From contig JADLEL010000051.1 in NCBI GenBank assembly GCA_020846145.1, positions 21,578 through 85,577 of the forward strand: 64,000 bases of DNA, given 5' to 3'. Below the pieces are notes generated by a model that was not told the DNA's origin, did not search any database, and saw only the letters and a list, made by a program, of their open reading frames with translations. Positions 1-64,000 of the stretch are shown piece after piece; the first letter of the stretch is position 1; each line of letters opens with the position of its first letter. Source of the stretch: Pirellulales bacterium. GTDB lineage: Bacteria; Planctomycetota; Planctomycetia; Pirellulales; Thermoguttaceae. The position numbers and the translations under genes are program-made.

Positions 1-317
1 TCCATGTTCGAAGTTCCTCGAGCAAGGTTATTTCGATGTGCGGATTACGTTCCTGCGAGAATCGCAACGTAATATATCGGGGGGGGTATCCACTCGATTT
101 TCATCTCCCTAGATTAGCGGCATTCTCAAGAAAAGGCAAACCCTCCTTGGCATGAGACCCTTGCCAATGGTTGCCGAAATAGGTAAGTTGATAAGAGTAT
201 GCTCCTTCCCGAGTTGCGACGCCTCTTGACGGGCAAGCGATGCGAGAATGCCGCGACTCGGCTGTGCCGGCCCCAATTCCCACCTCCCCCGCCCTCCCCA
301 ATTAGGAGACACCAGCA
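1..317. other. 5' flank without a recognised gene
   Basis: I see no convincing gene here; the listed ORFs are low-quality shadows. An 11-bp inverted repeat (GCGGCATTCTC at 117-127 and its complement at 244-254) brackets the middle of the stretch. A ribosome-binding site AGGAGA lies about 9 bases before the ATG at 318, so the 3' part is the leader of the next gene. Confidence 0.5.
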
Positions 318-1694
318 ATGGCCAGTCGTTCGAATCGCCGCGATTTCATGAAAACCACCGCCGCAACCGGGATCGGCTTTTGGGTTGCCGCGGGTTTGCA
401 AGCCGAAGAGAGCAAATCGCCCAACGAAGCCATCGCCATGGCGAGCATCGGAATCGGGGGGAAAGGCTCCAGCGATTCCAAGGACGCGGGCAAGTTCGGG
501 CGGATGGTCGCCATTTGCGACGTCGATGAAAAACGGCTCGAAACCAAAGGCAAAACGGAATTTCCCCAAGCGAAACTTTACACCGATTACCGCAAAATGC
601 TCGAGGAGATGGGCGACAAGATCGACGCGGTTACCGTGAGCACGCCCGATCACAATCATGCGCCCGCCTCGCTGATGGCCATGCGGATGGGCAAGCACTG
701 TTTCTGCCAGAAGCCGCTGACGCGCACGATCTACGAAGCGCGGTTGATGGCCCAAGTGGCGAAGGAGAAAAAGCTGGCCACGCAGATGGGCAACCAGGGG
801 ACGGCGTTATCGAGCCTGCGCAAGGCCGCCGCGGTCATCAAAAACGGCACGCTGGGAACGGTGAAGGAAGTCCACGTTTGGACGAACCGGCCGATCTGGC
901 CGCAAGGCGGCCCGCGGCCGGAAGAAGCAAAATGTCCCGCGGGTTTGAAATGGGACGAGTGGATCGGACCGGCGCCGATGCGCCCTTACGCCCGCGGCGT
1001 GTATCATCCGTTCGCTTGGCGCGGCTGGTGGGATTTCGGTTGCGGTGCGCTGGGCGACATGGCCTGCCATACCATGAACATGCCGTTCATGGCGCTCGAT
1101 TTACGCGATCCGATTTCGATCCAAGCCGAAACCTCGAAACACAACAAAGACAGCTACCCCAAGTCGTCGAAAATCGAATTCGTGTTCCCGGCGAATTCCT
1201 CGCGGCCGGCCGTCAATTTCTCCTGGTACGATGGCGGCAATTTGCCCGCGGAAGAATTGATCCGCGAAATGAAAGTGCTCTTCAAGGAGCAGATTGAAGA
1301 AGCACGGAAGCGAGGCGACAATTACTTGTCGAGCGGATGCGTGGTGGTCGGCGAAAAGGCCAACTTCTACGTGCCCGGCGACTATGCCGAACGGTTGCTC
1401 AAGCTTTCGGGCAACCAACCGCTGCCCGACCCCGCGATCGTCGAATCGCCCGGCCATTTCGAGGAGTGGGTTCGGGCCATCAAGGGCGGCGAACCGGCGA
1501 TGTCGAATTTCCCCGATTACTCCGGCCCGTTGACCGAGATGGTGCTAGTGGGCAACCTCGCCGTGTGGGTCGCGGCCGCCGGCCAGGGTGAGAAGGTTCT
1601 CTGGGACTCCAAGAATATGAAATGCACGAACATCGCCGGCCTCGAATCGCTCATCAAGCCCACTTACCGCGCGGGCTACACGCTGGACGTTTGA
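318..1694 (+). CDS. Tat-exported Gfo/Idh/MocA family oxidoreductase
   Basis: This is a predicted secreted NAD(P)-dependent sugar or inositol oxidoreductase of 458 aa. The N-terminus carries a twin-arginine signal (NRRDFMKTTAATG), followed by a Rossmann fold with a glycine-rich turn (SIGIGGKGSSDSKD) and the acidic residue after beta 2 (CDVDEKR). The family motif usually read as EKP is CQKPL here, near residue 134, so Gln replaces the usual Glu; this variant is familiar in planctomycete paralogues. The C-terminal substrate-binding half includes GDMACHTMN. A clear ribosome-binding site, TTAGGAGACACC, supports the ATG at 318. Planctomycetes carry many such exported paralogues linked to glycan breakdown; the substrate cannot be read from the sequence. 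The gene stands alone, ahead of a REP pair. Confidence 0.9.
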   Translation: MASRSNRRDFMKTTAATGIGFWVAAGLQAEESKSPNEAIAMASIGIGGKGSSDSKDAGKFGRMVAICDVDEKRLETKGKTEFPQAKLYTDYRKMLEEMGDKIDAVTVSTPDHNHAPASLMAMRMGKHCFCQKPLTRTIYEARLMAQVAKEKKLATQMGNQGTALSSLRKAAAVIKNGTLGTVKEVHVWTNRPIWPQGGPRPEEAKCPAGLKWDEWIGPAPMRPYARGVYHPFAWRGWWDFGCGALGDMACHTMNMPFMALDLRDPISIQAETSKHNKDSYPKSSKIEFVFPANSSRPAVNFSWYDGGNLPAEELIREMKVLFKEQIEEARKRGDNYLSSGCVVVGEKANFYVPGDYAERLLKLSGNQPLPDPAIVESPGHFEEWVRAIKGGEPAMSNFPDYSGPLTEMVLVGNLAVWVAAAGQGEKVLWDSKNMKCTNIAGLESLIKPTYRAGYTLDV

Positions 1695-1717
1695 TTCGTT
1701 TCGATAGCGGAAACATC

Positions 1718-1793
1718 ACGTAGGGTGCGTGCTTGTACGCACGCGCGGTGTTTTCCCGCAGAAAAATCGTGCATGCAAGCACGCCCCCTACGT
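1718..1793. repeat. GTAG-headed REP pair (inverted)
   Basis: ACGTAGGGTGCGTGCTTGT... (1718-1742) is repeated inverted at 1769-1793 with about three mismatches in 25 bases. Each arm is itself a small hairpin (GTGCGT/ACGCAC) and starts with GTAG, as in REP elements handled by RAYT transposases. A second small stem (TTCCGCAAC/GTTGCGGAA) follows at about 1803-1840. The pair may also end transcription of the upstream gene. Confidence 0.75.
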
Positions 1794-1966
1794 TTTGAGC
1801 GCCTTCCGCAACGGAAAATAATTTGTTTCGGTTGCGGAAAGCATGTAGCGAGCCCGAAAAGAAGGATTCTTTTCATCAGGGATTGCCGGAACGAAGGGCT
1901 TCTGAGATTATTGAGCGGGATGGAGAATGAATCCACGAACGATAAACCTATTTTCCCCATGCCGAC

Positions 1967-3766
1967 GTGCCCCTCAACCTCGCCTCTCGATTGACGCGCC
2001 AGGCGGAAGCGCGGCCGGATGCCGCGGCCGTGGTCGAGCCGCTGGGATACGACCGCGCGGGGAAGCGGCGGTATCGGTCGATCACATTCCGCGAATTGGA
2101 CGAGGATAGCGACCGCATCGCGCGGGGACTGCGCGCGTGGGGCGTGCCTAAAGGCGCGCGGCTGGCGCTTCTAGTCCGGCCGGGGATCGATTTCATCGCC
2201 CTGGTGTTCGGCTTGCTCAAGGCGGGCACGGTCGTGGTGCTGATCGATCCCGGCATGGGCCGCGGGAACCTGATCGAGTGCCTCGCCGAGGCCGAGCCGG
2301 ATGGATTCGTCGCCATTCCGCAAGCGCAGGCCGTTCGCGCGATCTTGCGGCGACGATTTCCGAAAGCCAAATGGAACGTAACCGTCGGCCGACGCTGGTT
2401 TTGGGGCGGGAAGACGCTCGCGCAGCTTCGCAACAAAAAGGGGTCAGAACTATTATCAGAATTGACAATCCCAGAGAAAACAGTTCTGACCCCTTTTTCG
2501 ACCACGGCCGACGATCCGGCGGCGATCATCTTTACGACCGGGAGTACGGGTCCACCGAAGGGGGTGCTGTTCACGCACGGCAATTTCGACGCCCAGGTGC
2601 GTGAAATTCAGGATTTTTACGGAATTCGGGCCGGGGAGATCGACCTGCCCTGCTTTCCGATGTTCGGGCTGTTCAATTGCCTGATGGGCGTAACGGCGGT
2701 CATTCCCGAGATGGACCCGACGCGGCCGGCGCAGGTCGATCCGCGTAAAATCCTTGAAGCCGCCGGCGATTGGCGGATCACCCAGGCGTTCGGCTCGCCG
2801 GCGGTGTGGAATCGGGTCGGGCGCTACTGCGAAGAGCATAAGATCAAGCTGCCCACGCTCCGCCGCGTGCTGTCGGCGGGCGCTCCGGTGCCGTCGGACG
2901 TGCTGCGGCGGATGAAGGATTGCATTCATCCGGAGGGCGATATCCACACGCCCTACGGCGCGACCGAGGCCCTGCCCGTGGCGTCGATCTCCGCTTCCGA
3001 ACGGCTCGCCGAGACCGATGCACGGACTCTCGAAGGGGCGGGGGTGTGCGTGGGGCGAAAGTTTCCGAGCATCGCGTGGAAGGTGATTCGCATCGTGGAT
3101 GGGCCGATCGAGTCCTTCGACGAGATCGAAGATCTGCCGCCGGGCGAAATCGGGGAGCTTATCGTCAACGGTCCGCAAGTTACCCGCTGCTACGTTACGC
3201 GAATCGAGGCGAATCGGACGGGGAAGATATTGCAGGGGAGAGGGGAGAGGGGAGAGGGAAGAGAAGAAGGGGGAAGGGGGAAGGGGGAAGGGGGAGCGTT
3301 CGACGACCGGGCAGCAGCAGAAAAATGGCCGGGAAACGAGTCGGATGGCAGCGTTTGGCATCGGATGGGCGATGCGGGCTATTTCGATGCCCAGGACCGG
3401 TTTTGGTTCTGCGGCCGCGTGGCGCATCGGGTGTTGACGCCGCACGGGCCGCTGTATCCGATTCGCTGCGAGGCGATCGTCAATCGGCATCCCGACGTCT
3501 TTCGCTCGGCGCTGGTCGGCGTCGGGCCGCCGGGCGAGCAGCGGCCGATCATTATCGTGGAATCCCTGCCCGGCAAAATGCCGCAGTCGCCGGAAGCCGA
3601 GAAAAAGCTGTTGATGGAAATACGACAGCTTGCCGCGAGCAGCCCGCTGACCGCCGCCATCCACGATTTTCTCCTGCATCCCGCGTTTCCCGTCGATATC
3701 CGGCACAACGCCAAAATATTCCGCGAAAAGCTGGCCGCGTGGGCGGAAAGGCTTTTTGAGAAATGA
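1967..3766 (+). CDS. oleC: OleC-like AMP-forming ligase (beta-lactone synthetase of olefin synthesis) with two inserted repeats
   Basis: This is an acyl-adenylate-forming enzyme of the ANL superfamily. The run VLIDPGMGRGNLIECLAEAE and the segment VTVGRRWFWGGKTL match my memory of OleC, which activates 2-alkyl-3-hydroxy acids in long-chain olefin synthesis. The AMP-binding loop is TTGSTGPPKGV, the later motif is TPYGATEALP, and the C-terminal domain ends near DIRHNAKIFREKLAAW. The start is a GTG at 1967. Two stretches look foreign to the family: residues about 157-178, encoded by a 64-bp palindrome, and residues about 423-444, a Gly/Arg/Glu run encoded by heptamer repeats. Both fall in likely surface loops and keep the frame. 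No oleA, oleB or oleD is in the window, so the pathway role is inference. Confidence 0.8.
   Translation: MPLNLASRLTRQAEARPDAAAVVEPLGYDRAGKRRYRSITFRELDEDSDRIARGLRAWGVPKGARLALLVRPGIDFIALVFGLLKAGTVVVLIDPGMGRGNLIECLAEAEPDGFVAIPQAQAVRAILRRRFPKAKWNVTVGRRWFWGGKTLAQLRNKKGSELLSELTIPEKTVLTPFSTTADDPAAIIFTTGSTGPPKGVLFTHGNFDAQVREIQDFYGIRAGEIDLPCFPMFGLFNCLMGVTAVIPEMDPTRPAQVDPRKILEAAGDWRITQAFGSPAVWNRVGRYCEEHKIKLPTLRRVLSAGAPVPSDVLRRMKDCIHPEGDIHTPYGATEALPVASISASERLAETDARTLEGAGVCVGRKFPSIAWKVIRIVDGPIESFDEIEDLPPGEIGELIVNGPQVTRCYVTRIEANRTGKILQGRGERGEGREEGGRGKGEGGAFDDRAAAEKWPGNESDGSVWHRMGDAGYFDAQDRFWFCGRVAHRVLTPHGPLYPIRCEAIVNRHPDVFRSALVGVGPPGEQRPIIIVESLPGKMPQSPEAEKKLLMEIRQLAASSPLTAAIHDFLLHPAFPVDIRHNAKIFREKLAAWAERLFEK
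2437..2500. repeat. Palindromic element inside the oleC coding sequence
   Basis: AAAAAGGGGTCAGAACT at 2437-2453 has a perfect 17-bp inverted copy at 2484-2500, separated by 30 bases. The whole element is translated as part of the ligase (about KKGSELLSEL...VLTPF). It has the A-run-plus-GGGG head of the GGGGACAGTCCC palindromes found elsewhere in the window. Confidence 0.85.
3235..3296. repeat. Heptamer tandem repeat inside oleC coding sequence
   Basis: Three exact GGGGAGA units (3235-3255) and a GGGAAGA variant are followed, after a short irregular stretch, by about four GGGGGAA-type units (3269-3296). The period is seven bases, so loss or gain of one unit would shift the reading frame of the ligase. 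Confidence 0.9.
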
Positions 3767-3819
3767 TTGAAAGGTTAATTCCAACATTTCCGCAAGCGTC
3801 GTTTCCTGCGGAGTCGGCG

Positions 3820-4173
3820 TCATTCTTTCGCGGATTTAGGGGGCTTTTTGCCGCATTTCGCCTCGTAGTCCGCGGCGAATTCGGCTTCGAGTCGGGGATT
3901 GCAGAGGAAGCATTGCGATTCCGGCCGGCTGTGTTTCTTGCACCAGTCCTCCTTCCGCTGATACTCCGCGGCGATCTTGGCGTTGCACTGCGCGCAGATC
4001 TCTTCCGGGACGCCGTGTTCGGTGCACCATCCGGCCACGGCGCATTCATCGGCGGCCGAAGCGGCGGCGTTGCCTCCTTCCGGCCCCTTCGCGCCATCGC
4101 CGCCGCAACCGCCGGCTGCCAATCCCGCTATCGCCAGTAACGATAAGCCCAATCGAATTCGCATCGACGACAT
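3820..4173 (-). CDS. Small exported Cys-rich protein of the metal efflux operon
   Basis: This 117-aa protein has a hydrophobic N-terminal signal (LGLSLLAIAGLAAGGC), possibly a weak lipobox. The mature part carries two copies of a Cys/His motif: WCTEHGVPEEICAQC and WCKKHSRPESQCFLC. The same motif appears twice in the periplasmic adaptor encoded two genes upstream (WCEEHGVPESQCVEC and WCKEHGVHDCPLC). The gene lies 37 bases downstream of the RND pump gene on the same strand, so it is probably the last gene of the operon. A periplasmic metal-binding or metal-delivery role is inferred from the motif and location. I do not recognise a named family, and the metal is unknown. Confidence 0.7.
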   Translation of the reverse strand: MSSMRIRLGLSLLAIAGLAAGGCGGDGAKGPEGGNAAASAADECAVAGWCTEHGVPEEICAQCNAKIAAEYQRKEDWCKKHSRPESQCFLCNPRLEAEFAADYEAKCGKKPPKSAKE

Positions 4174-4210
4174 TTTTCCGATCTCCTCCAGGCGTCTGCC
4201 TGCGTTAAGT

Positions 4211-7200
4211 TTACGTCGAAATCGGCTCGGGCACGCGCCGCGATTCCGTTTCGGCTTGAGTCGTATTCTCGCTCGACCCCGTAGGGCCGCTAAACACCAT
4301 GTAAAGCACGCGCAGCACCAGCAAACTCATCACCATCGCGCTGAAGATGCCGCCGATCACGACGGTGGCCAAGGGGCGTTGGACCTCGGCGCCCAGACCC
4401 TCGTTGAAGGCCATGGGCACGAAACCGAGACTCGCCACGAGGGCCGTCATCAGCACCGGGCGCAAGCGGGTCATGGCGCCCTCCTCGACGGCCCGTTCGA
4501 GTTCCATGCCTCGGTTGCGCAATTGGCGGATGCAGGACACCAGCAGCATGTCGTCGAGCACGGCCACGCCGGAAAGCGCGACGAATCCGACCGCGGCGGA
4601 GATCGAGAAGGGCATGTCCCGCAACCAGAGGGCGAAGATGCCGCCGACCCAAGCGAACGGCACGGCGGTGAACACGCGCAGGGCGTCGATGAGATTGCGG
4701 TACGTCAGATACAGCAAGCCGAAAATCAGCGTCAAGGCCAAAGGCACGACGACCAACAGCCGTTGCCGCGCGCGCTCGTAATGCTCGAACTGTCCGCCCC
4801 ACTCGACGCGATAGCGGCCGGGCGGCAATTGCACGCCGGCGGCCACTTTCCGCCGCGCCTCGGCCACGAAACCGACCATGTCCCGGCCGCGAACGTTCGC
4901 CGAGACCGTGATTCGACGCTGATACCACTCGCGTTTGATGGTGGAAGGCCCTTCGACGGATTCGATCGCCGCCAGGCGCGACAGCGGAATGCGCTGGCCG
5001 GAGGGGGCCGTAACTTGAACGGAGCCGATCGCTTCGGGACTCGCGCGCACGCTCTCCGGAAGACGGACGATCAAGGGAAAGCGCAACTGTCCGTCATAGA
5101 CGTCGCCCAACCGCTTGCCGCCCAACGCCTCGACCAAGCCGAGCACGGCGTTGGCGGAAATGCCGCAGCGGGCAATCTCGTCTTGGTCGATGCGAATCTG
5201 CAGCACGGGCTGGCCCGTAACCTGTTCGGCGCTCACGTCGGCCGCGCCGGGGATCGATTTCAAAACGCGTTCGATTTCGGCGGCCTTTTTCGCGAGCGCG
5301 TCGAAGTCGTCGCCGTAGAGGATGGCCGCCACGTCGGAGCGCACGCCGGAGATCATCTCATTCATCCGCATTTCGATGGGCTGCGTCATGGCGACGCGCT
5401 GGCCGGGCATGTCGCGGAGTTCTTTTTGAATCAAATCGGTCAATTCGTTTTGGGTTGCCGCGCGCTTCCACCGCTCGCGCGGCCGAAGCGCGATGAAGAT
5501 GTCGGACAGTTCGACGCCCATCGGATCGGTCGCCACTTCGGCGGCGCCGATGCGGCTCCAGGCGTACAGAATTTCGTCGGGAAATGCCGCCAGCAGGGCC
5601 TTCTCCATCCGGGTGTTGTAACGGATCGACTCTTCGAGATCGATCCCCGCCAACCGCACGACGTTCACCACGATGGAGCCTTCGGAAAGCTTCGGAATGA
5701 ATTCCGATCCCAGGTTCGGCGCAATCATCCCGAAGGCGACCGCCAACAGCCCGACGGCGAATCCGAGCACCGCCGGCTTGTGATGCATCGTGAATCGCAG
5801 AACCGGTGCATAGAGCCGCTTCAAGAGGCGAAGCACGAGCGGCTCCCGTTCGTCGATTCGGCTGGGAAGCATCAAACTGGCGAGCACGGGCATCAAGGTC
5901 AGGGAGAGGACCATCGAGCCGGCCAGGGCGAAGATTACCGTCAAGGCCATCGGTCGAAAGAGCTTGCCTTCCACTCCCTCCAGCGCGAGGATGGGCAGAT
6001 AGACGATCATGATAATAAGTTCGCCGAACATCGTCGGCTTGCGGACTTCGACGGCGGCGTCGCGGATGATTTGCAATCGGTCAGAAAAAGGGGACAGTCC
6101 CCATTTGCCGGAACGGCCCGGTGGGTGCTTCGCGCAAATGGGATTTATCCCCTTTTTCGCCTGGGCCAGGTGCCGCACGCAGTTTTCGACCACGACCACC
6201 GAACTATCGACGATCAGGCCGAAATCGAGGGCGCCCAGGCTGAGCAGGCTGGCCGCGATGCCGAACTGCAGCATCCCGGAGAACGCGAACAGCATCGAGA
6301 GGGGAATCGCCAGCGCGACGATCAATCCGGCGCGGAGATTTCCGAGGAAGATAAACAGGACGGCGACGACGAGCAATCCGCCCTCGAACAGATTCTTTCG
6401 CACGGTGTCGATTACGCCGTCCACCAGTTCCGTTCGGTCGTAAACTGTTTGGATCGTCACGCCCGGCGGCAGTGACGCCCGAATTTCTTGGAGTTTGCTT
6501 TTCAACGCCCAGGTAACTTCGTGGCTGTTTTCGCCCATCAGCATGAAGCCCAGGCCGAGAACGGCTTCGCCCCGGCCGTGGGCGGTTACCGCTCCGAGTC
6601 GGATTTCGCCGCCGGTTTGCACGTCGGACACGTCGCGGACGCGGATCGGTACGCCGTCTTCGGCGGTGATGACGATGTTCCCAATCTGCTCCAGGTCCGC
6701 CGTTCGGCCCTGGCCGTGGACCAGCAGCATCCGCGCGCCGACGCGGATGCTTCCGCCGCCGACGTTGCGATTGTTCTCCGCGACGGCCTCGGTAATCCGA
6801 TCGAACGTTAGGCCGTGCTTGATTAAGCGGTCGGGATCGATGCGGACCTGATACTGCTTCTCGTAGCCGCCCCAACCGTTCACTTCGGCCACGCCGGGGA
6901 TCGACCGGAGTTGCGGCTTGACCACCCAATCGTGAATGGTCCTTAGCTCGGAGAGTTTTTCGATGCGCTCATTCTCGGGCATTTTCGAGAAGTCGTAACC
7001 TTCGTAGGTCAGGACGTAATGGAAAACTTCCCCCAAGCCCGTCGAAACCGGTCCCATTTTCGGGCGTTCGATGCCCGCGGGGAGTTCCACCGCGCCGAGC
7101 CGCTCGAAGATTATCTGCCGTGCGAAGTAGATGTCGGTTCCGTCCTCGAAGGTAACGACCACTTGGGAGAGGCCGAATTTCGAGATCGAACGCACCATTT

Positions 7201-7438
7201 CCAAGCCCGGCAAACCGCTAATCGCCTGCTCGACCGGGAAGGTGATCTGCCGTTCGACCTCTTCGGGCGCGAGCGACGGGGCAATGGTGTTGACCTGAAT
7301 TTGCACGGGGGTCGTGTCGGGGAAGGCGTCGATGTCGAGGCGTCCGAGCGAAAACGCGCCGACTGCGGCAAAGGCCAGCGCGATCGCCACGACCCGGAAC
7401 CGATGCCGCAACGAGAGGTCGATTATCCAATTGAGCAT
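4211..7438 (-). CDS. CzcA/CusA-type heavy-metal RND efflux pump
   Basis: This 1075-aa inner-membrane pump is of normal length for the HME-RND family that expels divalent or monovalent heavy-metal ions by proton antiport. It has the first transmembrane segment near residues 13-30, a large periplasmic loop, and the proton-relay segment DFGLIVDSSVVVVEN in TM4. A second periplasmic half and a second set of membrane helices follow (LSGVAVLDDMLLVSCIRQL). The gene starts 12 bases after the adaptor gene, indicating one transcript. Right after the TM4 segment, residues about 427-452 are encoded by a palindromic REP-like element (6084-6158), after which the conserved RDAAVEVRKPTMFGELI resumes. The insertion is therefore in frame and probably tolerated at a cytoplasmic or membrane-edge loop. 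Metal specificity cannot be assigned. Confidence 0.92.
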   Translation of the reverse strand: MLNWIIDLSLRHRFRVVAIALAFAAVGAFSLGRLDIDAFPDTTPVQIQVNTIAPSLAPEEVERQITFPVEQAISGLPGLEMVRSISKFGLSQVVVTFEDGTDIYFARQIIFERLGAVELPAGIERPKMGPVSTGLGEVFHYVLTYEGYDFSKMPENERIEKLSELRTIHDWVVKPQLRSIPGVAEVNGWGGYEKQYQVRIDPDRLIKHGLTFDRITEAVAENNRNVGGGSIRVGARMLLVHGQGRTADLEQIGNIVITAEDGVPIRVRDVSDVQTGGEIRLGAVTAHGRGEAVLGLGFMLMGENSHEVTWALKSKLQEIRASLPPGVTIQTVYDRTELVDGVIDTVRKNLFEGGLLVVAVLFIFLGNLRAGLIVALAIPLSMLFAFSGMLQFGIAASLLSLGALDFGLIVDSSVVVVENCVRHLAQAKKGINPICAKHPPGRSGKWGLSPFSDRLQIIRDAAVEVRKPTMFGELIIMIVYLPILALEGVEGKLFRPMALTVIFALAGSMVLSLTLMPVLASLMLPSRIDEREPLVLRLLKRLYAPVLRFTMHHKPAVLGFAVGLLAVAFGMIAPNLGSEFIPKLSEGSIVVNVVRLAGIDLEESIRYNTRMEKALLAAFPDEILYAWSRIGAAEVATDPMGVELSDIFIALRPRERWKRAATQNELTDLIQKELRDMPGQRVAMTQPIEMRMNEMISGVRSDVAAILYGDDFDALAKKAAEIERVLKSIPGAADVSAEQVTGQPVLQIRIDQDEIARCGISANAVLGLVEALGGKRLGDVYDGQLRFPLIVRLPESVRASPEAIGSVQVTAPSGQRIPLSRLAAIESVEGPSTIKREWYQRRITVSANVRGRDMVGFVAEARRKVAAGVQLPPGRYRVEWGGQFEHYERARQRLLVVVPLALTLIFGLLYLTYRNLIDALRVFTAVPFAWVGGIFALWLRDMPFSISAAVGFVALSGVAVLDDMLLVSCIRQLRNRGMELERAVEEGAMTRLRPVLMTALVASLGFVPMAFNEGLGAEVQRPLATVVIGGIFSAMVMSLLVLRVLYMVFSGPTGSSENTTQAETESRRVPEPIST
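6084..6158. repeat. REP-like palindrome inside the RND pump gene
   Basis: GAAAAAGGGGACAGTCCCC... (6084-6108) pairs with an inverted copy at 6134-6158, with about four mismatches in 25 bases. The core GGGGACAGTCCCC recurs in intergenic copies at 33.8-34.0 kb and 63.9-64.0 kb. Here it is read through in frame on the minus strand. Confidence 0.88.
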
Positions 7439-7450
7439 GGGAAGTCCTCG

Positions 7451-9112
7451 TTATTCCGCTGCGCAACAGCCTTCGCCAAGGTTGTTCTTCAGCAGTTCGG
7501 CCCTGAGCGCGTCGCTCCCCTTGGCGGCCACGACTTCGCCGGGGAGCAGGCCGGCGATGACCTCGGAATAATTCTTCCCCCGGATTCCCACTCGCACCGT
7601 GCGCACGTGAAACACCTTCAGGCTTTCCGGCTTGTCGAAGTAACTTTTGTCGCGGACGAACGCGATGCGGCAGCAACCATCCCCATGAATCGCTTCGTTG
7701 GGAACGGTGATCGCCTCGCGTTCCTCGCGCAGCACGATGCGGCCCGTTCCGAAGGTCTGGTTGCGAAGTAATCCCCCGGGATTGGACAGTTCGGCCCGAA
7801 CGGCGACCATCCGCGTGTGTTGGTCGGCGGTAGTGCTGATCCAGACGAGAGTCCCGCCAACCTCCACGCGGCTTCCATCGGGCCGGAACTGAACCGGTTG
7901 TCCGAGAGCAAGTTTGTCGGCGTCTTCCGGCGGCACGTTCAAAGTGAGCCACATGCGGCTGGTGTCGGCCAGTTCGAACGCGATCCGCGCAGTGTCCACG
8001 ACCTCGCCGGCGACGGCGTGCCGATTGACGACGATCCCGTCCATCGGCGCTTTGAGCGGAAGCAGATTCGACGTCGTTTCGGCGTCATCGAACCGTGCGG
8101 CGAGCGGTTTGGGAAGGCCGAGCAATCGGAGATGTTGCGCAAAGTTTTGTTCGGGCAGCGCGCGCAATGCTTCGATATCCACCGGCAAGCCGAGATTCAC
8201 GAGTGCCTGCTGAGCGTTCATCGAGCGAGCTTGCGCCAACACGAGATCGGCCTGTGCTTTTTCGAGTTGCCGACCGGAAACGACGCCGTCGGACGACGCC
8301 GGCAGGAGGCGATTTACGATCTTTCGCAGCAAGTTTTCCTCGGCCAAGGCTTGAATGAGTTCCGTCTTGGCCCGCCCGACCTCGGCCGTTTCGATCAATG
8401 CGAGGACTTCTCCCTTGCGGACCCGATCGCCGACATTCTTTTCGACGGACCATACGGTTCCCGGCAGGCGCGATGCAAGATTGGCGAAACGGGTTTGATC
8501 GTAAGTGATCTCGCCGTTGGCGGAGACCGAATCGACGAGCGGTCGGCGTGCGACCAACTCCACCTCGACTCCGGCCTTCCGCACCGCTTCCTGGGTAGCG
8601 AACTGGATCCGTCGCCGGTAATTCTTGCAAACGGCGTTGTTCTCCGGGCCGGGCGCCGACGCCAGCGCTCGCGCCGCCCGAGCGCGGTCCGCTTCGATGC
8701 CCTCCGTTGTCTGCTTCAGTTGCGCGGCTTCGGGATGGCACAGGGGGCAATCGTGAACGCCGTGCTCCTTGCACCAGCCGTAATCCTTGCCGCGGGGCAA
8801 GAGGCTCGGACGGCACTCGACGCACTGCGATTCCGGCACGCCATGCTCTTCACACCATTCGTCCGGCAAGCCCGCGCCGCCGCCGGTCATGGTCGAGAAC
8901 TTCGGCAGCTTCCAAGCGGAACAATGCCCATAGAATCCGATGCCGGCGAGCGCGACGATGACCAGCACGGTCGGGAATTGCCCGATCGCGCGGTTCATGA
9001 GCATGAAGCCGCGGCGCGGCGGGGGCGTTTCCGCTTGCGGCGGTTGCTCCCGGCAATTCTCTTCACCGTCAAGCGGCCGAGAGGTTGGATGGTTTACGGT
9101 TACTTGATTCAT
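7451..9112 (-). CDS. Periplasmic adaptor of the RND metal efflux system, with Cys-rich N-terminal extension
   Basis: This 553-aa membrane-fusion protein links the RND pump to an outer-membrane channel. It has one N-terminal transmembrane segment (AIGQFPTVLVIVALAGIGFY) followed by two Cys/His motifs (WCEEHGVPESQCVEC, WCKEHGVHDCPLC). Then come the lipoyl/barrel-sandwich halves (ANLASRLPGTVWSVEKNVGD ... KGEVLALIETAEVG and APMDGIVVNRHAVAGEVVD), with a helical hairpin between them, and the beta-barrel domain. The extra Cys-rich region lies just outside the membrane and is absent from ordinary CusB. The gene is directly upstream of the pump with 12 bases between them. No outer-membrane factor gene is present in the window. 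Confidence 0.88.
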   Translation of the reverse strand: MNQVTVNHPTSRPLDGEENCREQPPQAETPPPRRGFMLMNRAIGQFPTVLVIVALAGIGFYGHCSAWKLPKFSTMTGGGAGLPDEWCEEHGVPESQCVECRPSLLPRGKDYGWCKEHGVHDCPLCHPEAAQLKQTTEGIEADRARAARALASAPGPENNAVCKNYRRRIQFATQEAVRKAGVEVELVARRPLVDSVSANGEITYDQTRFANLASRLPGTVWSVEKNVGDRVRKGEVLALIETAEVGRAKTELIQALAEENLLRKIVNRLLPASSDGVVSGRQLEKAQADLVLAQARSMNAQQALVNLGLPVDIEALRALPEQNFAQHLRLLGLPKPLAARFDDAETTSNLLPLKAPMDGIVVNRHAVAGEVVDTARIAFELADTSRMWLTLNVPPEDADKLALGQPVQFRPDGSRVEVGGTLVWISTTADQHTRMVAVRAELSNPGGLLRNQTFGTGRIVLREEREAITVPNEAIHGDGCCRIAFVRDKSYFDKPESLKVFHVRTVRVGIRGKNYSEVIAGLLPGEVVAAKGSDALRAELLKNNLGEGCCAAE

Positions 9113-9209
9113 CGGAATACTCCTCTAGATTTTGCGGCGCAAGCGAGATGCCAAATGGTCGATGAACGTTGCAGCAACCAAGTAGCCGGGCGAGCAATTC
9201 CTGAAAGAA

Positions 9210-9659
9210 TCAAATGAGAAGCGATGCGATGAGCGCGCGGACTTCCCTTCCGGAATCGGCCGTGGGAAAGTGACAAGCATCGCGGAGGGGGAAGAAACTT
9301 CGTCCGAAGATCGGCGGCTGCCCGGCGAATTCAATGGCGTCGGGCGCGGCGAAATAGACATTCTCGCAATCGGCGTCGGCCGCAACCACATGCCGATCCA
9401 TGACTGCGCCGCGGCAAAGGCACGTGCCGCTTTCCTGCCGCGAGTCGGATTTGCCGGGACCGTTTGTATCGTCGCCGGGAGCCGAACGCGAGCAACAACC
9501 GCAGCCGGAATGCTTGCGAAGCGCTGAAGTTCCACGACCTGCCGCCGCCGCTTCCGACATGCAGAGGTACGGACAGATCAGCATCGTGGCCGCAACTAAA
9601 TGAACGGTAGCCACTCGGAGCGACACGGGAATGTCTCGCGGAAATTGGGGTGCTTGCAC
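9210..9659 (-). CDS. Small exported Cys-rich protein, first gene of the metal efflux operon
   Basis: This 149-aa ORF has an N-terminal hydrophobic segment (RVATVHLVAATMLICPYLC) and a Cys cluster (SGCGCCSR ... TCLCRGAVMDRH). It precedes the adaptor gene by 97 bases on the same strand. I recall similar short Cys-rich ORFs ahead of planctomycete RND metal operons, but I cannot name the family. A metal-sensing or metal-sequestering periplasmic role is inference from the cysteines and position. Overlapping ORFs in other frames look like shadows. The start is uncertain. Confidence 0.55.
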   Translation of the reverse strand: MQAPQFPRDIPVSLRVATVHLVAATMLICPYLCMSEAAAAGRGTSALRKHSGCGCCSRSAPGDDTNGPGKSDSRQESGTCLCRGAVMDRHVVAADADCENVYFAAPDAIEFAGQPPIFGRSFFPLRDACHFPTADSGREVRALIASLLI

Positions 9660-9762
9660 GACGGAAAAACAGCGCCTACGAACGATTATAGCATCTCAGG
9701 GTATGCTCGGCAAGCATGGAACGATTCCGCACCGCATTGCCGACTGGCGATGAGCGCGCTTT

Positions 9763-11331
9763 TCACCATTTTTCCTCGTATTTCGTCCAGAGCAGATCGC
9801 CCAGGTTCCAGTAAGCTTGCGTGGCCTCGATGCAGGCCTCGCGGGTTTTTTGGGTCAGGAATTCGCGGGCTTTTTGCGGATCTTGCGCATGAAGCTCGCG
9901 GGCGCGGGCTTCGATTTCCTTTTGGCCGGCAAGCAGCTTTTCTTGCATGGGATTGCGGATTCCCGCCACGTCGTTGCGCATGTCGCCCCAGCGGTGCGCG
10001 GCCAGCTTGGCGACGCGGTTGAAGGCCCAAAAGGCCGCCCGGCGGCTGAAGCCCGTCGCGCGAGCGTCGGTTTCGAAGTCGTCGGGTAGATCGGTGATGC
10101 CGGCGTAGAGGGGCACGTAAGTGGTAGTCGCGGGGTTGGCGTAGCCCAGCCAGACCACGCCGCCCACCGCATCGGGAAGGGAGGCCCGCACTTGGATCAC
10201 GGTCGCGTAAGAGCAAAAACCCTTGGCGATGGTCCGTTCGCCGCGCGGTCCCCAACCGCCGTTGATTTTGAAGAGCTTCATCATGTCGAAGGGCATGAAG
10301 GGATTGGCCAGCGGGCTTTTGATCGTTTTTCCGGCGTCATCGACCACCGTGAGATTCTTGGTCATGTCGAATTCGGTGTCTTCGAAGGTGTCGCGGAAGA
10401 GTTCCATGACTTTTTCCGGCGTAACGGGGTTTTCCGGCTTCACGGAAAAAGGCAGCACGTTGCTGTTGGGCTGCAAGTGCAGCGCGGGGGCCAGCAGATC
10501 GAGCACCCGCCACTCCCGCCGCGTCATGCAGAAATCGGTGCGGCTTTCGGGATGATAGGCTTCGTAGAATCGGAAGGGCCGGCCGCTCTTGGGATTCCAG
10601 TATCCCTTTTCTTCGGCGAGTTTCGTCACGTTGGCGGAGGCCATGAAGAAGTCGGGCTTGGAGAGGTCGATTTCGCCGATCCGCGAACCGTTGGCGAAGA
10701 TCGAGACGTGATCGTCGGGCACGCGCTGCGCGGCCCAGGCGCCGCCCACGGCGTCTTTTCCCGGTCCCACGATTTCCATGAGCCACACTTCTTGCGGATC
10801 GGCGATGGTGAGCGCCTCGCCCATGTCGGCCCAGCCGTATTGCTCGATGAGTTGGCCGGCGATTTGGATCGCCTCGCGCGCGGTCTTCGCCCGTTCGAGC
10901 AAAAGCCGCGTCAAGGTTTCGCAGTAGATCAGGCCCTTTTCGCTCGTCATTTCCTTGCGGCCGACGAACGTCGATTCGCCGATGGCCAATTGCCGTTCGT
11001 TCATGCAAGCGTAAGCGGGGGCGATATAGCCGTAGGTCTCGGCCGTTTGGGGAATTTTTCCGCCGGCCGGCCCCCACGCGAACTGCGGCATCGGCCCGGT
11101 CGCATCTTCGCGGCGTTTGGGTAAAAACCGCTCCGCGCCGGGTTCGTGCTTCATCCCTGGAACCACTTCAATTCGTGTGCTGTAGCGCGTGCCGTCGCAG
11201 GTATGCGAGGTCATCACCGAGCCGTCGGACGAGGCCTTGCGGCCGACCATGATCGAGGTGCAGGAATCGGCGGGCTGCGCGGAGAACAGAAAAATAACGA
11301 TACAGGCGGCGCGAATCGGGGATTTCGGCAT
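9763..11331 (-). CDS. Secreted C69-family dipeptidase
   Basis: This is an N-terminal-nucleophile peptidase of the PepD/secernin type. After the signal peptide (AACIVIFLFSAQPADS) comes CTSIMVGRKASSDGSV, whose Cys would become the catalytic N-terminal residue. Further family features are ACMNERQLAIGESTF and GWADMGEALTIADPQEVWL. The ATG at 11331 is preceded by GAGGAATCCAG, a good ribosome-binding site, and gives a better signal peptide than the ORF-track start 12 codons upstream. Total length from this start is 522 aa, typical for the family. It likely hydrolyses dipeptides outside the cytoplasm. It is divergent from the GH116 gene across a 460-bp region with a REP pair. Confidence 0.88.
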   Translation of the reverse strand: MPKSPIRAACIVIFLFSAQPADSCTSIMVGRKASSDGSVMTSHTCDGTRYSTRIEVVPGMKHEPGAERFLPKRREDATGPMPQFAWGPAGGKIPQTAETYGYIAPAYACMNERQLAIGESTFVGRKEMTSEKGLIYCETLTRLLLERAKTAREAIQIAGQLIEQYGWADMGEALTIADPQEVWLMEIVGPGKDAVGGAWAAQRVPDDHVSIFANGSRIGEIDLSKPDFFMASANVTKLAEEKGYWNPKSGRPFRFYEAYHPESRTDFCMTRREWRVLDLLAPALHLQPNSNVLPFSVKPENPVTPEKVMELFRDTFEDTEFDMTKNLTVVDDAGKTIKSPLANPFMPFDMMKLFKINGGWGPRGERTIAKGFCSYATVIQVRASLPDAVGGVVWLGYANPATTTYVPLYAGITDLPDDFETDARATGFSRRAAFWAFNRVAKLAAHRWGDMRNDVAGIRNPMQEKLLAGQKEIEARARELHAQDPQKAREFLTQKTREACIEATQAYWNLGDLLWTKYEEKW

Positions 11332-11408
11332 GTCTGGATTCCTCGGCGGCGTGAATTGTTGGTTCAATGGAAAAAGAGCGTTCTCGGACCGGTTCCTTCG
11401 CAGGTTCC

Positions 11409-11437
11409 ATTATAATCGAAGAAATGCCGGAATTAAA
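11409..11437 (-). promoter_or_regulatory. Sigma-70-like promoter of the C69 peptidase
   Basis: On the minus strand, TTTAAT (11437-11432) and a perfect TATAAT (11414-11409) are separated by 17 bases. A transcript would start about 70 bases before the chosen ATG at 11331. The -35 match is moderate. Confidence 0.45.
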
Positions 11438-11516
11438 GCGAAATCCGCGCTTTGAATTTCGCCAGGGGGACACGCTCGATCGCGTGATTAGAGTGCAATT
11501 TCGTTCAGTTACGCCA

Positions 11517-11637
11517 TTTAGCCCCCGGTGAATACACCGGGGGCGAGTTGCGGGAAAGATTCGGGATGCATGAGTTTTGGGAAATTCAGGGGTTTGTTTG
11601 CGGCACCATGCCCCCCGTGTATTCACGGGGGGCTAAA
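11517..11637. repeat. TTTAGCCCCC REP pair (BIME-like)
   Basis: TTTAGCCCCCGGTG with its hairpin partner CACCGGGGGC (11517-11544) and the opposed unit GCCCCCCGTG...GGGGGGCTAAA (11610-11637) form two inverted hairpins about 65 bases apart. The same architecture recurs at 49144-49313, and a single unit occurs at 23446-23469. Confidence 0.9.
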
Positions 11638-11793
11638 TCGTGCTGAATGACTCGTGAAAGCTCCTCTCGTCCCCTGACTGGCGAGACGGTCGGCGGTGGA
11701 TTATAATCGTTGCATCGGATGCTGGGGAGCGAGGGTAGTTCAAGCCCCCTCAATTTGACGAAACCGGCGACTTTTATTCAAGGAACCCTGCAC

Positions 11794-14700
11794 ATGTCTT
11801 GCAAACCCACTCGACGCGAATTCATTCAACTGACGGGCGCGGCCTCGGTCCTCTTGGCGGCGGGCAGCAACATGGAGGCGATGGCCGGCCCCTTCGAGCC
11901 GAAAGACATCGCCGATCATTTCGTGCCCGTCGATAAAAAGCTCAAGCCCGAGTGGATCAAAAAAATGTTCGAGAAAGGGGAGCGGACATGGTATTCCGGC
12001 AGCGACCTCTCGACGATCGGCATGCCCATCTGCGGGATCACCACCGGCCAACTCTATTTGACCGGCGACGGGCGACTGGCGCACTGGGATATTTTCAACA
12101 TGACGCGCGGGGCCAATCGGGCCTACGAAGCGGGCCGCCGGATGACTTTCCCCGTGAAGCAGGGATTTGCCGTGCAGGTCGAAGCGGGCGGAAAAGCCGC
12201 GATACGGACGCTCGATGCCGAGGGATTTCCGGGAGTCCGTTTTTGCGGCGAGTATCCGCTGGGCTTCGTCGAGTACAAAGACGAGTCGCTGCCGGTTTCC
12301 ATCGCTCTGGAGGCCTTTTCGCCGTTTATCCCCTTGAACGCCGCCGACTCGGCGCTGCCGATGACGGTCCTGCAATTCACCGTGAAGAACACGTCTTCGG
12401 CGCCGCTGGAAGTCGGGCTGGCCGGCTGGCTGCAGAACGCCGTGAGTTCGATCAACGGCGACGTGATGCTCGGCAAGCGCGTCAACCGCGCCGTGCGGAA
12501 GGACGGTCTGAGCCTGATCGAAAGCATCGCCGTCGCCAGCGCGCCGCCGAAGAGCACGCGCGAGCCGATCGTGCTGGCCGATTTCGAGGGGGACGATTAC
12601 GGCAAGTGGACGGTTCAAGGAAATGCCTTTGGCGACAAGCCCGCCCGGGGAACGCTCCCCGGCCAGCAGCCCGTCACCGGTTTTCAAGGCCGGGGATTGG
12701 CGAACTCGTATCTCGACGGGGACGGTTCGCGAGGCAAGTTGACCTCGCCGAAGTTCAAGATCGAGCGGCCATTCATCAATTTTCTGATTGGCGGCGGGAA
12801 TCGCAAGGGGACGCGCATCAACCTTCTGGTTGGCGGCAACGTGGTCCGCACGAAGACCGGCCGCGACGATGAGCGGCTGCTTTGGACGAGTTGGAACGTC
12901 CGCGATTACGAAGGACAAGAAGCGCAGATCGAGATCCTCGATCGGCAAGCGGGCAGTTGGGGGCACATCAACGTCGATCAGATCGAGATGGCCGACGTGC
13001 CGCGGAGCAGCGCGTCCGGCGCGCCGGAAAAACTGCCCGATTTCGGCTCGATGGCCCTCGCCATGCTTGGCCGGGGAGAAGAAATCATTCTGCGGCCCTC
13101 GCTGCCCGAGGAAAAAATAGCCGAGTCGCTGCTGGATGCCCCTCCCGCCCGCATCCCGGCGGAGGCCGAATCCTCGATCGAAAAATTGTTGATCGGCGGC
13201 CTGGGCAAGCGGATCAAACTCGCGGCCGGCCAGGAGGAGAAAGTAACGTTCTTCGTGACGTGGCATTTCCCCAATCGGGAGCAGCACGGCAACTTCTATA
13301 CAAACCGATTCTCCAGCGCGGCGGCGGTCGCCGAGTATGCGGCCAAGAATTTGGACCGGCTGCAAGGTGAAACGCATCTCTGGCACAAGACCTGGTACGA
13401 TTCCACGCTGCCCTACTGGCTGTTGGACCGGTTGTTCTCCACGACCTCGATTTTGGCCACCGGCACTTGCCAGTGGTGGGCCAACGGGCGGTTCTGGGCC
13501 TGGGAAGGCGTGGCCTGCTGCGCCGGCACCTGCGGCCACGTCTGGAACTACGAGCACGCCATGGCCCGGCTGTTCCCCGAGTTGGAACGCTCGGTCCGCG
13601 AAATGCAGGATTACGATCCCAAGGCGGGATTCGTGGAAGCGACGGGCGAGATTCACTTCCGCGGCGAGAGCGCTAGGCTTTGGGCGGGCGATTCCCAGCC
13701 CGGCTACGTGCTGAAAGCCTACCGCGAACACCAGATGTCGTCCGACAGCGAGTTCCTTAAAAAGCTCTGGCAGCGGATTCGCAAATCGATGGAGTTCATG
13801 ATCCTCCAGGACGGCGACGGCGACGGGCTAGTCGAGGGACAGCAGCACAATACTTACGACATCAACTTCTTCGGCCCCAACACGATGGTCGGTTCGCTCT
13901 ATCTGGCCGCGCTCCGTGCGGCGGCGGCGATGGCCCGCGAGGTGGGCGACCTTCCCTTCGCCGAGCAATGCGAAAAGATATATCAAAGCGGCCGGGAAAA
14001 AACCGTCGCGGAGCTTTTCAACGGCGAGTATTTCATCCAGAAGGTCGATTTGGGCAAGTATCCCATGCATCAGTACGGCGAGGGATGCCTAGCCGATCAG
14101 CTCTTCGGCGAAGGTTGGGCGCGCCAAGTCGGATTCGAGCACATTTATCCCGCCGATAAAGTCCGCTCGGCGCTGAAGGCGATTTGGATTTATAACTGGG
14201 CGCCGGACGTCGCGCCGCAGAACAAGGCCCATCCGCCGCAGCGCTGGTTCGCCCGGCCCGGCGAAGCGGGGCTGTTCACCTGCACTTGGCCGAAGAGCAA
14301 ACACCTCGGACCCAAGAGCGTGTTGTACCGCGACGAGGTGTGGACCGGCATCGAATACCAGGTGGCGGGGAATATGGCCTGGGAAGGAATGCTGACCGAG
14401 GCGCTGGCGATCTGCCGCGCCGTACACGAACGCTATCATCCTTCCAAATACAATCCCTGGAACGAAATCGAATGCGGCGACCATTACTCCCGGGCGATGG
14501 CCAGCTACGGCGTGTTCCTCGCGTTGAGCGGCTACGAGTATTTCGGTCCCAAGCGGCAACTGGGTTTCGCCCCGAAGATTACGCCCGAGGATTTCCGTGG
14601 AGCATTTACGACGGCGGAAGGCTGGGGCACTTTCGCCCAAAAGCGCGCCGGCGGCGTGCAAACCGAGCGGATCGAGGTCCGCTGGGGCAAATTGCCGCTC

Positions 14701-14874
14701 AAGACGCTGCGATTCGAGTTGCCCGAAGGGCTGGAATTGCAAAAGGCGACCGTGGCCGCGGCCGGCAAACCGCTTACCGCCCAGGCCCGCGCGGAAGGCC
14801 GCAGTGTGCAGATTACGCTTGCCGATCCGGTGGTGTTAAGCAAGGGCGAAGTGTTGACCGTGGAATTGCGTTGA
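11794..14874 (+). CDS. Secreted GH116 family glycoside hydrolase (GBA2-like) with an inserted beta-sandwich domain
   Basis: This is a predicted exported beta-glucosidase or glucosylceramidase-like enzyme of 1026 aa. The start at 11794 gives a Tat-like signal (TRREFIQLTGAASVLLAAGS). The N-terminal GBA2-type domain includes MPICGITTGQLYLTGDGRL. The C-terminal (alpha/alpha)6 catalytic domain includes FWAWEGVACCAGTCGHVWNY and the NTYDINFFGPN motif that carries the probable acid/base Asp. Between them, residues about 262-404 (DFEGDDYGKWTV ... GHINVDQIEMAD) form a separate domain that I associate with GH32 levanase/fructanase-type proteins, an unusual combination. The ORF-track start 28 codons upstream would bury the signal peptide. 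The substrate is not determined. Confidence 0.85.
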   Translation: MSCKPTRREFIQLTGAASVLLAAGSNMEAMAGPFEPKDIADHFVPVDKKLKPEWIKKMFEKGERTWYSGSDLSTIGMPICGITTGQLYLTGDGRLAHWDIFNMTRGANRAYEAGRRMTFPVKQGFAVQVEAGGKAAIRTLDAEGFPGVRFCGEYPLGFVEYKDESLPVSIALEAFSPFIPLNAADSALPMTVLQFTVKNTSSAPLEVGLAGWLQNAVSSINGDVMLGKRVNRAVRKDGLSLIESIAVASAPPKSTREPIVLADFEGDDYGKWTVQGNAFGDKPARGTLPGQQPVTGFQGRGLANSYLDGDGSRGKLTSPKFKIERPFINFLIGGGNRKGTRINLLVGGNVVRTKTGRDDERLLWTSWNVRDYEGQEAQIEILDRQAGSWGHINVDQIEMADVPRSSASGAPEKLPDFGSMALAMLGRGEEIILRPSLPEEKIAESLLDAPPARIPAEAESSIEKLLIGGLGKRIKLAAGQEEKVTFFVTWHFPNREQHGNFYTNRFSSAAAVAEYAAKNLDRLQGETHLWHKTWYDSTLPYWLLDRLFSTTSILATGTCQWWANGRFWAWEGVACCAGTCGHVWNYEHAMARLFPELERSVREMQDYDPKAGFVEATGEIHFRGESARLWAGDSQPGYVLKAYREHQMSSDSEFLKKLWQRIRKSMEFMILQDGDGDGLVEGQQHNTYDINFFGPNTMVGSLYLAALRAAAAMAREVGDLPFAEQCEKIYQSGREKTVAELFNGEYFIQKVDLGKYPMHQYGEGCLADQLFGEGWARQVGFEHIYPADKVRSALKAIWIYNWAPDVAPQNKAHPPQRWFARPGEAGLFTCTWPKSKHLGPKSVLYRDEVWTGIEYQVAGNMAWEGMLTEALAICRAVHERYHPSKYNPWNEIECGDHYSRAMASYGVFLALSGYEYFGPKRQLGFAPKITPEDFRGAFTTAEGWGTFAQKRAGGVQTERIEVRWGKLPLKTLRFELPEGLELQKATVAAAGKPLTAQARAEGRSVQITLADPVVLSKGEVLTVELR

Positions 14875-15222
14875 TTCGCGGTTTGATAGCGCCGCGGAGT
14901 TGCAGAATGAAACGCGCTGAATTGCCCGTTGTTGGACAAGCTGGCAAGAAACACGGTGAATACGAGTAGCGCGAAAGGCGAATTGCGCAAGCTTCATGAA
15001 CGTGCAACAGATGGGCTGATGGGCATCCGGCGTTCGTTAGCGCCAATGAACCACCGGCCTCGCGAGACAATCTAATAGAATCACTCGGAAAATGTACGTC
15101 TTGGCCGATTCCTCCTGTGCCTGCGGCACCCCGATAGCAGAGCTATCGCGGCCACCCGCCGATTCCCCGCATCCTGTGCAACGAGGAGTTGGAGTGGTGC
15201 CAGTCCCGTGAGATAACCGGCA
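14875..15222. other. Intergenic region before the restriction island
   Basis: There is no gene that I can support in these 348 bases. A single CCGATAGCAGAGCTATCG hairpin lies near 15131-15148 and belongs to the same family as the hairpins at 21.2-21.3 kb. The boundary of the probably transferred vsr island falls somewhere here. No tRNA or direct-repeat attachment site was found by eye. Confidence 0.5.
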
Positions 15223-15708
15223 ATGACCGACACTTTTACGAAAGAAAAACGCCGCGCGATCATGCAAGCGGTCCGCCGTAAGCGGACATGGCCGGAGGAT
15301 GTTCTGGCCGCCCGTTTCCGTAAACACGGCTTGCGGTTTCGCCGCAACGTGGCCGACTTACCGGGCAAGCCGGACATCTTTTTTTCCGACGCCCGCGTGG
15401 CAGTCTTCGTACACGGTTGCTTTTGGCACGGACACACACGCTGTGAAAAAGGCCGAAAGCGTCCGAAAACCAACACGACCTATTGGAAAGCGAAGATTCA
15501 ACGAAATCAGCGACGCGACCGCCGAGCCGCCAGACAACTGCGGGCACTCGGTATCAGCGTCTTTACGGTTTGGGAGTGCGAACTATCGGCGACCGGTCTG
15601 CCGAAGCGGCTCCTTACCCGTCTATATTCCTCGAATACGAAAGCAATCTACAATGCCTCTCATTCCGAATGCCAAACTCAAGTTCAAGGTCGCCCCACAT
15701 ATTGTTGA
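15223..15708 (+). CDS. vsr: Vsr very-short-patch mismatch endonuclease
   Basis: Vsr nicks DNA 5' of T:G mismatches that arise when 5-methylcytosine is deaminated. This 161-aa protein keeps the family residues at the same numbers I recall for E. coli Vsr: Glu25 in TWPEDVLAARF, the catalytic Asp51 in LPGKPDIFF, the HGCFWHGH block with Phe67-Trp68, and the final VWECEL. The C-terminal 20 or so residues extend over the start of the next gene in another frame, a 56-bp overlap, so translation is probably coupled. A C5 methyltransferase gene is 2 kb away on the opposite strand, the expected partner. No strong ribosome-binding site is visible. Confidence 0.93.
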   Translation: MTDTFTKEKRRAIMQAVRRKRTWPEDVLAARFRKHGLRFRRNVADLPGKPDIFFSDARVAVFVHGCFWHGHTRCEKGRKRPKTNTTYWKAKIQRNQRRDRRAARQLRALGISVFTVWECELSATGLPKRLLTRLYSSNTKAIYNASHSECQTQVQGRPTYC

Positions 15709-17746
15709 GGACTTGGGGCTTAATCTGTATACGACTCTTCCGAGAGTGTTGGTAGAGTTCGTCGCTAATGCATACGACGCAGACTCATCGTTTGTGAACA
15801 TCAAACTAGACCATGAACGCATCAAAAAGGCCCGTGAGGTCGTAAAGAAGCAATATGAACTTGACAAGGCCAACCATCAGAGTGAAGGGGGGGCTGTTGC
15901 ACCGCTTGAAACCCGTACGCTTCCGGGCGACCTGCAAATCGTTATCGAAGACGGCGGGTTCGGTATGTCGCGAGACGACCTCAACGAAAAATTTCTGTTT
16001 GCGGGCCGTCGTCGCCGATCTGAGGAACCGGCCGCTAAGGGCCGTACCCCTAAAGGCCGCCCCATCATGGGACGAAAAGGTCTGGGGAAGCTAGCTGGCT
16101 TCGGTGTAGCGAAGCTGGTAGAGGTTGTCACTCGAAAGGCCGGCGAAAATCATGCTACAAAAGTGACGCTCGACTACAGCGAACTCGTTAAGAAACAAAG
16201 CGTACATGAGATTGAAGTGCCTGACGAAACGATAGTGAACGGAGCAGGCATCAAACCATCGGGTACAAGAATCGTCCTTTCAAGGCTGCTTTACGACCCG
16301 CTGAAAAGTCGTGCAAGGACTATTCAGGAAGAGATTGCGGATTACTTCGCACAGATTGATCCGGCCGATTTCGTGATTCGACTGAACGACAATCCGATAA
16401 GGCCCGCCACCAGGAACTTGGCGTTCGCTTGGCCCGAACCGGACAGCGTGCTGATCGAGCAGTTTATTGAGAAGTCTCTCCCCCGCGAGGGCGGCGGGGA
16501 GATCAAGTTCGCTTATCGAATTCGTTTTACTGCTCCCAACGAAGCTCTTGAGGCCGAACAACGTGGTGTTCGCGTTTATGCTCACAAACGGCTGGCCGCT
16601 TCCCCTTCGTTGCTTGGTGCTGACACGAACATGCACGGGTTCCGAATGACAGACTACATGGACGGGGTAGTTCATGCCGACTTCATCGACGAAGAAGAAG
16701 CAGATTACATTGCGACCGATCGCGGGTCGTTGCGGTGGGAGTCGCCGCTTCTTTCGGGAATGTTCGATTTTCTGAGCAATGAGATCAAAGAAGCGTGTAA
16801 ACAGTACCAGAAAAGGCGTGACGAGCAATCGCCGAATATCGTCAAGAAAGATGCGTTCACTGTTGCCGAGATTAGCAAGTATGATCTCTCGAAAAAGGAT
16901 CGCCGCATGGCACTTCGGTTTGCCGTCATACTGGAAAAGTCATGCAAGCGGGGAGTAGATGATCCGGTCTATCAGAGCACTCTTCCCCCGCTCGTCAAGG
17001 GAATTGGGCACGGCAATGTTCTCTCGGCAATTACCGTATTGGCCGATCAAAGGCACCCAAACCTCGACAACGTGGTTCGCGAAATGGTTCGCCTTACCAA
17101 GGATGAATTTGACCTATTCATTGGTGCCGTGAAAGGGAGGCTGAAAGGCGTTGAGGCTCTGAAAAAAATTGTGGAACATGTAGATTTTCGGGCAAAGAGA
17201 AATGAAAGGAGAATCCAAGAACTGTTTGAACGATGCCCTTGGATGGTCGATCCGACGTACACGCAGTTCTTAACCGCAGACGTTAGCCTTGGCACCGTTT
17301 TCAAGAGACTCGCCCAGGAACTCGGAATCGGGCAGTACGCAAGCAGTTCCAACAACGGAAAGGAACCAGATCTGGTATTTCTAATCGGAAACACCAGCCT
17401 TTGCAGGCTGGTCATCGTCGAACTTAAGGCATCCAATATCGAGTTGGAGTCAGACCACCTCGGTCAATTGGAATATTATATGCAACGTGCGGAAGAATGG
17501 CTGGAAGAACAAAACTGCCACGGGTTTCAAGTACATGGACACCTTATAGGCACTAAAGCATCTCCGAAGTCACGGGCGCAAGGGACTGTGATCCTGAGAC
17601 GGCGAATTAAGGAATCCGGTCCCGATACGCCCTGGAGGGTCCGGGACTACATGGACGTGCTACGCGACACGCAGGCTGCACATGAAGAGTTACTCGACAT
17701 CTATCACCGCATCGAGAAGGCAGCCGCAGAAGACGACGAGGATTAG
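15653..17746 (+). CDS. GHKL-ATPase / PD-(D/E)XK nuclease fusion, probable ATP-dependent restriction endonuclease
   Basis: The start is placed at the ATG at 15653 (MPLIPNAKLKF), because the longer ORF-track version runs through vsr out of frame; this gives 697 aa. The N-terminus is an Hsp90/MutL-like ATPase: N-box EFVANAYDAD (Glu35, Asn39), G1 box EDGGFGM (about 99-105) and G2 box GRKGLGKLAGFG (about 140-151). The C-terminus has EPDLVFLIGN followed by LVIVELKAS (about 570-594), the D...ExK layout of a PD-(D/E)XK nuclease. This architecture resembles restriction enzymes of the HgiDII/BbrUII type, as I recall. It overlaps vsr and ends one base before the convergent methyltransferase gene. The restriction role is inference, and a recognition site cannot be read. 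Codon use (AGA, AGG, AAA) is more AT-rich than neighbouring genes. Confidence 0.82.
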   Translation: MPLIPNAKLKFKVAPHIVEDLGLNLYTTLPRVLVEFVANAYDADSSFVNIKLDHERIKKAREVVKKQYELDKANHQSEGGAVAPLETRTLPGDLQIVIEDGGFGMSRDDLNEKFLFAGRRRRSEEPAAKGRTPKGRPIMGRKGLGKLAGFGVAKLVEVVTRKAGENHATKVTLDYSELVKKQSVHEIEVPDETIVNGAGIKPSGTRIVLSRLLYDPLKSRARTIQEEIADYFAQIDPADFVIRLNDNPIRPATRNLAFAWPEPDSVLIEQFIEKSLPREGGGEIKFAYRIRFTAPNEALEAEQRGVRVYAHKRLAASPSLLGADTNMHGFRMTDYMDGVVHADFIDEEEADYIATDRGSLRWESPLLSGMFDFLSNEIKEACKQYQKRRDEQSPNIVKKDAFTVAEISKYDLSKKDRRMALRFAVILEKSCKRGVDDPVYQSTLPPLVKGIGHGNVLSAITVLADQRHPNLDNVVREMVRLTKDEFDLFIGAVKGRLKGVEALKKIVEHVDFRAKRNERRIQELFERCPWMVDPTYTQFLTADVSLGTVFKRLAQELGIGQYASSSNNGKEPDLVFLIGNTSLCRLVIVELKASNIELESDHLGQLEYYMQRAEEWLEEQNCHGFQVHGHLIGTKASPKSRAQGTVILRRRIKESGPDTPWRVRDYMDVLRDTQAAHEELLDIYHRIEKAAAEDDED

Positions 17747-17747
17747 G

Positions 17748-18764
17748 TTACCATTGCAAGTGCCGCAACACTGCCGTAGCTATCGCTCGTCCTAGCCTGG
17801 GCGGCACGCTGTTTCCAATCTGCCGGGCAACTTGCGTAGGCAGCCCAGCAAACGTCCAGGAGTCGGGGATGCTGTGCAGGCGTGCGGCTTCGCGTAACGA
17901 GATCACTCGATGCTGTTCGGGGTGAATGTAACGACCTTTCGACGCATTCTGAAGTGCAGTCCGCAACGTGTTGCAGGGCGAGTCCCATTCCATTCGGCCC
18001 CATGCGTCCGTCACTTCGCATGAGACTTGCCACCAGGAGGGCGGGGCCAGACGGGGTGCTTTTCTCATCACGTCTCGCTTGTCACCGCCAGGGGGAATGA
18101 CACGCATCCGGGCCAGAGCGACCTTAGAGGGTTTTGGAGAATAATGATGGTTCTTGCCGTCAGGTTCGGTCGGCAATCCTTCCCATGCCTGCCGAACAGT
18201 ACGCACCCTTCGTCGTTGTTGCGGCTGAATAAAAATGCCCTCTCGGAATGCCACCGTGAAAGATCGCCGACGGTGTTGAGGAACACCGTAGTCGAAAGCG
18301 TCGAGAACGAACGCGGCAACTCCGTAATCGAGGCCCTTCAGCCGCCGCCCGAGAAGCCGCCATTCGTCTGACTCGAGGAAAGCGGAGACGTTTTCGATGA
18401 CTATGACCTTTGGCCGCATTGACTTCGCCCATCGGGCAACCTCAAGGCATAGAGAATTCCTCGGATCGTCGCTTCGACGAGCCCCAAGAGTCGAAAAACC
18501 TTGGCATGGAGGCCCGGAAATCAGAATATCACAACGCCCTGTCGGTTGCATCCGCAAAACGTCGCTTACTTCTATCTCCGGCCCCACGTTACGAACGTAA
18601 GTCTCGGCAGCCACGGAGTCGATTTCAACGGCATGAATTATCCGGCAGCCGGCAGCACGGAAAGCCTGACTAAACAACCCGGCCCCGGCGAATAAGTCGA
18701 CGACCGTTGGACGGGTATCAATCACTTTCCTGTCTCCCTGTTTGCAGTAAGTGAATATCGACAA
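17748..18764 (-). CDS. DNA (cytosine-5-)-methyltransferase
   Basis: This 338-aa enzyme has the ordered motifs of C5 methyltransferases: I VVDLFAGAGLFSQAF, IV GPPCQGFS with the catalytic Cys near residue 87, VI ENV, VIII QHRRRSF, IX REAARLHSIPDSW and X QIGNSVPPRLG. The variable region between VIII and IX is short to moderate. It would protect the host from the adjacent restriction enzyme, and its product 5mC is the reason for the nearby vsr. It is convergent with the ATPase/nuclease gene with one base between the stop codons. Both methylation and restriction genes look intact, so the system may be active. Confidence 0.92.
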   Translation of the reverse strand: MSIFTYCKQGDRKVIDTRPTVVDLFAGAGLFSQAFRAAGCRIIHAVEIDSVAAETYVRNVGPEIEVSDVLRMQPTGRCDILISGPPCQGFSTLGARRSDDPRNSLCLEVARWAKSMRPKVIVIENVSAFLESDEWRLLGRRLKGLDYGVAAFVLDAFDYGVPQHRRRSFTVAFREGIFIQPQQRRRVRTVRQAWEGLPTEPDGKNHHYSPKPSKVALARMRVIPPGGDKRDVMRKAPRLAPPSWWQVSCEVTDAWGRMEWDSPCNTLRTALQNASKGRYIHPEQHRVISLREAARLHSIPDSWTFAGLPTQVARQIGNSVPPRLGRAIATAVLRHLQW

Positions 18765-18966
18765 TCCGCTACTTGGCCGACACGATTTTTTCGATTTTTC
18801 GGATTGTGGCGGTTGTATAAGATGCGGCAGGGTAACACGTCCCTGAAAGAGCCTTCGGTGTCAAGGGGAATTCCGGTGCTTTTTATATATTTTTTAGCGG
18901 ATAAGCGGAAAGGGGCTTCGTGAACGGGATCGACGGGGTGTTTTCGGGTTCTGCTTTTCCTTCCAA

Positions 18967-18987
18967 ACTGCTGGGCAAGCCAGCAGT
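18967..18987. repeat. CTGCTGG-GCAAG-CCAGCAG hairpin
   Basis: ACTGCTGG and CCAGCAGT form an 8-bp stem around GCAAG. Similar hairpins with CTGCCGG arms occur at 36858-36876 and 36950-36968. It lies in the 265-bp gap between the methyltransferase gene and the next gene's 3' end. Confidence 0.7.
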
Positions 18988-19029
18988 GGCATCCAACGCG
19001 TCAACTGAGGGCGGTCGGGGCAGCAGGTT

Positions 19030-21048
19030 TTATTTCGCGGCATCGCAGTTGTTCATCCGCACCACCGCTTCCCACTCGGCGATGGTTTCGCCGCGCGCGG
19101 AGCGGCGTTTTTGGCCGACGTAGTTCAGGTAGAGCCGGTCGGTGGCGCGGCCGCGCTGCATGGTCTTTTCCCCCAGATAACGGGCCGCAAGCGGCTGCGC
19201 GGATGCAATATCGAGAATGCCGTCCACGACGATGTGCTTCGCCGACGGGCCTTTCAGGATTATCCCGCTGAGCGCGGGCACTTCGACGACGCGGTTATCG
19301 AATTGAATCCGCCGCGCGTCGTGGCTATAAACCCATCGGGGATTGTTGAGTATTCCGATCAGACCCGTGGCGATCTCCTCGGTCTCGATGTCCTTAAGCG
19401 CGACCAGCTTTTCGGACGCGGTCCACGTGCCGTCGGCCTGGGAACGGAATTTCAATTCGGCGCGGACGGCGTCGCCGTGTTTCACCGCCAGCGAGGCCAG
19501 GAAACCGTCGGCGGTTTCATCGACCTTCGCGGAGTCGAGCGTTAGCGGCAGCGGTTTATTATCCCCGGCAAGCCGGATCTGGCCGACGCCGCTCCGTTGA
19601 TCGGGGGAAATCAGCCGGTCCATCTTCATCGGCGTCGCCATCGCCATGATCCGCGCGCCCCAGCTTACCGAGTGGACCGCCGACGGCGTGCGATGGAGGA
19701 TGATCTTGCCGGAATCGAGCCGCCGCACGCCGAGCCGTTCGGCCGGGCGATCGACGATCTCCTCGCCCGCCAGTTGCAGCACGAGCCAAACCCGCCCGAG
19801 CTCGCGGAAGACGCCTTCTTGCGCGCCGCGATAGACGATCTCGTCGGGTTCGTAAATCGCCCCGTCGGCGCGGCGGGCCTGCATCTTTTCGGCGATCGTC
19901 GCCGAAACGTTCAACGCCCGCCAGGCGTCGGGGTGGCGGCCCAAGCCCGCCATCAGCGCATGGATGTGCATCCAAGCGGGATTGCGATACATCTCCCAGT
20001 CCTGACCGTTGGGATAGGCGAAGCCGCCGTCGGCCAGCGCGAACCACAACAAGTTCTCGTACAACGGCCGGACATTGTGAAACAGGGCATCGGGGGGACG
20101 GCGGCCGGTTACCCGATAATCGAAGTCGCAGGTCAAGAGCAAATTGAAGGTGGACATGTAGTCGGGATGGACGAAGCCGTGATTCTCGAGCGTGAAATCG
20201 TCGTGCAGGTTCGCGCCGGTGAACTGCTCGGCGACCGTGCGGCCGTCCACCATTTCCCGCGAATGCTCGTCGGCGGACCGCAAAAACGAGGAGAGCGCCC
20301 AGCGCCGCAGCGTCTCCTCCCATTTGCCGCGGCGCGGGTCGTCGGGCATGAGCGCGATCGCCGCGCTCACCGCGCCGGTGTTCCAGGCGTTTTCTTCGGC
20401 TTTCGTGTCGAGCTCGATTTGATGCGGAGGCGTTCGATCGACGAAGCGGTCGGCTTCGTGCGCGACGACGCGGCGCGCCGCGCCGCGCAGTTCCGGCGGA
20501 AGATCGGCCCAGACCATCCAGGATGCCCTCCCCATCAATTGCGCCCAATGGGCCGACTGCCACTGGTCGCCCCACCGTTTGCCGTCGTCGGTCGCGCGCG
20601 TGCCGGTTACGTGGGTCGCCGCCAAATATCGCAGCATCGGCAGGATTTTATTCTCGAAAAGCTCCTTGCGGTTCGCGCCCACGCGCGATTCGTCGAAGGG
20701 GCCGAAGCGGTACAAGAAGCAAAAACCCTCCAGGATCGCCGCGTTCGGCCGGATGTAGTGTTCGGTGCTGCGGCTCTCGGTGCTCAGGGAGCATTGCGGA
20801 TCGGCGGGCCAAGGCCGTACTCGGGGCAACAGGAAACGGGCCTGATTCTCCGCAAGCCGATAGATGCGGTCTTGCATGGCGCGAATTTCCGGCCGTTTGA
20901 GTTCCGGCAGTTTCCAGGGCATGGCCTCCGTGGCGGGGGCGGCCGCCGTTTCGCCTGAGCTCGCGGCAAGCGGATTCCCGGCAAGCATCAGAAAGCCGAT
21001 CGCCGGCAAAGCATAAGCCGGCCTACGAAGATAAATCGCTATTTTCAT
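19030..21048 (-). CDS. Secreted heparinase/alginate-lyase-like toroid protein, function unknown
   Basis: This 672-aa protein has an N-terminal signal peptide (YALPAIGFLMLAGNPLAASS). The first 400 residues are rich in aromatic helices, with motifs such as DQWQSAHWAQLMGRASW, EENAWNTGAVSAAIALM, ENHGFVHPDYMSTFNLLL and YPNGQDWEMYRNPAWMHIHA. These suggest an (alpha/alpha) toroid as in polysaccharide lyases or uronyl hydrolases. The C-terminal part is beta-rich (HRTPSAVHSVSWGARIMAMA ... YLNYVGQ), like the sheet domain of heparinase II/III-type proteins. I do not recognise the exact family, so lyase activity is only a suggestion. The gene stands alone, and its upstream region is full of palindromes. 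Confidence 0.65.
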   Translation of the reverse strand: MKIAIYLRRPAYALPAIGFLMLAGNPLAASSGETAAAPATEAMPWKLPELKRPEIRAMQDRIYRLAENQARFLLPRVRPWPADPQCSLSTESRSTEHYIRPNAAILEGFCFLYRFGPFDESRVGANRKELFENKILPMLRYLAATHVTGTRATDDGKRWGDQWQSAHWAQLMGRASWMVWADLPPELRGAARRVVAHEADRFVDRTPPHQIELDTKAEENAWNTGAVSAAIALMPDDPRRGKWEETLRRWALSSFLRSADEHSREMVDGRTVAEQFTGANLHDDFTLENHGFVHPDYMSTFNLLLTCDFDYRVTGRRPPDALFHNVRPLYENLLWFALADGGFAYPNGQDWEMYRNPAWMHIHALMAGLGRHPDAWRALNVSATIAEKMQARRADGAIYEPDEIVYRGAQEGVFRELGRVWLVLQLAGEEIVDRPAERLGVRRLDSGKIILHRTPSAVHSVSWGARIMAMATPMKMDRLISPDQRSGVGQIRLAGDNKPLPLTLDSAKVDETADGFLASLAVKHGDAVRAELKFRSQADGTWTASEKLVALKDIETEEIATGLIGILNNPRWVYSHDARRIQFDNRVVEVPALSGIILKGPSAKHIVVDGILDIASAQPLAARYLGEKTMQRGRATDRLYLNYVGQKRRSARGETIAEWEAVVRMNNCDAAK

Positions 21049-21205
21049 GCAGATAGCCTTTCCTTCATTTGAGTTGTCCTTTATCCGTCATTCGGTCACC
21101 GCACCGAGCCGCATTTGAGCTATTTTAGCCGAGGGAAGGGCGGGAGTGAATCCAGGCACAAAACGCCGGCCGTGTTGGCCGGGGATTCGCAATCGCGAGG
21201 TGGCC

Positions 21206-21307
21206 CCGATAGCTTGCCTATCGGAGCGGCGAAGCCGCAAGAGTTTTCAGGGATTGATTCCGATGCCTCTTGGGCCTTTGGCGCCCCGATAACCAAGCTA
21301 TCGGGGG
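21206..21307. repeat. Pair of CCGATAG hairpins (REP cluster)
   Basis: CCGATAGCTTGCCTATCGG (21206-21224), a small GCGGCGAAGCCGC stem just after it, and GCCCCGATAACCAAGCTATCGGGGGC (21282-21307) form hairpins in close succession. The same core is at 15131-15148, and a GCGATAGTTGTACTATCGC relative is at about 30980-31003. Confidence 0.8.
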
Positions 21308-21414
21308 CACCCCGCGTTTCGAGGAGTTTTTTACTCAGAGAACTGCAATCTCCGTTTTTCCTTGAAAGCATTTTGCAGTTAGGCATTGCCCGACGATAAG
21401 TTGCCGGAATCGTA

Positions 21415-21467
21415 GTAGGCACACTCCGTGTGCCGTCTGTGAATTACGGCACACGGAGTGTGCCTAC
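21415..21467. repeat. Perfect 22-bp inverted repeat headed by GTAG
   Basis: GTAGGCACACTCCGTGTGCC (with GT after it) at 21415-21436 is repeated perfectly inverted at 21446-21467 with a 9-base loop. Each arm is also a hairpin around TCC. This is the REP-pair architecture with a GTAG foot. Confidence 0.93.
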
Positions 21468-21573
21468 TTTATAGGAATTCGGTAGTTTATTGTCGGACAG
21501 CGCCTTAGCTCAATAGCCCGGTTTCAAGTCTCCAAGAGAGGGGGATAAAAATGCCTTCGCGATTCTTTTATTC

Positions 21574-21602
21574 TGGACTTAACGGCATAATATGTGCATA
21601 AT
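21574..21602 (+). promoter_or_regulatory. Candidate promoter of the SHOCT gene
   Basis: TGGACT and CATAAT are separated by 17 bases. A strong ribosome-binding site, AAGGAGGGGGGG, follows at about 21640-21651 just before the ATG. The upstream hexamer match is partial. Confidence 0.35.
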
Positions 21603-21655
21603 GGAGGGATAATGCCATGTAAGGAAGTTAGTTAGTCTAAGGAGGGGGGGTCATC

Positions 21656-21925
21656 ATGGGTTGGGAGCGTTTTTGGTCTTTGCAGCCAGAGCGTTTGATC
21701 TTGTGGTTGGCGGTCGTGGCCGCGATGATTGCCGTGGCGGCCTACTTCATTATGAAAATCCGTGCGAAAACGCTACAACGTGAACCGCCCGCCAGCGAAA
21801 TGCTCTCAAAATTCCGGGAATTGCATAGCCGGGGTGAGCTAACCGACGAAGAATTCCGAACTATAAAAACGACGCTCACCGCGCAGCTCCAGAAAGAGTT
21901 AAACGACGGCGGCAAAACGGGTTAG
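21656..21925 (+). CDS. Small SHOCT-domain membrane protein
   Basis: This 89-aa protein has one transmembrane segment (LILWLAVVAAMIAVAAYFI, about residues 14-32) and a C-terminal SHOCT-like helix pair (MLSKFRELHSRGELTDEEF). SHOCT motifs are short oligomerisation elements often found at protein ends. A very strong ribosome-binding site (AAGGAGGGGGG) precedes the ATG. It lies 204 bases upstream of clpX on the same strand. Its function is unknown; a link with ClpX proteolysis would be guesswork. Confidence 0.8.
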   Translation: MGWERFWSLQPERLILWLAVVAAMIAVAAYFIMKIRAKTLQREPPASEMLSKFRELHSRGELTDEEFRTIKTTLTAQLQKELNDGGKTG

Positions 21926-22129
21926 GATACTGCTTCCGGCCGCGGCGTATGCGTCGAATCGTGGAAGTTTACGGCCTGTAGGGATGCGGGCATGGGGTGA
22001 GGGTAAACCGCGGCCCCTTCGCCTACGTAGAAATTGCATCATTGTCGAGAACCCAAGCAACCGATCACCTTTCGCCGATTCGCGTTTCAAACACGGCTGC
22101 ACCGCCGGCGAAAGCGGGAAGGAAGGAAA

Positions 22130-23413
22130 ATGCCTACAGGACGCGACTTCACCACCGGGCGCCGCAGCGGCGGTCCCACCAAGAAAAACGCCTTCTGCTC
22201 TTTCTGTCGAAAGAGCTATCGCGACGTCGGTCCCCTGGTCGAAGGGCCGGGCGACGTTTACATCTGCGGCGAGTGCATCGATCTCTGCCAGTCGATCCTC
22301 GATCAGGAACGCCGCCGCCGCGGGACGAGCAAGCAGCTCTTCACCAAGGTTCCCACTCCGCGGCAATTGGTGCAATCGCTCGACCAGTACGTCATCGGCC
22401 AGGACTACGCCAAGAAGGTGCTTTCCGTGGCGGTGCATAGCCACTACAAGCGGCTGATGCACGGCGCGAACGCGCCGGAAGTCGAAATCGACAAATCGAA
22501 CATCCTCTTGATCGGCCCGACGGGTTCGGGCAAGACGCTCTTGGCGCAGACGCTCGCCCGGGTGCTCGACGTGCCCTTCGCCATCGGCGACGCCACCACG
22601 CTGACCGAAGCCGGCTACGTGGGCGAGGACGTGGAAAACCTGCTCCTCAAGCTGCTGCACGCGGCCGATTTCGACGTCGAATCGGCGCAGCGCGGCGTGC
22701 TCTACATCGACGAGATCGACAAGATCGGCAAGACCAGCCAGAACGTCTCGATCACCCGCGACGTTTCCGGCGAAGGCGTGCAGCAAGCGCTGTTGAAAAT
22801 GCTCGAGGGGACGATCGCCAACGTGCCGCCTCAAGGCGGACGGAAGCATCCCGAGCAGCAATACATCCAGATGGACACCTCGAACATCCTCTTCATCTGC
22901 GGCGGCACGTTCGTGGGCTTGGACGACATCATCGGCAAGCGGATGGGCAAACGGACTATCGGCTTCACCCAAGAGGGCGTGCATCGCGATCAAATGGAGT
23001 TGGGCGACCTCTTGGCGCAGGTCACGAGCGACGACCTCTTGGAATTCGGCATGATCCCCGAATTCGTCGGCCGCTTGCCGATCGTCTCGACGCTCCGTCC
23101 GCTCGACATGGAAGCTATGGTCCGCGTGCTGACCGAGCCGAAGAACGCGATGGTCAAGCAGTATCAAGCCCTCTTCGGCATGGAAAACGCGGAACTGGCC
23201 TTCACCGACGCGGCGCTGAAGGCGATCGCCGAGAAGGCGATGCAAAAAGACACTGGCGCCCGCGCGCTCCGCTCGATCATCGAAGACGTGATGCTCGACG
23301 TGATGTTCGATCTGCCCGACCAGCCGGCCGGCACGCAGTACCTCATCAGCGAGGACAACGTGAGCCGCCGTCAGCCGGTGATTCCGCGGCGGGCGGAAGC
23401 AAAATCGGCGTGA
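22130..23413 (+). CDS. clpX: ClpX, ATP-dependent unfoldase of the Clp protease
   Basis: ClpX recognises tagged substrates, unfolds them with ATP and feeds them to ClpP. This 427-aa protein has the N-terminal zinc-binding domain (CSFC ... CGEC), Walker [16 protein letters not shown], the pore segment [11 protein letters not shown], Walker [12 protein letters not shown] and the RKH loop [15 protein letters not shown]. The arginine-finger/sensor region [17 protein letters not shown] closes it. The ATG at 22130 is preceded by GGAAGGAAGGAAA and gives the normal N-terminus; the ORF-track start 32 codons earlier is not needed. No clpP is adjacent. A GC-rich REP hairpin downstream (23446-23469) may serve as terminator. 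Confidence 0.97.
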
Positions 23414-23445
23414 GCGGCGCGAATAACACATCATCACCACGATCG

Positions 23446-23469
23446 TTTAGCCCCCGCGTCCGCGCGGGG
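23446..23469. repeat. Single TTTAGCCCCC REP hairpin
   Basis: TTTAGCCCCCGCG...CGCGGGGGC forms one strong hairpin downstream of clpX. It belongs to the same family as the pairs at 11.5 kb and 49.1 kb and may end clpX transcription, although no T-run follows directly. Confidence 0.75.
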
Positions 23470-23479
23470 GCGAACCGTT

Positions 23480-23510
23480 TCTTGATACATATATTCCCAA
23501 TTGAAATATA
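23480..23510 (+). promoter_or_regulatory. Candidate promoter of the DUF1559 gene
   Basis: TTGATA at 23480-23485 and TATAAT at 23505-23510 are separated by 19 bases, slightly long but with good hexamers. A transcript would have a leader of about 25 bases before the ATG at 23541. Confidence 0.45.
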
Positions 23511-23540
23511 ATTGCAGTATTCCTTTTCCCTCCCTGAGCC

Positions 23541-24554
23541 ATGCAATACACCCTCCGCGATTTATTGCTCGTGTTCGTCCTCCTCGCTTCGGCGATGGGG
23601 GCGTTCGGAACGTGGGGGATCGCTGTAGCGGTAATTTTGCTTGTAATTATAATTGGTGTGCGATGCAATTCTCCGCGTATTTGGACATTATTGTTTCTCG
23701 GCCTCTTTTTAGGAGTGTTTGTTCTACTGATGCTCGTTTATTTACTGCTTTCACCCGTTTCAAGGGCGAGTCCATTAACACGCAGGATTCAATGTGCAAA
23801 TAACCTCAAGCAGATAACGCTTGGTTTGTATAATGTTTTGGACGCGTATCAATATAGGCATCTCCCGCCGGCGTATCTCACCGATGCCGTGAACAAACCT
23901 ATGGTAAGCTGGCGGACTTTAATCTTAGCAAGTATGGGGTATGACAACCTATTATGGTCATCTTGCCGCGATAAGCCGTGGAATGATCCGATGAATAAAG
24001 AATTTACAGAGATGATAATATCAGAATTCATTTGTCCTAGTAACACGGATGGATCTTTAAGAGCTATAACGAATTATGTTGCCATAACTGGTTCATGTAC
24101 TCTTTGGCCGGGTAGCAATTATCACAGTTGGAAAGACATACCCGATGGATTAGAATATACAATTCTGGTTATTGAACTGCCTCATTCCAAAATCTTAAGG
24201 GCCGAGCCGCGCGATCTGACTTTTGAGCAAGTTTGCAAAGCGATCGATGCTGATCCAGAATTGGAAATGTTTGCGGCGCATGAGATTGATCGTGGATTTT
24301 TCTGTTTGCCGGATAAGGGAGCCAATGTGGCGTTTGCCGATGGCAAAGTTCGATTTTTATCGACCGGCTTCTTGCATAAATATCTGAAAGCGATGCTCAC
24401 ACGCGACGGTGGGGAGAAGGTCGATTTTGACGATTCACCCCCGCGATTGAACTGGCCGCGGTTTGTCGGCATGGCGGTTTTGGCGGTTTCGGTTATTTGT
24501 TTGTTACCCCGCCCTAAATGGGAATCGGCTGCTTCTCAGCAAATCACCGGGTAA
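23541..24554 (+). CDS. DUF1559-type membrane protein, AT-rich
   Basis: This 337-aa protein of the large planctomycete DUF1559 group has two N-terminal hydrophobic segments (LLLVFVLLASAMGAFGTWG; LGLFLGVFVLLMLVYLLL). The DUF1559 body begins RIQCANNLKQITLGLYNVLDAY and ends with the typical HEIDRGFFCLPDKGANVAFADGK. A final hydrophobic stretch follows (FVGMAVLAVSVICLL). Unlike most family members it lacks a clean type-IV-pilin-like leader and instead starts with MQYTLRDLLLVFVLLASA, another recurrent planctomycete N-terminus. The function of the family is unknown. Codon use is clearly more AT-rich than clpX or the downstream gene, and no ribosome-binding site is evident. Confidence 0.8.
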   Translation: MQYTLRDLLLVFVLLASAMGAFGTWGIAVAVILLVIIIGVRCNSPRIWTLLFLGLFLGVFVLLMLVYLLLSPVSRASPLTRRIQCANNLKQITLGLYNVLDAYQYRHLPPAYLTDAVNKPMVSWRTLILASMGYDNLLWSSCRDKPWNDPMNKEFTEMIISEFICPSNTDGSLRAITNYVAITGSCTLWPGSNYHSWKDIPDGLEYTILVIELPHSKILRAEPRDLTFEQVCKAIDADPELEMFAAHEIDRGFFCLPDKGANVAFADGKVRFLSTGFLHKYLKAMLTRDGGEKVDFDDSPPRLNWPRFVGMAVLAVSVICLLPRPKWESAASQQITG

Positions 24555-25017
24555 AATCGCGGTCCGAGCAGCGAAAAGGACCATTTTTCGCGGTTTTTTA
24601 CCCCCCGCGGGAAATATATTCGCAAAATGCTTGCATTAAATCCGATCTATTTGTTAGATTAGGGGTAATGCATCCCTGATGTTCTCTGGTCGTACCCCTC
24701 ATCCTTGATTTCGCATGCATCGGTCGTCGGCATCGGTTTAGTCGTATCGAAAGAATCCGGCGGGCAATAGTGATAATCGCGTTTCGCGGTCCGCGCCAGT
24801 AAAAGACATTTCCTCAAACCGAAAGGAGGCCTAAAATCCCGCGATGTTTTTTCGTTCCGCCGCCCGAACGGGCCAACAATTCCTCCGGCGGCGGCTTGGG
24901 GGGGTGAAAACAAAGGGCAAGTCGAATCGTTCGCTGCTCGCGATGAGGTTGCATTTCCTCCTCGGCGCGAACGCATCTCGTAAAAAACCTTTGTTTTTTA
25001 AGGAGCAAAGAATCGCC
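24555..25017. other. Intergenic leader region
   Basis: Within these 463 bases is a candidate promoter (24631-24659) and a weak stem followed by Ts near 24564-24595 (GGTCC...GGACCATTTTT) that may end the DUF1559 transcript. An AAAGGAGG at about 24822-24829 could drive an N-terminally longer form of the next protein, but that extension is Arg/Lys-rich and unlike the family start. Confidence 0.45.
24631..24659 (+). promoter_or_regulatory. Candidate promoter upstream of the J-domain-like gene
   Basis: TTGCAT (24631-24636) and TTAGAT (24654-24659) are spaced by exactly 17 bases. The leader to the chosen ATG would be about 350 bases. Confidence 0.4.
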
Positions 25018-26811
25018 ATGACTCGGCCCATTGATCCCTACCATCGCTTTTTAGGCATTCCGCCGCATCTGCAGCCTCCCAATCTCTATCGCTTGCTGGG
25101 GCTGGAACTCTTCGAGCGCAATTCCGACGTCATCGAGGACGCCGCCGAACGGCAGATGGCCCACGTTCGCAAATACGAGGGCACCCCCTACGCCGACGCC
25201 GCGAAGAAATTGATCGAGGAACTGGCGCAGGCGCGGGTTTGCCTGCTCCTTCCCGACCGCAAGGCGGCATACGATGCGGCCCTGCGGAAGCAACTCGCTT
25301 CGGCAACGGCACCCGCTCTCGCTCCGGCCCGGCCATTCGTCGCCGCCGGTCCGCCGTCGGAGGAAGAAGAAGAGGAACTGATCCTCGTGCCCGATAAGCC
25401 GCGGAAGGCTGCTCCTTCACCGCCGGCTCCGTCAAAGTCGGGCAGCGGGGTCGCGCTGCATCGCGCCGCGTCCGCCGCGAGCGGAAGCGCCGCATCGCTC
25501 CCGCCCGCCGCGCCGCGGCCGGTCTCTCCGCCTGCGGCCGCCAAGGACTACTCGCCCGTCGATCCGTTGAAATACGAGCCGCCCTATTTGGGCGAATACC
25601 GCCGCCGATTTTTCGAAACGCTCTTGAAGGTCGCCATCGTTATTTTTATCCTGATTCTGTCGCTCTTATTATTCAATGCGTTCCTGCTGCCTTGGTTGAA
25701 AGAAGGGCGTACCGCCCGCGAGCCGTCCCCCGGGGAGGAAGCCGAAACTTCCGCGCCCGCGAAATATATGCCTCCGCCTCCGCCTTCCCTGCCGAATCCC
25801 GCGAACGACGATGCGGCGACGGAGGCGGAGAACTCTCCGCTAAGCGAAATTCCCGCGGAAAATCCGCCCGATCCGGAATCCGAACGCGTCTCGATCTACA
25901 AGACGATCCAAACCGCGATCCGCAACGATAAAATCCGCCGCACGCGTTGCGTGGGGGACGATTCCGGCGAGGATTTCGAGGCCAAGCACGGCGACGGCGG
26001 GCTGTTGGTCGCGCTCAAACTGACCTGGAAAAAATTCGGCAAGAACGGCGAATCGCGCGCGGTGGCTTCGCTGCAACCGGAGTATTCGACGCCGCTCGGC
26101 TACATCAAAGGAAGCATTATCGGCACGCCCCAGAAGAACGGCGTGCGTTTCCTGGCGCGGCAAGGGTACGCCGTCGGCGCGCTGAAAATCAACTGCACTC
26201 CCGGCGGCCGGGACAAGATCGGCAGGATCATCGGCCTGCGAATCGTCTTCATGCGCGTCGAGGGATTGCGGTTGAATCCGAAAGATTCCTACCTGAGTTC
26301 CCCCTTTCCGCTCGAGCATTCGGTCCCCTTCGACGCTCCGGAAATCGGCGGGAACGGCGATTTGATCGTCGGACTTTTCGGTAGCGCTTCCGGGGAGGAT
26401 TTGCTTTCCTTGGGCTTGCTTTTCGTGAAGCAGAGTCCCCCTCCCGCGAACGCCGATTCGCGGCAAACGCCGCCGAACGCCGTGAATCCCTCCGGGGAAA
26501 CGCCCTTGCCGCCGGAGGGCAAGGAATACTTCCTCGGCAGTTGGCACATCTACGAGGACGGCCGATTCAGTTCGACGATCGCGCTCCACGGGAACGGCAA
26601 CGCCCGCGATCCCCGCTATCACGAAAAGGGGGGCAAGTGGGAGTGGAAGGACGACCGCGCGCGAATCCTCTGGAAAGACGGCTGGACGGACGTCCTAAAG
26701 CGCGACGGCGATACGGTGCGGAAACACTCCTTCGCCCCCGGCGATCCCGAAGAACGTTTCCCCGTCAATGAAGGAACCGCCGCGAGAAGCCCAAAGTCCC
26801 TTGAGGAATAG
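25018..26811 (+). CDS. J-domain-like planctomycete membrane protein
   Basis: This is a 597-aa protein from the ATG at 25018 (MTRPIDPYHRFLGIPP), which has AAGGAG upstream. The N-terminus YHRFLGIPPHLQPPNLYRLL up to about residue 95 resembles the J-domain-like module found in many planctomycete proteins, but without a clear HPD motif. A Pro/Ala-rich linker leads to a transmembrane helix (VAIVIFILILSLLLFNAFLL, about residues 204-223). The extracytoplasmic part has a beta-rich region (GGLLVALKLTWKKFG ...) and a small C-terminal domain (YFLGSWHIYEDGRFSSTIAL ...). No function is known to me; a chaperone link is not supported without HPD. It converges on the secretin-like gene. Confidence 0.75.
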   Translation: MTRPIDPYHRFLGIPPHLQPPNLYRLLGLELFERNSDVIEDAAERQMAHVRKYEGTPYADAAKKLIEELAQARVCLLLPDRKAAYDAALRKQLASATAPALAPARPFVAAGPPSEEEEEELILVPDKPRKAAPSPPAPSKSGSGVALHRAASAASGSAASLPPAAPRPVSPPAAAKDYSPVDPLKYEPPYLGEYRRRFFETLLKVAIVIFILILSLLLFNAFLLPWLKEGRTAREPSPGEEAETSAPAKYMPPPPPSLPNPANDDAATEAENSPLSEIPAENPPDPESERVSIYKTIQTAIRNDKIRRTRCVGDDSGEDFEAKHGDGGLLVALKLTWKKFGKNGESRAVASLQPEYSTPLGYIKGSIIGTPQKNGVRFLARQGYAVGALKINCTPGGRDKIGRIIGLRIVFMRVEGLRLNPKDSYLSSPFPLEHSVPFDAPEIGGNGDLIVGLFGSASGEDLLSLGLLFVKQSPPPANADSRQTPPNAVNPSGETPLPPEGKEYFLGSWHIYEDGRFSSTIALHGNGNARDPRYHEKGGKWEWKDDRARILWKDGWTDVLKRDGDTVRKHSFAPGDPEERFPVNEGTAARSPKSLEE

Positions 26812-26844
26812 CCGATAGGAAGCCGTTCCTCTGCCGGAGAGTCG

Positions 26845-29800
26845 CTACGGCCTTCTCGGGGCGTTATGATTGTGGTTATTGGGATTGTTTTTCGGCGGGG
26901 TATTGGGGGGCGCGGAAGGTTTTTTGTCGGCAGCGACTTCCTTGGGCGGTTCCTGGCCGAGCGCTTCGAGCAGTTGGCGGCGGAGTTCGGGGCCGCGCAT
27001 GCCGGGGCCGAGTTTGATGACTTTCATTTGAGAGGCGGGCGCGGCGGCGGCGTCCAAATCCAAGATCATCCTCTTCACCTGCTCGAACAGATACGCCGGC
27101 GCGGAAAGCACGATGGTATTCGAAAGTTCGTCGGCGGCGATCGAGAGCGAGCCCTTGAATTTCGGCATTTTTTGCTCTTTTTTGCCGTCGCCGGAATCGA
27201 ACGTGATCGAGAAGCCGCGGTTCGCGTCGCGTTCGCCGTTCTTGCCGGCGAAGGCCTTGTCGTTGGTGCTCAACAAGTCGCGGTAAACGTCCTTCACCGT
27301 TTCGACGATGACCTCGGCCTTGGAGTATTCCAAGGGAATTGTTTCGGTCAAGCGGGTCGATTGCGCGTCGGCGGGGATGGGCTGATCGTAAAGTTTGATC
27401 AGCTCCTCGATGGTCTGAAGCTGCTTGGCGTCGGCCCCTTGGACGAGAATGCTGTTGGTGTCCGAATCGGTGATGAATCTCAAGGGCCGCCGCTTCGAAA
27501 GCCGCCCCGCTTTGTCGTCGTCCCCGGTGCTCGAAACGCCGTATTCCATCTCGATCCAAAACGGCAGGGCACGGCCCGGCTTTTTCAGGTCGTTCTTGAA
27601 AAACTCCTCGAGATTCAGCGCGACGCCGTAGGCCAGGCAGTATTTCAGGTGGAAGACCTTGTAATCTTTCTTGGCTTCGGCCAACTGGCCCGCCAAGTCC
27701 TCGAAAAGTTCGAGGGCCTGGAGGTCGTCGGAGGTAACGGCGATCCGCCCGTCGGGCGTCAGTTCGACTTTCACCGGCGGAGTTTTCGCCGGCAGATTGG
27801 CCGCCGCGGAGCGGGGACGTTCGACGGCCGCATCGCCGCCCAATTGCGCGAACTTGACGATCGCGCGCTGCTGCTCGTCCGGCGGAATATTTTCCTCGAA
27901 ACGCATCGCGCTCGGCTCGGAAATGGGCGCCGCTTGCGGCGATTTCGCGCTGGGCGGGGAGGGTTTGATTTCCAACGGATTCGGCGAGACCGACCCCCAC
28001 GCTTGCTGAATGCGTTCGAGCAAGGCCTTGGCATCTTCGCTACCGGCGGTCTCGATGATCCGCCGCCTCGTGCCGGGGCCGTCCATCGCGGGAACTTCGC
28101 CCAGTTTCTGGAGCAGGTTATCGACCTCGGCCAATTCCACGTCGTTCGCCCAGAGGATGAGTTGGTTGTGCTCCACGTCGGCATCGACGCGGAAGGCGTT
28201 ATTGGTTTGGCCGGAATCGCCGCCGGAAGAAGAATAACGATCCCAGTAGGAATTCGAACGGGACTTGTCTTTCTTATCGCCGTTGATCATGAATTCGACC
28301 GTGCCCGCCACGTAGTCGGCGGCGAGCCGCCGCAATCGCCTGACGGCGATTTGGCGCTCGCTGCCGCTGAGCTTCTCGACGAGCGCGCCGATGATCGCGT
28401 GATCGGCCAGCGGCCCGAAGACGATGATCGCCTTGTTCTTTCGATCGACTTGCAGATTCGTGCTGGGATCGAGGTTGCCGATCTCGCGCAAGGTATTGAC
28501 CAGCGTATCCGGCTCGACGCCGGTGAGCCGATAGACCTGCGTCCGGCCGACGTTGGCCAACAGCGACGTGGGGGAGCCGACCGGCACGTCGAGCGTTTCC
28601 ACGACTTGCACGATGAGCGCCATTTTATCGGGCGGGGCGTAGGCCAAGATGCTGTTCTTCCGCGGATTGACGACGAAATACATCCCCGCCTGCGCCGCGG
28701 GCGGCTTGTTCTGCTGTCCCGGCGGCTGGCCGCCCTGGGGATTTCCGCCCTGGCGGGCCATCATTTCCTGCTGATGCTGCAATTGCTGCATCATTTCCGG
28801 CGTCATGGCTTGGCCGCCCTGGCCGGGTTGCGGCATCGACGGCCCTTTCTCCTTCCCCAGAAGCTCGTCGAGTTGCTTCCGCACTTCCTCGGCACGGGCA
28901 AAGCGAAGAATGAATTCCTTGACGCTCCGCTGCTGGCCGCCGGGCGTTTGCGAATTGTTCAACAAGGCGTAGATCTCCCGCAAATTCACCACCGCATCGA
29001 CCGCCTCGAGCCGATTGGTGAGCCGCAGGGGAATCAGCTTCCCGTTGGGGCTTTTCATCTGATCCAATTCCGCGACGGCTGAATCGGCGGTCATTTTTTC
29101 CAAGGCGAAGGAGACTTTCACGAATTCGTAGGGCTGGCGATCCTTCAGCTCTTCCGGCGCGACGCGCGGCACCAAACTCAGGTCGAGCTTCTTGACGTTC
29201 ACCACCGAGAGCGTCTCGCCCCGCGTAAGCAGCGTGAATCCGCGGGCGAGGAGATATTGATTGATCAGGTCGCGCACTTCCGGCACGCTGTAGCCGCGCT
29301 GCGTCGAGAGATTGAGATAATCGCCGGGCATTTCCTGCCAATCGAGACTCATGCCCGATATCTGCGCCAGCCATTCCAGCACCGCCGGCCAAGGCTGGCC
29401 GTTGAAATTGAAGGAGACTTTTCCATCGGGGCCGGGCCGCGCCTTGAGTTCTTCCGGCTTGGGAGGATTGGGCGGTTTCGTCGGATGCTGGAGCGGTTTC
29501 GCCGGTTCGTCGGGCTTCGTTTCGCCGGGCTTGGTTTCGCCGGGCTTCGTTTCACCGGGCTTGCCAGGTTGCTCCCCGGGTTTGCCGGGTTTGTTTTTAT
29601 CCGGTCCGCCGGGACCGCCGGGGATTTCGCCCGGCTTGATCGGTTGCCCGGGAGCATTAGGGGGCAGTGCCGCCGGTTGATCGCCGCTCACGATGACCGT
29701 TGCCGGTCCGGCCGGAGTCGCGGGAGCCGCGGGGGCGGAATACTGAATTGCCGCTTCGGCTTTGACGGGCGGATTATCGGCATGCGCGGGACAGATGCAT

Positions 29801-29847
29801 GCCAGAAAAACAGCTAGACCCGCCACGCCCCGGAGCTTGTTTCGCAT
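26845..29847 (-). CDS. Long secreted protein with repeated secretin-N-like modules and a collagen-like linker
   Basis: The start at 29847 (MRNKLRGVAGLAVFLACICPAHA) is fixed by its signal peptide, by GGGGAGGATGG upstream and by a promoter at 29905-29933 that lies downstream of the ORF-track start. The 1000-aa protein has a Gly/Pro/Lys repeat region (GETKPGETKPGETKP, about residues 95-130). Then come an N0/STN-like module (VSFNFNGQPWPAVLEWLAQ) and several ring-building-type modules with NSILAYAPPDKMALIVQVVE, NKAIIVFGPLADHAIIGALV, TNSILVQGADAKQLQTIEEL and NTIVLSAPAYLFEQVKRMIL. I do not see the secretin channel domain, so it is probably a periplasmic ring or scaffold protein rather than a full secretin. 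The two-faced similarity is to GspD N-domains. Confidence 0.75.
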   Translation of the reverse strand: MRNKLRGVAGLAVFLACICPAHADNPPVKAEAAIQYSAPAAPATPAGPATVIVSGDQPAALPPNAPGQPIKPGEIPGGPGGPDKNKPGKPGEQPGKPGETKPGETKPGETKPDEPAKPLQHPTKPPNPPKPEELKARPGPDGKVSFNFNGQPWPAVLEWLAQISGMSLDWQEMPGDYLNLSTQRGYSVPEVRDLINQYLLARGFTLLTRGETLSVVNVKKLDLSLVPRVAPEELKDRQPYEFVKVSFALEKMTADSAVAELDQMKSPNGKLIPLRLTNRLEAVDAVVNLREIYALLNNSQTPGGQQRSVKEFILRFARAEEVRKQLDELLGKEKGPSMPQPGQGGQAMTPEMMQQLQHQQEMMARQGGNPQGGQPPGQQNKPPAAQAGMYFVVNPRKNSILAYAPPDKMALIVQVVETLDVPVGSPTSLLANVGRTQVYRLTGVEPDTLVNTLREIGNLDPSTNLQVDRKNKAIIVFGPLADHAIIGALVEKLSGSERQIAVRRLRRLAADYVAGTVEFMINGDKKDKSRSNSYWDRYSSSGGDSGQTNNAFRVDADVEHNQLILWANDVELAEVDNLLQKLGEVPAMDGPGTRRRIIETAGSEDAKALLERIQQAWGSVSPNPLEIKPSPPSAKSPQAAPISEPSAMRFEENIPPDEQQRAIVKFAQLGGDAAVERPRSAAANLPAKTPPVKVELTPDGRIAVTSDDLQALELFEDLAGQLAEAKKDYKVFHLKYCLAYGVALNLEEFFKNDLKKPGRALPFWIEMEYGVSSTGDDDKAGRLSKRRPLRFITDSDTNSILVQGADAKQLQTIEELIKLYDQPIPADAQSTRLTETIPLEYSKAEVIVETVKDVYRDLLSTNDKAFAGKNGERDANRGFSITFDSGDGKKEQKMPKFKGSLSIAADELSNTIVLSAPAYLFEQVKRMILDLDAAAAPASQMKVIKLGPGMRGPELRRQLLEALGQEPPKEVAADKKPSAPPNTPPKNNPNNHNHNAPRRP

Positions 29848-29904
29848 ATCCCATCCTCCCCAAAATAGACGTTTGCCGGTTCCCCCTCGATAGCGCTGGA
29901 CATT

Positions 29905-29933
29905 ATTATAACTTCTCCCTGCGAATAACACAA
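29905..29933 (-). promoter_or_regulatory. Sigma-70-type promoter of the secretin-N-like gene
   Basis: On the minus strand, TTGTGT (29933-29928) and TATAAT (29910-29905) are separated by 17 bases. The start point near 29898 leaves a 50-base leader to the ATG at 29847, which rules out the upstream start in the ORF track. Confidence 0.7.
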
Positions 29934-30150
29934 TTTCCGGCACGGTAAAATCCTTGTAAATTGTACGGCCCTTCTAGCTCGTTTGTTTATCCCCTGGGCG
30001 ATATTTTTCGGCGGATATCACGTTTCCAACCGAGGGGTGCAAGATGTTTATCAGCCAAGAGGACTTTGCAGATTGCCCTGGTTTATCGGCGATAATAGCG
30101 GACAATGCATGACGGTTGTGGTATTATGGGGGGGTTGGATTTTTCCACTA

Positions 30151-30945
30151 ATGAAATCCCTAGGTACTCCCCCCATGCGCAACTCGTTTCGATCGGCCGC
30201 ATTTTGTTCCGCTGTTTTTTCGATTGCGGCGTTTACGTGCCTGCATCCAATAACGAACGCCCAGGCATCGGACCCAACTCCTTCAGGAAAAAAAACCGCC
30301 GCGCTTCCCGCCAACGTCGATCTTCGTCCCGAATTCAAGAAGTTCGGCTTCGAGCCGAAACGTCAAGGCAAACGCGGCACCTGCTCGGTGTTCACCGTAA
30401 CCTCGGCGATGGAATTCGCCATCGCCAAGCGGCTCGGCAAGTCCGCGCCGCTGAGCGTCGAATATCTCAACTGGGCCGCGAATCAGGTCATCCACTACCA
30501 TGCCGACGGGCAGTTTTTCCATAATTTGCTGAAGGGATACGAACGATACGGTATTTGCCGCGAAGCGTTGATGCCCTACCGCAAGAAGTTCGATCCCGCG
30601 CTTGCACCTTCGGAAGAAGCGCGCAGCGACGCGAAAAAAATCGGTTCCGTTCCGGTAGCCATTTCATGGATCAAACCGTGGGGACGGAAAGCCGGACTGA
30701 CCGACGAGCAAATGAACCAAATCAAAGAGCGACTGGTCCAGGGATGGCCCGTCGCCGCCGGCGCGGGGCACAGCCGATTGCTCGTCGGCTATCGTGATGA
30801 TTCCGAGCGGCCGGGCGGAGGGCTTTTTGTCACCAAGGATTCGGGCAAGGGTGCCTACGCGGAAGTTACCTACGAATGGGCGAAAGCCCATCTCGTCGAT
30901 GTGTTCTGGATCGAATCGAATCCCAAAAAAACCGAATCGCGATAG
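30151..30945 (+). CDS. Secreted papain-like cysteine peptidase
   Basis: This is a C1-superfamily-like peptidase. The signal region is MRNSFRSAAFCSAVFSIAAF, with alternative starts at 30151 and 30175. The mature protein begins DLRPEFKKFGFEPKRQGKRG. The segment KRQGKRGTCSVFTVTSAMEF matches the papain QGxCGSCWAF region, with Cys at TCSVF. The catalytic His is in AGHSRLLVGYR, and the last site is FVTKDSGKG, where Asp or Asn is expected. There is no obvious long pro-domain, and at about 260 aa it is short. The ORF-track extension to 29983 runs into upstream sequence and is less likely. It is divergent from the secretin-N-like gene. Substrate and role are unknown. Confidence 0.75.
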   Translation: MKSLGTPPMRNSFRSAAFCSAVFSIAAFTCLHPITNAQASDPTPSGKKTAALPANVDLRPEFKKFGFEPKRQGKRGTCSVFTVTSAMEFAIAKRLGKSAPLSVEYLNWAANQVIHYHADGQFFHNLLKGYERYGICREALMPYRKKFDPALAPSEEARSDAKKIGSVPVAISWIKPWGRKAGLTDEQMNQIKERLVQGWPVAAGAGHSRLLVGYRDDSERPGGGLFVTKDSGKGAYAEVTYEWAKAHLVDVFWIESNPKKTESR

Positions 30946-30964
30946 TGGTCCGACAAAATCAAAT

Positions 30965-31054
30965 TGACAGGTTCATGTTGGGGCGATAGTTGTACTATCG
31001 CCCCAGGGATGGCAGTGCAACTGCCATCCCAACAACCTGTCATTCAACCTGTCA
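30965..31054. repeat. Nested palindromic element
   Basis: An outer inverted pair (TGACAGGTT / AACCTGTCA) encloses TTGGGGCGATAGTTGTACTATCGCCCCA (30978-31005) and GGGATGGCAGTGCAACTGCCATCCC (31006-31030). The right side has the outer word twice. The inner hairpin style (arms joined by GTTGTAC or GTGCAAC) is shared with the element at 52162-52292. Confidence 0.8.
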
Positions 31055-31109
31055 TTTTATGGTTGGCGGAACACGAGAACGGATTGTTACGTTTCGTCGA
31101 TCGAAACCA

Positions 31110-32315
31110 TCACGCGCCGAATTTTCCCAGCTTGCCGGCGTGTGCCAGGGCCAGCGGCATCAGATAAACCGCCGAAAACTGGCCCAATCCGCCGCAAAGC
31201 GTTTCCCGCTCGCCAAATTTCTGGCAGCCGTCGGGCCGGCAGGCGGGGGATGACAAAAGCACCGGCACCGGATGCCAACTGTGGCTCGCTAGCGCCGCCG
31301 GCGTACTGTGGTCGCCGGTTACGACGAGCACGTCCGGCTTCAAGGCCGCCACGCGGGGTACGATCGCGTCGAACTGCTCGATCATCTTCACCTTCTCGGC
31401 GAAATTACCGTCCTCGCCGCGGCTGTCGGTGTATTTGAAATGCACGAAAAAGAAATCGTAGTTCTTCCACTCCTTTTCCAAGACATCGATCTCTTCCTGC
31501 AGCGTGTTCGGCTCGCCGACGATCTCCATGCCGACCAACTGGGCCAATCCCTTGTACATGGGATAAACCGCGATCGCCGCCGCCTTGAGGCCGTAAACTT
31601 CTTCGTAGGAGGGGATGTGCGGCGCGGCCGAGAAACCGCGCATCGTCAGCCCGTTGGCTTTCGGTTGTCCGGCGAGAATTTTCACCGCCTGCGCGTAGAA
31701 CTGCTTGGCGACTTCGGCCGTCTTCCGGCTGGCGTCGTCGTGTGCGACCGGATCGAGCGGCGGCACGCCGGTCTTTTGCGGATCGGTATCGGCCACGCGG
31801 CCGCCGAGTCCTTCGCCGCGAAAGATCACGCAAAAACGATGCTCCTTGACCGGCTCGACGAACACCTCCACGCCGGGTATTTTCACTTCGCGGAGTTTAA
31901 TGGCCAGCGGGCCGCTTTCCTCGCTGGCGATGCGGCCGGCGCGGCGATCGGAGATATTTCCCGCGGCGTCGAGCGTGCAGAAATTGCAGCGAATGGCGAC
32001 GTCCTTCGGTCCGAGCTTGAAACCCACGCCGGTGGCCTCGAGCGCGCCGCGGCCGATGAGGTACTTCACCGGTTCGTATCCGAAAAGCCCTAAGTGTCCC
32101 GGCCCGCTGCCGGGGGTGATGCCCGGCGCGATCGGATTCATGCTCCCCAACACGCCGGCTTTGGCCAAGGCGTCGAGATTGGGGGTCTTGGCGGCCTCCA
32201 ACTCGGTCGGTCCGCCCGGTTCGACGGGCAGGCCGCCGATGCCGTCGGCGATGAGAAACACGATTTTCGAGTCGGTCTTCATCTTGAGTTCGCGGACGAG
32301 TGCTTGAATATCCAC
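31110..32315 (-). CDS. apgM: Cofactor-independent phosphoglycerate mutase, archaeal ApgM type
   Basis: This enzyme interconverts 3- and 2-phosphoglycerate in glycolysis. The 401-aa protein belongs to the alkaline-phosphatase superfamily. It has the first metal-binding Asp in IADGIGGLPV, the nucleophile region PGSGPGHLGLFGYEP with the phosphorylated Ser, the mid-region FFFVHFKYTDSRGED and the metal-binding VVTGDHSTPAALASHSWHPV near the end. The length suits the ApgM rather than the GpmI (about 510 aa) branch. It is divergent from pgi, with 93 bases between the two starts, so two glycolytic genes share one control region. AGGAG lies upstream of the start. Confidence 0.93.
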   Translation of the reverse strand: MDIQALVRELKMKTDSKIVFLIADGIGGLPVEPGGPTELEAAKTPNLDALAKAGVLGSMNPIAPGITPGSGPGHLGLFGYEPVKYLIGRGALEATGVGFKLGPKDVAIRCNFCTLDAAGNISDRRAGRIASEESGPLAIKLREVKIPGVEVFVEPVKEHRFCVIFRGEGLGGRVADTDPQKTGVPPLDPVAHDDASRKTAEVAKQFYAQAVKILAGQPKANGLTMRGFSAAPHIPSYEEVYGLKAAAIAVYPMYKGLAQLVGMEIVGEPNTLQEEIDVLEKEWKNYDFFFVHFKYTDSRGEDGNFAEKVKMIEQFDAIVPRVAALKPDVLVVTGDHSTPAALASHSWHPVPVLLSSPACRPDGCQKFGERETLCGGLGQFSAVYLMPLALAHAGKLGKFGA

Positions 32316-32408
32316 GGCAAGTCTCCTGGTAATATTTGCGGAAAAAAGCTACAATTTCCCAAAAGTACCAAAAAAAACCGGAAAAACAAGTCTCCCGCTT
32401 TCATAATC

Positions 32409-33824
32409 ATGTCCACGTTGCCAATCCCCCCGATTACTTACGATTTTTCAACGCTCTTGTCGTCTGCCGCCGATTCGCAATTCGCCCGGCAGACGGGCAT
32501 CGCCGCGGCCGATTTGCAGTGGCTTGCCCCGCGATTGGAGATGGTCCGCCGAGAAGTGCTGGCCGACGGCGAATTGTTCCGCAAGGGCGGGCCGATTCCC
32601 GCCGAAAAGCAGCCGCTCGACGCCGCTTTCTTCGATCTGCCGGAAAACTTCCTCGGCCCCGACCGCAAAACGCTCGACGGCATCCTCGCCACCGCCGACC
32701 GGCTGGCCAAAGAGGTCGATCGCGTCGTGGTGTTGGGCATCGGCGGTTCTTACATGGGCGCGCGGGCATTGATGGAAGGCTGCTGCCATCCGTACCACAA
32801 CGAGCTGCCCCGCAAACGCCGCGGGGGCCGGCCGCGCATGTATTTCGAGGGGAATAACGTCGATAACGACGCCGTCCAAGCCTTGCTCGATCTGGTCGAA
32901 GGCGACGACGATTGGGCGATCATCGTCATCAGCAAGAGCGGCGGGACGCTGGAAACGGCAGTGGCGTTTCGCGTATTCTACGAGACGCTGAAAAAATCGT
33001 GCCAGGACGATGCGGAGAAATTGCGGCGGCGGATCGTGCCCGTCACCGGCGAAACGGGGAAACTCCGCGATTTAGCCAAGGCGATCGGCTGCCCGACGGT
33101 GTTTCCCATCCCCGACGGCGTGGGCGGAAGGTTTTCGATTTTAAGCGCGGTGGGATTGCTTCCCGCCGCGGTGCTGGGCATCGACGTGGTTCGCTTGCTC
33201 GAAGGCGCGGCCGCGATGAACGAGAGTTTCCGCACCGCCGCGCCGCTGGAAAATCCCGCGCTCGCCTATGCGGGCATTTCCCGGTTGATGGAAGTCCGCC
33301 GCGGCGCGACCACGCGCATTCTATCTACCTGGGGCAAAGGCCTCGAGAGCCTGGGCCTGTGGTACGATCAACTGCTCGCTGAGAGCTTGGGCAAGAATGG
33401 CCAAGGGGCCACGCCGATCACGGTCGTCAATACCCGCGATTTGCATTCGCGCGGCCAGCAGCACCAGGAAGGGCGCCGCGACAAGCTCATCACCAACGTG
33501 GCGGTCGAGAAAGTCAATCGAACGCCGATCGCCATCGAGCGATCCGCGCTCGATCAGGACAAACTCAACGAACTGGCCGGAAAAACGCTGCCCGACGTGC
33601 TTCGCGCCGCGTTCGAGGGCACGAATCAAGCCTACATGGATGACTTCCGCCGCGTCGCCGCCATCCGCCTGCCGCTTTTGGACGAAGGCGCGCTCGGCCA
33701 ACTTTTCCAAATGTTGATGATCGCCACCGTCGCCGAAGGCCGCCTGGTCGGCATCAATCCCTACGGCCAGCCCGGCGTGGAAGCGTATAAAAATAAAATG
33801 AACGCCATTTTGCGAAAATGGTAA
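32409..33824 (+). CDS. pgi: Glucose-6-phosphate isomerase
   Basis: This enzyme interconverts glucose 6-phosphate and fructose 6-phosphate. The start at 32409 (MSTLPIPPITYDF) gives 471 aa, the size of the shorter bacterial PGI branch; the ORF-track start overlaps apgM and is not used. Family motifs are VVLGIGGSYMGARAL, IVISKSGGTLETAVAF, GVGGRFSILSAVGLLPAAVL with the sugar-phosphate loop, and VVNTRDLHSRGQQHQEGRRD near the catalytic His. The C-terminal PYGQPGVEAYKNKM is standard. It is divergent from apgM. A composite REP element follows directly after the stop codon. Confidence 0.96.
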   Translation: MSTLPIPPITYDFSTLLSSAADSQFARQTGIAAADLQWLAPRLEMVRREVLADGELFRKGGPIPAEKQPLDAAFFDLPENFLGPDRKTLDGILATADRLAKEVDRVVVLGIGGSYMGARALMEGCCHPYHNELPRKRRGGRPRMYFEGNNVDNDAVQALLDLVEGDDDWAIIVISKSGGTLETAVAFRVFYETLKKSCQDDAEKLRRRIVPVTGETGKLRDLAKAIGCPTVFPIPDGVGGRFSILSAVGLLPAAVLGIDVVRLLEGAAAMNESFRTAAPLENPALAYAGISRLMEVRRGATTRILSTWGKGLESLGLWYDQLLAESLGKNGQGATPITVVNTRDLHSRGQQHQEGRRDKLITNVAVEKVNRTPIAIERSALDQDKLNELAGKTLPDVLRAAFEGTNQAYMDDFRRVAAIRLPLLDEGALGQLFQMLMIATVAEGRLVGINPYGQPGVEAYKNKMNAILRKW

Positions 33825-33833
33825 CCGTTCACA

Positions 33834-34020
33834 GGGGACTGTCCCGATTTTCGCGGCGCAGAAGATTATGGTGCCGTAAAAGTGCTTAATCGCCGCGAAA
33901 ATGGGACTGTCCCCCTCGCGCCGCGGAAAGGGGGCAGGTCCATGTTTTCGGCCTACCGTTCGTCCGCAAAATACGTCATATCGCCGAAAAATGGACCAGT
34001 CCCCGACCGGAGCGTGAACG
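33834..34020. repeat. Composite GGGGACAGTCCC REP cluster (copy 1)
   Basis: Four units of the GGGGACTGTCCC/GGGACAGTCCCC/GGTCCAT type in two inverted pairs fill the pgi-lipoprotein gap. The last 137 bases (33884-34020) match 63864-64000 in inverted orientation, with about ten differences by eye. Confidence 0.92.
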
Positions 34021-34039
34021 CTCTCCATGAGTTTTTGCC

Positions 34040-35665
34040 ATGCACCGATTTTTTTCCCGCTCCTTGGTTCTGCTCTTCATGCTCGGCCTTGCGCTCGGCT
34101 GCGGGCGGCGGGCGGGGAACGATCCTCCGCAAAAAGAACTCGCGAAAAGCAATTCCCCACCGGCCGCAAAAAGCAATCCCGCCATTCCGCCTTCCTCGAA
34201 GAATGCTCCCCCAGCCAAGCGGCAAGAAGCAAAACCGGCGCCCGCCGCCGAGAAAAATTCGGAGAAACCACCGACCAATGCGTTCGAGCAAGAACTAACT
34301 CCGCCGGGGAAGCAACCCGATCGCGCTTCGCTGGGCGATTTGCTCAAACAGCCGGCCGATTCGATGTCGCGGATGGTCCCCGATTATCCGCGGATCGTCG
34401 TCGATGACAAAAGGGTCGCGGCCGCCGGAATCCGCAAAATCCCCGGCAAACGGCTCACGCTCTACACCGACGTGCCCGGCGAGGAGATCGACCGGCTGCC
34501 GGAAGTCTTCGATCTGGCCTTTCCCCAATACTGCGAATACTTCGGCGTCGATCCGAAGACGCTTGACGATTGGCATGCGACCGGCTTTTTGATGAAGGAC
34601 CGGAAACGGTTCGCCGAAGCCGGCCTGATTCCGGCGGCGCTGCCCAATTTTCGCAACGGCTTCTCCTGGAACTTCGATCTCTGGCTTTACGATCAGACGA
34701 GCGATTACTACCGGCGGCATCTGCTGCTGCACGAAGGGGTCCACAGTTTCATGAACACGGTGCTGGGCGGATGCGGCGCGCCCTGGTACATGGAAGGCAT
34801 GGCCGAGATGCTTTCCACCCATGCCTGGCGCGACGGCCGGCTCGCGCTCAATTATTTCCCGCAAAACCGGGAGGAAGTGCCCGAACTGGGCCGCATCCGC
34901 ATTATTCGCGACGAGGTTGCGGCGGGCCGCGCGTTGCCGCTTGCAAAGATCATCGAGTATCCGGCTTCGGCGCATCACGCGAACGACGGCTACGCCTGGT
35001 CTTGGGCGGCGGCGAAATTCCTGGACGCGCATCCGCGTTACCAAAAGCGCTTCCGCGAATTGTCCAAAAACGTGCCGCACGTCGATTTCAACGCGAATTT
35101 CCGCAAAAGCTTCGCCGCCGATCTGCCCGAGATGTGCGAAGAGTGGCAGGCGTTCGCCGCCGGCTTGGAGTACGGATACGATATTCCGCGAACGGCGATC
35201 GATTTCACGCCGGGCAAGCCGATCGGGGAAAAATCGGGATCGACAAATGGCGAATCGATCGCCGTAACGGTTTCCTCCGATCGCGGCTGGCAAAACAGCG
35301 GCATCCGGCTGGATGGCGGCAGGAAGTACGAGCTAACCGCGTCGGGCCGCTGGCGCAAAACATGCCGCCCGGCGTTCTGGAGCGGATTGAAAAATCCGCC
35401 CGATCAGATCGAGTTGGAGCCGAACGGCGTTTCGATTCGCTATTATCGCGGCCGGCCGCTCGGCATCCTGCTTGCCGCCGTGCGGCCCGACCGTCCAAAT
35501 CCCGAAAAATCCTCGGTCTTTCTGAATCCCCTCCCCCTCGGTCCGAAAGCCTCCCTCGTCCCCGATGAATCCGGCACCCTCTTTTTCAAACTCAACGACT
35601 CGGGGGCCGACCTGGAGAGTAACGAAGGGGGGATCGCATGTAAAGTCGCCCGCCAAATTCCGTAG
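34040..35665 (+). CDS. Lipoprotein with gluzincin-type (HEGVH) metallopeptidase domain
   Basis: This 541-aa protein has a lipoprotein signal (FMLGLALGCG, Cys near residue 21) and a Pro/Lys/Ala-rich linker up to about residue 85. The peptidase MA-like domain includes YYRRHLLLHEGVHSFM; HEGVH is the HExxH zinc motif, and APWYMEGMAEML supplies the downstream Glu. A C-terminal domain of about 140 residues (KPIGEKSGSTNG ... SVFLNPLPLG ... SGTLFFKLNDSGADL) resembles a small beta-sandwich that may bind sugars. It is probably anchored in a membrane facing the periplasm. The stop codon TAG is part of the GTAG foot of a REP hairpin at 35662-35681, so the natural C-terminus may have been altered. Confidence 0.8.
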   Translation: MHRFFSRSLVLLFMLGLALGCGRRAGNDPPQKELAKSNSPPAAKSNPAIPPSSKNAPPAKRQEAKPAPAAEKNSEKPPTNAFEQELTPPGKQPDRASLGDLLKQPADSMSRMVPDYPRIVVDDKRVAAAGIRKIPGKRLTLYTDVPGEEIDRLPEVFDLAFPQYCEYFGVDPKTLDDWHATGFLMKDRKRFAEAGLIPAALPNFRNGFSWNFDLWLYDQTSDYYRRHLLLHEGVHSFMNTVLGGCGAPWYMEGMAEMLSTHAWRDGRLALNYFPQNREEVPELGRIRIIRDEVAAGRALPLAKIIEYPASAHHANDGYAWSWAAAKFLDAHPRYQKRFRELSKNVPHVDFNANFRKSFAADLPEMCEEWQAFAAGLEYGYDIPRTAIDFTPGKPIGEKSGSTNGESIAVTVSSDRGWQNSGIRLDGGRKYELTASGRWRKTCRPAFWSGLKNPPDQIELEPNGVSIRYYRGRPLGILLAAVRPDRPNPEKSSVFLNPLPLGPKASLVPDESGTLFFKLNDSGADLESNEGGIACKVARQIP

Positions 35666-35681
35666 GCGGGGCTTCGCCCCC
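35662..35681. repeat. GTAG-headed REP hairpin overlapping a stop codon
   Basis: GTAGGCGGGGCTTCGCCCCC: the GTAG supplies the TAG stop of the upstream lipoprotein gene and leads into a GGGGC/GCCCC hairpin. A gene remnant follows immediately. Confidence 0.7.
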
Positions 35682-35789
35682 GACGTTTGGATCTCCGACG
35701 GCGGGCATCTGATCAACGTCACCCACCCCGACCAAGTGAATGAATTCATTCGCGCGGCGATGCAACGGGCAGCCGCCGATCGAACCTAA
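35682..35789 (+). pseudogene. C-terminal remnant of an alpha/beta hydrolase
   Basis: The reading frame that ends at 35789 contains DGGHLINVTHPDQVNEFI and then about 14 residues. GGHLINVTHPD is the catalytic-His region and C-terminal helix typical of alpha/beta-hydrolase-fold proteins. The rest of the protein is missing; upstream is the REP hairpin and the lipoprotein gene in another frame. I call it a truncated remnant, perhaps left by a deletion ending at the REP. Its stop overlaps the 3' end of nnrE by a few bases. Confidence 0.6.
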
Positions 35790-36466
35790 GTCTTGCCGAC
35801 GATCTTTTCCACCAAACCTCGCGGCTGGCCGATATCGAGCACGTGCAGACGGCCGACATAAGGCGCGGCGGCGGGTGTTAAAAAGCCCGGTTTGGCCGCC
35901 ACGAAGGTGCAGGTCTCGGCCGCGCGGATCGCGTGCCGCGCCGGCTCGCCCGTGTCGCAGTCCAATCCGCTCGGCAGATCGATCGCCAGCTTGGGCGCCG
36001 CGGCGGCGTTGAGTTGATCGATGACTTCATCGAAGGGAGAACGCGGGTCGCCGCGCGCGCCGGTGCCCAAGAGCCCATCGACGATCCACGCCGCGCCGCG
36101 AAGCAGTTTTTCCAGCCGCGGCGCATCGTGCCGGTTGCCGAAAACTTCAATCGGTACGTCGGTCTTTTCCAGAATGCGGAAATTGACGGCCGCGTCGCCC
36201 GTCAGTTCGGCCGGCTCGGCCCAGAGCAATATTTTGACCGCATGGCCGCGCAGGTCCAAGTGCCGCGCGATCACGAATCCGTCGCCGGCGTTGTTCCCTT
36301 TGCCGCAGCAAATCACGACCGGTCCGGTTAGCCCCAAGCGGCAGAGCACGTCGGCCGCGCCGCGCCCGGCGTTCTCCATGAGCACAAGACCGGTCATGCC
36401 GTACTCGTCGGTCGCCAGCCGATCGACCAGGCGCGATTGTTCGCGGGTAAGCGCGATCGATTGCAT
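35786..36466 (-). CDS. nnrE: NAD(P)H-hydrate epimerase (YjeF_N domain)
   Basis: This enzyme epimerises damaged NAD(P)H hydrates so that the dehydratase can repair them. At 226 aa it is the stand-alone N-terminal domain, without the ADP/ATP-dependent dehydratase domain often fused in bacteria. Motifs: MTGLVLMENAGRGAADVL, CCGKGNNAGDGFVIARHL, VDGLLGTGARGDPRSPFD and LAIDLPSGLDCDTGEP with the catalytic Asp region. The partner nnrD is not in the window. The gene is divergent from the fmdB-type gene and its 3' end touches the hydrolase remnant. Confidence 0.93.
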   Translation of the reverse strand: MQSIALTREQSRLVDRLATDEYGMTGLVLMENAGRGAADVLCRLGLTGPVVICCGKGNNAGDGFVIARHLDLRGHAVKILLWAEPAELTGDAAVNFRILEKTDVPIEVFGNRHDAPRLEKLLRGAAWIVDGLLGTGARGDPRSPFDEVIDQLNAAAAPKLAIDLPSGLDCDTGEPARHAIRAAETCTFVAAKPGFLTPAAAPYVGRLHVLDIGQPRGLVEKIVGKT

Positions 36467-36560
36467 GATGTTGACTGCCGAAAAAAAGCCCTTTCCTCAA
36501 GCGTCTAAATAACCTAAAATAGATTGGTCATTGTATCATCGAAAAGGAAGGAAGGCCATC

Positions 36561-36794
36561 ATGCCGCTTTACGAATACACCTGCAAAACGTGCGGAAACG
36601 ACTTCGAAGAGTTGGTCCTCGGCGACGTCAAGCCGGAATGCCCCTCCTGCGGATCGGCCGCCCTGACGAAGAACATGAGCGCCCCGGCGGCGCACGCCAA
36701 CTCCGGCGCGAAAGACCCCGCCTGCCCCGTCCAATCTACTTGCGGCGCAACGCACTGCTGCGGCCAGAATTGCGGCATGGGCGATTTTCTGTGA
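36561..36794 (+). CDS. FmdB-type zinc-ribbon protein
   Basis: This 77-aa protein starts MPLYEYTCKTCGNDFEELV at 36561, after AAGGAAGGAAGGCC, and has the CxxC...CxxC zinc ribbon (CKTCG and CPSCG) of the FmdB/putative regulatory protein family. The tail is Cys-rich (CPVQSTCGATHCCGQNCGMG). Despite the family name, a regulatory function is not established. The ORF-track start ten codons earlier is less likely because the family begins MPLYEY. Confidence 0.9.
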   Translation: MPLYEYTCKTCGNDFEELVLGDVKPECPSCGSAALTKNMSAPAAHANSGAKDPACPVQSTCGATHCCGQNCGMGDFL

Positions 36795-36857
36795 ATAATC
36801 TCCCCCGAGCCAACGAGCCCGATCGTCCCCGGCTTCGCCGGCAATAGCGGGTGACGC

Positions 36858-36968
36858 TGCCGGCTTGCCCGGCAGTGTTGTGAAGAAATGACTGAACGAT
36901 TCGATTTTCCGAACGGAAAACCTGGCCGGCCCAACACGTCCGATCTGCACTGCCGGACAAGCCGGCAG
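36858..36968. repeat. CTGCCGG hairpins (two opposed copies)
   Basis: CTGCCGGCTTGCCCGGCAG at 36858-36876 and CTGCCGGACAAGCCGGCAG at 36950-36968 lie about 75 bases apart between the fmdB-type gene and rpoN, which converge here. An additional CCGGCTTCGCCGG stem lies at about 36829-36841. Confidence 0.8.
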
Positions 36969-36981
36969 AGGCGCGCTTCCG

Positions 36982-38514
36982 TTACTCCTCATCCTCCGCG
37001 ACATTTTCCGGCGGTTTCCCGCCGGTCGCCGTCCAATCGCGGCGTTGGCGGGAACTGGGGATGTTCATCGCCTTGCGGTATTTGGTGATCGTCCGCCGGG
37101 CGACGGTGATGCCCTGCGCGCCCATCGCGGCCACGAGTTGGTCGTCGGAAAGCGGATGCTGCTTGTCTTCCTTGTCGATGACTTCCTGCAGCTTCAGCCG
37201 CACGATGTCCCAGGCGACTTCCTCGCCGCCGGCGCTCGTCGTGCCGCCGCAGAAGAACCGTTTGAGCGGGAAGATGCCGCGCGGCGTTTGAATCCACTTG
37301 TCGTCCACCGCCCGGCTCACGGTCGTGACGTGTACGCCCACCTTGTCGGCGATCTGCTGCATCTTGAGCGGCTCGATGGCCTCCGGCCCTTTGTTCAGAA
37401 ATTCGATCTGATGATCGACGATCGCCTGCGAGACTTTCGTCAGCGTGCCGCGGCGCTGCTCGATCGATTCGATGAGCCACTGCGCCGAATTGACCTTCCG
37501 CTTGATGTACTCCCGCGTCTCCTCGGTGGTGTCGGCGTCTTGCAGCAGCTTGCGATAGTACGGACTGATGTGCAGGCTGGGCATCTGGGTGTCCTCGAGC
37601 CGCACCGCGTATTTGCCGCCGTCGTCGAGTTCCACGAACACGTCCGGGGTAACCGACGGGGCCGTAACGTTGATGAAATCGGCGCCCGGCTTGGGATGCA
37701 GCTTGCGCAGCTCGACGAGCGCGTTCTGGATGCGCTCGATGGTGTAGTTCGTCTTCCGGCAGATGACCGGCAGCCGATTGTGTTCGAGGTCCTCGAGATG
37801 ATGGGAGATGAGCGTCTCGAGTTCCTCGTGCATCGCCATGCCCGGCACGAGTTGCAGCAGCAGGCATTCGCGCAGGTCGCGGGCGGCGATGCCCGGCGGA
37901 TCGAGCTTCTGCACGATGTCCAGCGCCCGTTGGGCCAATGCCAGTTCATCCTTGCCGCGGCCGCCGCCCAGCAGGTCTTCGAGCCGGCCTTGCAAGTAGC
38001 CGTTGCTATCGAGATTGGCGATGATCCGCTCGCAGAACAGGCGGATTTCCGGCTCCAGATCGAACCAGCCCAGTTGATCGGCGAGATAATCCTGCAGCGA
38101 TTGCGGCCGGGCGACCATGTTCGCCATCGCGTCCAGCTTGCGGTCGCCCGCCTCTTCGACCTGCTCGCGCGACGGGCGGCTGCGCTCCTCGAAATGGTCG
38201 GGCCATTGCTCGTCCATCTTCAACAGCCGCTCGAAATCGTCCTCGTTGCTGTGCGCTTCGTCGATCACCAATTCGCGCTCGTCCTCGCTGGGGGCGTCGG
38301 GCACGTCGCGCTCGACCGGCTCTCCCGCCGCCTCGACGGCCATTTCCGGCTCTTCCTCGAGGACCTCCAGGACCGGATTCTCCTCCATCTCCTGCTCGAT
38401 CCGCTCCTGCAATGCGAGGATCGGCAACTGCAGAATCTCCATCGACTGGATCATCCGCGGCGCCAGCACCTGCTTCTGCACCATCCGCAGTTCTTGGCCG
38501 AACGACAAACGCAT
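36982..38514 (-). CDS. rpoN: RNA polymerase sigma-54 factor
   Basis: Sigma-54 directs RNA polymerase to -24/-12 promoters and needs AAA+ activators. The start at 38514 (MRLSFGQELRMVQKQVLAPR) gives 510 aa and the standard region I (MIQSMEILQLPILALQERIE). An acidic region II follows, then the core-binding domain, the helix-turn-helix DKVGVHVTTVSRAVDDKWIQ with RGIFPLKRFFCGG, and the RpoN box region ARRTITKYRKAMNI. The ORF-track start lies in heptamer repeats (GAATGAT) and is not credible. It is the last gene of the minus-strand block after recR. No enhancer-binding activator gene is seen in the window. Confidence 0.96.
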   Translation of the reverse strand: MRLSFGQELRMVQKQVLAPRMIQSMEILQLPILALQERIEQEMEENPVLEVLEEEPEMAVEAAGEPVERDVPDAPSEDERELVIDEAHSNEDDFERLLKMDEQWPDHFEERSRPSREQVEEAGDRKLDAMANMVARPQSLQDYLADQLGWFDLEPEIRLFCERIIANLDSNGYLQGRLEDLLGGGRGKDELALAQRALDIVQKLDPPGIAARDLRECLLLQLVPGMAMHEELETLISHHLEDLEHNRLPVICRKTNYTIERIQNALVELRKLHPKPGADFINVTAPSVTPDVFVELDDGGKYAVRLEDTQMPSLHISPYYRKLLQDADTTEETREYIKRKVNSAQWLIESIEQRRGTLTKVSQAIVDHQIEFLNKGPEAIEPLKMQQIADKVGVHVTTVSRAVDDKWIQTPRGIFPLKRFFCGGTTSAGGEEVAWDIVRLKLQEVIDKEDKQHPLSDDQLVAAMGAQGITVARRTITKYRKAMNIPSSRQRRDWTATGGKPPENVAEDEE

Positions 38515-38549
38515 ATTCAGGGGCGAGGGGTTAGGGGCGTGGGGTGCGG

Positions 38550-38663
38550 GAATGATGAATGCTGAATGATGAATGATGAATTGAAAGCACCATCTCATTC
38601 GCCATTCGGATACACGTTAGTCCCGTTGTGGTATTCATCATTCATCATTCAGCATTCATCATT
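38550..38663. repeat. Inverted pair of GAATGAT heptamer arrays between recR and rpoN
   Basis: GAATGAT, GAATGCT, GAATGAT, GAATGAT, GAATTGA run at 38550-38584. The complementary array ATTCATC, ATTCATC, ATTCAGC, ATTCATC runs at 38633-38660. They enclose about 48 bases and fill almost the whole recR-rpoN gap. Confidence 0.93.
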
Positions 38664-38665
38664 TC

Positions 38666-39265
38666 CTAAAACTTTTGTCTTCCGCTCATCGCGTCGGCGA
38701 GGATTTCCTTGTTGGCGAACTCGAGCACGCTGCCGGTGGTGATGCCGCGGGCGAGGCGGGTGATTTGCACGGGAAATTCGCCGAGCAGGTTCGAGATGTG
38801 CAGCGACGTGCCGTCGCCTTCGACCGTCGGGTTGGTCGCCATGATGACTTCCTTGAACCGGCCCGAGCGCACGCGCTCGACCAAGGCGTCGATGGTAAGC
38901 TGGTCGGGATTGATGCCCTCCAGGGGTGCAATCCGACCCAGCAAAACGTGATACAATCCGCGATACACGCCGGCCTGCTCCAGGGCGATCAAATCGCGCG
39001 GCTGCTCGACCACGCACAACACGTCCCGATCGCGGCGGGAGTCCTTGCAAATATCGCACAACTCTTCTTCCGCTAAATTATAACACGCGCTGCAATACCG
39101 CACGTTCTCTTTCACCGCCCGAATGGCCTCGGCCAACGCCAGCGCCTCGTTTTTATGCACGCGCAACACGTGGTAGGTCAACCGTTCGGCCGACTTCCGC
39201 CCGATGCCGGGCAGTTTGGCGAACTCGCCGATCAGCGTTACGACGGATTGCGTGAGTTCGGGCAT
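38666..39265 (-). CDS. recR: Recombination mediator RecR
   Basis: RecR acts with RecF/RecO to load RecA at gaps during repair. The start at 39265 ([20 protein letters not shown]) gives 199 aa, the usual length; the longer ORF-track version is encoded by heptamer repeats. Features: the helix-hairpin-helix [17 protein letters not shown], the C4 zinc finger [16 protein letters not shown] and the Toprim segment [19 protein letters not shown]. It follows dnaX and ybaB on the same strand in the widely conserved order dnaX-ybaB-recR. Confidence 0.97.
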
Positions 39266-39270
39266 TCTTA

Positions 39271-39416
39271 GGGGAGAGGGGAGAGAGGAGAGGGGAGAGA
39301 AAGAAGCAATGCTTTCACTCCCTTGTTGCCGCAAATACTAACAGCCGGGCCCGCGAGAATATATTTTGCGCGTGCATTCATTCTTCACTCTCCCCTCTCC
39401 CCTCTCCCCTCTCCCC
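39271..39416. repeat. Inverted pair of GGGGAGA heptamer arrays at the ybaB-recR junction
   Basis: GGGGAGA, GGGGAGA, GAGGAGA, GGGGAGA run at 39271-39298. The complementary TCTCCCC x4 runs at 39389-39416. The second array lies inside the 3' end of ybaB and encodes its Gly/Glu/Arg tail. The enclosed segment is about 90 bases. Confidence 0.93.
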
Positions 39417-39770
39417 TGCTCCCGTTCCCATGAGCTTCTCCATCGCCGCGTCCAAGCCGGGCACGGAGAGGCCGCCGGTGAGGTCGCGCATGGCGTCGGC
39501 GTGCATTTGTTTGCTTTTGGCGATGGCCTGATTGACGGCCGCGACGACGAGGTCTTCCAAAAACTCGGCATCGCCCTGGGTGATGAGCGCGGGATCGATC
39601 TTGCAGCGCAGCACTTCCATGAGGCCGTTGACTTCGATCTCGACCATGCCGCCGCCCGACGAGCCGACGACCCGCCGGCTCTTCATTTCTTCTTGCAGCT
39701 TGCCCATCTGCCCGCCGATTTGCTGGGCCTGCTTCAAGATCGCGCCGAGATTGGACAGTCCTTTGAACAT
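39378..39770 (-). CDS. ybaB: YbaB/EbfC nucleoid-associated protein with a repeat-encoded tail
   Basis: YbaB/EbfC is a small DNA-binding protein of the nucleoid, nearly always between dnaX and recR. The 130-aa ORF starts MFKGLSNLGAILKQAQQIGG and contains the family core SSGGGMVEIEVNGLMEV and CKIDPALI. The normal protein would end near LDAAMEKLMG; the last 15 or so residues (GTGAGERGEGRGESEE) come from a heptamer array and are not part of the family. The array is seven bases per unit, so a change in copy number would alter the tail frame but not the core. The gene lies 7 bases downstream of dnaX. Confidence 0.95.
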   Translation of the reverse strand: MFKGLSNLGAILKQAQQIGGQMGKLQEEMKSRRVVGSSGGGMVEIEVNGLMEVLRCKIDPALITQGDAEFLEDLVVAAVNQAIAKSKQMHADAMRDLTGGLSVPGLDAAMEKLMGTGAGERGEGRGESEE

Positions 39771-39777
39771 GGTTGAT

Positions 39778-41559
39778 TTATTCCCTATTCGGCGGATCGA
39801 CCTTTACGGGAGTGGCGCCGAAAAGTTCCGCCGCCTGTTGCACCATCGGATGTTTGGCGATTTCCATGACCAGTTGATGTTGCGAGACGGCCCGAACCGG
39901 CGCCGGCGCTGCTCCCGACGGACCGCCGCTCTCTTCCACGATAAATTGCAGCCGAATCGGCTGGCCGGTTACTTCGGCCAGGGCCTGCTCGAAACGGACG
40001 ACCTGCCGCTCGCACATCGACTTCGGCATAGCATACTCCGCTTTGAAGGAAATAGCCAGGGTATTTGGCGCGGAAATTGCTACGGCGTGAAACCGCCGAG
40101 CGTGGTCGGCCACCATGCCCGATACCCGGCCGATGGCCCGATTCCACAGTTCCATTGCATTTTCGGGCGTCAAAACGGTCGGAGATGCCACTTTTGGAGT
40201 GGCTTCGGGTGGCGATTGATAGGGTGTTACGATGGATTCATCGTTTTTTTTTCCACCCAAATCCCCTGCGGGCGATTCCAACGCCGGCGGAGATATGATG
40301 CCGGAAGAATATCCGGCGGAGGTTCCGGCGGAAGGTAGGTCGGAAGTCGGCAAAGGCGTTGCTCCCGAACCGACCACCGTAATCGGCATGCCGCTGCGCA
40401 CCTGGGCGACGATTTGCGCAAGTTCCTCCAGATCTTCCAAGTGGCAAATGCGCACCAGCGCCAGTTCGGCCAGAATGCGACCCTGCGTGCTATACCGCAT
40501 TCGGGAAAGCGTTTGGTCGAGTATCTGCATCATCGCCAGCACCGTTTGCAGGCCCAACCGCTGTCCGGCCGCCGCGATATCGGCCGCGCTCGAAGGCGAG
40601 GCGTAGAGAAACGCGTCGGCTTGGCAGCCGACCGACGCCGCCATGCAATCGCGGAAGTAGCCGAAAAGCTGCTCGACGAGTTGCGGGGCATCGACGCCGG
40701 CATGGAGGGCGGCGTCCAAATCGTTGAGAGCCGCCGCCGCATCCCGGCCCACGATATGCCCGACGAGGCCCATCAAGAGCGAATCGCCCGCCGTGCCGAG
40801 CATGTTGTGAACGTCTTCGACGGTAATCTTGCCGGACGAGAAGGCCAAAAGCTGCTCCAAGAGCGATTGGCTGTCGCGCATCGAACCTGCCGCGCGGCGG
40901 GCGAGCACCTCGAGCGCCTGCGGATCGGCCTCGACCCCCTCCGCATCGACAATCTGCCGTAATCTTTGCGCAATGGATTGAGTCAGAATGCCCGCAAAGT
41001 CGAACCGCTGACAGCGCGAAAGAATCGTAATCGGGATTTTCGTCGCTTCGGTCGTGCAGAAGATGAATTTGACGTGCTCCGGCGGCTCCTCCAGCGTTTT
41101 CAAGAGGGCGTTGAACGCCTCGCGGGTGAGCATGTGGACTTCGTCGATAATATAGATTTTGTGCCGCGAACGGCTGGGTCGCACGTTCACGTTCTGCCGC
41201 AACTGGCGGATTTCATCGATGCCGCGATTGCTCGCGCCGTCGATCTCGAGCACATCCACGTCGTCACCGGCGGCAATCGCCCGGCAGGTGTCGCATTCGT
41301 TGCAAGGATGGGCGCTGGTTCCCTTTTCACAATTCAGCGCCTTGGCCAAAATCCGCGCCGCGGAAGTTTTTCCCACTCCCCGCGCGCCGGTGAAAAGATA
41401 GGCGTGCCCCACGCGGCCGGCGGCAATCGCATTGGTAAGCGCCTGCGACACGTGCTCCTGACCGACCAACTCCGCGAACGCCTGCGGCCGATAGCGCCGC
41501 GCCACCACGACGTATTGCTTGGCGGGAAGGGCTTCGGCGGCGAGGGGAGTATCGGACAT
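39778..41559 (-). CDS. dnaX: DNA polymerase III subunit gamma/tau
   Basis: DnaX is the clamp-loader ATPase of the replicative polymerase. This 593-aa protein has the N-terminal YRPQAFAELVGQEHVSQAL, Walker A FTGARGVGKTSAARIL, the four-Cys zinc module (CEKGTSAHPCNECDTC), Walker B IYIIDEVHML, sensor FCTTEATKIPITILSRCQRF and the domain III collar. The C-terminal third (from about residue 385) is variable and Pro/Ser-rich with a short folded end. I did not identify a slippery frameshift site for gamma. The upstream region has no clear ribosome-binding site; a repeat-bounded cassette begins 10 bases before the ATG. Confidence 0.96.
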   Translation of the reverse strand: MSDTPLAAEALPAKQYVVVARRYRPQAFAELVGQEHVSQALTNAIAAGRVGHAYLFTGARGVGKTSAARILAKALNCEKGTSAHPCNECDTCRAIAAGDDVDVLEIDGASNRGIDEIRQLRQNVNVRPSRSRHKIYIIDEVHMLTREAFNALLKTLEEPPEHVKFIFCTTEATKIPITILSRCQRFDFAGILTQSIAQRLRQIVDAEGVEADPQALEVLARRAAGSMRDSQSLLEQLLAFSSGKITVEDVHNMLGTAGDSLLMGLVGHIVGRDAAAALNDLDAALHAGVDAPQLVEQLFGYFRDCMAASVGCQADAFLYASPSSAADIAAAGQRLGLQTVLAMMQILDQTLSRMRYSTQGRILAELALVRICHLEDLEELAQIVAQVRSGMPITVVGSGATPLPTSDLPSAGTSAGYSSGIISPPALESPAGDLGGKKNDESIVTPYQSPPEATPKVASPTVLTPENAMELWNRAIGRVSGMVADHARRFHAVAISAPNTLAISFKAEYAMPKSMCERQVVRFEQALAEVTGQPIRLQFIVEESGGPSGAAPAPVRAVSQHQLVMEIAKHPMVQQAAELFGATPVKVDPPNRE

Positions 41560-41568
41560 GATTTAAGG

Positions 41569-42240
41569 ATTGCAAATTGCAAATTGAGCGAAGGCTTTTA
41601 TTGACGATTGCATAAATGGTATCAACACGGAGGCACGGAGGACACGGAGGTGTCAACTATGCATATTAGATTTCACACATTATGGTTCGAGTTCTCTCCT
41701 TAAGATTTTCGCACCCTCATACCCTTTGTGCTTTTCGGCTTCCGTTTTCTTCATCCAAAAATTTACCGTATTTGCTAGAACGGACTCGACATATTTTGAT
41801 GGTACGAAGAATACTTCGGGTGGCTTGTTTTCATCTTTGGGCCATTCGGCAGGCAAATAAACGAAAGCGTACCAAAGCGATGAATTCTTCGGAAAGATTG
41901 GTTTCTTTATTCTCCAGATATACTTATCTTTCACTTTATTCAAAGTGGTTGTTCCCGTTTTCACCTGAATCGCGATGGTTTCTCCACCTTTCGGCATTGC
42001 GACGAACAGATCGATACCGGGAACACCCGCTCTCGGCAATCCGACCACCATACCCAGAGCGGAGAGATACGCAGCCACGTAAAATTCACCAGTTGCTCCC
42101 GTAAGAATCGAATTATTTGCCATTTCTTCAATCTCGATGTCCGTTTAAAACTCCGTGTCCTCCGTGTCTCCGTGGTTAATTCCTTGTTTTCCCGTTGTTC
42201 AATTTGCAATTTGCAATTTGCAATTACCAATTTGCAATAA
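41569..42240. mobile_element. Repeat-bounded cassette carrying a nuclease-like gene, between ffs and dnaX
   Basis: The left end has ATTGCAA heptamers (41569-41585), a roughly 40-base spacer, and CACGGAGG-CACGGAGGA-CACGGAGG (41626-41650). The right end has the mirror arrangement: CTCCGTGTCCTCCGTGTCTCCGTG (42151-42174), spacer, then TTTGCAA/GCAATTT heptamers (42199-42240). The two ends thus form compound inverted repeats around one AT-rich gene. The cassette begins 10 bases from the dnaX start codon and ends 8 bases from the SRP RNA 3' end. A mobile or cassette nature is inference; no transposase or target duplication was found. Confidence 0.65.
41680..42123 (-). CDS. PD-(D/E)XK nuclease-like protein
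   Basis: This 147-aa protein shows a possible nuclease core: Glu13 in TGEFYVAAYLSALG, Asp38 in GIDLFVAMPKGG and the QVK of IAIQVKTGTTT (Gln53-Lys55). This is the E...D...QxK layout seen in small PD-(D/E)XK-fold proteins such as intron-associated or DUF4365-like families. The C-terminal half includes WYAFVYLPAEWPKDENKPPE and FFVPSKYVESVL, which also fit that group. It is AT-richer than the surrounding housekeeping genes and lies between ffs and dnaX, flanked by inverted heptamer and CACGGAGG repeats. Its role could be in mobility or defence; neither is proven. Confidence 0.65.
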   Translation of the reverse strand: MANNSILTGATGEFYVAAYLSALGMVVGLPRAGVPGIDLFVAMPKGGETIAIQVKTGTTTLNKVKDKYIWRIKKPIFPKNSSLWYAFVYLPAEWPKDENKPPEVFFVPSKYVESVLANTVNFWMKKTEAEKHKGYEGAKILRRELEP

Positions 42241-42247
42241 AGCACTC

Positions 42248-42364
42248 GCCGGCGGCCGATGAGAGACCCGCCGCACCTGGAGATGACTGCTTATGGCTGC
42301 TGACTTTCGTCCCTGACCAGGTTCGCAGGTCCCCATCGCGGGGGCCTCTCATCGGACGCCGGCG
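42248..42364 (-). ncRNA. ffs: Signal recognition particle RNA (small bacterial type)
   Basis: On the minus strand the sequence GAACCTGGTCAGG-GACGAAAGTC-AGCAGCCATAAGC is the conserved domain IV. It has the symmetric loop GTCAGG/AGCAGC, a GAAA tetraloop on a GAC/GTC stem, and the returning strand CCAGGTGCGGCGGGTC. The two ends pair over about 18 bases (GCCGGCG..CCGATGAGAG with CTCTCATCGG..CGCCGGC). The RNA scaffolds Ffh for co-translational membrane targeting. In many bacteria ffs lies just upstream of dnaX, as here. This gene is not in the ORF track. The ends are approximate. Confidence 0.95.
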
Positions 42365-42383
42365 ATAAAAGGCTAATCCTTTA

Positions 42384-42412
42384 TTTGTATGCTCTGTCCC
42401 CGAAATCGTCAA
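42384..42412 (-). promoter_or_regulatory. Sigma-70-type promoter of the SRP RNA gene
   Basis: On the minus strand, TTGACG (42412-42407) and TACAAA (42389-42384) are separated by 17 bases. The start point falls near 42377, about 13 bases before the terminal SRP stem. It may also transcribe the downstream cassette and the dnaX-ybaB-recR genes. Confidence 0.75.
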
Positions 42413-42490
42413 AGGGGGGCAGGCGGTAAAGTTCGAAGGTCCAACTCCGAAGGCCGAAAGAAATCCAAAGCCCAAAAATACCGCTCTAAC

Positions 42491-42524
42491 ACTGCCTACT
42501 GCCTACTGCATACCGCCTACTACT
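42491..42524. repeat. ACTGCCT heptamer array overlapping the end of mntP
   Basis: ACTGCCT, ACTGCCT, ACTGCAT, ACCGCCT, ACTACT follow with period seven. The array covers the stop codon and the last codons (VVGGMQ) of mntP, so it has replaced or extended the native C-terminus. Confidence 0.88.
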
Positions 42525-43075
42525 AAATGCGACAGCAGAATCTTTACCCCGATCAAAATCAGCACCACTCCACCGCCCACTTCGGCCCAGTGGCTCCAGC
42601 GGTTGCCGATCCGAGCGCCGAACAGAATGCCGACGGTCGATAAAACCGCGGCAACCACTCCGATCACGATACTCGGCATCCACACCGACACCCCCAAAAA
42701 TGCCATCGTCAGTCCGACGGCCAGGGCGTCGATGCTGGTGGCGAGGGAGAGCGTAACGAGCATCACCCCCCGCGTGGGGTCAGAAGAAGCGCGTTCTGCT
42801 TCGACTTGCCGCGACTCCCAGAGCATCTTCCCCCCCACGAAGGCTAGCAGTCCGAAGGCGATCCAATGGTCGTAGCGTTCGATATGGCCCGCCAGTTGAG
42901 ATCCGGCCAGCCATCCGAGGACCGGCATGAGAAACTGGAACAATCCGAAATGAAAGGCGATCCGAAAGGTATGCCGCGGCGTAACCTTCTCCAAATTCAA
43001 GCCCGTGGCGATCGACACCGCGAAGGCGTCCATCGACAAGCCGACGGCGATGACGAGGATGTTGAAAAGGTCCAA
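42503..43075 (-). CDS. mntP: Manganese efflux pump MntP
   Basis: MntP exports Mn2+ from the cytoplasm. The 190-aa protein has six predicted membrane helices and the two related Asp-containing motifs GLSMDAFAVSIATGL and SLATSIDALAVGLTMAF, one in each half, typical of the family. A cytoplasmic loop (WESRQVEAERASSDPTRG) separates the halves. The last six residues come from a heptamer repeat array. I saw no yybP-ykoY-type riboswitch in the upstream sequence. It is divergent from the second Gfo/Idh/MocA gene. Confidence 0.93.
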   Translation of the reverse strand: MDLFNILVIAVGLSMDAFAVSIATGLNLEKVTPRHTFRIAFHFGLFQFLMPVLGWLAGSQLAGHIERYDHWIAFGLLAFVGGKMLWESRQVEAERASSDPTRGVMLVTLSLATSIDALAVGLTMAFLGVSVWMPSIVIGVVAAVLSTVGILFGARIGNRWSHWAEVGGGVVLILIGVKILLSHLVVGGMQ

Positions 43076-43241
43076 GGGAACTCCAAAAAATATGATTATA
43101 GTTCAATGCCGACGACCATCAAATATGGGGTCAACCAATGAAGGAATGATTCTTGCCGGCACCTAGTGTAAAATGAGGAGGACTTGGGGTATAACCATTG
43201 AAATCCGCCCCCCTCGGCTCACTTTGGGAAGGAACGAATCC

Positions 43242-44495
43242 ATGAACGACGTTCGAATAAATCGCCGTCAGCTTTTGCAAGGCGCGGCTACCGCCATCGC
43301 CGCCCCTTATGTCATCACCTCGACCGCACTGGGCAATGCCGATACGCCTCCGGCCAGCGAGCGGATCACGCTCGGGCACATCGGCGTCGGCGTCCGAGGG
43401 GGAGGGTGCCTGGGTGAATTTCAACGCTGCAAAGGAATGCAGAGCGTTGCCGTTTCGGACACCTACAAGGACCGTTGCGACGCCTACACCCGCATGATCA
43501 AAGGCAAGGCCTATGCGGATTTCCGCGAACTCCTGGCCCGCAACGATATCGACGCAGTCGTTGTCGCCACGCCCGACCACTGGCACGCACCCATCGCCAT
43601 CGCGGCCGCCCGGGGGAAGAAAGACGCCTACGTGGAAAAACCGCTGGGTTTGACCATCGAACAAGACCTCGCGTGCCTAAAGGTATTTGCGGAAAACGGC
43701 CGCATTTTTCAATATGGCACGCAACAGCGCAGCATTCCACACTGTCGCTTCGGATGCGAACTGGTTCGCAGCGGATACATCGGCAAAGTGCACGCCATTG
43801 AAGTTGTTGCGCCCAACGGATCCGCCGGCGGCTCGACCCAGGAAATTCCCGTGCCTCCCACTCTCGATTACGAGATGTGGTTGGGACCGGCTCTCCGAAA
43901 ACCCTATACTGCCGATCGCTGCAAGAATCCCGGCCATTTCTTCATTCACGACTACTCGATCGGTTATCTGGCCGGTTGGGGAGCGCATCCCTTGGACATC
44001 ATGATTTGGGGAAGTGATGCCGATCAGGCGGGACCGATCACGGTCGAGGGGACGGGCGTTGTTCCCACCGAAGGACTTTTCGACAACGTTTACAATTGGG
44101 ACATGCGGATCCAACTCGGCAACGTGCGGATGACGTTCAAACCCGGCGGCGATTCGACCAAATTCATCGGCGACGACGGCTGGGTGCGCATCTCGCGCGG
44201 CGGCATCGATGCCAATCCGAAGTCCCTGTTGACCTCGAAGATTGGCCCCAACGACGTGCATTTGCTAGAAAGTACGAGCCATCAACAGAACTTTATCGAT
44301 GCCGTGAAGTCGCGCAAGCCGGCGATCGCGCCCCTGGATCAAGCCGTGCGGAGCGATATCCTCAGCCATCTATGCGACATCGCCGTCCGTACCCAGCGGA
44401 AGATCACCTGGGATCCTAAGGCCGTCGCAATCGTCGGCGACGAAGAAGCGGTCAAAATGACGCACCGCGAGCTGCGGGCGCCATGGACCCTATAA
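43242..44495 (+). CDS. Tat-exported Gfo/Idh/MocA family oxidoreductase
   Basis: The start at 43242 is preceded by GGGAAGGAACG and gives a Tat signal (INRRQLLQGAATAIAAPYVI). The 417-aa protein has a Rossmann turn GHIGVGVRGGGCLGEF, the motif VVVATPDHWHAPIAIAAARG, and VEKPLGLTIEQDLA with the canonical EKP, unlike the first paralogue in this window. Later comes GWGAHPLDIMIWGSDAD. It is a probable extracytoplasmic sugar oxidoreductase. The ThuA-like gene follows 26 bases downstream, so the two are likely co-transcribed, a common pairing in planctomycetes and in other sugar-catabolic loci. Confidence 0.92.
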   Translation: MNDVRINRRQLLQGAATAIAAPYVITSTALGNADTPPASERITLGHIGVGVRGGGCLGEFQRCKGMQSVAVSDTYKDRCDAYTRMIKGKAYADFRELLARNDIDAVVVATPDHWHAPIAIAAARGKKDAYVEKPLGLTIEQDLACLKVFAENGRIFQYGTQQRSIPHCRFGCELVRSGYIGKVHAIEVVAPNGSAGGSTQEIPVPPTLDYEMWLGPALRKPYTADRCKNPGHFFIHDYSIGYLAGWGAHPLDIMIWGSDADQAGPITVEGTGVVPTEGLFDNVYNWDMRIQLGNVRMTFKPGGDSTKFIGDDGWVRISRGGIDANPKSLLTSKIGPNDVHLLESTSHQQNFIDAVKSRKPAIAPLDQAVRSDILSHLCDIAVRTQRKITWDPKAVAIVGDEEAVKMTHRELRAPWTL

Positions 44496-44521
44496 GCAAT
44501 ACGAAAATCAGGAGACAAGCC

Positions 44522-45280
44522 ATGCGTCAGTCGATTCGCCATTGCACGTTCCTTGCCTTATGGTGGGTCTTATTTGCCGCCGTCGTTCCCTTGCGGACTG
44601 CGGCCCAAGAGTCGGCCGGGCGCCCGATTCGCGTTTTGCTCACCTACGGCGGACATGGCTTCGAGGAAAAGGCTTTCTTCGCCATGTTCGATTCGTTGCC
44701 CGGAGTTGTTTACACGAAAGCCGAGATGCCTCAGGCGGCCAAGTCGCTTCGATCCGGCCTGAAAAAGGATTACGATGTTATCGTCATGTATGACATGACG
44801 CCGAGCTTTACGTCCGAGCAGCAGAAGGAGTTCGTTGCACTTCTCAACGCCGGAATCGGATTGGTGTCTCTGCATCACAACATCGGCGCTCATCAGAAAT
44901 GGGAGGAATTTCGCAAGATCATCGGCGGCATCCATATTCCGCGAGAGTTTACCGTTGACGGGAGGAAGTTTGGGCCGTCCGGTTCAACCGACGATCAGGA
45001 TCTTTCCGTGACGGTGGCTGACAAGAACCATCCGATCACCAAAGGCATCCGCGACTTTTCGATTCACGACGAAACCTACCACAAATACTACACCGCTCCC
45101 GAGGTGAAGATTCTGCTGTCCACCAATCATCCGAAGAATGAACCGCCGCTCGCTTGGGTAAAGCAGTATGGCAAAAGCCGCGTGTTTTACCTAATGCTCG
45201 GTCATGGACCTTCCGCTTGGCGAAATCCCCATTACCCCGTAATCCTGGTCAACGGCATCCGGTGGGCCGCGAATAGATAG
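44522..45280 (+). CDS. Secreted ThuA-domain protein
   Basis: The start at 44522 follows AGGAGACAAGCC and gives a signal peptide (CTFLALWWVLFAAVVPLRTA). The 252-aa protein has the ThuA/glutamine-amidotransferase-like fold: RVLLTYGGHGFEEKAFFAMF, VIVMYDMTPSFTSEQQKEFV, GIGLVSLHHNIGAHQKWEEF and HPITKGIRDFSIHDETYHKY. ThuA proteins act in trehalose or related disaccharide catabolism with Gfo/Idh/MocA partners such as ThuB. The exact reaction in planctomycete secreted forms is unknown. It probably shares a transcript with the upstream oxidoreductase. Confidence 0.88.
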   Translation: MRQSIRHCTFLALWWVLFAAVVPLRTAAQESAGRPIRVLLTYGGHGFEEKAFFAMFDSLPGVVYTKAEMPQAAKSLRSGLKKDYDVIVMYDMTPSFTSEQQKEFVALLNAGIGLVSLHHNIGAHQKWEEFRKIIGGIHIPREFTVDGRKFGPSGSTDDQDLSVTVADKNHPITKGIRDFSIHDETYHKYYTAPEVKILLSTNHPKNEPPLAWVKQYGKSRVFYLMLGHGPSAWRNPHYPVILVNGIRWAANR

Positions 45281-45445
45281 TTTTCTTTTCGACCGTCCGG
45301 CTCCATGCCCGCGCACGTCGTGGACAACGCACCGTAGTTTTTGAATTTTCACAATAGACACGAGGTAGAAAATACTCGCGGCTGGAAAAATCGATGATGC
45401 CCGGCTACGAGCTCCATGCTCTAATAAACAAGTGAAGTCCCGGTC

Positions 45446-46621
45446 ATGAACTATTTTCCGATTTTGACCGTTCCGTTCTGCTTGATCGGCATGATTGCCC
45501 ACGCCGACGCAACAACCGATCTGAGTGAAAAGACTCAGGTTGCCACGATTCTCGGCGCAAAAGAGCTACGCGGCGTAAGCCGGGAATTCGCGGCTGCCGT
45601 CCGCCGCATCGGCGAACTTGGCGGACAGTTCGAGTTCGACGATGCCGGCAATCTCACCGGTGTTGACTTAGCCGGCGACCGAGTTTCGCTCGGCGAAAGC
45701 GATATCCCCTTCTTGCTGGCATTGCCGCACCTCAGACGGCTCAAGTTATCCGGCGGCGGCATCGCCAACACCGGCATTCAACAGGTAAGCTCCCTTACCC
45801 GACTTTCGGAGCTCTCGCTCTTAGATGTCCAAATGGACGACGTCGGCCTGAAACTACTCATCCCGCTGAAAGACCTCACCGCGCTTAGCATTCGGCGCAG
45901 TCCCCGCCTGACGGACAAAGGGCTGGAGCACCTGCGTCAATTGCCCAAGTTGGTGAAACTGGGACTATTGGAGATCGGGATTACGGATCGCGGATTGAAA
46001 CAACTCTCTACGATGACGCATCTTCAGTTACTCGATATCCGAGGTTGCGCCCAGATCGACAACGCAGGATTGCAGCAGCTCCGCACCCTGAAAAACCTCA
46101 AAACCCTCCGGCTGGGCGGATATCGGATCGACGACGAAAGCCTGGGAATCATTCGGATGCTCTCGACCTTGACCAGCCTGACAATCGATGAGGCCGCGGT
46201 CACTGATGGGGGGCTAACACGACTTGCCGGATTACCTTTGGAGGAACTCCACTTCTCTCGCTGTTACGGCATCACCGACGACGGCTTCCGACAATTCGCC
46301 AACTTCACATCACTACGCCGGCTTTCTCTGCGTGCCATCCCCCTGACGGGCAGCGGTTTGACTTACTGGTCCCGTGGGAACAAACTTGCCGTCCTGCATT
46401 TGAACGAGACGGGAGTCAACGATTCCGCCCTAGAGCATATCGACGGATTGAAGAATCTGACCCGGTTGGAGCTTCGTCAGACGCAGATCACCGATGCCGC
46501 GGTCGATCTGTTGAGCACCTTCGGTAGCTTGAAGATTCTGGACATTGGTCAAACTGGGATCACCGATGCCGGCGCAAAACGGCTCGCCAACGCTTTACCA
46601 CGGTGCAAGATCATACGCTAA
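45446..46621 (+). CDS. Secreted leucine-rich-repeat protein
   Basis: This 391-aa protein has an N-terminal signal (FPILTVPFCLIGMIAHADA). From about residue 60 it is a series of roughly 24-residue LRRs of the cysteine-containing/F-box-like type, for example LPHLRRLKLSGGGIANTGIQ, LTALSIRRSPRLTDKGLEHL, LQLLDIRGCAQIDNAGLQQL and LKILDIGQTGITDAGAKRLA. Such proteins are numerous in planctomycetes and probably mediate protein binding in the periplasm or at the surface; partners are unknown. It stands between the ThuA gene and the serine hydrolase gene, on the same strand. Confidence 0.9.
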   Translation: MNYFPILTVPFCLIGMIAHADATTDLSEKTQVATILGAKELRGVSREFAAAVRRIGELGGQFEFDDAGNLTGVDLAGDRVSLGESDIPFLLALPHLRRLKLSGGGIANTGIQQVSSLTRLSELSLLDVQMDDVGLKLLIPLKDLTALSIRRSPRLTDKGLEHLRQLPKLVKLGLLEIGITDRGLKQLSTMTHLQLLDIRGCAQIDNAGLQQLRTLKNLKTLRLGGYRIDDESLGIIRMLSTLTSLTIDEAAVTDGGLTRLAGLPLEELHFSRCYGITDDGFRQFANFTSLRRLSLRAIPLTGSGLTYWSRGNKLAVLHLNETGVNDSALEHIDGLKNLTRLELRQTQITDAAVDLLSTFGSLKILDIGQTGITDAGAKRLANALPRCKIIR

Positions 46622-46709
46622 CACCTTGCGATCCAATCCCCAAACAACCCTCGTCGGGCTGTGCTGGTCCCTTTTTTCGACAGAAAAGTTCCTTGGAATA
46701 AGGTGATTT

Positions 46710-47834
46710 ATGTTTTTTCCGCGTGCCCTATCGCTCGTTTTCTCTTTGCTGATCGTCGCGTCTTCTCCGATTTCCCATGCCGACGATGCGGTGCCGGAAT
46801 CGAAAAGCCTTGCGCCGGCGAGGGCCGCGGCGGTGGACGCGGCCGTGAGAGCGGAGATGGAGCGGCAGCAGTTGGTCGGAGTGGCGGTGGGCGTCATCGA
46901 GGACGGGCAAATCGTTTATCTCCAGGGATACGGACTGGCCGACGCCGAAAATCGAACGCCCGCCACGGCCGAAACGGTGTTCAACTGGGCATCGAACTCG
47001 AAACCGCTGGCCGCCGTGCTGGCGATGCAGTTGGTCGAGCAGGGCCGGCTCGATCTCGACGCCGACGTGCGAAAATACGTGCCCGAGTTTCCCGACAAGA
47101 GCGTCAAAATCACCTGCCGACATCTGTTGACGCATCAGAGCGGGATTTTGCACTATGCCAACGGCACACTCATCCCCACGAAGCGGAAATACGGCAATAG
47201 CAAACCCTGGGCAGATCCGGTGCTCGCGCTCGACCGGTTCAACCAATCGCCGCTCTTGTTCGCACCGGGCGAGCGGAACTCGTATTCCTCGTATGCCTAC
47301 ATTTTGCTGAGCGCAGTGATTCAACGAGCGGCCAAGACGCCCTTCACTGAGTTGGTCGAGGCGAAAGTGGCCAAGCCCCTGGGGCTGCGGTCGTTCCAAC
47401 GCGACACGAAGGACATCAAGCCGGAATGGACGACGGGTTACGAGAGAAAGGGCGGGAAGGTCGCGCCTTCCCCGGACGAGGCCAACGATTGGAAGCATGG
47501 CGCGGGCGCGTACAAGTCGAACGTCCGCGACTTCGCCCGCTGGGCACAAGCATTGATGAACCGCGAATTGGTTTCCGAGGCGACGGAAAAGATTATCTGG
47601 GAGCCGCAAAAGCTCAGCGACGGCTCGCCGAGCAAATACGGACTGGGTTTCGTCGTCGAGGCGGGAAAACGGCTCAAGGTCTCGCACAACGGGCAACAGT
47701 CGGAGACCACGACCCGAATGGTGATCTTCCCCCGCGAAAAGCACGGCGTGGTGGTGATGTGCAACTGCGATTTCGCGAAGATCGGCAAGCTCAGTGCCGC
47801 CGTGTACGCCGCGCTGGGAAAAACGGAGGAGTGA
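46710..47834 (+). CDS. Secreted serine hydrolase, class C beta-lactamase-like
   Basis: This 374-aa penicillin-binding-protein-like serine hydrolase has a signal peptide (ALSLVFSLLIVASSPISHAD). The nucleophile motif SxxK is in NWASNSKPLAAVLAM and the second motif region is NSYSSYAYILLSAVIQ, which has Tyr-x-Ser rather than the YxN of true AmpC. The third box is SHNGQQSETTT (HxG). Such enzymes include esterases, D-aminopeptidases and peptidoglycan peptidases, and antibiotic hydrolysis cannot be inferred. The gene converges on the MoxR-type gene with 16 bases between them. Confidence 0.88.
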   Translation: MFFPRALSLVFSLLIVASSPISHADDAVPESKSLAPARAAAVDAAVRAEMERQQLVGVAVGVIEDGQIVYLQGYGLADAENRTPATAETVFNWASNSKPLAAVLAMQLVEQGRLDLDADVRKYVPEFPDKSVKITCRHLLTHQSGILHYANGTLIPTKRKYGNSKPWADPVLALDRFNQSPLLFAPGERNSYSSYAYILLSAVIQRAAKTPFTELVEAKVAKPLGLRSFQRDTKDIKPEWTTGYERKGGKVAPSPDEANDWKHGAGAYKSNVRDFARWAQALMNRELVSEATEKIIWEPQKLSDGSPSKYGLGFVVEAGKRLKVSHNGQQSETTTRMVIFPREKHGVVVMCNCDFAKIGKLSAAVYAALGKTEE

Positions 47835-47850
47835 GCGATTTTTCGGGAGA

Positions 47851-48969
47851 TTAGTCGGTCGAAAGTTTGGGATTTTGCGGGGGTGGGGCGGCGGGAGGAG
47901 CCTGCGGTTTGGGAGCGGCGGCAGGCGCGCTTTTGGCCGGTTTTGCCGCGATCGGCTCGCCGTAGGAAGGTTCCTGCACGGTTTGCAGGATTTTCTCAAT
48001 GATCTGATCGACGTCGATTCCTTCGGCGTCGGCGTTGAAGTTGGTGAACAGGCGGTGCCGCAGCACGGGATAGGCCAACGTGCGGATGTCGTCGGCCGAA
48101 ACGGTGAAGCGGCCGTGGAGGATCGCCCGGGCTTTCGCGCCGAGAATGATGTTCTGCGCCGCGCGGGGACCCGCGCCCCAGGCGAGCCAATTCTTCACGA
48201 AGTCGGGGCTGGGGGCTTCTTTCGGCCGCGTCGCGCGGACCAAATCGACCGCGTAATCGACGACGTGCCGGCTGGTGGGCACCTGCCGCACGAGATGCTG
48301 CACCCAGAGAATATCCTGCCCGTGCAGGACCGGGCGGATTTCCGGCTTCGCGGTTTGCGTCGTGGCCATCACGATCTCGCGCTCCTCGGCCCGCGTGGGA
48401 TAACCGATGTTGATCGAGAGCATGAAGCGGTCCAACTGGGCTTCGGGCAACGGATAGGTGCCTTCCTGCTCGATGGGATTTTGCGTGGCCATCACGAAGA
48501 ACGGCGGTTCGAGCTTGTAGGTTTTACCGGCCACGGTTACTTCGTGCTCCTGCATGGCCTGGAGCAGGGCGGCCTGCGTTTTCGGCGGCGTGCGGTTGAT
48601 TTCGTCGGCCAGCACGACATTGGCGAAAATCGGCCCGTGGACGAAGCGGAACGAGCGCTGCCCGGAAGCCTGGTCCATGTCGATGATTTCGGTGCCGGTG
48701 ATGTCGCTGGGCATCAAGTCGGGCGTGAACTGGATGCGGTGGAACTTCAAGTGTAACGCCTGCGCAAGGGTCGAAATGGTGAGCGTCTTGGCCAGGCCGG
48801 GCACGCCGATGGTGAGGCAATTGCCCCGGGCGAAGATGCAGATCAGCATCTGCTCGATCATCTCGTCCTGGCCGATGATGACTTTATGCACCTCGCCGAT
48901 GAGCGCCTCGCGGGCCTGAGCTACCCGGCGGACGGCTTCTTCGGGGCTGATTTGGGGGGCGGCGGGCAT
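47851..48969 (-). CDS. MoxR-family AAA+ ATPase
   Basis: This 372-aa ATPase is of the MoxR/RavA group, which matures or activates VWA-domain partners. Walker A is GVPGLAKTLTIS (Ala before Lys in place of Gly, common in MoxR), Walker B is VVLADEINRTPPKTQAALLQ, and MATQNPIEQEGTYPLPEAQL is the family sensor stretch. The C-terminal 40 residues are Pro/Ala-rich and probably unstructured. Planctomycetes usually carry DUF58 and VWA genes next to moxR, but here neither neighbour is such a gene, so its partners are elsewhere. Confidence 0.92.
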   Translation of the reverse strand: MPAAPQISPEEAVRRVAQAREALIGEVHKVIIGQDEMIEQMLICIFARGNCLTIGVPGLAKTLTISTLAQALHLKFHRIQFTPDLMPSDITGTEIIDMDQASGQRSFRFVHGPIFANVVLADEINRTPPKTQAALLQAMQEHEVTVAGKTYKLEPPFFVMATQNPIEQEGTYPLPEAQLDRFMLSINIGYPTRAEEREIVMATTQTAKPEIRPVLHGQDILWVQHLVRQVPTSRHVVDYAVDLVRATRPKEAPSPDFVKNWLAWGAGPRAAQNIILGAKARAILHGRFTVSADDIRTLAYPVLRHRLFTNFNADAEGIDVDQIIEKILQTVQEPSYGEPIAAKPAKSAPAAAPKPQAPPAAPPPQNPKLSTD

Positions 48970-49366
48970 GGATCGACTTTCTCCTCGGCGGGTGCCCCTC
49001 GCGTACCATCTATCTTACTCTGCCCGAACGCAAAATGAAATATCGCAATACGGCGAAGAATTGGGGGGAAATCTTCTACGATCGAGGCCGGTAGCGGCAT
49101 GGACGGCTAGTAGATATAATGTTTACGGAATTCGATCAAGTCATTTAGCCCCCGGTGATTATTTAGCCCCCGGTGATTACACCGGGGGCGACTCGGGAAA
49201 ACACACCACGCATGGGAAGTTTTCGGAAAAAAATCAATATCTCGTTTTCATCGGTACGCCACCGTGTGTTCACATCGAGCAAAATGCCCCCCGTGTGTTC
49301 ACGGGGGGCTAAATTGCGTGGTTTATTCAACGTAATTGGGGTATAACGCCTTTCCTCCAATACACC
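48970..49366. other. Divergent intergenic region with REP pair
   Basis: This 397-bp region contains the TTTAGCCCCC REP pair at 49144-49313. TATAAC lies near 49340-49345, a weak candidate -10 box for the phosphoesterase gene. Nothing else is recognised. Confidence 0.6.
49144..49313. repeat. TTTAGCCCCC REP pair with a duplicated left unit
   Basis: TTTAGCCCCCGGTGATTA occurs twice in tandem (49144 and 49162), the second completed by CACCGGGGGC. The opposed unit GCCCCCCGTG...GGGGGGCTAAA ends at 49313. A decayed CACCGTGTGTTCAC fragment lies between. The architecture matches that at 11517-11637. Confidence 0.9.
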
Positions 49367-52036
49367 ATGAAGAATTTACACCGGTTCGCCATCATTTCAT
49401 TGTTTGCAATTGCTTGTTTCCCGACCGCGAAAGGTCTGCGTGCCGAAACGGCCGATCCGCCGCGGGGCGAAAATGAGCAGAAAAAAACCATCGAGCCGGG
49501 CAATTACGACAAGCTGCGAGTCGGCGAGCAGGACGGCGGCCGGACGGTCGTAGCCACCAATCAAATCCTCTCGCCCCTGGGCGATCAAATTACCTTCACC
49601 AGCCGGCCCGCGGCCGTGGCGCTTAGCCCCGACCGGCGCTGGCTGGGCGTGCTCTGCCACAACAAGTTGCTCTCGATCGACCTGCAGACGAAGGAGGTCA
49701 AAAGCGGCGTTTCGATTACCGGCAGCTTCAACGGGATTGTTTTCAGCCGCGACGGCAAGAAACTTTTCGCCTCGAACCTCAAGGGAACGATCGACGTGCA
49801 TGCGGTCGGCGAGGATGGAAAACTGGAAACTCTGCCGCCGATCAAGCTTCCCAAAACGGCCGACGGCAAAGGGGGAAGCCCCGTTCCCGCCGGCTTGACG
49901 CTCGATCCGGCGCAAGATCGTCTCTGGGCGGTCCTCAATATGCGAAATAGCGTGGCCGAAATCGATCTGGCCGACGGCCGCGTGCTGCGCGAGATTCAGG
50001 TCGGCAACGCCCCCTACGGCGCGGTCTTCGCCGGCGGTAAGCTCTATGTGAGCAATTGGGCCGGGCGGCGGCCCAAGAAGGGCGAGATCACCGAGCCGTC
50101 GGGCTCTTCCGCCCCGCCCGTGAAAGTCGATCCCCGCACGCACGTTGCCGCCGAAGGTTCGCTTACGGTGGTCGATTTGGCGCAAGGGAAAGCGGTCAAG
50201 GAGATCGTCCTCGGCCCGCACACTTCGGGCCTGGCGGTCTCGCCCGACGGGCGATACGTTTGCGCGGCCAACGCAAATGCCGATACGGTGTCGGTCATCG
50301 ACGCCCGGCGCGGCGCCGTGGCGGAGACGATCTCCACGCGGCCCGCGCCCGACTTGCTTTTCGGCAGCGCCCCGAACGCCTTGGCGTTCAGCGACGACGG
50401 GAAGACGCTTTACGTCTCGAACGGCACGAACAACGCCGTGGCCGCGGTGGCGTTCGATCCGCCCCGCAGTCGGATGCTCGGCTGCTTGCCGACGGGTTGG
50501 TATCCGGCGGGATTGGCGGTCGATGCGAAACGGGGAATGCTCGCGGTGGCCAACGTCAAGGGAACCGGCAAGCAATCGAGCGAATCGACCCGCCAACACA
50601 AAATCAAGGGAAAGACCGTGTTTGGATACAACTCGCGGGACCATATCGGCTCGGTGTCGCTCATTCCGCTTCCCACGGCCGAAGACCTGCCGCAACACAC
50701 CGCGACGGTGCTGGCGAACAACCGGCTTTCCGTGGCGCGGCTGGCCGATTTGAAGCCCCGCAAAGACGCCCGCCCGCTGCCGGCGCCGGAGCGCATCGGC
50801 GAGCCTTCGCCCATCAAGCACGTGCTGTACATCATCAAGGAGAATCGGACGTACGATCAGGTGTTTGGCGACATGCCGCAGGGCGAGGGCGACCCGGAGT
50901 TGTGCATCTTCGGCCGGGAAATCACCCCCAACCACCACAAATTGGCCGAGGAGTTCGTGCTTCTGGACAACTTCTACTGCTCCGGCGTTTGCAGCGCGGA
51001 CGGGCATCAATGGACCGACGAGGCCTACGTAACCGACTATCTCGAAAAATCGTTCGGCGGCTGGCCGCGGAGTTATCCGTATTGGGGCGGCGATGCAATG
51101 GCCTATTCCGGCGGCGGATTCATCTGGGACAATGCCTTGGCGCGGCGCAAAACGCTGCGGATTTACGGCGAGTTCGTCACGGCGTCGATCCGCTGGAAAG
51201 ATTCCACCCGCAAGGGGCGGCCGTCGTTCCTCGATTGCTACCGGGATTATGTGGACGGGACCGAGAAAATCGAAATCCGCGCGACGGCGGCCATCAAAAC
51301 CCTGCAGCCTTACCTTTGCCCGACGGCGATCGGATTTCCGGGCACCGTTTCCGACCAGCACCGCGCCGAACAGTTTTTGAAAGAGTTGAAGGAGTTCGAG
51401 CGGAAAGGCGCGATGCCGAACCTGATGATTATGCTGCTGCCCAACGATCACACGTCGGGAACCAATCCGGGAATGCCCACGCCCGAAGCGATGGTCGCCG
51501 ATAACGACCTGGCGCTGGGGCGGATCGTCGAGGCTTTAAGCCGCAGCAAGTTCTGGCCGGAAACGTGCATCCTCGTCGTCGAGGACGATCCGCAGGCGGG
51601 ATTCGACCACATCGACGGGCATCGGACGGTCGGGCAGGTCATCAGCCCGTACAGCCGCCGCCGCGGGGTGGATAGCACGAACTACAATCAGATCAGCATG
51701 GTGCGGACCATCGAGCAGATATTGGGCCTGCCGCCGATGAACCAGTTCGACGCCGCGGCCACGCCGATGGCGAGTTGCTTCACCGACAAACCCGACCTTG
51801 CGCCTTTTGAAGCATTGAAAAACAACATCCCGCTCGATCGGATGAATCCGCAAGTTTCCGACATCAAAGACCCGCGCCAGCGCCGCTGGGCCGAAGTCTC
51901 CTTGACCCTGCCGCTGGACGACATCGACCAGGCCGACGAGGACACGCTCAACCGCATCCTCTGGCACTCCCAGCGCGGACGCGACGACACCTATCCCGCC
52001 TGGGCGGTGAATGCGGAGGAGGAAGACGAAGAGTAA
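49367..52036 (+). CDS. Secreted YVTN beta-propeller / phosphoesterase fusion
   Basis: This 889-aa protein has a signal peptide (FAIISLFAIACFPTAKGLRA). Residues about 60-450 form a seven-bladed-type propeller with repeated SPDxR/DG units: VALSPDRRWLGVLCHNKLLS, FSRDGKKLFASNLKGTIDVH, SGLAVSPDGRYVCAANANAD, ALAFSDDGKTLYVSNGTNNA. The C-terminal half is a phosphoesterase/phospholipase-C-like domain starting VLYIIKENRTYDQVFGDMPQ, with DNFYCSGVCSADGHQWTDEA, PNDHTSGTNPGMPTPEAMVA and VVEDDPQAGFDHIDGHRT, which carry the metal-binding Asn, Asp and His residues. The substrate is unknown. Fusions of this order are common in planctomycetes and acidobacteria. Confidence 0.9.
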   Translation: MKNLHRFAIISLFAIACFPTAKGLRAETADPPRGENEQKKTIEPGNYDKLRVGEQDGGRTVVATNQILSPLGDQITFTSRPAAVALSPDRRWLGVLCHNKLLSIDLQTKEVKSGVSITGSFNGIVFSRDGKKLFASNLKGTIDVHAVGEDGKLETLPPIKLPKTADGKGGSPVPAGLTLDPAQDRLWAVLNMRNSVAEIDLADGRVLREIQVGNAPYGAVFAGGKLYVSNWAGRRPKKGEITEPSGSSAPPVKVDPRTHVAAEGSLTVVDLAQGKAVKEIVLGPHTSGLAVSPDGRYVCAANANADTVSVIDARRGAVAETISTRPAPDLLFGSAPNALAFSDDGKTLYVSNGTNNAVAAVAFDPPRSRMLGCLPTGWYPAGLAVDAKRGMLAVANVKGTGKQSSESTRQHKIKGKTVFGYNSRDHIGSVSLIPLPTAEDLPQHTATVLANNRLSVARLADLKPRKDARPLPAPERIGEPSPIKHVLYIIKENRTYDQVFGDMPQGEGDPELCIFGREITPNHHKLAEEFVLLDNFYCSGVCSADGHQWTDEAYVTDYLEKSFGGWPRSYPYWGGDAMAYSGGGFIWDNALARRKTLRIYGEFVTASIRWKDSTRKGRPSFLDCYRDYVDGTEKIEIRATAAIKTLQPYLCPTAIGFPGTVSDQHRAEQFLKELKEFERKGAMPNLMIMLLPNDHTSGTNPGMPTPEAMVADNDLALGRIVEALSRSKFWPETCILVVEDDPQAGFDHIDGHRTVGQVISPYSRRRGVDSTNYNQISMVRTIEQILGLPPMNQFDAAATPMASCFTDKPDLAPFEALKNNIPLDRMNPQVSDIKDPRQRRWAEVSLTLPLDDIDQADEDTLNRILWHSQRGRDDTYPAWAVNAEEEDEE

Positions 52037-52406
52037 TCTCCCCTTCCGCGAATAACAATAGTGAGCCGGGCCGTCCACGGCCCCGCGATCCCGCTTTCGC
52101 CCTTCCGAAAATGGGGACTGGCTTCGTCGTTTCATGCGGGGAATCGGGCGCAGGCGCCTAGCAGCCCGTTGAAAAAAGTCGTCTAACGGAGATTGTTGGG
52201 GTGGCGGTTGTTCTGCCACCCCAGGAATCGCGGCACAAATCGGGGGTGGCAGTACAACTGCCACCCCAACACGCGACATTTTCAACAGGCTGTTAGGTGG
52301 CGGCGTTCCCTTCTTCGGCGTTTCGGGGGCCGATGCAAAAACCATCGGGGCGGCAAAAAGCCTGCCGCCCCGAGTGGGGATACGCAGCGAATGCTTATGC
52401 GATCGA
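52037..52406. other. Convergent intergenic region with MITE-like element
   Basis: These 370 bases lie between two convergent genes. They hold a fragment of the GGGGACTGG-type REP (about 52109-52130), the MITE-like element at 52162-52292 and a GGCGGCAAAAAGCCTGCCGCC-type hairpin near 52350-52371. There is no gene. Confidence 0.65.
52162..52292. mobile_element. MITE-like element with nested hairpins
   Basis: The ends CAGCCCGTTGAAAA and TTTTCAACAGGCTG are near-perfect terminal inverted repeats, extending inward to GTCG/CGAC. Inside are two hairpins, TGGGGTGGCGGTTGTTCTGCCACCCCA (52197-52223) and GGGGTGGCAGTACAACTGCCACCCC (52243-52267). The flanks are CTAG and TTAG, both fitting the YTAR target of IS5-group elements as I recall, though they differ at one base. 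There is no coding capacity. Confidence 0.75.
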
Positions 52407-54110
52407 TCAGTTTTGTCCGCCGGGCATGCCGCCCAGTCCGCCCAACATTTGGGAAGCGCTGCCCAGCAATTTCAAAAAGCCCTCTTCCAATTCGAGGTGC
52501 ATCCGCACCCCGTTGGCGATGCTTTGGCCGACGATCACGACGTGATCCTTGCCGCCGGCCTGCTCGAGCATCGAGGCGAGCATTTGGGCCTGCATCTTGA
52601 CCTCTTCGTCGGGCGCGACGGCGGCGACGAATTTCGCGACTTGCAGTGCGGAGAGCGACATTTGGAACGGCGGCACGTCCTTGCCCGCCTCGGCCCGCGC
52701 TTTGTCGATCACTTGCTTGAGGACTTTCGCGGCGTCGCGGCCGGCGGCCACGAACGCCTGCTTGTCGCTCACGCCCAGCACCACGTCGAGCGTGTCGCCC
52801 ACGAAGGGCTTCAGCGCTTCGTCGGGCGTGGGCATCGAAAAATTGTGGAACCGCACGTCCTTGTAGGTTTCGGCGTTGAACTTCACCGCGTCGGCCAGGG
52901 CAGGCTCTTCCTCCTTGGCGGCGTCGAATAATTTCTTGACCAAATTCTCGATCGGCTTGCCGTCGGCCACCGCGGCGCCGGCGACCAGCGTTACGCCCGA
53001 AGGATCGAGGAGCAGCGCGAGGCCCGCGTCGGACTTTTTCGTTTCGAGATTCTTCCCGGCGATGGCCAGCGCGTCGGCCAGCAGTTCCTTGACGAGCTTC
53101 ATCTGCGCTTCGGTGAGTTCCTGTTTGGCCACTTCCCGCGCCAGTGCGTCGTGCAGGGTTTTGAAGGTGTCCTTGGCGTCGGCGATGTCCTTATCGGTCA
53201 TCGCGCCGACCGAATTGGCGACCAGCGCCGCGCCGGGCAGATCGAAACCGGCCAGATCGGTCTTGCCGGGCTGCGCCTTGGCCAACTCGCCGGCCAGCGG
53301 CGTGCCTTCCCGGGCGACGATCTCGAAATCGAGCGCGACCTTGTTGGTTTTGCGGTCGATATTCAAGCCGAGGAGGAGTTGCTCCGTCTCCTTGACGAAC
53401 ATCGTCATTTGCTCGATCGTGCGCTTGGACATTTTTTCGCGGAGCGCGAATTGCTCGTCGGTTTCCTCTTCCGTGCGCTGCAAGCTCATCTGCAATCCCA
53501 TGGCGAGCAAGCCCAGGCCCTGCTCGCGGAGCGCTTCGGGGACGTTCTTCACGGTTACCTGCACCGCCACGAGGTATTTTTTCGGCAGATCGCCGAGCAG
53601 CTTTTCCGGTTCGGCGGGAACCAGTTCGAGGGCCGACTTGTCCTTCACGATGGCGGCGACTTTGCCGCGCTGGGCGATGTACATCGTTTCGCCGTTTGGC
53701 GCGGCGACCTCATACACTCCGTCGTTCTCGGTAATTTCGCCGCCGGCGGGCGAGTTCTTCAGCGTTTCCATGAACTGCTTGAGATCGGTTACGGGCACGA
53801 AGCCGAAACCCGAGGGCGTTCCTCCGTCGCCGAACTGCACGACCGCGCCCCAGGGCGCGCTTTTATCCAAACCGGCCAGACCTTTGCCTTGCGTCTGCAT
53901 GGCGAGCAATCTTTCGAGGCCCTGCGCCAACTCCGGATTACCGCCCAACTTGCCGATCGCCTCGATGTTCGCCCGGACTTCTTCGTAGCCGGCGAACGAG
54001 ACGGTTATGACGGGTTTGATGTCCTCCGCGGCGGCAAGACGGGGCAAAACCGCGGCGGATGCGACCAACAGCAACGCGGCCATCGGCAGAAAACGAGCGA
54101 ACTTTTTCAC
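52407..54110 (-). CDS. Secreted protein of unknown function, planctomycete type
   Basis: This 567-aa protein has a signal peptide (FLPMAALLLVASAAVLPRLA). The body consists of repeated alpha/beta segments such as PVITVSFAGYEEVRANIEAI, GAVVQFGDGGTPSGFGFVPV, TMYIAQRGKVAAIVKDKSAL and DTLDVVLGVSDKQAFVAAGR. It is Lys/Glu-rich and mostly soluble, and the C-terminus is Gly/Met-rich (LLGSASQMLGGLGGMPGG). The look is that of DUF3352-like planctomycete exported proteins, but I am not sure of the family, and I see no catalytic motif. It converges on the phosphoesterase gene across the MITE-like element. Confidence 0.7.
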   Translation of the reverse strand: MKKFARFLPMAALLLVASAAVLPRLAAAEDIKPVITVSFAGYEEVRANIEAIGKLGGNPELAQGLERLLAMQTQGKGLAGLDKSAPWGAVVQFGDGGTPSGFGFVPVTDLKQFMETLKNSPAGGEITENDGVYEVAAPNGETMYIAQRGKVAAIVKDKSALELVPAEPEKLLGDLPKKYLVAVQVTVKNVPEALREQGLGLLAMGLQMSLQRTEEETDEQFALREKMSKRTIEQMTMFVKETEQLLLGLNIDRKTNKVALDFEIVAREGTPLAGELAKAQPGKTDLAGFDLPGAALVANSVGAMTDKDIADAKDTFKTLHDALAREVAKQELTEAQMKLVKELLADALAIAGKNLETKKSDAGLALLLDPSGVTLVAGAAVADGKPIENLVKKLFDAAKEEEPALADAVKFNAETYKDVRFHNFSMPTPDEALKPFVGDTLDVVLGVSDKQAFVAAGRDAAKVLKQVIDKARAEAGKDVPPFQMSLSALQVAKFVAAVAPDEEVKMQAQMLASMLEQAGGKDHVVIVGQSIANGVRMHLELEEGFLKLLGSASQMLGGLGGMPGGQN

Positions 54111-54348
54111 GGTACATTCTCCTTGGGGAGGGTAATAGGAAATAGAACTCTTTCGAATTCAAACGATAGAATAGTTTAGGGGGAAATAAGTATTGCGACC
54201 AGTGGGGAAGGGACGGATTTTATTCGCTCTGAAAATTACTCGCGGTCCGGACCTTCCCCGATCCCGCCTAAGCCGCTCCCGCTCGGCAAGCCAATTCCAG
54301 GCTCTCGATTTTCAAATTCGATGGGAATGCCTTCTTCCTCGAGCCCGT

Positions 54349-54463
54349 TAACCGGGATTATTCAAAAACATCGTAGAAGCGGCATCCTGCCGCATTTTTA
54401 GGCAAAAGCGGCAAGATGCCGCTTCTACAAATCGCTTTTATGAATAATGCGGATTTAGGTTAA
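54349..54463. mobile_element. MITE-like element enclosing a GTAG REP pair
   Basis: The core is GTAGAAGCGGCATCCTGCCGC (54373-54393) and its inverted copy (54408-54428) with one mismatch in 21. Further out, ATTATTCA (54357-54364) pairs with TGAATAAT (54441-54448), and TTAACC at about 54349 with GGTTAA at about 54458. The nested layout suggests a small mobile unit built around a REP pair. Confidence 0.65.
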
Positions 54464-54632
54464 TACGGTAGCCGAGAGGGGGAGTGCTATTTAATTCCGG
54501 GAATCGAGTGAAAACTTCATCGGAAGCGGCGATTACCCCCCCTTCGACGTGAAAAGTCAACGTGATTGATGCAATCGGCCGTTTTTCTCACGATCCACCC
54601 CTCTGTAATAGGGTATTTTTCCCTGCGCTGCG

Positions 54633-54662
54633 TTGCCAAGGGAACTTTTAGCCGTTTATAAT
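54633..54662 (+). promoter_or_regulatory. Sigma-70-type promoter
   Basis: TTGCCA (54633-54638) and a perfect TATAAT (54657-54662) are separated by 18 bases. The start near 54669 leaves a leader of about 80 bases to the ATG at 54749. Confidence 0.7.
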
Positions 54663-54748
54663 AGCGGATTGTTAAAATTGCAGTTCAATCGGATCGATTC
54701 TCCACGGTCGGAGGCATTCCAAGTCGTTCCCTACCGGAGAATAATGCT

Positions 54749-55585
54749 TTGCGAATCGCGATTTCGTCCATCGGGTTGGCGGTTTGGGTAACGGCGCTCT
54801 TGTCGTATCCCGCCGCGGCCCAGCAAGTTTCCGCGTTGTCGGCCGAATTGCATCCCTGGGGGAAATTCGAGCCGGGCGCATGGAAACGGATTCTCGTAAC
54901 CACCGAAACTTTCAACGAGCACGGGACGATCGCCTCGACCAACGCTACCCTCAGCACGACCGCGCTAACCGACATCGGGAACGATTCGCTGACGCTGGAA
55001 ACGCAAGCCTGCGTCGAAATGGCCGGCAAACGCTTCGAATCGGAGCCGCAAACGGTCCAGCAGGGCTTCCACGGCGAGGTGCGCGCGCCGAATCTGAAAA
55101 TCAAGGATTCGTCCGCCGGCGAGGTGGAGATCGACGGCCGAAAAATCCCCTGCCGCGCGCTCAAGCTCGAATCGGCCAATAGCGCGGGCAAGTCGTTCAC
55201 GACGATCTACTACTCCGATTCCGTCGCCCCGCACATCCTCAAGCGCATCGGCAAAACCACCGACCTGGAAGGCAAAACCGTGCTCTCCGAGACTACGGCC
55301 GAACTGCTCACCCTGGAGATGCCGTACAAAATCGACGGCGAGACGCGGTCGGCCGCGCATCTGAAAACGGTGCAGAAAACGCCCAAGGGCACCGTCGTTA
55401 CGCTGGCGGTGCTGTGCCCCGGCATCCCCGGCGGCATCGTCGCCCATAGCTCGAAGGAGCTTGACGCGAACGGACGCCTCGTGCGGCACGGCATTCTGGA
55501 ACTCGTCGATTACGGCTTGACGCCGGAAAACGACCGCGCCGGCGTCTTCGGCCGAGATCGCGCCAAACGCCACCGAACGCGGTAA
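54749..55585 (+). CDS. Secreted protein of unknown function
   Basis: This 278-aa protein has a signal peptide (SSIGLAVWVTALLSYPAAAQ). The mature part is beta-rich and repeats a pattern of Thr/Ser strands: WKRILVTTETFNEHGTIAST, FESEPQTVQQGFHGEVRAPN, FTTIYYSDSVAPHILKRIGK and KTPKGTVVTLAVLCPGIPGG. The pattern hints at a lipoprotein-carrier-like or outer-envelope beta protein, as in planctomycete exported proteins that read out a substrate property, but I do not recognise a family. A good promoter lies 90 bases upstream, and the GH2 gene follows 390 bases downstream on the same strand. Confidence 0.65.
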   Translation: MRIAISSIGLAVWVTALLSYPAAAQQVSALSAELHPWGKFEPGAWKRILVTTETFNEHGTIASTNATLSTTALTDIGNDSLTLETQACVEMAGKRFESEPQTVQQGFHGEVRAPNLKIKDSSAGEVEIDGRKIPCRALKLESANSAGKSFTTIYYSDSVAPHILKRIGKTTDLEGKTVLSETTAELLTLEMPYKIDGETRSAAHLKTVQKTPKGTVVTLAVLCPGIPGGIVAHSSKELDANGRLVRHGILELVDYGLTPENDRAGVFGRDRAKRHRTR

Positions 55586-55975
55586 CCAACCGGCTCGCAT
55601 CGACCGTGAAACCGCACGGAAGGCGCGGGCTTTTCGTCGATCGCCACGCGGCGGCCGTTTTGGTCGATCGACGGTCGGGCGGCTTCGACGCCCCGTTCGT
55701 TGTTGGAACCGCGGCTTCTGCTACAGAAAACAGAGGAACGCGGCGTTTATCCGCCCGGCAAATCATACGCCGCGGAAATATCGCCTGCACGCGCATCATT
55801 GCGATTCTCGTCTTGCGTAAAGAATCGACCATTATTTTGCGGAAGTTGGACATGGTGCGCATGTTTCTCGCCGTTATTCCGATATAATAGGGCAGATCGT
55901 ACATCCTTCGGTTTTCCGACAATATCCAACGTCCGCCCCGTTTGCCGCCGGTATGCTTCCCCGGAGGGCCAAAAC
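55586..55975. other. Intergenic region before the GH2 gene
   Basis: These 390 bases contain a TATAAT box at 55883-55888 and, near the end, the GGAGG of the GH2 ribosome-binding site. A 93-codon ORF (55606-55887) has Arg-rich low-quality coding and is probably not a gene. No repeat was seen. Confidence 0.5.
55883..55888 (+). promoter_or_regulatory. Candidate -10 box of the GH2 gene
   Basis: A perfect TATAAT about 90 bases upstream of the chosen ATG; no clear -35 hexamer at 16-18 bases. Confidence 0.35.
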
Positions 55976-58498
55976 ATGTCTTGCTCCGCGACAACTCTTT
56001 CGAAATCCTCGTGGCCCTTTCGCTCCCTGAATCCGTCTTGGCAGTTGACGGTCCGCGCTTCCTGCTTTGCGATACTAGGGATCGCGGCAACTGCCGCGCC
56101 GGCCGGAGATAGGACGCCCACCAACCCCGCGGAGGTCCGCGAGCGAGTCGCGGAATTGCGACGCCGGTTCGCGCCGTTCCTGCAAAGTCTGCCGCCGAAA
56201 GCGGACCTTCGCAACCGGCGGATTCTCCGCGGCGACGATTGGCAGACGCGCTTCGAGATCGAGCGCACGTCGGACAAACCAGGCAAAACCATGGCCTCGC
56301 GGCCCGTCGCGCCGGACTGGGCAAAGGCGGATTTGGACCTTTCGGAATGGAAACCGACCACCGTCCCCGAATGGCGTTACGACGCGCTGGCGACCAAGCA
56401 ACCCGCCTCCTGCATTCTCTGGTATCGAAAGACGTTCAAGGCCGCACGCGCGCCGGAGGGCAAGCGCGTGTTTCTCTGCTTCGACGGCGTGGACTGGGAG
56501 GCCGAAGTGTGGTTGAACGGCAAGAAACTCGGCGGTCACGCCGTTTATTTCGAACCGTTCCGCTTCGACGTAACGAACGTTATTGCCGAGAACAACACGC
56601 TGGCCGTGCGGGTGATCGACGGCCCGCAATTCGGCGAACCGGCCGCTTACTGGGCGCCCTTCCCGCTCCCCCCGGCAGACGATCGGCGTTACCTTTCCGA
56701 CCGTGCCAAGTCCTTAACGGGTCTGAAAGGCAACGATGTGCTTTGCGGCAGCGGTTACGGCATCCATCGCGATGTTTACTTGGAGACGACTGCCCCCGCG
56801 ATGATCGCGGAGCTTCAGGCACGCGGCTATCCCGCAAAAAAAGAGGCCGTGGTTCACGTCGAAACCGATGTTGTCGGCAACCGCCCCGCGTCGCTTAGAG
56901 TGGACCTGTTCCCGGAGAATTTCGAGGGCGCATTTTTTAGCCGGACCGAGTCGTTCGCCCCCCAAAAAAGCGGCCATCGGCAAACGGTGACGGTGCCGAT
57001 GCCCGACGCGCGTTCCTGGTCGCCCGATACGCCCTACCTCTACCGTTGCCGAGTCAGCCTGTTGGACGGCGCGGGTGGGACTCTTGACGTGCGAGACGCC
57101 CTGTTCGGACATCGCGCCGTGGAACTGGTCAGCGAGCTTCATCCCCGCGAAGGACAACAAGCCGGCACACTGCTCTTAAACGGCCGGCCCCTGTTTATAC
57201 GCGGCACGAACATCCAAGGATTTAACGCCCTCTGGTTTTGGGGCGAACGCGAGAAATTGCTCGACGTTCTGCTGATGCTCAAGGCCGCCCATTTCAATGC
57301 GGTTCGATCGTGCCAGCACGTGACTTTTCCCGAGGTGCGGGAAATGCAGGACCGGTTGGGCATCATGTCGGAGCAGGACGTCGGCGGTCGATATCCCCTC
57401 CGCGGCGAACAAGTTCGCAACGGGCTGTTGGCGGCTTCCGCGGCGATCGCGCGACACTGCTACAACAATCCCGGCGTGATTCTGCTTTCCTTCAGCAACG
57501 AGACGCACTTCGATCCGTCCGAGATGCTGCGCGCGGCGCGGGGCGTCGATCCGGAGCGGATCTTCAAACCCATCAGCGGCAACATGCCTAAAGTCGCCAG
57601 GTCTCAGGCTCGAAACGGACGAGAGGGTTATGAACTTTCCGACGAACTCTGGGCCGCCGCGATCGACGACTTCCACACCTATCGGGGCTGGTATTTCAAG
57701 GGCGACTGGTCCGCCGCGATCTGTCCGCTCCTGCCGCCCGACCGCCGGTCCACCATCGGCGAATACGGCGCGGAGGCCCTCGACGGCTACGAAACCATGA
57801 AACGATACCCGAAGGATTGGGGACCGTTGCCGGCCAAGGAAGCCGACGCGCTTTTCGGCCACGTTCAGCTCGAGAAGGCCGATGTCCGGCAACTCGTGGG
57901 ATTTCGGGGCCGCAAACCGTCCAATCTGGGCGAATACATTGAAGCGAGCCAGAACTATCAGTACGACTTGCTCATCGAATTGACCAGGGCCTGGCGACTC
58001 TCGCCGCAACGCATTGCCGGCTATTTCCAGTTCCATTTCATCGACGTGCTGCCGGCCAACTGGCCCAAGTCGATCGTAAGCCACGATCTCGCGCCCAAGC
58101 GCGGTTACTTCGCCATGGCCCAGGTCAATCAACCGCTTGTGCCCCTGCCGCGACCGACCAAAGACGGACGCGCCATGGAGTTGTGGGTGGCCAACGACCT
58201 GCCGAAAACTCATCCGGGCTGTCGCATCTTCTGGAGAGTCGCCGAGAAGGGCAAGACGCTGGCGGAATCGACGCAGCGCGTGGACGTGCCTGCTTCCGGC
58301 GCGGTTCTCGCGGGAACCGTGGCGTTAAACGGCGTACCCGATGACGTCGAGGTCGTAGATATCCGCCTGAAGCTGGAAGACGCCCAGGGGGCATTGCTCG
58401 GCCACTACGCCCAAGAAATGTATATCGGGGCCTGGCGACATCCGAAGGCGTCGTTTGAGAAAAGCTCTTCGGTAAAAGCGGAAGTGAGAGGAAATTAG
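55976..58498 (+). CDS. Secreted GH2-family glycoside hydrolase
   Basis: The start at 55976 is preceded by CCGGAGGGCCAAAAC and gives a signal region (LTVRASCFAILGIAATAAPA), with 840 aa in all. An N-terminal sugar-binding jelly roll (WYRKTFKAARAPEGKRVFLC; WEAEVWLNGKKLGGHAVYFE), an immunoglobulin-like domain and a TIM barrel follow the GH2 order. In the barrel, ILLSFSNETHFDPSEML carries the Asn-Glu acid/base pair and STIGEYGAEALDGYE the probable nucleophile Glu. RGTNIQGFNALWFWGEREKL is the typical barrel entry. It could be a beta-galactosidase, beta-glucuronidase or mannosidase; the substrate is not determined. The extended ORF-track start reads through the promoter region. Confidence 0.88.
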   Translation: MSCSATTLSKSSWPFRSLNPSWQLTVRASCFAILGIAATAAPAGDRTPTNPAEVRERVAELRRRFAPFLQSLPPKADLRNRRILRGDDWQTRFEIERTSDKPGKTMASRPVAPDWAKADLDLSEWKPTTVPEWRYDALATKQPASCILWYRKTFKAARAPEGKRVFLCFDGVDWEAEVWLNGKKLGGHAVYFEPFRFDVTNVIAENNTLAVRVIDGPQFGEPAAYWAPFPLPPADDRRYLSDRAKSLTGLKGNDVLCGSGYGIHRDVYLETTAPAMIAELQARGYPAKKEAVVHVETDVVGNRPASLRVDLFPENFEGAFFSRTESFAPQKSGHRQTVTVPMPDARSWSPDTPYLYRCRVSLLDGAGGTLDVRDALFGHRAVELVSELHPREGQQAGTLLLNGRPLFIRGTNIQGFNALWFWGEREKLLDVLLMLKAAHFNAVRSCQHVTFPEVREMQDRLGIMSEQDVGGRYPLRGEQVRNGLLAASAAIARHCYNNPGVILLSFSNETHFDPSEMLRAARGVDPERIFKPISGNMPKVARSQARNGREGYELSDELWAAAIDDFHTYRGWYFKGDWSAAICPLLPPDRRSTIGEYGAEALDGYETMKRYPKDWGPLPAKEADALFGHVQLEKADVRQLVGFRGRKPSNLGEYIEASQNYQYDLLIELTRAWRLSPQRIAGYFQFHFIDVLPANWPKSIVSHDLAPKRGYFAMAQVNQPLVPLPRPTKDGRAMELWVANDLPKTHPGCRIFWRVAEKGKTLAESTQRVDVPASGAVLAGTVALNGVPDDVEVVDIRLKLEDAQGALLGHYAQEMYIGAWRHPKASFEKSSSVKAEVRGN

Positions 58499-58617
58499 CG
58501 AGAAGGGACCGGGTGGATTGGGGCGGGCAGCCGCTCCAGGCCACCCGGTCCGGATTTGCAAAAAGCTTAACGGCGCAGGGCGCCACTTCCGGCTTGCTCC
58601 GCAATGCGAGAAACGCA

Positions 58618-58797
58618 GCGGGCGTTTCCGGCTTCGACGTGCTCCGCGGACACGCCGTCAAGAAATCGCCGTTCTCGCGCATCGTGGAACCGTCCGATCT
58701 CGGCAAAAACGCCCTTTACCTCTTAAGCGACCTCTCCTCCGGCGTCATCGGCGAAACCAGCCACGTCGATTGCGGGTACGGCATCATCGGGCTGTAG
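58618..58797 (+). pseudogene. fabI: C-terminal fragment of enoyl-ACP reductase (FabI)
   Basis: The frame ending at 58797 reads SGFDVLRGHAVKKSPFSRI and then DLGKNALYLLSDLSSGVIGE..HVDCGYGIIGL. This is the end of FabI-type enoyl-[acyl-carrier-protein] reductases. The N-terminal 190 or so residues, including the NAD-binding fold and the catalytic Tyr/Lys, are absent; upstream codons in the same ORF do not continue the homology. It is therefore a remnant, perhaps from a duplication of a full fabI elsewhere. The 3' 75 bases overlap the antisense end of the next gene. Confidence 0.75.
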
Positions 58798-59130
58798 AAT
58801 TTCCAGAGAGAGTTGTTCGTACCAAAGTCTATCCTCGATTCGATTGGAATTCCAGATGAGTATTACGAACAACAGCCGCGTCAGAACTAAAAGGCCGCCC
58901 AATATCCAGGTCCAACGACGCATAGAAAACCCCAAAATAATTAAGATCGAACCCAAAAAGGCATAAAATTCCGGGATACGTGAAACGGGTTCTCGACCCC
59001 AAGTCCAGAGCGAACAACCGAGGCTTGCGACGACGGTTAGTTCCAACAGCGTCCGCAGGGAATATTGGAATGGCGTTCGCCCAGTCGGGACGGGCGGCGT
59101 AGAATCAAAGTTGGTTGGCGAAGAATCCAT
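58723..59130 (-). CDS. Small membrane protein with planctomycete FSLRTLL-type N-terminus
   Basis: This 135-aa protein has the recurrent planctomycete start FQYSLRTLLELTVVASLGCS as its first transmembrane segment. Two more helices follow (FYAFLGSILIILGFSM; WTWILGGLLVLTRLLFVILI). The last 25 residues (after LSLEILQPDD) are encoded antisense to the fabI remnant, so the native C-terminus was probably lost and a new stop acquired. The family function is unknown. The next gene upstream on the same strand (HNH) starts about 420 bases away, with its stop 7 bases before this gene's start. Confidence 0.7.
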   Translation of the reverse strand: MDSSPTNFDSTPPVPTGRTPFQYSLRTLLELTVVASLGCSLWTWGREPVSRIPEFYAFLGSILIILGFSMRRWTWILGGLLVLTRLLFVILIWNSNRIEDRLWYEQLSLEILQPDDAVPAIDVAGFADDAGGEVA

Positions 59131-59136
59131 GATCCA

Positions 59137-59553
59137 TTATGGCGACCAAAATCTCCCTCGGGCGACGAGCGCTTGACGTTCGATTATCCGTTCGGAAGTA
59201 TTAAATCCGAAAATGCGAGCGGTAACTTCGCCGATTTCGGTTAATGCCCGAATGAATGAACCATCCAAGTGAAAATGATCCCCCCACGCATCGATTCGTG
59301 GATTGAAAAAGCGAACGAGAGGACCGCCCGGTGTTAAAATGGACCCTAAATCGCTTCCTTTATGGCGGTTGCAAATAAGACAAGCATAAGCCAAGTTCTC
59401 GAACTCCGTCGGTCCGTTGTGTTTAAGGCTGATGATGTGATCGACTTCGCAGCCGAAATAGGTATCGTCTTCATGGATGAGGCAATATTCGCAACGATGC
59501 GTTGCCCTCCAAGCAACTCGCGAGCGGAGTTCTTCGCCGGTTGGACTACCCAT
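59137..59553 (-). CDS. HNH endonuclease
   Basis: This 138-aa protein has a clear HNH/zinc motif: CEYC near residue 21, CEVDHIISLKHNGPTEFENL with the catalytic His39, and YACLICNRHKGSDLG with the second Cys pair and closing His. Stand-alone HNH proteins of this type cut DNA non-specifically or at mobile-element targets. It begins 8 bases inside the 3' end of the 80-aa protein gene upstream, so the two are translationally coupled. I recall this pair also from cyanobacteria. Whether it acts as a toxin, a defence nuclease or a mobile nuclease is not known. Confidence 0.88.
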   Translation of the reverse strand: MGSPTGEELRSRVAWRATHRCEYCLIHEDDTYFGCEVDHIISLKHNGPTEFENLAYACLICNRHKGSDLGSILTPGGPLVRFFNPRIDAWGDHFHLDGSFIRALTEIGEVTARIFGFNTSERIIERQALVARGRFWSP

Positions 59554-59788
59554 GAATCACATGCTCACGGGCTTTGGCTTTAGCGAGCCGCATGAAGTGT
59601 TCCAATTGGAGAAAGTTGTCCAATTCGGATCGTTCTTCAACGGATAGCCCGGTCGTTTTTTCGCGCGCGATAAGATCGGTTATTTTGGCCTTGGCGGTCG
59701 GGGAGGGGTGAAAGTCGATGATCCCTTGGGGATTGGTGCCTGCCGCCACGAAGTCGATGATCTCTTCATAGGCTGGATTGGTAATCAT
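59546..59788 (-). CDS. Small protein partner of the HNH endonuclease
   Basis: The ORF-track entry is too long; the real gene is the 80-aa protein MITNPAYEEIIDFVAAGTNP ..., with the ribosome-binding site GGCGGAGGATACTCT just upstream of the ATG at 59788. It is largely helical with a conserved-looking core (IAREKTTGLSVEERSELDNF, QLEHFMRLAKAKAREHV). I recall the same short family next to HNH genes in cyanobacteria and planctomycetes. The 8-bp overlap with the HNH gene resembles antitoxin-toxin or immunity arrangements, but this is inference. Confidence 0.8.
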   Translation of the reverse strand: MITNPAYEEIIDFVAAGTNPQGIIDFHPSPTAKAKITDLIAREKTTGLSVEERSELDNFLQLEHFMRLAKAKAREHVIHG

Positions 59789-59871
59789 AGAGTATCCTCC
59801 GCCAATAAGATAGCTTACCCAAGAATAATTATACCTCAAGACCGCCCCCCACGCAAGGACCGTCCCTAGCA

Positions 59872-60429
59872 TCAACTCGACTTCCCACCGCCAATCGCTT
59901 CGACCACGGCTCGTTCGATTTCGGCGGGGCGGTTGCCGGTGATGGTGCGGAGAAGGCTGCCCGCGCGGTCGTAGATGCGAAGATGAGGGAGGCCATCCCC
60001 AAGGGCGAAAGCCTCGAAGGCTTCGGAATCGCTTTCGAGCGAGCTTTGGTAGTTTTCGGTGTCTGCCCGCTTTTGGCGGAGGAAATCGAGGACCGATTCG
60101 CGCCGATCCGGCTGATCGAGGCTCACGGTGATGACCGCCAGATCGGACGCGGGGAAACGCTGGTGCAGTGCGACGGTATGAGGCAGCAGATCCTTGCAGG
60201 GACCGCACCAGGTGGCCCAAAAATCGACCAGCACCACCCGACCGCGATGCCGCGCGACGGCCTGCGTCAAGCCGTCGGGATCGATCTCGGCGAGCGATAT
60301 CGAATCGGGCGATCCGGGATCGGTTAAACACGATTCCCCGCTCGGCGAGGAGCACTCCATGCAGCCGGAGCACAATAGCCCGGCAAGGGTGAGTAAAATT
60401 GCCATTGAGAATGGACGGATTACTTTCAT
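59872..60429 (-). CDS. TlpA-like thioredoxin-fold lipoprotein
   Basis: The start at 60429 (MKVIRPFSMAILLTLAGLLC) gives a lipoprotein signal with Cys near residue 23 (LLCSGC). The 185-aa protein has the active site FWATWCGPCKDLLPHTVALH, the beta strand VITVSLDQPDRRESVLDFLR and the cis-Pro region DGLPHLRIYDRAG. Such proteins reduce periplasmic disulfides, for example in cytochrome maturation, or act in redox homeostasis. The electron donor is unknown. Upstream, toward the redoxin gene on the same strand, lie a REP pair and a heptamer array. Confidence 0.9.
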   Translation of the reverse strand: MKVIRPFSMAILLTLAGLLCSGCMECSSPSGESCLTDPGSPDSISLAEIDPDGLTQAVARHRGRVVLVDFWATWCGPCKDLLPHTVALHQRFPASDLAVITVSLDQPDRRESVLDFLRQKRADTENYQSSLESDSEAFEAFALGDGLPHLRIYDRAGSLLRTITGNRPAEIERAVVEAIGGGKSS

Positions 60430-60482
60430 GGCAATTGCGAATTTAAGGCTTGAGAAAAACATAAACGTCGAATAGCGATCCT

Positions 60483-60530
60483 CCGACGCGGAGCGTCGGA
60501 AAATGGCGTTCCCACGCGGAGCGTGGGAAC
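60483..60530. repeat. ACGCGGAGCGT hairpin pair
   Basis: CCGACGCGGAGCGTCGG (60483-60499) and GTTCCCACGCGGAGCGTGGG plus AAC (60508-60530) share the core ACGCGGAGCGT. The second is a widespread repeat word in many bacterial genomes, as I recall. Confidence 0.85.
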
Positions 60531-60541
60531 GAGTTCAACCT

Positions 60542-60590
60542 CTATCCCCTATCCCCTATCCCCTATCCCCTATCCTCTATCCCCTAATCC
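60542..60590. repeat. CTATCCC heptamer array
   Basis: Seven units: CTATCCC x4, CTATCCT, CTATCCC, CTAATCC. It ends two bases before the stop codon of the redoxin gene. Confidence 0.95.
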
Positions 60591-60592
60591 CT

Positions 60593-61186
60593 CTACTCGT
60601 ACTTGATCGTGCAGCCGAACTGCTTGGTGACTTTTTCGGGCGGTTCCTTGCCGGCCAAGAGGGCGTCAAGGGCATCGCGAAGGTGGTGTTTTTTCACTTT
60701 TTTCGCGTCCATGCTGTCGTCGATTGCGCCTACGTAGGCGAGTTTGCGGTCTCTATCGAGCACGAAAACGTGCGGCGTAACCTTCGCGCCGTACTCTTTT
60801 CCGATCTTTTGGCTGGCATCATAAATATAGGCGAAGTCGAATTTTTTCGCTTTCGCCCGTTCTTTCATTTTGTCGAGCTTGTCGGCGTCGAGGTTGTTCA
60901 CGTTGACGGCCACGATCCGCACGCCTTTTTCTTTGTAGTCTTTTTGCAATTTCACCAGCCGCTCTTCGTAGGCCTGGGCGACGGGGCAATGGTTGCAGGT
61001 GAACACGAGCACCAGCAGTTTGGCCGATTTGTAGTCCTTCAGCGCGTGTTCCTTGTCGTCGGTGCCGACGATGCCCGAAAAATTCGGCGCGGCGTCGCCG
61101 ATCTTCAGTTCGCCCGCCCGGACGAAATGTGCGGTAAGAAGAAGGAGAGCGGTCACTGGGGCGATGCAAAGCAAAATGCGTTTCAT
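60593..61186 (-). CDS. Secreted redoxin-domain (AhpC/TSA-like) protein
   Basis: This 197-aa protein has a signal peptide (ILLCIAPVTALLLLTAHFVR) and a thioredoxin fold. The active site is VFTCNHCPVAQAYEERLVKL, a CxxC typical of a thiol-disulfide oxidoreductase group often annotated thioredoxin family protein. It also has FDFAYIYDASQKIGKEYGAK and TPHVFVLDRDRKLAYVGAID with the cis-Pro. The CNHCPVA sequence is characteristic of this subgroup. It is probably a periplasmic peroxidase-like or reductase protein; the function has not been fixed. It is on the same strand as the tlpA-like gene but separated by REP and heptamer repeats. Confidence 0.88.
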   Translation of the reverse strand: MKRILLCIAPVTALLLLTAHFVRAGELKIGDAAPNFSGIVGTDDKEHALKDYKSAKLLVLVFTCNHCPVAQAYEERLVKLQKDYKEKGVRIVAVNVNNLDADKLDKMKERAKAKKFDFAYIYDASQKIGKEYGAKVTPHVFVLDRDRKLAYVGAIDDSMDAKKVKKHHLRDALDALLAGKEPPEKVTKQFGCTIKYE

Positions 61187-61515
61187 GGTTAAGAACCTCC
61201 GAAAGGGGATGTCGTGGAGAGGACGGCAATTGCATAATCATTCGCACTTGCGGCAAAAAAGGCAAGAGGGTCGGCATCCCCCCGTTATTACCGTGCGAGA
61301 TGATGCAAAAAAACAACATCCGCGCCAGCCCACGCCCCCTGCCCCCGTGACGAAAGGTAACGGGGAGCCGGCAAGCGGCCGCGAGGCGAAAGTATATTTG
61401 CGTGCCGTCGTTTTATGACCTAGATTATCATTGGCGATTGAATTCTCGGATCGCCGCCGGGCCGATCGGCCCTCAAACCTATCTCCTCAATCAAATTTAT
61501 CGCAAAACCGTGTCC
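61187..61515. other. Intergenic region, divergent
   Basis: In this 329-bp stretch between divergent genes I see no repeat or clear promoter. The 5' part of the ORF-track coiled-coil ORF (from 61402) reaches into it, but the better start is at 61516. Confidence 0.45.
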
Positions 61516-62355
61516 ATGGACTCGATTCAAACGGTAGCCGGCTGGGAGGGCGTTTCCAGCGCGCTGCGGGAAATCCGCGATTGCCACGCGGAGACCTGGG
61601 CGTTCTTTCACGGGATTTTCGAGGAATTGAATTTGTTCAGCATCGGCCTGGATGCCCGGAAAAGACACCTCGTGCAAACCGTCCAAGCGGGAGAGGAGCA
61701 TCGGCAGACCGAGTCGGCCGAATTCGGCGAAAGGCTGAGCCAACTGATCTCCCAAAGGGAAGCGGAACGCGAGGAAATTCGGGAAACGCGGGAATCGGTG
61801 CGGGAACAAGTCGCGCAATTGGCCGCGGTGGCCTCCGAGTTGGCCTCCGCGCAGGCCGAATTCCAGGCGAACTTCCAACTCATTCGCGAGGAAATCGCCA
61901 AGAACCGCGAAGCCTTGGCGCGCGAGGCAACCGAATTTCCCGCGCCCAAAAACGGCGCGAACGGCGAATTGGAGCAAAAACTCACCGATCTCGAACGGCA
62001 GCACGCCGCGCTCGAGCAGGACCGGGCGGTGTTGGAAAAGGAATTGGAAGGCGTGCGAAACCGCGCGGCCGATTTGGCGGAGTCGCTGGCCGAACAAAAA
62101 CGGCTGGCCGTGCAACAACAGACGCAAGGCGCCGCGGAATTGCAGCGGATGCGCCAATTGCTGGAAAACATCGCCCGACAGGATGCCTTCGCCCGGCCGC
62201 ACCGCGAAATCGAGCCTTTGCCGCGAGCGGCCGATCCGGTAACGCCGCCGGCATCCAAGCCGGAGCCTGCCGCGGCGGCATCCGACCCGGTGTTGGGATC
62301 GGTTTTGGCCCAATTCGAGATGTTGCAGCAAGACCGCGCCAGGCGCAGAGCGTGA
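61516..62355 (+). CDS. Coiled-coil protein of unknown function
   Basis: From the ATG at 61516 (MDSIQTVAGWEGVSSALREI) the protein has 279 aa. A start at 61402 is possible but lacks a better ribosome-binding site. Residues about 60-225 form long heptad-rich helices with many Glu/Gln/Arg (REIRETRESVREQVAQLAAV; LERQHAALEQDRAVLEKELE). The C-terminal 55 residues are Pro/Ala-rich with a short helix (DPVLGSVLAQFEMLQQDRAR). I do not recognise a family. It precedes the FGE-like gene on the same strand, separated by two different heptamer arrays; a joint function is a guess. Confidence 0.7.
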   Translation: MDSIQTVAGWEGVSSALREIRDCHAETWAFFHGIFEELNLFSIGLDARKRHLVQTVQAGEEHRQTESAEFGERLSQLISQREAEREEIRETRESVREQVAQLAAVASELASAQAEFQANFQLIREEIAKNREALAREATEFPAPKNGANGELEQKLTDLERQHAALEQDRAVLEKELEGVRNRAADLAESLAEQKRLAVQQQTQGAAELQRMRQLLENIARQDAFARPHREIEPLPRAADPVTPPASKPEPAAAASDPVLGSVLAQFEMLQQDRARRRA

Positions 62356-62358
62356 GGA

Positions 62359-62393
62359 GAGAGTAAAGAGTGGAGAGTGGAGAGTGGAGAGTA
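62359..62393. repeat. GAGAGTG heptamer array
   Basis: GAGAGTA, AAGAGTG, GAGAGTG, GAGAGTG, GAGAGTA: five units beginning four bases after the stop codon of the coiled-coil gene. Confidence 0.93.
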
Positions 62394-62438
62394 CTTTGTA
62401 CGCGAACAAAAGGCTTTTCCACAAACTGCATAACTCCC

Positions 62439-62508
62439 GACCACTGACCACTGAGCACTACCCACTGAACACTGAACACTACCCACCGACTACTAGCCAC
62501 CGACCACC
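62439..62508. repeat. GACCACT heptamer array
   Basis: Ten degenerate units in register: GACCACT, GACCACT, GAGCACT, ACCCACT, GAACACT, GAACACT, ACCCACC, GACTACT, AGCCACC, GACCACC. It ends 28 bases before the start of the FGE-like gene. Confidence 0.93.
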
Positions 62509-62536
62509 GACGAAAAACATCATTGAAGTTTCGGTT

Positions 62537-63781
62537 ATGAGAAACACCACAAAAAAAATAAACGGCATCATACTGCAGGGCGTCGTCTTGTTGGGCGGGG
62601 TATTCCTGTTAAACGCGGGAGTCATGCTGAACGAGCCGGGACTGGCGGGCGTCGGCGGGGTGGTCGTGGTCTTCGCCTTGGCGCGCGCGTTCGTGCTGCG
62701 ACGAAAACACGATCGGGAACATGCCCTGTTGCTGCGCGCTTCGCAAGAGACGGCGCGGCGGAAGGAGCACGCGGTCAAACCGCGGGCGGCCGCGGCCGCG
62801 GCGATCGATCCCACCGACAGCGACGCGCTCGTGGCCCAGATGCTCGCTCAAGACCGCTATGCGTTGCTGCTTCGCGCGCAGCTTGCCGACAACTTGTGCG
62901 AAGCGCATTTCGGGAAGGCGTTAGCGGCGCTGGGAGAGCAAATGGCCCTCGTGCCCGACGGCGAAGTCGCGCTCGAGGAAACCGACAGCCCGCGCGTCGT
63001 CGCCGTGCAGCGGTTGTTCCTGGACCGCTATCCGGTGACGAATCGGGAGTATTACGAGTTCGTGGCGGCGGGCGGATATCGACAGATGGCCCTTTGGGAC
63101 GAGTCGGTATTGCCGGCAGTGCTCGATTTCGTCGATCGCACCGATCAATCCGGCCCCAAGTACTGGGAGAACGGCTGCTATCCGGCGGGGGAGGATCGGC
63201 ATCCGGTGGTGGGCGTCAGTTGGTTCGAGGCCGCCGCTTACGCGCGTTGGGCCGGCAAGCGCTTGCCCAGCGACGCCGAATGGGTCAAGGCGGGCTGTTG
63301 GCCGGTTCCCTTGTCGAACACCGCCCGCTCCCAACGGCGTTATCCCTGGGGCGATACGATGGACCGCTCGAAAGCGAACCTTTGGGGATCGGGACCGGGC
63401 CGCACCGTGCCCGTCGATGAATACGCGGCCGGGGTCAGCGTGGGCGGCGTCTATCAGTTGATCGGCAACGTTTGGGAATGGACGTCGAGCGGTTTTCGCG
63501 GCACGCAATTGCCGCAAGATCATTTGCCGTCGAGCGGATTGGTGCTCGACGCGCCGCTGCGGAGCATTCGCGGCGGGGCTTTCGACACGTACTTCGACAA
63601 CCAGGCCGCCTGCCAGTTCCAAAGCGGCGAGAATCCGCTAAGCCGCCGCCACAACATCGGTTTCCGCTGCGCGGTCGGCGTGGGAGACCTGATCCTCGTG
63701 CGGAAACCTACCGAAGTAAAACCGACGGAAAAAATCCCGGAAGCGGAAGAACTGCAATTTGCCGGAGCGAATGCGGAATAA
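62537..63781 (+). CDS. Membrane-anchored formylglycine-generating-enzyme-like (SUMF1-type) protein
   Basis: The ATG at 62537 gives 414 aa; the ORF-track start would translate the heptamer array. Two hydrophobic segments (GIILQGVVLLGGVFLLNAGV; GLAGVGGVVVVFALARAFVL) anchor it. Residues about 150-400 form a FGE-sulfatase/SUMF1 domain: LFLDRYPVTNREYYEFVAAG, HPVVGVSWFEAAAYARWAGK, RLPSDAEWVKAGC, YQLIGNVWEWTSSGF, SIRGGAFDTYFDNQA and RRHNIGFRCA. The domain is found in true sulfatase activators and in many unrelated signalling or structural proteins. The active Cys pair of FGE is not evident, so catalytic activity is doubtful. The C-terminal tail is Lys/Glu/Pro-rich. Confidence 0.85.
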   Translation: MRNTTKKINGIILQGVVLLGGVFLLNAGVMLNEPGLAGVGGVVVVFALARAFVLRRKHDREHALLLRASQETARRKEHAVKPRAAAAAAIDPTDSDALVAQMLAQDRYALLLRAQLADNLCEAHFGKALAALGEQMALVPDGEVALEETDSPRVVAVQRLFLDRYPVTNREYYEFVAAGGYRQMALWDESVLPAVLDFVDRTDQSGPKYWENGCYPAGEDRHPVVGVSWFEAAAYARWAGKRLPSDAEWVKAGCWPVPLSNTARSQRRYPWGDTMDRSKANLWGSGPGRTVPVDEYAAGVSVGGVYQLIGNVWEWTSSGFRGTQLPQDHLPSSGLVLDAPLRSIRGGAFDTYFDNQAACQFQSGENPLSRRHNIGFRCAVGVGDLILVRKPTEVKPTEKIPEAEELQFAGANAE

Positions 63782-63790
63782 AAAGGGAGG

Positions 63791-63825
63791 ATTGCAAATT
63801 GGTCATTGCAAATTGCAAATTGAAC
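63791..63825. repeat. ATTGCAA heptamer array
   Basis: ATTGCAA, ATTGGTC, ATTGCAA, ATTGCAA, ATTGAAC. It has the same heptamer as the ends of the cassette at 41.6-42.2 kb, and lies ten bases after the stop codon of the FGE-like gene. Confidence 0.93.
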
Positions 63826-63863
63826 AAAAGAAAATCGCTTGCGTTTTTTCGGATTTTCGTAAG

Positions 63864-64000
63864 CGTTCACGCCCCGGTCGGGGACTGGTCCATTTTTCGG
63901 CGTGAAAACGTATTTTGTGGACAAACGGCAGGCCGAAAACATGGACCTGTCCCCTTCCCGCGGCGCGAGGGGGACAGTCCCATTTTCGCGGCGATTAAGC
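63864..64000. repeat. Composite GGGGACAGTCCC REP cluster (copy 2, inverted, cut by window end)
   Basis: The complement of this segment matches 33884-34020 over its full 137 bases with about ten differences. It contains the GGACTGGTCC, GGACCTGTCC and GGGACAGTCCC words. The element probably continues past the window edge, since copy 1 is about 50 bases longer on that side. Confidence 0.92.

Follow-up and report, generated by a model that had tools for sequence, protein, structure and literature searches.

The 64-kb stretch of DNA analysed here (the window) carries between its ffs and dnaX genes a unit that is probably a nested selfish insert: a GxxExxY-type element, in whose slot another nuclease gene lies, sits inside a heptamer hairpin like those of 23S rRNA intervening sequences (IVS). 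This reading draws on the anatomy of the unit, the absence of its gene in relatives, the association of its two kinds of arrays with two gene families, the presence of gene-less siblings and the covariation of arms and gene between phyla. Mirrored repeats of the same kinds surround two other widespread gene families in many bacterial phyla, which points to a class of selfish inserts that has gone largely unnoticed.

The unit between ffs and dnaX and its gene

On the minus strand of the window the order is ffs, insert, dnaX, with the following features:

42255-42353, minus strand: ffs, bacterial small SRP RNA (RF00169, 65 bits), the upstream neighbour in transcription order
42192-42238, minus strand: right outer arm, inverted ATTGCAA heptamer array, 5.6 copies including an ATTGGTA variant
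42143-42174, minus strand: right inner arm, inverted CACGGAGG array, reading TTAACCACGGAGACACGGAGGACACGGAG on the minus strand
41680-42123, minus strand: PD-(D/E)XK nuclease-like gene, 147 aa, with E13, D38 and Q53-x-K55; DUF4365/Mrr/PDDEXK_5-like
41625-41657, plus strand: left inner arm, ACACGGAGG/CACGGAGG array of 3 units, GxxExxY-type, period 8/9, with the unit-pair motif
41569-41586, plus strand: left outer arm, ATTGCAA heptamer array, 2.6 copies, four-helix-bundle/IVS-type, period 7
39778-41559, minus strand: dnaX, clamp loader gamma/tau (PF13177, 7e-47; PF12169), the downstream neighbour in transcription order

The original prediction, which had described a single gene between ffs and dnaX enclosed by two-part ends in mirror order, was right about both neighbours and about the ends, with ATTGCAA arms outside, CACGGAGG arms inside and repeat counts far above expectation. 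Its distances of 8 and 10 bases to the flanking genes need correction to about 9 bp (dnaX) and about 14-16 bp (ffs). The inner arms (41626-41657 and 42143-42174) are inverted copies of 32 nt with 88% complementarity. The outer ones (41569-41594 and 42192-42217; 26 nt) reach the same value, 18 nt of them pairing at 100%, and are asymmetric, with about 2.6 heptamers on the left and about 5.6 on the right. With nine copies of ATTGCAAATTG in the window where 0.05 would be expected, six of them at this unit, a chance origin of the arrays is excluded; ACACGGAGG occurs three times against 0.37 expected, always at the unit. The right inner arm also reads TTAACCACGGAGACACGGAGG and resembles the ends of GxxExxY elements in other phyla.

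The sole credible gene inside the unit is the 147-aa ORF. No transposase or integrase gene appears inside it in the ORF list, nor does a four-helix-bundle gene (PF05635). The Rfam scan of the window gave ffs as its only hit, with no rRNA family and no intron.

The window gene is missing from the ffs-dnaX gap in all 28 relatives that have both genes on one locus, all of them at genus distance or further, and from 59 other searched genomes of the family and order (related genera); the gap itself mostly measures 12-207 bp. Comparison of these sequences supports the view that the unit was inserted here and is lacking in relatives. In two of the 28 (L095 and L100) the gap is filled by other hairpins, gene-less inverted heptamer arrays of the GGGATTA and CGGGATT types. 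Two further loci have long gaps, one of 561 bp with a small membrane-protein-like ORF (L089) and one of 824 bp (L102). From these hairpins and long gaps, the site seems to be repeatedly open to inserts.

Pfam and NCBIfam profiles place the window gene weakly near DUF4365, Mrr and PDDEXK_4, always below the cut-off (for DUF4365, PF14280, 17.2 bits against a curated 24.3). Among the same profiles there is no GxxExxY match, and hhalign of alignment A4 against A1 returned a probability of 0.8%. A structure model of the protein, built from 15 homologues (pLDDT 76.7), found its best structural matches mostly among PD-(D/E)XK nucleases. It matched a subunit of the SPARDA complex (Z 9.7), the homing endonuclease I-Ssp6803I (Z 9.2 over 90 residues, 2.7 A) and the Hjc resolvase (Z 7.5). 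Catalytic-type residues E13, D38 and Q53-x-K55 are in place in alignment A4, and D38 and K55 are invariant in alignment A5. According to the model, the window protein is of PD-(D/E)XK fold and a predicted nuclease, which bears out the layout originally proposed for it. It falls in neither the GxxExxY nor the four-helix-bundle family. By sequence, neither the window family nor GxxExxY matched any solved structure. The genome contig search turned up nothing closely related to the window protein, and the plasmid search a single weak match, in Agrobacterium (33%).

By its profile, the family of the window gene has members in 27 of 392 genomes. Array ends are present at two of the 28 members tested, the window gene and one in a distant Planctomycete (L325), and the other 26 are array-free. 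In a subfamily comprising L330, L326, L331 and L325 the helix-1 glutamate is absent and NAGL replaces AGE, with D and QxK kept. The idea that array ends go with DUF4365 nucleases in general was considered and rejected, as none of 15 DUF4365 genes has arrays.

Inverted arrays at two gene families

How regularly do such arrays accompany a gene family? Genes were fetched by protein family regardless of repeats, and the 160 bp to the left of each was scored against the reverse complement of the 160 bp to the right. Relatives' loci are the best family hits, and many of the genomes are draft MAGs. At GxxExxY (PF13366) loci of this genome and its relatives the median score was 40, and 36 of 45 loci scored at least 28, a threshold set after a first look at distributions that lie well apart. 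Control ORFs from like loci had a median of 16, with 2/88 at or above the threshold; the top one is the window gene itself (54), and with it set aside 1/87 remains. The cross-phylum set, scored afterwards, covers GxxExxY loci from about 20 phyla and classes and has arrays in 56 of 78, against 3 of 40 controls. An array unit pair on both sides was found at 39/77 GxxExxY loci and 0/39 controls, and the window gene also has it on both sides. The pattern of array, nuclease gene and inverted array is therefore real for GxxExxY genes in many phyla.

Mismatched flanks reach a score of 28 in only 4.6% of cases, which shows that the arm sequence is particular to each element and has been copied or kept alike on its two sides. 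Arm similarity also rises with protein similarity, between phyla too (rho 0.32, p 0.001), and arms and gene thus behave as one unit. A period of 8/9 is seen in 24 of 36 GxxExxY arms, and an end motif like TTAACCRCRRAGG is common to Bacteroidota, Acidobacteria, Chloroflexi, Proteobacteria and Planctomycetes. Across the class there is no excess of target-site duplication signal (6.0% against 3.6% in mismatched flanks), the arm boundaries being fuzzy. GxxExxY-type insertions lie next to stop codons in conserved gene pairs, namely batD and a TPR protein gene, the methylmalonyl-CoA mutase pair, and sufB and sufC. A GxxExxY gene between fabD and fabG on a Sphingomonas plasmid has no flanking inverted arrays (IR 17). 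A Calothrix plasmid pair was rejected as a case of mobility, because the neighbouring genes are common to both plasmids as well and the element could not be isolated. In the open-access PMC literature we found no paper that ties such arrays to GxxExxY genes.

The second family, the four-helix-bundle proteins of PF05635 (23S_rRNA_IVP), has inverted arrays at 26/30 genes in relatives, at 9/10 in this genome and at 11/13 on plasmids (Cyanobacteria, Gemmatimonadota, Alphaproteobacteria, Bacteroidota). Here the arms have period 7 (22 of 26), and the heptamer differs from locus to locus (L163-L192, L289-L298, L343-L353). The plasmid sites lie between the ribonucleotide reductase beta and alpha genes, between cas10 and cmr3, and between cas6 and cas4. 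In the 23S rRNA IVS of Coxiella burnetii the terminal inverted repeats are cleaved by RNase III, and tandem GACAGAT heptamers precede the S23p ORF (PMC4990558); on account of both features this IVS fits the heptamer class. The origin of 23S rRNA intervening sequences is described as unclear (PMC4990558).

Of the eight heptamer classes arrayed in the window, five equal those of four-helix-bundle elements in the genome. ATTGCAA is not among these, and no ATTGCAA array was found at a four-helix-bundle gene in this genome. A gene-less inverted GAATGAT heptamer hairpin lies at 38550-38663 of the window, and GAATGAT also flanks a four-helix-bundle gene at G000:C59 (L298). Further heptamer arrays of the window, several of them common to four-helix-bundle loci of the genome, are at 3234-3296, 39270-39299, 39388-39423, 42491-42521, 60542-60591, 62359-62511 and 63791-63822; their heptamers are AGGGGAG, GAAGGGG, CTCTCCC, ACTGCCT, CTATCCC, GAGAGTG, GACCACT and ATTGCAA.

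Gene-less copies, nesting and the origin of the unit

Both kinds of repeats are common in the 5.8-Mb genome, mostly without genes. The exact 17-mer CAATTTGCAATTTGCAA of the ATTGCAA end has 45 matches and the pattern CACGGAGN{1,3}CACRGAG for CACGGAGG pairs has 214; the reversed control of each has none. The census of arrays covered the first 100 places listed. Among the first 61 CACGGAGG arrays there were 20 convergent pairs and one other, and 18 of these pairs enclose gene-less loops of 58-240 bp. The two longest listed loops hold a GxxExxY pseudogene (441 bp) and the window gene (501 bp). The pseudogene (L144, G000:C40, 1491-1970) has two in-frame TAA codons, is 64% identical to L113 and is, among the matches listed, the only GxxExxY gene with CACGGAGG arrays in this genome, a broken one. 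Ends of this kind thus recur and are not confined to this locus; elsewhere they enclose GxxExxY genes, and in this genome they are mostly gene-less.

Nesting is also recurrent. A gene-less twin at C122 (L050) has the compound ATTGCAA/CACGGAGG ends, the compound end is present in part at C20, and the CACGGAGG loops at C105 and C55 (L150, L151) have in common a third nested hairpin of the AGCGGAATGAAG ... GGAAAAAGGGGAAA type. The compound end is therefore best read as one element within another. The original prediction took it for a single signal, and it gives way here to two nested repeat families, each tied elsewhere to a different gene family.

The second array-bracketed member of the window gene's family, at L325, lies between an ACAGATG-type array and an inverted array, beyond which follow a GxxExxY gene and a further inverted array, and the whole sits between two genes that we take, from their translations, to be sufB and sufC. 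The two cases are independent and have differently spelled arrays, one of them beside a GxxExxY gene, which favours cargo or replacement over pure accident, few as two cases are. The exchangeable cassette of the original prediction is thus upheld in part: the insert is absent in relatives and its ends are non-random, but such ends are not a property of the nuclease family, whether DUF4365 or the gene's own.

These data bear directly on chance capture, in which a nuclease gene gained by horizontal transfer inserted into, or came to be enclosed by, plentiful gene-less hairpins already present in the ffs-dnaX gap, with no functional link between them. The abundance of mostly gene-less repeats, the largely array-free family of the gene together with the array-free DUF4365 genes, and the other hairpins in the same gap of two relatives all agree with it. 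Against it speak the arrangement at L325, where in a distant genome a second family member lies in GxxExxY-type arrays beside a GxxExxY gene, and the finding that both long-loop CACGGAGG pairs among the matches listed hold PD-(D/E)XK genes. We consider chance capture unlikely, though worth keeping in mind.

The predicted RNA of the whole element forms both arm pairs and folds far better than shuffled sequences (z -6.95). This would be expected if the unit were an RNA-level element, whose arms make a long RNA stem, processed by RNase III as in 23S IVS and insulating ffs from dnaX, with DNA mobility ancient or absent; the Coxiella IVS, with its RNase III-cut terminal inverted repeats and its heptamers before the S23p ORF (PMC4990558), provides a precedent. 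However, a stem requires neither a tandem periodicity of 7 or 8/9 bp, nor a unit motif held in common across phyla, nor a nuclease gene, and the copies are dispersed and nested, so that we find this explanation rather improbable. A conventional transposon, integron cassette or phage remnant, to which inverted repeats at the ends and a place between two genes usually near each other might point, is very improbable given no transposase or integrase gene inside, no target-site duplication signal in the class, no match in phage records and none of the ATTGCAA end in viral contigs.

Under the nested selfish insert that we prefer, an inner hairpin of inverted 8/9-bp CACGGAGG arrays, of the kind that carries GxxExxY elsewhere, would hold a different small PD-(D/E)XK gene and would itself lie in the loop of an outer hairpin, whose inverted 7-bp ATTGCAA arrays are of the kind that carries four-helix-bundle genes elsewhere. 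Two results count against this reading: the lack of a target-site duplication signal and the absence of ATTGCAA arrays from the four-helix-bundle genes of this genome. A homing-style nuclease may recognise or cut hairpin or repeat DNA, and repair after cleavage at or near such targets would copy the element in; this nuclease would be GxxExxY in standard elements and possibly the window protein in the present unit. The gene-less hairpins would be non-autonomous copies spreading in trans. The window gene may have been captured into the element or have taken the place of GxxExxY, and with 26 of 28 family members array-free it may be a passenger. Insertion between co-transcribed genes would be tolerated because strongly pairing arms would loop the insert out of the transcript, lowering harm to the neighbours, as in IVS.

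As to how such elements move, we infer that a homing-like process is most likely. The lack of a duplication signal, the lack of a recombinase, the homing-endonuclease/resolvase fold and the sites adjacent to stop codons all fit with it, and none of them proves it. That a nuclease drives the movement is plausible but unproven. Movement by a recombinase acting on the repeats, the other route originally put forward, found no support.

Significance and relation to known systems

Intergenic tandem repeats that are common yet unexplained here receive an explanation that can be tested, and two large families of obscure function, GxxExxY and four-helix-bundle, receive a biological context. Should GxxExxY proteins mobilise such elements, a PD-(D/E)XK nuclease and repeat arrays would together make up an insertion system that needs no transposase. 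A wider generalisation is quite possible, and we advance it tentatively: the families of GxxExxY PD-(D/E)XK proteins and four-helix-bundle S23/IVS proteins may serve two parallel classes of selfish elements as their mobility genes, the ends being inverted 8/9-mer and 7-mer arrays respectively, and gene-less derivatives of these elements may account for a large part of the tandem-heptamer and CACAGAGG-type repeats between bacterial genes. The window unit would then be a hybrid, one class nested in the other, its slot taken by a different nuclease.

I-Ssp6803I and the archaeal Hjc resolvases share their fold with the window protein at an identity of about 14-18%. I-Ssp6803I resides in a group I intron; in contrast, the window gene has no intron, ffs being the only Rfam hit. 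In REPtron/RAYT and MITE-type elements inverted repeats flank a gene, and there are many gene-less dispersed copies. Both traits are shared by the window unit, which nevertheless has a PD-(D/E)XK gene instead of an HUH/RAYT or DDE gene, and tandem arrays of 7- or 8/9-mers. The GxxExxY loci (TIGR04256 / PF13366 PDDEXK_3) are closer, with the same inner 8/9-bp inverted arrays, unit motif, layout and PD-(D/E)XK-type product, although the window protein does not belong to the GxxExxY family and has no profile match to it.

Intergenic tandem heptamers, often in convergent pairs, are shared with cyanobacterial heptamer repeats and with the convergent GGGAATC arrays of Xanthomonas, about 70 pairs of which occur in X. 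campestris according to the available part of one report (PMC4692102). That part treats the arrays as G-quadruplex sequences and draws no link to an enclosed gene family.

The 23S IVS with its S23p/four-helix-bundle ORF in Coxiella burnetii (PMC4990558) differs from the window unit in location, since the latter lies between ffs and dnaX, outside 23S rRNA, and in content, since the latter encloses a PD-(D/E)XK nuclease gene with a second array family nested inside. Both are short inserts with a single small ORF, tandem heptamers near it and inverted repeats at the termini that pair into a long stem. The results also suggest that 23S rRNA intervening sequences of the classical type are one case of a much wider class.
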